This document shows, in pieces, positions 1-25,762 of a stretch of 25,762 bases of DNA (its first letter is position 1; each line of letters begins with the position of its first letter). The stretch lies in assembly GCA_004325065.1 (NCBI GenBank), contig PITI01000067.1, positions 1 to 25,762 on the forward strand, in the 5' to 3' direction. This stretch comes from Hamiltosporidium magnivora (Eukaryota; Microsporidia; Dubosqiidae). A program made the translations under genes and the position numbers. Below the pieces are notes generated by a model. It worked only from the letters and a program-made list of their open reading frames with translations, was not told the origin of the DNA and did not search any database.

Positions 1-330
1 CTCATAATAACACCCATTGACGCTCTCTCCCAGCTCTCTTCGGCATTTAGTCCTGACTCAAGTCCTCTTCGTCGATCAAAGGAAATTGTTTCGACTGTTT
101 TCTTAAGTACTATAGACTGAATGTATGCCTCTACATTCATGGGTATTTCTAGTCTTTTAAGATGAGATTTATGGTATTTTGTCACAATACCGTCCCAGGT
201 CATCACATAAGGGATTATCTCAACACTACACCTATAAATAAGACCCAACTCATTGGCTAGCAGGTCATACTTCCTAAGTTTTTCAGTTTCAACTATTTGA
301 AGTGAATCTTCGGAAGTGATTCCTACTTAA
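1..330 (-). mobile_element. 3' end of an R2/R4-like LINE (LINE B, copy 1), cut by the window edge
   Basis: Read on the minus strand, about 105 codons run open from near position 325 to the window edge. They encode the C-terminal part of a non-LTR retrotransposon polyprotein, with stretches such as VETEKLRKYDLLANELGL, EIIPYVMTWDGIVTKYHK and VEAYIQSIVLKKTVE. The link to R2/R4-type LINEs is from family knowledge of this tail, which follows the reverse transcriptase in elements found in microsporidia and animals. This fragment keeps its frame, unlike the other copy at 16009-19600, which aligns with it at nucleotide level (for example 17-62 against 16196-16240) but is far more decayed. The element is cut off towards its 5' side near 330, and its 3' end lies outside the window. 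I am confident it is a LINE and less sure of the clade. Confidence 0.8.
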
Positions 331-498
331 TAAATTTTAGAAATAAATATGAATTTAAAATCATCTAATAGGGATTTAAATATGACAATAAAAATTTAAT
401 TTTTCGAGTTTTTTTTAGCCTTTGAATCTTAAAAATTTTAATGCAGGTTATGAGGAAAATAAGCGAAGCTAAATCCGTTTCTATCATACTAAAAACTA
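331..498. other. AT-rich joint between two LINE remnants
   Basis: No coding potential is recognisable here. The stretch separates the truncated 5' side of LINE B copy 1 from the 3' end of LINE A. It may contain the A-rich tail or 3' UTR of LINE A, but no clear boundary or target-site duplication is visible. Confidence 0.4.
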
Positions 499-1760
499 CA
501 TATAACTAACTAAATCCCCGGCGCTACAGCTCTTGGAGAGCTCGGGCCTCCTTAACGATTCTCCTCCATTTTTCTCTATTGTGCACCGAGATTTTCATTG
601 CAATATATTGGGTTTCCTTGGATCGTTTTCAATCCCATTGGCATCCTTTTCATTGTCTCCCTAATCATCTCTTACATTCAGGTGCAGATTTAAGGATTTT
701 ACCAACAACTCTTTACATCAACATTCCTTCTTGTTTCTAGCCATCTAGGTCTTCGATGTTTCATAATGATGACCCAAATCATTTCATCATAAAGCCCGTG
801 GATTTCTAGATTTTTTCTAATTTTCACTTGTTATTTTCAAATATTAGGCCATATTTTCTTCTAAATATCTTTCCTTCTCATATGTCTGCCAAGACTTCGT
901 CTCTTTTTGTCATAATCAGTGTTTCGGAGCGTTCAGTACAATAGATCTAATAATAGTCCTATGTATTTGCCTTTCCCTATTGCGATTCAAAGGATTTGCC
1001 TTCGGTAAGCGCCTCAGAGCAAAGTATGGTTTCGTTACCTGAATTTATTCTTTTTTTAATCATAAAAGCATTTTTATTATCTTCGTTCAGAAGAGATCCC
1101 AAGATATTTGAAGCTCGATACACTTTCAAATGTACAAAAATTAATTTTTAAAGAGTTACACATGTATTTGGCACTGAGGAAATCACCAAAGTATATGTTT
1201 TGGTTTTATATTTTTCGGCCAGATTTTTCTAATTCCGCTGCTAATATTAGTAAATTCGATTTCATATCTTCTTGTTTTCTTCCCAAATTACCGGATCCTC
1301 TGCATATACTATATTTTGTGTGATTTTATTATATTGCACCACCAATGTTCTTTGAAAACTTACGGATTATTCCTTCTAGTGTTAGATGTAACAGTACGCA
1401 AGATAAAGTATCAAGCCGTATCAGTCCAGAATTAATTATAAAATCACAGGATATATCACCTGTTAACAATACCTTTCTTTTGTTCGATATATTGTCCTCT
1501 TAATTAAAGTAAGATTATTTATAAGATGTTTAACATTGCTGAGTTTTCTGTATTAAAATTGTCGATCAATGCTGTCATATACTTTCTTGTAGTCTACAGA
1601 AGATGATTTGTTGAGATATTGTGTTCATAGCGCTTACCAGGCCTCATTTTTAGATCAAATATTTTATAGGTTGTTGGTCGGGCTCTTCTACATTCACTTT
1701 AAAAATTTTCAGAACGATTTCTGCATAGGGCTCTAATATTTTTAAAATTCGAATTAATCA
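499..1760 (-). mobile_element. Decayed arthropod-type LINE reverse transcriptase (LINE A)
   Basis: On the minus strand, from 1760 down, one can follow a reverse transcriptase through several frameshifts and stops. The pieces are RLEPYAE (about 1715-1745), motif A as VDYKKVYDSIDR (1559-1597), a degenerate GLRQGD-type motif followed by DTLSCVLLHLTLE (about 1365-1425), and the catalytic YADD box mutated to YAED (1295-1306). The post-RT region follows with FESVSSFKYLG and YFALRRL-like stretches. The C-terminal tail ends in REKWRRIVKEARALQEL and a TAG stop at 524-526. This tail is characteristic of LINEs annotated in arthropods as endonuclease-reverse transcriptase. A TTAGTTAGTTA tract follows the stop (about 502-513), like the tetranucleotide tails of such elements. 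The endonuclease half is missing, so the copy is 5' truncated. RTE or Jockey/CR1 clade is not settled. Confidence 0.82.
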
Positions 1761-2059
1761 CACTGCCTAAGATTATAAGTTCTAAAAAAGACAAGAAAAG
1801 GAGATTTTCAATACATATTCCAAAGACGGTCAGTATTCAGCCGAGTATTCTAAAGAGGAAAGGGCATTTTGAGAAAGAATGCAGATCACTATACTTTTCT
1901 AGGAAATTATATCTACCTTTAACGAGCGGATAATCTAATACGAGTCGTTTTTACATTTGAAACGACTTTGATTGAACGTATTATTGAAACAGAGCCCGTA
2001 TTGCATATATAGAAGTAAATATAATACATAGATTTGTTAAACAAAAACAGTATGAGATT
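1761..2059. other. Junction between LINE A and the integrase relic; possible zinc-knuckle fragment
   Basis: No gene is intact. On the plus strand near 1840-1885 a short reading, KRKGHFEKECRS, resembles the second half of a CCHC zinc knuckle as found in retroelement Gag proteins, but the first two cysteines are absent. If real, it would belong to the same decayed LTR element as the integrase that follows, with protease and reverse transcriptase deleted. This is a weak match. Confidence 0.25.
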
Positions 2060-2760
2060 TCTCGAGACTAACTAAAAGAGCATGTTAAAGATTGTGAGCA
2101 TACAGCGGATTTAATTTTCTAAATACATTTCAACAGATATTAATTCCCTAAATCAACAAAAATATAATCTTTTTATGATGAATTGTGTAGATTCTAGGGC
2201 TTTAGTGATACAAATAATTATTTTCGTTTTCTTTTCAATTTAATTGAGGACATACAAAATATCTCTGGTATCTGAGCTGTTAATAATTTTTTGGAATAAG
2301 TGAAGATTTGCTAGAATTTTACTTAGCAAATTTGATGTTTCAGTGGTAATAAAATCTGATAACATATTAGAGTTTATAAATGCCCTACACAAGGCGTGGT
2401 TAACTAAACGTGTAATCAGAGATATAAATAGAGACCATGCAATCCAAAGATGTAAAACCAAGTCGAACGTGTCAATCAGACGATAAAAAGTCGGCTTGCC
2501 AACTGGCAGGAAGCAGGCGCAACAATATATAATGACTATACTAACGTGTTTATCATACATATAACAGAACAATAAATATTCAACAAAGAAATCGTAATCC
2601 ATCTCTTTCTTCGAACAACTAGCTTTTAAGTATATAATCTCTAGAAGCACAATATTTGAAAAGGAAACTCGTATAATAGGGCTTTCAATGAGAAAATTTT
2701 GAAGTATTTATCTTAAAAAAATTCAAAGCATAAATAGTGGAGCCTATAGAGGGTCTCGGG
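2060..2760 (+). pseudogene. Decayed gypsy-type retrotransposon integrase
   Basis: The plus strand shows a DDE integrase split over several frames. KEHVKDCEH (2075-2104) resembles the end of the HHCC zinc-binding domain. YNLFMMNCVDS (about 2160-2195) sits where the first catalytic Asp is expected and has Asn in its place. DTNNYFRFLFNLIED follows in a shifted frame. DVSVVIKSDN (about 2334-2363) carries the second Asp, and EFINALHKAWL lies just after it. RPCNPKM, then after a stop QVERVNQTIKSRLANWQ (2459-2509), contains the third acidic residue (the E of VER). A degenerate C-terminus runs on to about 2700. In-frame stops and at least three frame changes make it dead. No LTRs, Gag, protease or RT were found beside it. 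The integrase fold is clear; assignment to Ty3/gypsy rather than a related family is an inference. Confidence 0.75.
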
Positions 2761-4200
2761 TACGCACAAAGAATTTACCAAACCTGAAACACTACACTAC
2801 CCAAATAGCTTATGACTATGAAAAAATAGCAAATTTCTGGGGATATTGCTAAGCATTTTAAAAATCGCCGTGAGCAACAATTCAAATAGACTCCCGGAAG
2901 ATTTTTTTTATTGAACATAAAATCTAGATAAAATACAGACTTCTACGTACTAGAAAAACAAAAAGAGCATCTTTGACTCTTTTACGACAATTTGATGGTG
3001 AAAGTAACCGCTATTTCGATGATCAGCATGATCAAAGTAAAAAATAAAGATGACTACACAAGAACGATTTTCAAAGGTTAAATAAAAAGTATTCGATCCT
3101 TGTTTTGGTTGCTTGTAAAGTCGTACCCCTATAGTCCAGAAGTACAACAAATCGAAAGAAACAAATAGAAAATTTCTATTTGATCATTCTCGACACTGAA
3201 AAGTAAAACAAGAATGGAATACGTAAGTGTGTAGTTTATCGGCGATTATAATAAGGCGTTCCTATTTGCTAAATATTAGCTTCAATGGTTTTTTTATTCT
3301 GACAAAAATTTAAGAGCTATTTGGTTGAATATTAAAATTAAAAACCACTAAGCATTTTTTTGCATTGAATCCTGGATTAAATTTATAACAAAAAGCGCTT
3401 TCTTCTTTCAAATATATGAGCCATAAATGTAATATTGTTAAAATATTGGAAGTTTATAAAATCCTTAGAAAATAAAGCAGTTAGTATAAAATCGATAGAA
3501 AATAAATGAGGTAATATGGGAAGAAACCTGTATTCCATTGGAAACGAGGGTGGTTTATTAGCCGATGACGGTTAGGATTGTCTGGAACATAATTATTTTT
3601 TCAGATTTATCAAGATTAAACAAAATTTTAATAAATTAAGGAAAGTATTTTTTTGCGTATTTTTTTGTTGGAGTTTTTATAGTGCATTGTATGTTTATAT
3701 AGGATAAATAGTCTCGCGTTTCTATTAATCCGGACAAAATAAATTAACTCGTTCAAGATACCAAAAGATAATATTTTAAAATTTCTATTATAAAAATATT
3801 AACCTATTTCATGCAAGCATATTTCATTTTTACTTCTTTGTGGCTAATTCTGCAACTTTAAATCTCCAAATTTTTGACTCCGAAGCTAGTTTTTTCCATT
3901 AAGTATTCTTACGTAAAAAAAGCTGTTTTAAACATTAAAAGACAAAAATTTGTAATTTTTTATACGTATTAGTAACAGTATGTTTTTGTTACATATATTT
4001 TTTTAAATTTAAAAATTTCTATAGCCTTTCTTTGCATATCTGGAATCAAAAAGATAGTGTGTAAGATTATAGACAAGATACGGTCAATATTTCTGAAAAT
4101 TTCTATAATTTGCGTCCAACAGTATAGAATTGATTTTTTAATACTAAACTTTTTAAACAAATTTTATTCACAGTAAACCCTCATCAAAATTAATTGAATA
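2761..4200. other. Unassigned degenerate sequence between integrase relic and Helitron
   Basis: Both strands were read and only short frames were found (the longest are about 66 and 63 codons on the minus strand). None has a recognisable motif or signal peptide. Base composition resembles the neighbouring decayed elements. The left few hundred bases could be the 3' part and LTR of the integrase-bearing element, but no repeat pair supports this. The boundary at 4200/4201 is the Helitron insertion point. Confidence 0.4.
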
Positions 4201-4236
4201 CTAGCTTACTCGTCGCGCGTTGCAGCGATCTCAAAA
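4201..4236 (-). repeat. Helitron 3' terminus (CTAG, GC-rich subterminal segment)
   Basis: On the minus strand the element ends GCAACGCGCGACGAGTAAGCTAG, written here only as landmarks: a CGCGCG core, then GACGAGTAAG, then the CTAG end at 4204-4201, with T as the next base. Helitrons characteristically end in CTRR before a T and carry a short GC-rich hairpin just inside the end. A weak CGC/GCG pairing around TGCAAC is visible, so the hairpin appears partly eroded. The match to the ends of insect Helitrons is from memory of the family and is not computed. Confidence 0.75.
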
Positions 4237-4290
4237 GAAAAAATATAAAGTACGCATTCAAATATATAAATTTTAACGGTGTTTATTCAT

Positions 4291-5570
4291 TTATTTGAGA
4301 GCATTTGGATATACAATATTTTTTTTGTCTGGTATATATACGACTAAATCAAGAAGAATTTCTACGCGGTAAATAGCCACATGGTTTGACCATGTCAGAA
4401 GCACGGATTCTCTATATATATTCAGCGGATTTGCAGCGATAGTCTCTGGGATTTGTTTATTGTCATCGCAAAACAAGCAGCACATAAAATATATACGTTA
4501 AAATTCATATGGCATGTCTGTTGAAACTATCGGAATGCGTGGTAACAGTATATCATCTTCTTTATATTTACCCTAAAAAATAGTTGCTTAAATGACATTC
4601 TACCCAAATTTTGTTACCAAATGTCTCGTACTATTACACAGTTTTTGTGAGTTGATGTTTCGAAAATGAGGATTAGCACTCTATATTTCAATTTATAAGC
4701 TTGTGATAAACACCAGGCAAATCTAGTGAATTTAAGAATTAGGTTGGAAACTTGAAAACTTCTTCTTGATCGACAGCGTTGTTATCAATAGAAATATGTG
4801 TCGTGACTTCGTCTGGTATCAAATTTCGAATATAAATTGATGGTAGGCACATAATTGTTCGTAGCAGCTAATATAGCACGTTCACCAATCAACTAATGAT
4901 TTTTGTAATTACTGTGATATTAGGAAATAAAATTTTTTGGAACCATGATATATTATGTGAGTTTATTATATGCTAAATTTTTTTCACAATATCTAGTAAA
5001 TGTTTCGCGAATATTTTTGCGGATTCATGATTTTGTATTTAAGGGCAATATTTGTTTTATTAAACAGATTCTTACATTTTTTCTATAAGATTGGAAATTT
5101 GAGACACGTACTTAGTTCATCAGCCGGCGTGGAAAGTATAATAACAGGCGAAGTTTGACGAAAATAACCGGAACACAAAATTCTGTGCACCAGCAAAGTT
5201 GCGTTTTCCTCGCAAATCTTGCAGCGTACGATAAGCGCTTAAAACGCTTTTTAATGGAGCATTGTGCGTTCGTATAGAATATGTTTACATGTTTTAAGAA
5301 CTTCTCTATTTTTAAAATTTTTAGTTATGTTGCATGTTGTCGTCCTACTTGTTTGTAAATTAGATGGCGATTTTTGCACCAAATTGGCTGTCAGATCACC
5401 ATCTATAAACGTCTCCGCAATTCTAGATGATGCGATTGCAAGTGCAATTTAATTCTGGGATAGTATAGTAGTAAAGATGATCGAAAGAACAAAAGTATTT
5501 ACACTGCCCTCAGCGCTTACATAAAGAAAAATCCTCCGTTTTTTGTTTTGTTTTATTGCATGATTGCGTT
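4291..5570 (-). pseudogene. PIF1-like helicase domain of the Helitron, decayed
   Basis: This is the C-terminal helicase of the Helitron protein, which unwinds DNA during transposition. From 5570 down, the Walker A region reads SAEGSVNTFVLSIIF (about 5476-5517) where the family has a GGTGKT box, so the loop is destroyed. Next come IALAIASSRIAETFIDGD, a segment ending in TCNITKNF, the DExx-box region as LYERTMLH (shifted frame), the LQDLRG region, a broken DFRQ motif and ILSTPADEL (about 5101-5145). A poorly readable middle section covers 4490-5100. The last 64 codons (4485-4291) are open: HVAIYRVEILLDLVVYIP (motif VI, at 4383-4366) and NIVYPNALK before a TAA. The open end is best explained as a short stretch that escaped stops, not a gene. 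Confidence 0.85.
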
Positions 5571-6760
5571 ATATACAAAGCGTTTTCAGAATAACTTTAA
5601 GAAGGTTCTTTACAACAAATATTTTCAAATCATCTATATTCAGGGATTTTCCCGTTGTAAATTACAAACATAAAGATTATTATATGCTCGATATGCCGCA
5701 CATATGCTGGATTGCTTCAGTTTTATGCATACAATTGCCAGACAGATATCCCCATTCGTCACTAACGCGCGATTCTATACGTTTGCATCTAAGTGCATAT
5801 CAATATTTGTTATTTGCAGATTAATTACGATGCCTTCACTCATATAATATTTTTATTTTTACTAAATATTTGGATTAGATGGGAAACACGATGTCAATAT
5901 TATTGCTTATAGAGCGCGTATTTTCTGGGCAGATAAGTCTTACATACATCTCAAGGGCTATATTTGATTAGTCATCATTTTCAAGAAGATTAAATTATTG
6001 ACAAGTTCCTCAAAAAGTTGCTCAGACCTCACCCTCTCTGATCAAAGTTCTTGGAAATATTTCGAGACGAGTATTTTACTAACAAAGCCGACGAAAAAAA
6101 TTCTTGATTGTGTCGAAGAACTGTATCAAGACAGCTTTAAGAGCCCGAAGAATATATATTTAAATTCTCTTCAACCTATTCCATTCGTTCACGGCTTTGA
6201 AGTTTTTTAGTTACTGCATTCTATAAGTATGAGGTGCGTTCCTTCAAAGTAAAGTAGCGTTCTTGCAAAGAAATATTCAGAGCTAATTTGAAGAAGTCGG
6301 TTAATGCAGTCAGTGGTGCATATGATGCTTTTCCATATATTTTCTTGTGGGGAATACACACGAGATCATTTTCAAAACACGCCGCCGAATAAACAACTGT
6401 CGGATTACGTTCATGAATAAAATGAAAAATACGTCAAATTGCTATAGTGGTACTAATATAGTGTCATAATGAAAAATTTTCGATTTCTTTAAGAGGTAAT
6501 TTGTTTTTTACAAACCGAAAATTGCAAATTACAGCCTTTCTTGACATATTTACAACTTTATTTGATAGATTTTACCGAATCGCAATACTCGACATTAATA
6601 TGGGTTTTAAACATTTTTGAGAGTAATGAAGAGTACGATACAACCTGGCGAATATAACTTCAAAGTCTTTTTTTCACTTTACAGATCATTTACCTCCCAT
6701 CTTTAACATCCAGCGACTATATTATAGATACCTATCATTTTCTGTTATGTTTCGGCGTGT
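5571..6760 (-). pseudogene. Helitron linker between Rep and helicase, decayed
   Basis: Minus-strand fragments match the conserved linker of Helitron proteins in the right order: KTHINVEYCDSVKSIK and CKYVKKG (about 6545-6640), FIHERNPTVVYSAACFEN (about 6370-6425), APLTALTDFFKLAL (about 6280-6325), KIRAL-AIILTSCFPSNP with one stop (about 5895-5950), and IVINLQITNIDMHLDANV (about 5775-5830). Plus-strand open frames here are chance. The short spacing of these blocks shows that little has been deleted. Confidence 0.8.
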
Positions 6761-7335
6761 AAGTCTTCTGAATAGCGTTTCGTGCATTGGCCAGCTTAAA
6801 CACACAAAGAAGGCTTGATGATCGCCCAACATGGTCCATGAATCATGTTTTTTTATGAGAATTTCAAATAATTTAGGATAAATTTCTGAATTTTGTATTT
6901 CTGCATAAATGATAGTATCAATTCCATCAGGTGCAATTTTGTCGATCTACCATATAAGAATATGTGCATGTTTTAGTTTCTTTTTTTCCCATTCAATAGA
7001 GTACATCCAACAGCGTATTTATTAAAAACATAGTGTTTTACAATAAAATATATCAATGACTTAATTTTTTGTTTGAATACACGTACAATGATTTCATGTC
7101 GAATCAAAGAAGATTATTCATGTATCAGAAGTTCTTTGATTTCAGCCCAAGTAAGATTGCAATTGAATCTAATGAGTAAATCTGGAGGAACGTATGCACA
7201 AACTTGAGCCATCGCATCTAGAGCGTATTTTGTAAGTGCCGTAGACTTCCCTAAAATCGGCAGAATGATCATTTTTACTGCTTTATAGAGATTTTTGTCG
7301 GTAGAAACAGCGTCTTGTAAATGAATTATATCTCA
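6761..7335 (-). pseudogene. Helitron HUH Rep (replication initiator) domain, decayed
   Basis: The Rep domain nicks the transposon ends using a tyrosine and a metal-binding His-hydrophobic-His motif. On the minus strand, LQDAVSTDKNLYK (about 7285-7323) begins the conserved part. AYVPPDLLIRFNCNLTWAEI (about 7140-7200) corresponds to the first Rep motif. HEIIVRVFKQKIKSL follows. SIEWEKKKLKHAHILIW (6950-7000) contains the HxH motif, with the CAT-GCA-CAT codons at 6970-6962. APDGIDTIIYAEIQNSEIYP and a degenerate IHGPC segment follow towards 6800. The HxH residues are intact, but frameshifts and stops around them mean no protein can be made. The catalytic tyrosines were not located with certainty. 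Confidence 0.87.
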
Positions 7336-8570
7336 GAAGGTAATTTAGTTTATTTTATTCAATTGAAAAGTAGTCTTTCGGTTACGATTTTTGCATGATA
7401 TCGAAATGATTGAAGAAACAATTTCCGACAGTTTAAAATATAATTGTTTTTGTTAATACGGATCATAAATTGATAGTAATAGTTATTTATACACCAAATT
7501 TCTTATTTGTCTATTCATGTAGTTGTGGCGTTTTAATTTTGATGTTAAATGATATTCATCAACTTGCCAGAATAAAGTTTGATGTCGCATAGTGTCATAG
7601 GAGCAAAAACTTTTAGAATCTACAAAAATTACCGTCTTTCTGAAAAAGAATCTTTACACTTATAACATTGTTAAATTTAGTTTCAACTTTTAAAATTGCT
7701 ACCTTATTAATTTTCGGAGAGTTTTATTTTCTTTGATGTTCACTGGCCTGTGTTTTGTCAGCTTTAATTATAACATCAAATTATCAAATAGCGGTTTTTC
7801 AATAGCTGTCCTAAATAGCCGGACCAGTTCGTTGTTTAACTAAATAAAATTTGAAATGAAGCAATAATTTGTCGATTAGAGTATGTGTTTACCTGAAAAA
7901 GTTAATAAATTTGGGTTTTCTTGGTTCACATAAAATAATTTTGAAAGAATTTATGATCTGAATTTGCTTTTGATAAAAGTTATCAGCCCGAGGAAAAAGC
8001 GCCTCTTTACTTTGTATGTCAGCATATAATTTTCACGTATAATTTCAGTTTCTCCGAATGCTGTAATTAGAAACTTGAATTATACATCCATATATTTGGC
8101 ATACAAATGTTTTTATCGTATTTTATTACCTAAATTAATGTAGATAATGGATCCGGTCGGAGAATTATTTCCGGTAGTTTCACTTTTCCACCTGCAAAGC
8201 ACATTCTTGGGGTTTCGCTCCTTAATTAAAGAACAAAATTAAATAAAAAAAACTTGTATATTTTTCCTAAGACAACACTATTATGAAGACTTTAATGATA
8301 ATCAGCCTCATATGGAACGCAGCAAACTTGCAATCGGGCGATATTTTTTTCTAATTCGAACATTGCACTTTCAATTGATTTACAGTCTTACTTTCTTCTG
8401 TTGCTTTAAATCAGTTAATCGGATCTTGCAGTACGCAATCTTTTCGTTATATTTCGTAGTTCTCATGTTCTGTTGTTTCATTTAAGGGAGATTGTGCGGA
8501 GCGCAATCGATTGAATCCCAACTTTCTATTGTGATACTCTGTTTGGTCCCTAGCTTTTAACATCCTTTTC
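7336..8570 (-). pseudogene. Helitron N-terminal region, decayed
   Basis: From 8570 down the minus strand shows an Arg/Glu-rich stretch with NRLRSAQSPLNETTEHENYE (about 8440-8510), typical of the repeated N-terminus of these proteins. ADYH-SLHNSVVLGKIYKF (about 8260-8320) and ETPRMCFAGGKVKLPEI (about 8160-8215) follow, the latter a well-conserved Cys/Gly block. Further on are FGETEIIRENYMLTYKVK, NNELVRLFRTAIEK, IKADKTQASEHQRK, HQTLFWQVDEYH and NYILNCRKLF, the last near 7425-7455. They appear in the family order but in alternating frames. The start of the original protein and the 5' terminus of the element are not resolved. Confidence 0.78.
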
Positions 8571-9194
8571 TATCTTTCCAATGTTCGATTTCGAAGATAT
8601 TTTTTCAATTTATGAGCATAAGTTCTACAATCACAACTGTTCTTATTTGTACTTTTTTAAAAAAAGCAAATTTGATGATTGAGTATAAAGAATAAATAAC
8701 ACCTTTTTTTAGTAATATTTGTATATTACAGCATCATTATACATGTACAATTATTTCAGAAGCACCCTGCAAACCACTTTTAGATATTAATTCCGTTAAC
8801 AGGATACCCTTTATACTAATACCTTTTAATTTACCCCCTCATATTATATCTTTTTAATAAAAATTCCATAATAAACTTTTTAGATAAATTACCTTTATAG
8901 TTAAACAATACCCCTTTATTAAGAAAAAATATCTATTAGTTACATTCTTAAAACACATACACAATCACACTCATTTTTAGATATATAGATAGATAGAAGA
9001 TTTATGTTGCAAAACAAATAAAAAATTGTAAAAAAAATCTAAAATTGAGAAAATATTATTGTGAACTGATTAAAATATATTTTGATAAAAAAATAATATT
9101 AATATTTTATCAACCAGCAAAATATTTTTTATCCGTATGTTTCATTAAAATTTAATTAATTCTTTAATATATAAACCATCTAAATTGTAAGTCC
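8571..9194. other. AT-rich spacer upstream of the 667-aa gene
   Basis: No coding sequence is seen. The first part may still hold the 5' end of the Helitron. Between about 8790 and 8930 several short ACCCTTTAT/TACCCCC-like runs occur in an otherwise A/T sequence. Near 8980-9000 there is a small GATA-type run. The last 200 bp before the gene are extremely AT-rich. The promoter of the downstream gene must lie here, but no CCC or AAATTT element sits right before its ATG. Confidence 0.5.
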
Positions 9195-11198
9195 ATGTTT
9201 ATGAAATATTTCTATATATTATGCGAATTAAATATAATATATTCCTCGAGATACATAAACACCGATTATTATAATTCCTTGAAAAAAGAAAGTTTTCAAG
9301 CGAATTATGATTTGAATACAAATATATTCGAAAACAATAAAGAATGTTTAAATGAAGCAAATGATACCCAACACTTCTGCAATTCCTGTCCGATTTTAGA
9401 TGTTACACAACAAATTAGAACTGCTGATAACGAATCTGATGCCCAATATGAGATAAAGAAAGAGATTTTATCTGAATCCTTTTCGAATGGTGAAGAAAAA
9501 TATCTGGAAGGAAATGCCAAAGATTTTCATAATTTAGAAAACAAAGTCCAAAAAAATAAAAAACAAATGCTTCGTTATTATCCGTATAAAAAAAGAAGTG
9601 ATTTAAGAAGAAGTATTTCTGTAGATTTATCAAGAAATTATTCATCTGAGACAGATACTCATTTTTCTTGTAACAAAGTGGAAAAACAAAGAACATCAGA
9701 CATCTACAGGCATCAAACCGGTTTAGAATTTCGGAATGATACTTCAGATGAAGATTATAAGTCTACTGAGCAGCGAAAAACGCCAGACTTTTTTTTAAAA
9801 TCCGAAGTAGTTGATCCGTTATACATTAACTCTGATTCCGATACTAAAAGTTTTCTTGAATCATCCAGTACTATTGATATTTCAAAAATGTCTAAATCTA
9901 AACTAGAAATCGCAAAAGAAAGCTTGGAACATAAATTGGATTTGCTAAAAAAAAAAATTCAAAAAACAATAATAAATACAAAAGGAAAATCATATGCCGT
10001 TCTTAATGAATCACGAAAAGAGTTATTTTCTTCGGACATACAAACTTTTATATCAGGCGACTTTTATATTAATGCCAAGTATATACAAAAAGATCCTATT
10101 CCATTTTTCGATCTGATAGATTCAGTGGCTGGAAAAGAAGAAACTTTTTGGCATAAATCTGGGAATTCTGACATACTTCGGAATATAGGCGAAAATATGT
10201 TAGAATGTGTTGAGAAAATCAATTTATATAATGATAATTCTCCTATTTTTACTTATTATCCTGGTTTAATACATATAAAACACTTTATTAAAAATATAAT
10301 TCTCAATGATATAAATTTGGTGAAAAACTCTTGTTTATGGATTTTTCTGCTTAAATTTGTACAATCACTTAGTATGTTTCCATTAAAGAACAAACATCTG
10401 AATCAAATATCATCCGGGAAAAATTGTTGCCCAAAATACAGTGAATATGATGCATACAACGGAGATAACTATATTTTTAATTTGTTAAGAAGTCAATATG
10501 AATTATTTGATACAATGGCTAGACATATTTTTAAAAAAACAGAAATTTTTCCAGAATCTACTCAGATGCTTGATTTTATAAATAAAAGTCTTCATTTTAG
10601 CAATAAAGATATTCATATTTCACTTGGTAAGCATATAGGATATATTAGAGTCATAACAGATTGTATGCTTAGAATGAGCCCAAACACCATATCAATTTTT
10701 ATTTTGCAGATAGAAAAGCAAAAACTTAGCAATTTGAAAGGCGTGGAATTTCGTTCTGAGCTTTCTATATTTTTCTGGAATATTTCTCACGAGGCAAATA
10801 TTTTGAACGATGAATCTACTTTAGACTTTCAAATAATCTATAAGAGAATTGTTTTAGCCTATATTGATTTTTTCAAGCATGAAGCTTTACAAGTTGAATT
10901 TTCGAAAAGTAAAAATGCTAGGTATTCAGAGCATATAAATTTCACTCTTTTTAATTTATTTAAACCCTATTGTATTGAAAAGCTTCTAATTAATGAATTG
11001 AATTTTAAATTCTGGATGCAAACTGCTGAAGCGTTATGTGTTCTATTCAATTTTTTCTTAAAATGTGAATTGAATCCCCAAGCTTATACGGATTCTTATG
11101 GGATACAAGCTTTCGTAGAATGTAATAGGAGACTTAAATTTATTCAATCGTTTCTTAGTTACCAATATAATTCAAAAATGAATTTTAAACGAAAATAA
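9195..11198 (+). CDS. Lineage-specific protein of unknown function, 667 aa
   Basis: I do not recognise this protein. The ATG at 9195 is the first after an in-frame TAA at 9165. The first 20 residues (FMKYFYILCELNIIYSS) are hydrophobic and could be a signal peptide, with Met3 as an alternative start. Residues 30-230 are polar, rich in Ser, Glu, Asp, Lys and Asn, and probably disordered. Residues 240-267 form a likely coiled coil (KSKLEIAKESLEHKLDLLKK). From about 285 to 655 the sequence is denser in aromatic and aliphatic residues and looks like a helical domain, with YYPGLIHIKHFIKN at 364-377 and LWIFLLKFVQSL at 391-402. A decayed paralogue lies downstream at 13960-15853, so this is a small gene family. 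The C-terminal domain is the conserved part. A stem-loop and an AATAAA follow the stop. Secretion or function in the host is only a guess. Confidence 0.85.
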   Translation: MFMKYFYILCELNIIYSSRYINTDYYNSLKKESFQANYDLNTNIFENNKECLNEANDTQHFCNSCPILDVTQQIRTADNESDAQYEIKKEILSESFSNGEEKYLEGNAKDFHNLENKVQKNKKQMLRYYPYKKRSDLRRSISVDLSRNYSSETDTHFSCNKVEKQRTSDIYRHQTGLEFRNDTSDEDYKSTEQRKTPDFFLKSEVVDPLYINSDSDTKSFLESSSTIDISKMSKSKLEIAKESLEHKLDLLKKKIQKTIINTKGKSYAVLNESRKELFSSDIQTFISGDFYINAKYIQKDPIPFFDLIDSVAGKEETFWHKSGNSDILRNIGENMLECVEKINLYNDNSPIFTYYPGLIHIKHFIKNIILNDINLVKNSCLWIFLLKFVQSLSMFPLKNKHLNQISSGKNCCPKYSEYDAYNGDNYIFNLLRSQYELFDTMARHIFKKTEIFPESTQMLDFINKSLHFSNKDIHISLGKHIGYIRVITDCMLRMSPNTISIFILQIEKQKLSNLKGVEFRSELSIFFWNISHEANILNDESTLDFQIIYKRIVLAYIDFFKHEALQVEFSKSKNARYSEHINFTLFNLFKPYCIEKLLINELNFKFWMQTAEALCVLFNFFLKCELNPQAYTDSYGIQAFVECNRRLKFIQSFLSYQYNSKMNFKRK

Positions 11199-11224
11199 GT
11201 TTAATTATATAGGAAAAATTAAAG

Positions 11225-11244
11225 TGTTTGAAATCATTCAAACA
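11225..11244 (+). terminator. Perfect stem-loop just after the 667-aa gene
   Basis: TGTTTGAA and TTCAAACA form an 8-bp stem around the loop ATCA, 27 bases after the stop codon. A stretch with AATAAA follows about 10 bases later. In a compact microsporidian gene this could mark the 3' UTR or affect polyadenylation. A stem this short can also arise by chance in AT-rich DNA. Confidence 0.35.
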
Positions 11245-12700
11245 AATTATATTTAAATAAATTTTTCTTTCCTTCGTCTTTTCGAATTTTACAGTTTTTT
11301 TCTGTTATAATATTATTGAAATAGATAAATATTGTGTTTTTATGAGAATTGACGATATGTATTAACAAATTTAGGTTGTTTTTTTGCTTTCATCTCAAGT
11401 AAGATATATGGCGGTAGAGACTAATGATTTTTCTATATTTGAAGTACCATGTTTCTAAGACTTTCTTTAACGATTTTCAATCAAGGTCTCAATCTAATAT
11501 TTAATTACCTGTGATAGATTCGAAATATTTTATTAGTTGGTATTTAGCTAGGATAAACTACACTATATTATTGAATTGATTATATTCGAAATCATGATAA
11601 TTATTGTAATTAAATTTAAGTAGCATCCGATTTTCAATGCTTATAATAGTCTGTGCTATTTCAGCGAATTTATTTGCAAATGTTTAGTTGTAATGTTAAA
11701 AATAAGTGTATATCTTGACTTATGAAAATCGAAAAACAAAATTTTAAATGCAACGGGCAATTTGATGAATTTTTTTGGTTTTAAATAAAAGCATCATATT
11801 AAAGGGAATAAGTAATAAAAATATGTAGGCTAATGTAAATTTATATATTTGTTTTAAAAAATGACAAATCTAAGAATATTAATTTGTTTTAGCAGTTTTC
11901 AAGTTAGAAAAATTCAACCTTGATAGTTTTTTTAAGAAATTTGCAGGTTTCCAATTTGGGTTCACATTTGCATTAACATCGACTATAACTCTTACACTCT
12001 GTCTTGGAGGATATTCTTGCGAATTTTCTTAAGGAAAATATGCCCCGTGGAATGTTTAATAAGAATCAACTTTTAATTACATATTTTAAATTTGTCTCTC
12101 GCGTAAAGCTGATTTGGGATTCATGTTTGTACCAAATTCATAAAAAGGAGCATTTTTTATTTCCCGAACAAGTGCAATAAAGCCTCTTGCATCTGTATGG
12201 CTTCAGTATTCATATGAGACTTGAATTATTGCTGAGTAATCTTCGTTGACGAAAGAGCGATTTGAATTAGATCTTTTAATCTGTTCGGTTTGTTTTTGAA
12301 TTTCTTGATAAAATTTTCTAATATTTAATCTGTACGAATTTCTTTGTTAATACTTAAAATTATTGGGAAATCATCATAACCTTAATTTGCACATTTCTCA
12401 TGATCAGTGACCGATAATTTCGAATGTTCAGAAATTTTTCCTTCCCTTTCTCTGTTTGAAAATTAGAACATGATTTAGATAATAACGCTAGGTATTAGCT
12501 ATAACCATGAATAAACAATATTTACTCCTTCTTGTTTTTGATTTTGTTATGCTAACTTGTTTATATAGCGGCAAAGTTTCTTTAAAAGATTGTAAAGTCT
12601 CCTAATCTATTGATATTACCTTTAAGTCTATTTCGGATTTTATTTAGGCAGAACTCTGTAAGAAAAAAACTTTTTAAACTACTTTTAACTCTGTTTTGAA
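11245..12700. other. Degenerate region with unrecognised protein-like fragments on the minus strand
   Basis: The left half (to about 11930) shows nothing. Between about 11945 and 12440 the minus strand has protein-like stretches in changing frames. Examples are EKCAN, stop, GYDDFPIILSINKEIRTD, stop, ILENFIKKFKNKPNRLKD (12229-12440); DARGFIALVREIKNAPF and YEFGTNMNPKSALRERQI (about 12085-12195); and QEYPPRQSVRVIVDVNANVN (about 11950-12035). They lie downstream of the integrase relic on the same strand and may be part of the same element or a separate dead gene. No family was recognised. Confidence 0.4.
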
Positions 12701-13400
12701 TGTGACCTAATATGAAATGAATCGATACGCTATTATGAGCCAGGTTTTACATTATCTGAATAAAAAGCGGCTTTCTGATTAATTTCTGACGTCATTAGTC
12801 CCAACCAGGGATAACGAATATTTATAACATCTTGAAGTCTACGTTCCAAGTAGCTCCAATATTGAGGATGTCTAGTCTTTTAAACACTATCTTGCACAGC
12901 GGCCACATTCTACCCGATTCTAAATAATGTTATTGGCTTTTTCTTTATCATTGTCACTTTGAAAAATAGAAAGTCTTCAAAAATGTTAAAAACATACAAG
13001 ACTAAATGCACAACATCTGCTGCACTTTCGGTTTCAAGAGATCTAATTTAAAAAAATAACAAACGAGCTTAGTACGCAAGTTTAAATTCCAACTGATCTT
13101 CAGATTGTGAATGCATGTCGAGAAATTGATTTGTCATCTATTTTCATATTTTTACTTAGTAAAGGTTTCACAACCAAGTTTATTTTTGATGCATTGTGTT
13201 TCTTTTGTATGGCAATATATAAATTTAGATAGTCTAGTATTATTCTTCCTATGATATTTTTATATTGTGAATTCATATATTTTTCCATATTTCAGAGAAA
13301 AACAATGTACAAATTCAGCATATGCATCATGAAAAATAAATTTCTCCTCTTGAGTGGCATAAAACCTACTATGGTTTAAATTTTTTCTACAGGAATATCG
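12701..13400 (-). pseudogene. Decayed KRBA2-like integrase (DDE/rve)
   Basis: On the minus strand from 13400, fragments follow the order of the integrase family that includes vertebrate KRBA2-like and many invertebrate Pol proteins. FHDAYAEFVHC (about 13300-13345) resembles the zinc-binding start. MNSQYKNIIGRIILDYLNL follows, then INLVVKPLLSK (13153-13187). DMHSQSEDQLEFKLAY (about 13075-13125) covers the first catalytic block across a frame change. LETESAADVVHLVLYVFNIF (about 12980-13040) is next. FQSDNDKE-like residues (second Asp) appear in a shifted frame near 12955. MWPLCKIV follows, then TRHPQYWSYLERRLQDV (12827-12884), holding the third acidic residue. Several stops and frameshifts make it inactive. 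It differs clearly from the integrase at 2060-2760 and lies on the other strand. No LTRs were identified. Confidence 0.72.
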
Positions 13401-13959
13401 TTTTTTTTTCGCTCCAAAAGTTATAACATCAAGCCAATATTAAAGCTATAAGCTTCGGTTTTTTTACAACTTACAATCCGGATGTTTTACCCTTTTTATT
13501 AGGCTCAAGTATTGTTTTTTGTAAGAATTTATGTGTTTTACTTTTAGATGGGCACAGTTCATTTACTTTTCTTTCAAAATATGCTTTGTATAACTTAGTC
13601 GATTTATTTAGGTTATTGTATTTCCTGTTTTAGAAAAATTCTATAAAAATTAAAAGCAGGAAATATTCTTTAAATTGTTAAAGCTCGGGATTATATAAGC
13701 TGAAATAACAAGTGGCTATTGCCAAACTCATGTCAATTTGTTATTCTGAAGCAATAAATTGTATCCGTAATTTTATGATAATACAGTTAAATCTATGATA
13801 TTCTTTTATTTTTAAATTTATCAAATTGCTTAATGACCTGGCCATTTTTTAACTAGACATTAGAATATATGTATAAAATTCTTTCATTATTTAAAATGTA
13901 AATATTAAGTTTATAGACCCACGCAAATAAGGTACATTCATATAATCTATATTTTCAAA
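13401..13959. other. AT-rich spacer with no recognised feature
   Basis: This stretch separates the integrase relic from the decayed paralogue of the 667-aa gene. No open frame, repeat or RNA gene was recognised on either strand. Part of it could be the former upstream region of the paralogue. Confidence 0.4.
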
Positions 13960-15853
13960 ACAATGTCTTTGGTATCAAAAGATTTGGATCGTTGTTCCAG
14001 ACAAAAAGAAAAAGACTTCAAGAATTTATAAAAAGTAGTATATCATTTGATTACCAAAAGGAATCTCTCTCATTCTAACTTATGATAATCAATAAAGTTA
14101 TAACCAATCAATTACAGGTCTAGTAAAAAAAGATGCAGAAAAACTTTCTTGCTATACTTCTTTAGATACTTATGAAAAAAATATATCATCTAAAAATTCT
14201 TCAAACAACGATGATGATATTTTGTCTCAACAAAATAAATCGGATAAAGAATAGAAAAATAGCGAGAAAGCAAATAAGAGGAAATGAAGCCATTGTATTC
14301 ATGCTGGTTATGAAAGACAATATCCGCTTGGAATGTCTATGGAAAAAAAATTTCCACACCCATAATTCATCGAAATAATACTATTTAAAAAATCTAATTT
14401 TGTAATGCATCAAAACTTACGGCCGAAAATTTTATAAAAATCAAAACTCTGATTATATTTGAGGAAATCGGGACTCAGGATACATCCCATATCAAATCGA
14501 ATTTGGATATTTATAATAATCCGGAAGAACTTATAGATATTGATAATCCGAAATTACCTGTATCAAAACTTAAATTAATAATGGAAAAGTTAAAAAAAGA
14601 GCTTGATCTAGTTAAACAAGAATGTTTAGCTAAAGCTATGAATACAAAAATAATGTATATGTTATGTTTATTGATTCATCAGAATTAGAAGTTGGTCTTA
14701 GGGATATAATTACTTTATAAAGGCAGATTACGATATAAACGCAGTGTATGTACTAGAGGATACCAAATTCTTCTCGAATTAATAAAATATGTAGATCAAA
14801 ACGAAAAATTATTTTGGAAAAATTCCGGTTTTTCCGAACTCTCTGATATTAAAAATTTAAAGGATAAAATTTTAGATCGTATCGGTAAATTTAATTTTTG
14901 TAAACACAATTCTCTTTTCCTTACATACTTTCCAGGTTTGATACACATGAATTTTTTTGTTGAAAATTTAATCAAAGAAGATATAAATTTAGTGAAAAAT
15001 GCATGTCTGTGGATTTTATTGCTTAAATATGTATAATCTCCGAAATTTATATCAATAAAAGATCTAAATACATCAGGTATTTGTCATGAAACATATGATG
15101 ACTCTGAATATGAAGGTTTTGAAATTTATACTGGAAATAAAATTATTCTATGTAAAATGAAAGAATTATACGAAACATTTGAAGCAATAGTGAGACGTGT
15201 TTTTTCAAAAACAAAAATTTCTACCGAATTTAATGTCATGTTTGATTTTATAAAAATGAATTTGAAAACAACCTATAAAGACAGATATGTTTCAGATCGT
15301 AAGCTCATCTTTTTTAGCAAAGTTCTAACAGATTGTGTACTGAGAACTAGCCCAAATCTAATTTTGAATTTTATTTTACACATGCAAAAATAAGACTGTA
15401 GCCACTTTAAGCCTAAAAATTTTATTTTTTTGATTAACAATTTTTTTATGAGAATTTATCGCAAATTGATTGAATTAAACGATGAGAATATGAAGGAAAT
15501 TAGCGCTTTTTATGTAGAAGTTGCATTGAAATATATTGATTTTTTTAAAAAAAGAAGCGGCTTATTTGGATTTTTCCAATGAAAAATATCCGGAATGTAT
15601 TCAGAAAATGGTTAAAATTGTTAAAGAGATTTTTAAAACCGATCAAGTGCCAGAAATTGCTTCAAAACTTACATACTTAAGAGACCTGTTGAGTTTTAAC
15701 GAAGATTTATGTGTTCTTTGAAATTATATCATAAAATCGAGACAAAATAGTCAACCTTATTCGGAAATTTATTCATCTCGAACTTCTGAGGCATGTCAAT
15801 GGAGATTACAAGAAATTAATATTTTATTGGCAGCAATAAACAACAAAAAATAA
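13960..15853 (+). pseudogene. Decayed paralogue of the 667-aa gene
   Basis: The plus strand encodes, in changing frames, a relative of the protein at 9195-11198. KLPVSKLKLIMEKLKKELDL (about 14550-14610) matches its coiled coil. ADYDINAVYVLEDTKFF matches GDFYINAKYIQKDPIPFF. LFWKNSGFSELSDIKN (about 14810-14860) matches FWHKSGNSDILRN. FLTYFPGLIHMNFFVENLI and INLVKNACLWILLLKYV (to 15033) match residues 361-398. After a TAA comes KELYETFEAIVRRVFSKTKI, then VLTDCVLRTSPNLILNFILH (to about 15380). KYIDFFKK and a C-terminal part end at a TAA at 15851-15853. At least five stops or frame changes are present. The N-terminal third is hard to align, as expected for a fast-evolving polar region. The start is approximate. 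Drift of a duplicated gene is the simplest explanation. Confidence 0.85.
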
Positions 15854-16008
15854 ATCTTTAATGATCGCAACCTAAAATCTGAAAAGAAATAAAATCTATT
15901 TGAAAGTATCAAGTAGGACAAATTAAAACACCCAATTTACTTTTTCTCTTTATTTTTAATTTATATATTTTGGGTTAAAAACATAATTTTTCTTTTATAT
16001 ATTCTCTT
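15854..16008. other. Short AT-rich spacer
   Basis: The spacer lies between the end of the pseudogene and the stop codon of LINE B copy 2 on the opposite strand. It probably holds the LINE 3' UTR. No poly-A tail or target-site duplication is clear. Confidence 0.4.
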
Positions 16009-19000
16009 CTAATATTTAACCAACACATATTCTTCCGCTAAATCTGACTCTATGTTTATGTTTACTGTGGTTCCTCCATATGAAACGAGGTATTATTTTC
16101 AATTTTGAAACAGTGAGCATCATTTTTCTTTCTGTCGCCTATTTTGAAAGCGTATTGATTCGTCGTATGTTTGCGTTCATTTGCTAACATATACCGACGC
16201 TTTTTCTCAGCTCTCTTTATAATTTTGTCCAGAGTCAAGTTTTTTTATCGCCGAATAGAGGAATTGTTCCGAGGTCTTATTGTGTACTCAGGCTTAAATA
16301 TTTGCTTCGTAACCCATGGCTATTTAAAGTCTTAAAAATTTGTCTTATAGTATTTAGTCACAGTTTCGTCCCAAGCCAATAATATATAGAATTATCTCGA
16401 TTTTAAATTTACAAATTAGACCCTAAATTATTTTTAATAAGTTATACTATATAATCTTCTCTGCTTTAACTATTTGCAGGGAGTCTTGGAGGTGCTTAAT
16501 ATTGCAAAAAAGGACATCTTATTTTGAGACTTGATCCAAATGAATATATCTGGCTTAAATTAGCAATTTAACGTCAGTTTTATTCTGAGCGACTCTTATT
16601 TAGACGTATACATTTACAATTATTTCTTACAAAGAATCTTCTAATTCGTTTTTTTTTGACTTGATTCTATATTTATTGAGTAGAATTAAGTATATTCCTG
16701 ATACTCTTCGTTATGTCGTCTATTAAATTCATGATTAATTATTGTTTGAAAGTTCATTGTCAAATAGTCTACTCGTTTTCTAGACATGTTGCACTGTTTG
16801 CACATACCTTCTAGTTCTTAGAATACATTTCTATCCCGGATTCAACAGAAAATAGCTTTATTTCGTGAGGTTATGTTTTTCCCTTAACTATATGAAGAAT
16901 TCATTTACACTTCTAGCTTGTTATTCCATCAATTTTATACTTTTATACGAGTTTTTCGGTTTACTATGTTCTAAATTAAGTTTAATAGTTGAGTTTCTTT
17001 GAATTTCTTCTTAGTTACATTCTCTCACATCCCGTTTTTTATTTTTACAAAGTTTTTATCGGTACGGTAAAATTTGTTATCACCCTCACTCCTTAATATA
17101 GTTGCTTTTTTAGTCGTGGTATCTTAGAATTTCAAGACAATCCAAGAGTTGCAAAAGTGTATGTTAATTTCTAGCTAAACTGTTGTAAAGATCTTCCTAG
17201 GTTCTTTACGGGAAAGATATAGATGGTCTTTACCCCTTTGTTTAAGGTTGATCTTGTTTTTTTTATCAACACATAGGCACCTCATCATTTGCTCAGAGGA
17301 TTTGCTGGTTCCAGTCATATGCCTACTTTGCAGTTTAGTAAAAAAAATTGTATGTGTATTATTAGCACGAAATACATTTTTCGCATTACACCTCGTAAAA
17401 GATCCTGCTCTTATTATCAGTTTACTCTGTATTTCTTGAAATTACTACCTTTTCATATTTTCTGCTGTCTTTTTTGTGTAGGTATTCTTAAATACCTATT
17501 CATTTGAGAATATTGGCAGTTATTTTCAATTAAGGATCATTTTTAGCCAAATTTTCGGCTTTGATTCTATTCTTTGTTATAATCAACCTTTTCCCCTCCT
17601 AAGTCATTAGTTCTGATGTTTATATATTTTTAGCAAAAATTTTGTGATTATCAATGAACCAGAGATGATTTTTAAACTGTGATGTAGCCTCCGGTTGTAC
17701 TGCGAATTTTTTATATTCCTCATTAATTTTTGTTTTAATAGATCTATTACTGCATAAACAACAATGTTACAAACCTTTTCCACTGCAAAAACTCTTGCTC
17801 ATTATTCTTTCACATGGATTTCTCAGGCCCTACTAGTATATCAATTTTTTATTTAGATATTATTAATTTTATGAATTCTAGGATCAATTAGTTAAATTGA
17901 GGTTTTGAAATCTATAAGTTTAAATATGCAGGTAATATATTTCCGCATACGAAATTTCTGCATGTATTCACGTTACCTTAAGATTTCGTGCAATATTTGA
18001 TAGTGCCTGGCATTTCGCTTTCCAACCTCTTACCGCGTGTGATGTTATTTACATGCAACTCTGGGCTTACTGCAAATTTAACGACTTATAGCTCTAAATT
18101 TCGTCGTCAAATTTTAGAATATAGACATACATATGGTTGATCAAAGTAGAACCCATCTTTTTTGTACTTTTAAGTATCATATGTTTAAGTCTATAATGAT
18201 CATAGCAGTTGGCTTGGTGCGTTTCTTCACAACATATAGCTTTCACAATATTTTTGGTTATATGAAGACTCGTATTTTTCTTAATGTAGATGTTTTAGAT
18301 GCAACCATGCCAAAAGATTTATTAGAACCAATAATGATGTTTACAAAGTCTTCCGGTGAAGAAAACATAATCTAAAGAGTATCCAATACGAATGGTATCA
18401 ATAGTCATAATACGTAACTACTTTATACCTTTTGTTTAATCCTGTTTTCCGAATGTCAAAAAATTTTTACAATTTACCAGATGCCTGCATTAACGCTCTC
18501 GTACAACCAACATAACATTGGATTTTAAATGACTTCCACACTCAATTCTCTTGTCGGAATGGTTTCCTACTCTCATACATTGTAATTTTTTTTCTATTAA
18601 CATTCAAAAACGCATTCTTTTTAAAGCAAGCTTCGGAAAGATCGATTACATCCTTAAAGTTTGAAGGATACTTTAGCAGAATTTTCTTAAGGCTTTTCGC
18701 ATCTGAAATCGAGAGCTTTCGTGCCTAGTAGCCTTCGCGAGAAGATCCGCGAAAATTGCTAGCTAAGAAATTCGACCTTCTATTTTTTCCTTCTAACCAT
18801 ATCTAGGGTTTTACTTTGCGTTAATCCTCGTCATAAAATGCCCGAGCTGCATCTGTGAAAGTATTAGGTTTATGAGATTCGGAATATTTATACTAATTCG
18901 ACTAATGGGGTCTAAAGGTTTGCTATCAAACAATTCCCTTTGATGCTTTCTAGATCTGACTAGTGCATCTCCGGTTTTCGTCATTGTGATTTACTTGATT

Positions 19001-19600
19001 TTACACAAGAAGTTCTTGGCATATTTAAAATAGAGTGTAGTGTTGGTCAAATAGCTAGCTATTAGACGATTGGCAAATTTACGTCGCTCTCCATTCTCTT
19101 TTTGCCTTATTTCAATTCGGTCTCATTGTGCGTTAATTTGGCCGGACATCGATATTCAAACTAAGGCTAAATTTCCGGATATAGTACCTAAGAATTGCAA
19201 ACCAGCTATTTCTGCAGCCTCTCTAATTTCTCTCTTTCTCTAGAATAAAAGATTTCACTATTCTTGCTCTATGACTATGACAAAGTCAAGCATTCAAGAC
19301 AATAATATCCGTCGCTGTTCTTCTAAAATAGCAGCAGGACTGAGGTTTATCATGGTGTTGATTCATTAAACGCAAACAAATCGGAACGGGAAGAAGAATA
19401 TATGCGAAAAGCGAGTATTTTGTTGCAGACAGGCGGTTATTGATAAATGGTAAGTTGGTATGTTTATGTATGATCGGTGTTGGTGGTACCTCTCGGATGT
19501 TTTTTCTTCCCCTAAATAACCGAATTTAATCACTGCTGGACTAGTTTCCGCATTGCTCACGCCTTTTAGTTTTTCCTTTTTGCTGTCAAATTTTTCCCCA
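16009..19600 (-). mobile_element. Nearly full-length decayed R2/R4-like LINE (LINE B, copy 2)
   Basis: The minus strand carries a heavily mutated single-ORF non-LTR retrotransposon. Going down from 19600: a possible N-terminal zinc-finger piece (GYYCLECL, about 19290), EIRQKENGERRKFANRL (19063-19114), RT motif A remnant STKKMGSTLINHMY (18130-18168), and the catalytic YxDD box as FIDN (17647-17658) within NHLWFIDNHKIFAKN. The post-RT zinc knuckle follows as GMCKQCNMSRKRVDYLTMN, then HEFNRRHNEEYQ (16699-16812), with the knuckle's later His and Cys lost. The tail is homologous to LINE B copy 1 (16180-16560 against 1-330). The last 21 codons are open and end EEYVLVKY before TAG (16011-16009). Decay is much stronger than in copy 1. 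R2/R4 assignment rests on the knuckle and tail and is an inference. Confidence 0.82.
19366..19560 (-). other. 64-codon open stretch, possible 5' part of LINE B
   Basis: An open frame on the minus strand starts MSNAETSPAVIKFGYLGEEK and ends FFFPFRFVCV. The frame continues for a few codons as NESTP before a stop. It lies directly upstream of the LINE B reverse transcriptase on the same strand and has the same less AT-rich composition, so it is more likely the element's N-terminal or leader region than a gene. No domain is recognised. Confidence 0.35.
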
Positions 19601-19860
19601 ACTCATATATTTTACACATATTTGCAATCTTTTTTAAATTTAAAATATTTTTATTGATTGCTTCTCAGAATATAAAAATATTTAAGGATTCGCATTATTA
19701 TCTTTTAATTATAATATTTTTATGAGGGAAACATCATCAAAAAATCTTAATTTTTTTCAAATTAAGACTAAAAAAACAAGAAAAAATTTTAGCAAAAATG
19801 AAGTAATTTTAAAAGAATTTAGATAAAGTAATAAACATCAAACAAATCATTTATTTTCTT
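19601..19860. other. AT-rich spacer and 3' region of the proteasome gene
   Basis: Nothing coding is seen. An AATAAA on the minus strand (19855-19850) starts a few bases after the stop codon of the proteasome gene and is its likely poly-A signal. Confidence 0.5.
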
Positions 19861-20493
19861 TTAGAATACCTCTTCTTCTTCTAACTTACCCATCTTCCAA
19901 TCCGTATTCAACTTAGTAGGTGGTGATATATTAATATTACTTTCTTCAACAGTAGCAATCTGTACAGTATGTGACATTTTGGTGTCTCTGTAATGTTCAA
20001 TAAGACAAGCATCCTGAATAAGTGAAAATGCCTGGTCAATATTTGGTATTTCGTTTTCCAATTTGGCTCTAAGAAATGGAGTCACCAAATGCTGTCCTAA
20101 AGATGTCACAATAACATCCGAAGAATAAAAATTGCCAAGATGGTTTACTGCCTTCAAGGTTCCATCACCACCTGCCACAACAACTTGTACATTCAAAGGT
20201 TCCAAATCAGATCTTCTACCATAAAGAATACGTTGGATCAATTTATGAAATCCGTTTGGTGAAAGAGGCACAGGATCTTTAGATATTTCGAGATATAAAA
20301 TTTTCAAAAGATATTGAATATCGCTGTATTCACCAGATAATCCTAACAGAGTCGAAGCACTAACTTGATGTATACGAGATACATCTGAAAATTTGGCAAG
20401 AGACCCATAAGAAAGTTGTGTATCGGTAGCTAATATTATTCCTTTGTCATATTTAAATGCAATTACAGAAGCACCAGTTAGTATTGTTTTCAT
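19861..20493 (-). CDS. PRE4: 20S proteasome subunit beta-7 (PSMB4/Pre4 type), 210 aa
   Basis: This is a non-catalytic beta subunit of the 20S core particle, which forms the chamber for ATP-dependent protein breakdown in cytosol and nucleus. GASVIAFKYDKGIILATDTQ (7-26) is the usual first strand pair. SYGSLAKFSDVSRIHQV (28-44) with GSLAKF in this place is diagnostic of the PSMB4/Pre4 branch, as are LLGLSGEYSDIQYL (49-62) and the LYGRRSDLEPLNVQVVVAGG stretch. The C-terminal half keeps TPFLRAKLE, LIEHYRDTKMSHTVQIATV and a final TKLNTDW block. Human and yeast homologues carry an N-terminal propeptide and are longer; here the protein begins almost at the mature N-terminus. The ATG is preceded directly by CCCCG. 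The short acidic tail LEEEEVF is a lineage feature. The family call is firm. Confidence 0.95.
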   Translation of the reverse strand: MKTILTGASVIAFKYDKGIILATDTQLSYGSLAKFSDVSRIHQVSASTLLGLSGEYSDIQYLLKILYLEISKDPVPLSPNGFHKLIQRILYGRRSDLEPLNVQVVVAGGDGTLKAVNHLGNFYSSDVIVTSLGQHLVTPFLRAKLENEIPNIDQAFSLIQDACLIEHYRDTKMSHTVQIATVEESNINISPPTKLNTDWKMGKLEEEEVF

Positions 20494-20500
20494 CGGGGTA
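20494..20500 (-). promoter_or_regulatory. CCC-type start-proximal element of the proteasome gene
   Basis: On the minus strand TACCCCG stands immediately before the ATG. A C-run just upstream of the start codon has been described as a transcription or expression signal in microsporidia. In a sequence this AT-rich, four Cs at exactly this place are unlikely to be incidental. It also supports the chosen start. Confidence 0.6.
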
Positions 20501-21345
20501 ATTTCTGATTTATATTTTTAAGAATTTAAAATAAAATTTTTGAATTTTTAAAGAACTAAATAATTTAAGGAAAAAATAAATTTTAGTGGTTTTTAATATT
20601 AAAATAGAATTTTAAAACTTGTAATGAGTTAATGAATTTTGCTTTTCTTTATAAAATAATTTTACCAGTTTTTAAGATTTAAAAGAATTTTAAAGCTTGA
20701 AAATAAGCTAAAGCTTTGTGTATTATCTTTAAAATTATAATTTTGGTGATAATGAAAAATGAGTTTTTAAATATTACATGCTTGTATCTTAAAGCTGATA
20801 AGTTATATTTCAAGAGTTTATTTTATAAACCATTGTTAAAATTAAATTAAACTTTTAAACCAATGTTTTAAACCTATAGTTATACTTTCAGATGTAAAAT
20901 AAGTTAAGTATTTTTTCCAATTTTTTTATATAAGTTTTAACGAAACATCTAAATTTAATATTTTTACATCTAAAAATATTCTTTTGTTAAAAATCTTTAA
21001 TAGCTATAATTTAATTATTAAATAGTTGAATCTAAAACTTTCTTCAATTCATACTTTAAACCTTAATTTAAGTCACCTAATTAATAAAAAAAAAACTTGA
21101 TTTTCTCTAAAACAAAACAAACAATGATGAATTGTAATTTTATTCCTTCGTTTTCTCTGCTCTTTCTTCATTTGACTTAAAGTATTCTTTAAAAATGACT
21201 CTTTCTATATTTTGAGCAAAAAAAATAAAAATTTGTAAAAAAATCCTTCGGATACTAAAATAGATTATTAGATAAAAAGACTAACCAATTTAAAATTGCC
21301 TTTATATTTTTATTTTATTTTTAAAATAAAAAGGAAGGGTGTGCC
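20501..21345. other. AT-rich intergenic spacer
   Basis: The spacer consists of A/T-rich sequence with many short, similar but irregular runs (for example TTTTAAAATAGAATTTTAAA-like pieces between about 20560 and 20700), which look like a decayed low-complexity array. No gene, RNA or promoter is recognisable. Confidence 0.45.
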
Positions 21346-21507
21346 ATGATGAATAAAATTAATAAAGACGATTATTCTACTTATAAAAACAATTCTTTAC
21401 ATAATAACAGAGAAAAAGTGAGCAGCGAAGCGAACTCCTTGTTAGAGACGTATTTCAAACTTAGCTGCCTTGCCGAAAATCACGGCAATTTTAAAGTACG
21501 CTTTTAA
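21346..21507 (+). CDS. Possible small ORF, 53 aa, in a GC-richer island
   Basis: An open frame begins with a double ATG (MMNKINKDDYSTYKNNSLHN) and ends FKVRF before TAA. The preceding bases AAGGAAGGGTGTGCC hold a GGG run close to the ATG, similar in kind to microsporidian start-proximal elements. The product is polar, has no signal peptide or known motif, and is unlike other proteins in the window. The 3' half lies in an island much richer in G and C than its surroundings (about 21418-21505), which also contains a perfect small hairpin. The island may be a fragment of an insertion or a structured RNA instead. Function unknown; the gene call is uncertain. Confidence 0.35.
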   Translation: MMNKINKDDYSTYKNNSLHNNREKVSSEANSLLETYFKLSCLAENHGNFKVRF

Positions 21508-21934
21508 CTCAACTTTATATACACAACAAGAAGTTAAATATTACAAAGTGGTGGAACCAAATAAATCAAAATAAAAATGTATTTAAAACAAAAAATATTA
21601 CCTTAACGATTACAAACAACGTTCTCTAATAAAGTTCAAACTCTCTAAAAACAAAATTTAAATGCAAGTCTAAGTCAGCAACATAATTTCATAGCTTATG
21701 AGTGAAATAAACAAAATAAAATACAACAATAATTATAGAATATGTTTGATGGTAACAAATATCAGATTTAAAATTAAATAAATTAAAATTTTCTTTAGAT
21801 ACTAAATAAACGATTAAATTTTAGAATAAACTAATTATATTTTATACTTTGTGTAGTATTTAGTAGAATTTATAAAAACGTATTACCTGTTCAAATTTAT
21901 TCCAGTACTCTTGTACCTCTAGGTGTTGAGGAGT

Positions 21935-21980
21935 AAAAAGAATGTATCACCTGTATATATTATATGGTAATATTCTTTTT
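21935..21980. repeat. Imperfect inverted repeat
   Basis: AAAAAGAAT at 21935-21943 pairs with ATTCTTTTT at 21972-21980. The inside is partly complementary (ATCACC against GGTAAT) around an AT-rich loop. It could be a structured 3' end or a relic of a small inverted-repeat element. No target duplication was seen. Confidence 0.35.
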
Positions 21981-22616
21981 ATTATTGAATTATTCTTTGT
22001 ATAAATTGCTTGGAAAAATATTTTAAAAAATTTGTGTTTTTTAGACACCAACATCTTTAAACCTAGAAGTAGAATTTAAAATTATAAATTTACTAAAAGA
22101 AAATGATTTTAGAGATCTTTGTATAATATTTTAAAAGAATAATAATTTATTAATGATGGTTTTGTCAACATATACAAACATAAACTAAGCTGAATAATAT
22201 TGTATGAATGATTATATTTTTACAATAAATAAATACTTAAAAATCACGGTAATATATAAAAATTTACTAAAATTATAATTTTTGATTAAGATAAGAAATA
22301 TCAAAAAAGTTACTCATTACGTAATATTCTAAATATAAAAGAAATAAAGAATTATAGTGATTCTATACTTTCGATTATGAACTTAAAAAATCTTTTAAAA
22401 TAAAAATATTTTAATACAAATATACTTTTTAATTAAAATTTAAAAATAAATATAAAGTATATATCTCTTTAAATTTAATAAAAAAAAAAGTATTCCCCAT
22501 ACAAAACCAAAAATATATTTTATATTTTCTTCAAAATTTAATAATTAAAAATTTTTTTTGATAAACAATTTATAATCGGTGCCTTCAGATAAACAAGAAA
22601 AAAAGTTTTACTACTT

Positions 22617-22716
22617 TATCCATTTTCTTTAACCTCTTTTTAATTACATTTTTTTAATAAAATTCTCGGTTAAATAATTTACGATCTGTATCCATTTTCT
22701 TTTACCTCTTTTTTAA
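22617..22716. repeat. Two-copy direct repeat, 72-bp spacing
   Basis: TATCCATTTTCTTTAACCTC at 22617 recurs at 22689 with a single T/A difference in the middle and is followed by a T-run in both. A looser similarity before each copy (AATTTATAATCGGTGCC and AATTTACGATCTGTATCC) suggests a longer decayed tandem unit. Confidence 0.55.
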
Positions 22717-22774
22717 GTAAATTATAATCTAAAAATATAAATTAAAAAAAAATATTTTAGAAAAGTATAAATAT

Positions 22775-23071
22775 ATGAAGAAATATAATTTTATGTTATT
22801 TTTATTATCTTTTTTTCTTATAAAAATAAAAATGTCATTGTATAATGGTGTTTGTCAAATACCTATAAATCAAGTAGATATGTTTAAAAACCATTGTGCA
22901 ATATTTAAACCTGTTGTTTTAAATTCAAACGAAGTAATATCAGAAAATATAGATCATACATTGATTGGAGAAAATATTTTAAACGGATCAGTTGCTTTAT
23001 CTGATACAGATGGGAATAAATCTAATAAATTGAGTGTAAATAAAGAAAAAGTAAAAAATCGCACATTTTAA
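22775..23071 (+). CDS. Small secreted protein of unknown function, 98 aa
   Basis: The protein starts MKKYNFMLFLLSFFLIKIK, a clear signal peptide: a positive start, then a hydrophobic core at about residues 6-17. The remaining 75 or so residues are polar and include two cysteines (CQIPINQ and HCAIFKP) that could form a disulphide, then an Asn/Ser/Lys-rich tail. No known domain is recognised. It has the look of a microsporidian secreted or spore-surface-type protein, but that is inference. The tail ends abruptly in a Lys-rich stretch, and the next codons in another frame (TELDFIKHISYLI) are protein-like, so the gene may be a truncated copy. A similar N-terminus appears at 23955-24122. Confidence 0.6.
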   Translation: MKKYNFMLFLLSFFLIKIKMSLYNGVCQIPINQVDMFKNHCAIFKPVVLNSNEVISENIDHTLIGENILNGSVALSDTDGNKSNKLSVNKEKVKNRTF

Positions 23072-23139
23072 ACAGAACTAGACTTCATTAAACATATAAG
23101 TTATTTAATTTAAAGGTAGAGCTAAGATTATTAATTTTA

Positions 23140-23301
23140 ACTTAAACGATATTTAAAATAAATAAATAGTTTGATATAATTATTTTACAAATATGTGAAA
23201 TATCAATTTGTGACTTAAACGATATTTAAAATAAATAAATAGTTTGATATTCTTATTCTAAAAAGCCAAGATTATCACTTTGTAACTTAAAAGATATTTA
23301 A
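23140..23301. repeat. Tandem repeat, about 72-bp period, 2.3 copies
   Basis: A 38-bp block beginning ACTTAAACGATATTTAAAAT is identical at 23140-23177 and 23213-23250. A third, degenerate copy (ACTTAAAAGATATTTAAA) starts at 23284. It lies just after the small secreted protein gene. Confidence 0.75.
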
Positions 23302-23924
23302 AAACATTATGAAGTATTTCTAAAAAGAATACACGTGAATTATTATTATGTTTATAAGCATTCTCTTCTTAGTGTATATAAACTCATTAGATCTGTCTTT
23401 TTTTAAAAAATATTATTTTTTTTTGTCCGTTTTTAAATTTACTTGAAATCTATTTCTTGAATATAAATCTTTAAAAGATATAAAATCCTATTCCTATACA
23501 TTTATCATTACTGTTCTTATAAGTATTTCTAACAAAACTTTATAAGCAAAGAACAGAACTTTCTATTAAACTTTCCATCAAATTATAAATTAAAATTTCT
23601 ATTGAACTTTCTATTAACCTTCCTGTTAAACTTTCTATTAAATTATAAATTAACCTTTCTATTAAATTATCTACTAGATCTTTACAGATTAATATCTATT
23701 TGTAAAAATATAATATAAACCTCTTATATAAACATTCTTGGTTTGATGATTATATTTAATATAGATTTATATACTAAACTATAGCAGATATCATATGTAA
23801 TGTATTTAGATTTATATTTATTTTTGTATTTAAAATAGATTCTTCATTTTATTTTTGTTGCTGACTTAACCATTTGAAAGAAAAATGTTTTGTTTTTAAA
23901 TACAAACTTGTTTATTGCTCCAGT
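23302..23924. repeat. Low-complexity spacer with CTTTCTATTAAA-type repeats
   Basis: Between about 23560 and 23680 a run of related units (CTTTCTATTAAA, CTTTCCATCAAATT, CTTTCTATTAACC, CTTCCTGTTAAA) forms a decayed minisatellite mixed with AAATTATAAATTAA units. The rest is AT-rich with no recognised gene. Confidence 0.5.
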
Positions 23925-24074
23925 CTCTTTAATTTGTTGTTCTTTTCTCTACAGATGAACAAAAAATACGATTTTTTAATGATTCGCATATTTATTTGCC
24001 TCTTTAATTTGTTGTTCTTTTCTCTACAGATGAACAAAAAATACAATCATTTACTTATTCGCATATTTATTTGT
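23925..24074 (+). repeat. Perfect-frame tandem duplication, 75-bp unit, two copies
   Basis: A 75-bp unit beginning CTCTTTAATTTGTTGTTC occurs twice head to tail (23925-23999 and 24000-24074). The first 45 bases are identical and the rest differ at several sites. Each unit includes TTCTCTACAG immediately before ATGAACAAAAAATAC. Because 75 is a multiple of three, the duplication keeps a reading frame. Confidence 0.8.
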
Positions 24075-24122
24075 CTATTTTTTATTTTTCTATTAAAGTA
24101 TAAAATTCATAATCAGATTTAA
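23955..24122 (+). CDS. Possible short hydrophobic peptide with duplicated signal-like N-terminus
   Basis: From the first ATG of the repeat (23955) 55 codons are open; from the second (24030) the product is 30 aa, MNKKYNHLLIRIFICLFFIF and then LLKYKIHNQI. Each repeat encodes a start MNKKY followed by a hydrophobic stretch like a signal peptide, resembling the start MKKYNFMLFLLSFF of the secreted protein at 22775. The frame also extends upstream to 23874. The most likely reading is a remnant of a related secreted-protein gene whose body was lost, its 5' part then duplicated. Expression is unproven. Confidence 0.3.
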   Translation: MNKKYDFLMIRIFICLFNLLFFSLQMNKKYNHLLIRIFICLFFIFLLKYKIHNQI

Positions 24123-24213
24123 ATATCTTATTTCATAATAGTTAAGAGATATACTTCCTAAGGAGTTGATTTAAAGTCTTCAAAATTCATATTTTAATAT
24201 TTTTACTAATATA
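24123..24213. other. Short AT-rich spacer
   Basis: No feature was recognised between the hydrophobic peptide and the 14-bp repeat. Confidence 0.4.
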
Positions 24214-24255
24214 GCAAATCTAGTATAACAAATCTAGTATAACAAATCTAGTATA
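24214..24255. repeat. Tandem repeat, 14-bp unit, three copies
   Basis: ACAAATCTAGTATA is repeated three times without interruption, the first copy starting with G in place of A. A decayed fourth copy (GAATCTAATATA) follows. Confidence 0.85.
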
Positions 24256-24394
24256 GAATCTAATATAAATATATTAAAGAAAATATAAGTTAAATAATTT
24301 AAACTAATAAATATTTAAAGAAAAAATAAAAACGTATTATTAAACAATTATACCAACGAGAGTGGTAAGAATATATACTAATTAAAAATACAGA

Positions 24395-24606
24395 ATAAAA
24401 TATATGAAGATTCTAATATAAAAGGATAAAATATATGAAGATTTAAATATAAAAGGATAATTAAAAACGGATTTAAATGTAAAACACTGATAAATGAAAT
24501 ATCAAAGAATAATAAAATATAAAGAGATATTTAAGCACAGATAAATTAAATATCAAAGATGAATGAAATATCAAAAGATATTAGAAACACTGATAAATTA
24601 TATAGA
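24395..24606. repeat. Cluster of short tandem repeats (31-bp units and ACTGATAAAT units)
   Basis: A 31-bp unit starting ATAAAATATATGAAGATT is present at 24395-24425 and 24426-24456, with a faint third copy. It is followed by three spaced copies of an ACACTGATAAAT-AAATATCAAAGA motif (near 24484, 24535 and 24586). All lie in the 3' flank of the reductase gene, whose AATAAA signal on the minus strand is at 24653-24648. Confidence 0.65.
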
Positions 24607-24662
24607 AATTCGAATTCGACTATTTAATTAATTTATTTACTTTGATATTTATTTTTAATGTT

Positions 24663-25538
24663 TTAAAAATAAAAAAACTTAATTTTAACATATAATTTCC
24701 AAAAAGGTACCAAAACGAGTGCCAACGGTAAAAACAGAAAATCCAAAACAGAATCACATCTTCCTGCCACCTTAAGCAGCCGTGTATTGACATCAGACAC
24801 AATTCTATTATTATAATACATACTGTTTAGCAGATGTTTGGCGCGTTCTTCTGGAGTACAACTCTTAGAACATTCTCTACCTTCAATATCTTTAGTAAAT
24901 TCTGGTTTATTCTTGTTTTCTTCGTCGTATCCACGTGATTTAATCGTCGAAACATAATAAACGTATAAAAACACACCACTTCTCGCCATTTCCATCTCTA
25001 ACGAATCAAAAAGCGAATTTATTGCAGCCTTGCACGGTGAATACGAAGAATAACCAGGAAACGAATAAAAAGAAAGCGTAGAGCTCACCATCACAAACCC
25101 AAACGGCCGTTTGTTGTTGTTATAGAAATGCATCAGCGTATTAACAGTCCCAAAATAATTTATCTCCATACTCTTCTTAAACACATCAACATCCAGATCC
25201 TCAAAATATCCCGGATAACATATTCCAGCACAGTTAAACACAAAATCATAATCATCACCTAAACACTCCAACGTCTCGTACCGCACAGCATCAGCCACAA
25301 ACACAGAAAATCCGTGTTTTTCTTTTATACTCTTCAGTAAATCAAATCTCCTAGCAGCTACTGTAACATCACCCTTTCTTTTTTGTATCTCTATCGCTAA
25401 AGCCAACCCTAATCCACTAGTACCCCCAATAATCAATACTTTCTTGTTTTTAAAGTTTATACTTCTTCTAAACATCCCCCTTCCCACATATACACCTATA
25501 CATATTAAAATAGGTATTCCTACTAAATACACCCACAT
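24663..25538 (-). CDS. TSC10: 3-ketodihydrosphingosine reductase (KDSR/Tsc10 type), 291 aa
   Basis: This short-chain dehydrogenase reduces 3-ketodihydrosphingosine to dihydrosphingosine with NADPH, the second step of de novo sphingolipid synthesis, at the ER membrane. Residues 2-19 are an N-terminal membrane anchor. KKVLIIGGTSGLG (32-44) is the nucleotide-binding glycine motif, AARRFD (61-66) follows the second beta strand, and NCAG is at 102-105. The catalytic Ser lies in VSST (151-154), with Tyr166 and Lys170 in YSSYSPCK; a Y-S-P-x-K active site is typical of KDSR proteins. A C-terminal hydrophobic segment (about 264-289) matches the membrane-associated tail of the family. All catalytic residues are present, so it should be active. 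Other membrane SDRs are possible, but the combined anchor, YSPxK site and tail favour KDSR. The ATG is preceded by GAATTTTTA, an AAATTT-like element. Confidence 0.85.
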   Translation of the reverse strand: MWVYLVGIPILICIGVYVGRGMFRRSINFKNKKVLIIGGTSGLGLALAIEIQKRKGDVTVAARRFDLLKSIKEKHGFSVFVADAVRYETLECLGDDYDFVFNCAGICYPGYFEDLDVDVFKKSMEINYFGTVNTLMHFYNNNKRPFGFVMVSSTLSFYSFPGYSSYSPCKAAINSLFDSLEMEMARSGVFLYVYYVSTIKSRGYDEENKNKPEFTKDIEGRECSKSCTPEERAKHLLNSMYYNNRIVSDVNTRLLKVAGRCDSVLDFLFLPLALVLVPFWKLYVKIKFFYF

Positions 25539-25624
25539 TAAAAATTCTTCAAAATTCTAAAAAATATATGTAATTTGTAAAACAAAAGTTACACATTTGT
25601 AACACACAACTAACTGATAAAGAA
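25539..25624. promoter_or_regulatory. Upstream region of the sphingolipid reductase
   Basis: This short AT-rich flank contains, on the minus strand, TTTTTTAGAATTTTGAAG and then AATTTTTA directly before the ATG. An AAATTT-like motif near start codons has been described in microsporidia, so this is a plausible core promoter, though such motifs are common in AT-rich DNA. Confidence 0.35.
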
Positions 25625-25762
25625 TATGTAAGAGGGTGTTAATGATAGAGTAGTGAATAAAGGGTTTTAATGACTGTAGTGTGAATAAAGGGTGTTAATG
25701 TATTTAGTGTGAATAAGAGGGTGTTATGAATAGAGAATAGAGAAGTGATGGGGTGTTAATGA
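25625..25762 (+). repeat. Minisatellite, 28-29-bp unit, about five copies, running off the window
   Basis: Units share the core TAAAGGGTGTTAATG or TAAGAGGGTGTTAATG followed by a variable segment and AGTGTGAA. The first three units are regular (28-29 bp); the fourth and fifth are more divergent. G-runs (GGG) on one strand recur at each unit. The array reaches the window edge, so its full length is unknown. Confidence 0.75.

What the first reader, a model, noticed from the sequence alone, without database searches (positions are those of the whole stretch)
4201..8570. Nearly complete arthropod-type Helitron in a microsporidian contig
Helitron terminus, PIF1-like helicase, HUH Rep and N-terminal region are all readable in order on the minus strand, down to single blocks such as TCNITKNF, KLKHAHILIW and NIVYPNALK. 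The wording of these blocks is that of Helitrons common in arthropods. Microsporidia are obligate intracellular parasites, often of arthropods, so transfer from the host is the simplest origin. A full-length copy, though dead, means the element arrived or replicated as a unit.
Basis: partly seen in the sequence, partly recalled or inferred. Interest (0 to 1): 0.75.

Follow-up and report, generated by a model that had tools for sequence, protein, structure and literature searches.

The report
Dead animal-type Helitron in a microsporidian
A long-dead rolling-circle jumping gene (Helitron) of a kind otherwise seen in animals sits in the genome of a microsporidian parasite of water fleas, where it once copied itself to many places; Helitrons were already known in this parasite, so the gain is detail on their origin and spread.

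Summary
Window 4201-8989 (minus strand) is one decayed full-length Helitron, about 4.8 kb: N-terminal region, HUH Rep, PIF1-like helicase and 3'-CTAG|T end in order, with 45 in-frame stops and several frame shifts. The contig is microsporidian: its short-chain dehydrogenase is 99% identical, full length, to Hamiltosporidium tvaerminnensis. The family has at least 14 insertions in the held assembly (10.7 Mb): two full-length copies, two partial classes (2.4-2.6 and 1.5-1.7 kb), a class of about 0.7 kb, and one copy cut by a contig end. Ends are shared and flanks unrelated, so it transposed. In trees it nests among animal Helitrons, nearest scorpion, frog and snail copies. Union with the only fungal Helitrons found, or with a second Hamiltosporidium Helitron family (nearest named relative: the springtail Folsomia), is rejected. 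Animal origin is well supported; Daphnia as donor was not testable, and Helitrons of other microsporidian genera were not compared. Helitrons in H. tvaerminnensis were reported in 2014: a new member of a known kind.

The parts
4201..8989 (-). decayed full-length Helitron, family A copy 'C67', about 4.79 kb
   Evidence: tblastn to P0002 in order; 3' end; 5' end
4201..4223 (-). 3' terminus ending in CTAG, followed by T; similarity among copies stops here
   Evidence: 9-copy alignment; 14 copies: identity 0.657 in the last 12 bases against 0.343 in the 40 bases after the next base
4294..5643 (-). PIF1-like helicase remnant (Pfam PIF1 at 5014-5559; Walker A lost; C-terminal block NIVYPNALK at the low end)
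6077..7502 (-). Rep (HUH) remnant; Pfam Helitron_like_N at 7015-7428; HUH block KLKHAHILIW about 6950-6979; stop at the first Rep tyrosine
7503..8339 (-). N-terminal protein region (P0002 residues 142 to about 425)
8340..8960 (-). presumed start of the reading frame and 5' non-coding region; the stretch 8547-8932 aligns with C449 and parts of it with other family A copies
8961..8989 (-). 5' terminus, A|TC..., shared with other family A copies
   Evidence: 4 edits from the shared 29-base motif
24663..25538 (-). context: short-chain dehydrogenase, 99% identical to H. tvaerminnensis, identifies the contig
19861..20493 (-). context: open reading frame of a proteasome subunit

Best explanation
It is a dead autonomous Helitron. 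An element of an animal Helitron lineage entered the Hamiltosporidium lineage by horizontal transfer (inferred from the tree). Its Rep-helicase protein then copied it by the rolling-circle route known for Helitrons (mechanism inferred from family membership), inserting between A and T, as its ends suggest. Internally deleted derivatives were mobilised by the intact copies (inferred from shared ends and unrelated flanks). The nine copies with protein remnants are all broken; for the two full-length ones the decay was independent.
For: Domains and order. The search with the window copy gave 203 hits; of the 120 listed, 54 carry an organism name by my count, all Metazoa, 44 arthropod. The tree of 88 rows (82 proteins picked by hand from the 211 listed, plus six copies) puts the window copy and C449 in an 8-row set with Centruroides, Eleutherodactylus, Physella, two Cordylochernes rows and one unnamed row (SH-aLRT 99). 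When the pieces are read against three other reference proteins an 8-row set again holds them (98-99), and each copy alone falls in a 7-row set (98-99); membership was not printed, but the same rows are nearest. A mixture-model tree of 44 rows agrees (7-row set, 99). AU tests reject uniting it with Hamiltosporidium family B (p 3.9e-66) and with Microbotryum (p 5.0e-56). Of the nine copies not found by an end pattern, the base after the 3' end is T in 7, and the last four bases are CTAG in 4 and CTAA in 1; the five pattern-found copies all end CTAG|T, partly by selection. The 5' motif has 6 or fewer edits in 8 of 13 copies against 1 of 390 shuffles. Size classes. Stops shared by the two full-length copies: 1, with 1.45 expected.
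Against: The window copy has a very long branch (1.2 to 2.1 changes per site) and odd letter make-up; the program warns that its pairing with C449 may be false, and the pairing was not starred with the Choristoneura reference nor (91). The AU test shares the model's pull between long branches. The 5' motif was picked by eye from the copies, so its shuffle test is not independent; 5 of 13 copies do not show it well (C449, C14, C107, C72, C219), though for C72 and C219 the fetched stretch may stop short of that end. No subterminal hairpin could be shown.
Confidence: 0.83

Rival explanations
1. An old Helitron inherited from the common ancestor of microsporidia or from fungi, not a transfer from animals.
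For: Heinz et al. 2012 take a weakly supported tree of T. hominis and N. [quoted passage not shown]
Against: Family A nests inside a metazoan clade with short animal branches (same nearest rows). AU tests reject A with Microbotryum and A with Hamiltosporidium family B. But T. hominis, N. ceranae and nearly all fungal Helitrons were not in my set, and one planned test (A, B and Microbotryum together) was not finished.
Confidence: 0.09
2. The contig, or the Helitron stretch, is host (Daphnia) contamination or an assembly chimera.
For: The identified host gene lies about 16 kb from the element; reads were not available, and the contigs of the other copies were not each tested for microsporidian genes.
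Against: SDR on the same contig is 99% identical to H. tvaerminnensis. Family copies are on 14 contigs of this assembly, those with protein remnants all broken. No COX1 in the assembly (that microsporidia lack it is recalled). Family B has an annotated H. magnivora relative.
Confidence: 0.03
3. Several separate transfers of related animal elements rather than one arrival followed by transposition inside the parasite.
For: Copies are 51-66% identical in the helicase-to-3'-end stretch, and the two full-length copies share no stops beyond chance.
Against: Partial copies share deletion junctions within the limits of the alignment and the short class shares one layout, as expected from amplification in one genome. 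The two full-length copies pair in the tree, with the warning above (SH-aLRT 95; 91).
Confidence: 0.15

Closest known systems
Animal Helitrons of the Centruroides vittatus / Eleutherodactylus coqui / Physella acuta / Cordylochernes group (P0002, P0048, P0078, P0088)
   Same: Rep-helicase order and sequence; highest identities of the two full-length copies 42-49% over 392-985 columns; nearest rows in each tree shown.
   Different: Those are long predicted animal proteins; the window copy and its kin are broken and in a microsporidian.
Helitron families of Hamiltosporidium tvaerminnensis in Parisot et al. 2014 (PMC4202319, Table 1: 4 families; also N. bombycis 1, N. ceranae 3, V. culicis 1)
   Same: Same organism or a very near one, same Pfam domain PF14214; these families may well include the one in this window.
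   Different: In the passages and the section that I saw there are counts only; the trees are said to cover the four largest superfamilies, and I saw no Helitron tree, ends or derivatives.
Hamiltosporidium family B (C484, C301, C277, C228; H. magnivora PIF1-like helicase P0122)
   Same: Helitron, same assembly, decayed.
   Different: A separate lineage, nearest to Folsomia candida among named animal relatives; C484 and C301 are closer to each other (K2P 0.16) than any pair in family A (0.46 or more).
Lep1 Helitrons in Nosema bombycis (PMC4038834, passages seen)
   Same: Helitron shared between a microsporidian and arthropods, read as horizontal transfer.
   Different: Short non-autonomous elements, 83-93% identical to Lep1; here an old autonomous family with its own derivatives.
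HeliDaph Helitrons of Daphnia pulex (PMC2884549, passages seen)
   Same: A Daphnia species has families named as autonomous and non-autonomous Helitrons.

Membership tests
Helitron (canonical) | HUH Rep domain with paired tyrosines | tested here: met
   PF14214 match 7015-7428, over the curated cut-off; HAH block readable, a stop at the first tyrosine, second readable
Helitron (canonical) | PIF1-like helicase after Rep | tested here: met
   PF05970 match 5014-5559, over the cut-off; tblastn to Rep-helicase proteins in order
Helitron (canonical) | 3'-CTRR end | tested here: met
   CTAG at 4201-4204; CTRR kept in 5 of the 9 copies not found by an end pattern, and in 10 of 14 with the five pattern-found ones
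Helitron (canonical) | 5'-TC end | tested here: met
   TC in the window copy and in 7 of the 8 copies with 6 or fewer edits to the shared motif; motif chosen after seeing the copies; not clear in 5 of 13
Helitron (canonical) | insertion between A and T | tested here: met
   T after the 3' end in 7 of the 9 copies not found by pattern (12 of 14 in all); A before the 5' end in 6 of the 8 copies with a clear motif, the window copy included
Helitron (canonical) | no target site duplication | not tested
   no empty site was compared
Helitron (canonical) | subterminal 3' hairpin | tested here: inconclusive
   no consensus structure in 9 decayed ends; single-sequence folds weak
Helentron (Helitron2) | endonuclease domain | not tested
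   no search made for it
Microsporidian Helitron lineage of its own | groups with other microsporidian Helitrons | tested here: not met
   union with Hamiltosporidium family B and H. magnivora P0122 rejected; other microsporidian genera not available
Fungal Helitrons | groups with fungal Helitrons | tested here: not met
   union with Microbotryum, the only fungal rows listed, rejected

The most novel reading that the evidence does not exclude
Hamiltosporidium acquired two unrelated Helitron lineages from animals in separate events, and at least one of them (family A) was active inside the microsporidian, giving rise to several classes of internally deleted derivatives before it died. The parasite genome would then be a fossil record of transposon invasions from its hosts.
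Probability: 0.7. Interest if true: 0.5.

Novelty: new member of a known kind. Interest (0 to 1): 0.35.

Why it matters
[quoted passage not shown] A Helitron family with defined ends, full-length copies and several derivative classes in one parasite lets the arrival, spread and decay of a transferred element be followed in order, and gives end sequences with which the donor can be sought in Daphnia and other animals.

Tried and rejected
The lengths (1.5 to 5.0 kb) use the earlier 5' starts and are 35-69 bases short for the six of those eight copies with a later motif placing (C67, C596, C117, C15, C107, C460). Viral contigs as a source of intact relatives: one scan, nothing confirmed. A shared hairpin at the 3' end: none predicted. 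Shared stops between C67 and C449, which would mean duplication of an already dead copy: 1 shared among 41 and 39, 1.45 expected. 7tm receptors as a test of animal contamination: nothing rang in the controls either, so of no use. The 17-base 3'-end pattern gave 15 matches against 2 for its reversed control; three of the 15 were copies already known, and five of the rest were fetched and aligned.
Full report
WHAT WAS CHECKED. The window is contig C67 of an assembly of 10,742,791 bases in 644 contigs. On its minus strand, Pfam Helitron_like_N matches 7015-7428 and PIF1 matches 5014-5559; Pif1_2B_dom was found in other copies but not here. tblastn with the Helitron protein of the scorpion Centruroides vittatus (P0002) gives pieces in order covering residues 142-1460 from 8339 to 4486; shuffled sequence reaches 24.3 bits at most in 100 draws, against 174. 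The reading is broken by 45 in-frame stops and by frame changes.

WHOSE DNA. The short-chain dehydrogenase at 24663-25538 is 99% identical over its full length to one of Hamiltosporidium tvaerminnensis; of the 20 hits, the other named ones are two more microsporidia (Vittaforma, Cucumispora) and three basidiomycetes. No COX1 was found in the assembly; it rang in 8 of 14 control genomes. I tried five times to run the microsporidian SSU rRNA model on the assembly and did not complete. The 99% match does not by itself tell H. tvaerminnensis from its close relatives.

ENDS. Family copies found by protein and DNA search were fetched and aligned. Nine 3' ends align and similarity stops at CTAG|T. 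A 17-base pattern made from that end gave 15 matches with up to 3 mismatches against 2 for the reversed control, and a 5' query matched within 0.7 kb of five of them. Those five were fetched and are short elements: 0.64, 0.71 and 0.76 kb in the three where both ends are placed (C453, C306, C328). Over 14 copies, mean pairwise identity is 0.657 in the last 12 bases and 0.343 in the first 40 bases after the next base. Among the nine copies not found by the pattern the next base is T in 7, the last four bases CTAG in 4 and CTAA in 1; the five pattern-found copies all read CTAG|T, which the pattern favours. At the other end, a shared 29-base motif starting with TC is found with 6 or fewer edits in 8 of 13 copies and in 1 of 390 shuffles; A precedes it in 6 of the 8. 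The motif was chosen after seeing the copies. In the window it places the 5' end at 8989, give or take about 10 bases.

SIZE CLASSES. Full length: C67 and C449 (contig C449 repeats its first 4.5 kb at its end at 99.9%, so its copy is counted once). Partial: C15 and C107 (2.4-2.6 kb; C15 resumes near P0002 residue 817, C107 is placed there by its DNA alignment with C15), and C117, C596, C14, C460 (1.5-1.7 kb, resuming near residue 1138 to 1146). Short: C72, C219, C328, C306, C453. C588 is cut by a contig end. The C117-C596 and C14-C596 alignments run on through the junction; C460 aligns with C117 in two neighbouring pieces; C107 and C15 start together. These are junctions as far as alignment of old AT-rich DNA allows, not base-exact, and the search that showed them was permissive enough to give chance matches too. 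In the helicase-to-3'-end stretch C67 and C449 differ by K2P 0.46 and the other pairs by 0.53-0.82.

ORIGIN. The search with the window copy gave 203 hits, 120 listed; by my count 54 of the listed rows carry an organism, all animals, 44 arthropods. The tree of 88 rows and 1202 columns (82 of the 211 listed proteins, chosen by hand, and six copies) puts C67 and C449 in an 8-row set with a scorpion, a frog, a snail, two pseudoscorpion rows and one unnamed row (SH-aLRT 99), inside a larger animal clade; plants and Microbotryum lie elsewhere. With pieces read against Choristoneura, Calliphora or Ancylostoma proteins an 8-row set again holds both (98-99), and C67 or C449 alone sits in a 7-row set (98-99), with the same nearest rows; the members of those sets were not printed. 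Under LG+C20 with 44 rows the result is the same. The window branch is very long and its letters odd, and the program warns about the join of C67 and C449, so the exact sister is open. Family B (C484, C301, C277, C228 and H. magnivora P0122) falls with two Folsomia rows and an unnamed protein (SH-aLRT 100). One clade of A and B is rejected (p 3.9e-66), as are A with Microbotryum (p 5.0e-56) and B with Microbotryum (p 7.0e-7).

HOW IT WORKED. By its domains and ends it was an autonomous Helitron: Rep nicks, helicase unwinds, a copy is inserted between A and T. That is established for the family (recalled) and inferred here. Shown here: ends shared by 14 insertions, unrelated flanks, internal-deletion classes, independent stops in the two full-length copies. 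Inferred: one arrival, mobilisation of derivatives by intact copies, death of the family.

WHAT IS KNOWN. Parisot et al. 2014 list four Helitron families in H. tvaerminnensis (PMC4202319; passages, and section 7 with Table 1). Heinz et al. 2012 drew a weakly supported tree for T. hominis and N. ceranae Helitrons (PMC3486916, passages). Lep1 Helitrons are reported from N. bombycis (PMC4038834, passages). A 2025 survey of microsporidian genomes treats Helitron load as a trait (PMC12558613, passages). Two later papers on Hamiltosporidium transposons do not have the word Helitron in the main text (PMC7313128 and PMC10542269, term search). In the listings and the passages read I saw no description of these ends or derivatives; the library lacks most subscription journals, and supplements were not read.

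VERDICT. A real Helitron, nearly complete in outline but dead, of animal type, in Hamiltosporidium; ordinary as a kind, useful in detail. Confidence was lowered by 0.02 on checking, because the CTAG|T counts of five copies are partly a product of how they were found.

Noticed in passing
G000 contig C449 (L026, L027), 1-4499 and 7755-12253: The contig begins and ends with the same 4.5 kb at 99.93% identity, offset 7754: a recent tandem duplication, a circular molecule or an assembly artefact, holding an old Helitron copy.
   Followed up: no
L026 about 4420-4750: A GC-richer stretch inside the 5' region of the C449 copy that looks like a separate inserted element; it may explain why that copy is longer than the window's.
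   Followed up: no
window 1-328: Near-identical repeat also at the ends of contigs C277 (97.6%) and C596 (100% over 98 bases): perhaps a high-copy repeat that broke the assembly; an open frame of 82 aa runs off the window end.
   Followed up: no
window 10191-10717 and 14863-15389: 65.7% identical direct repeat; the first lies in the 667-aa open frame next to the Helitron (9195-11198), which has no Pfam match over cut-off: perhaps a gene and a decayed paralogue.
   Followed up: no
contigs C484, C301, C277, C228: Second Helitron family (B), nearest named animal relative Folsomia candida, with an annotated H. magnivora protein; C484 and C301 are much closer to each other than any family A pair.
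   Followed up: partly
contigs C117:12069-12293, C223:8626-8925, C368:3195-3535, C612:551-567 and others: Further matches to the 5' query or the 3' pattern that were not fetched; perhaps more family A copies.
   Followed up: no
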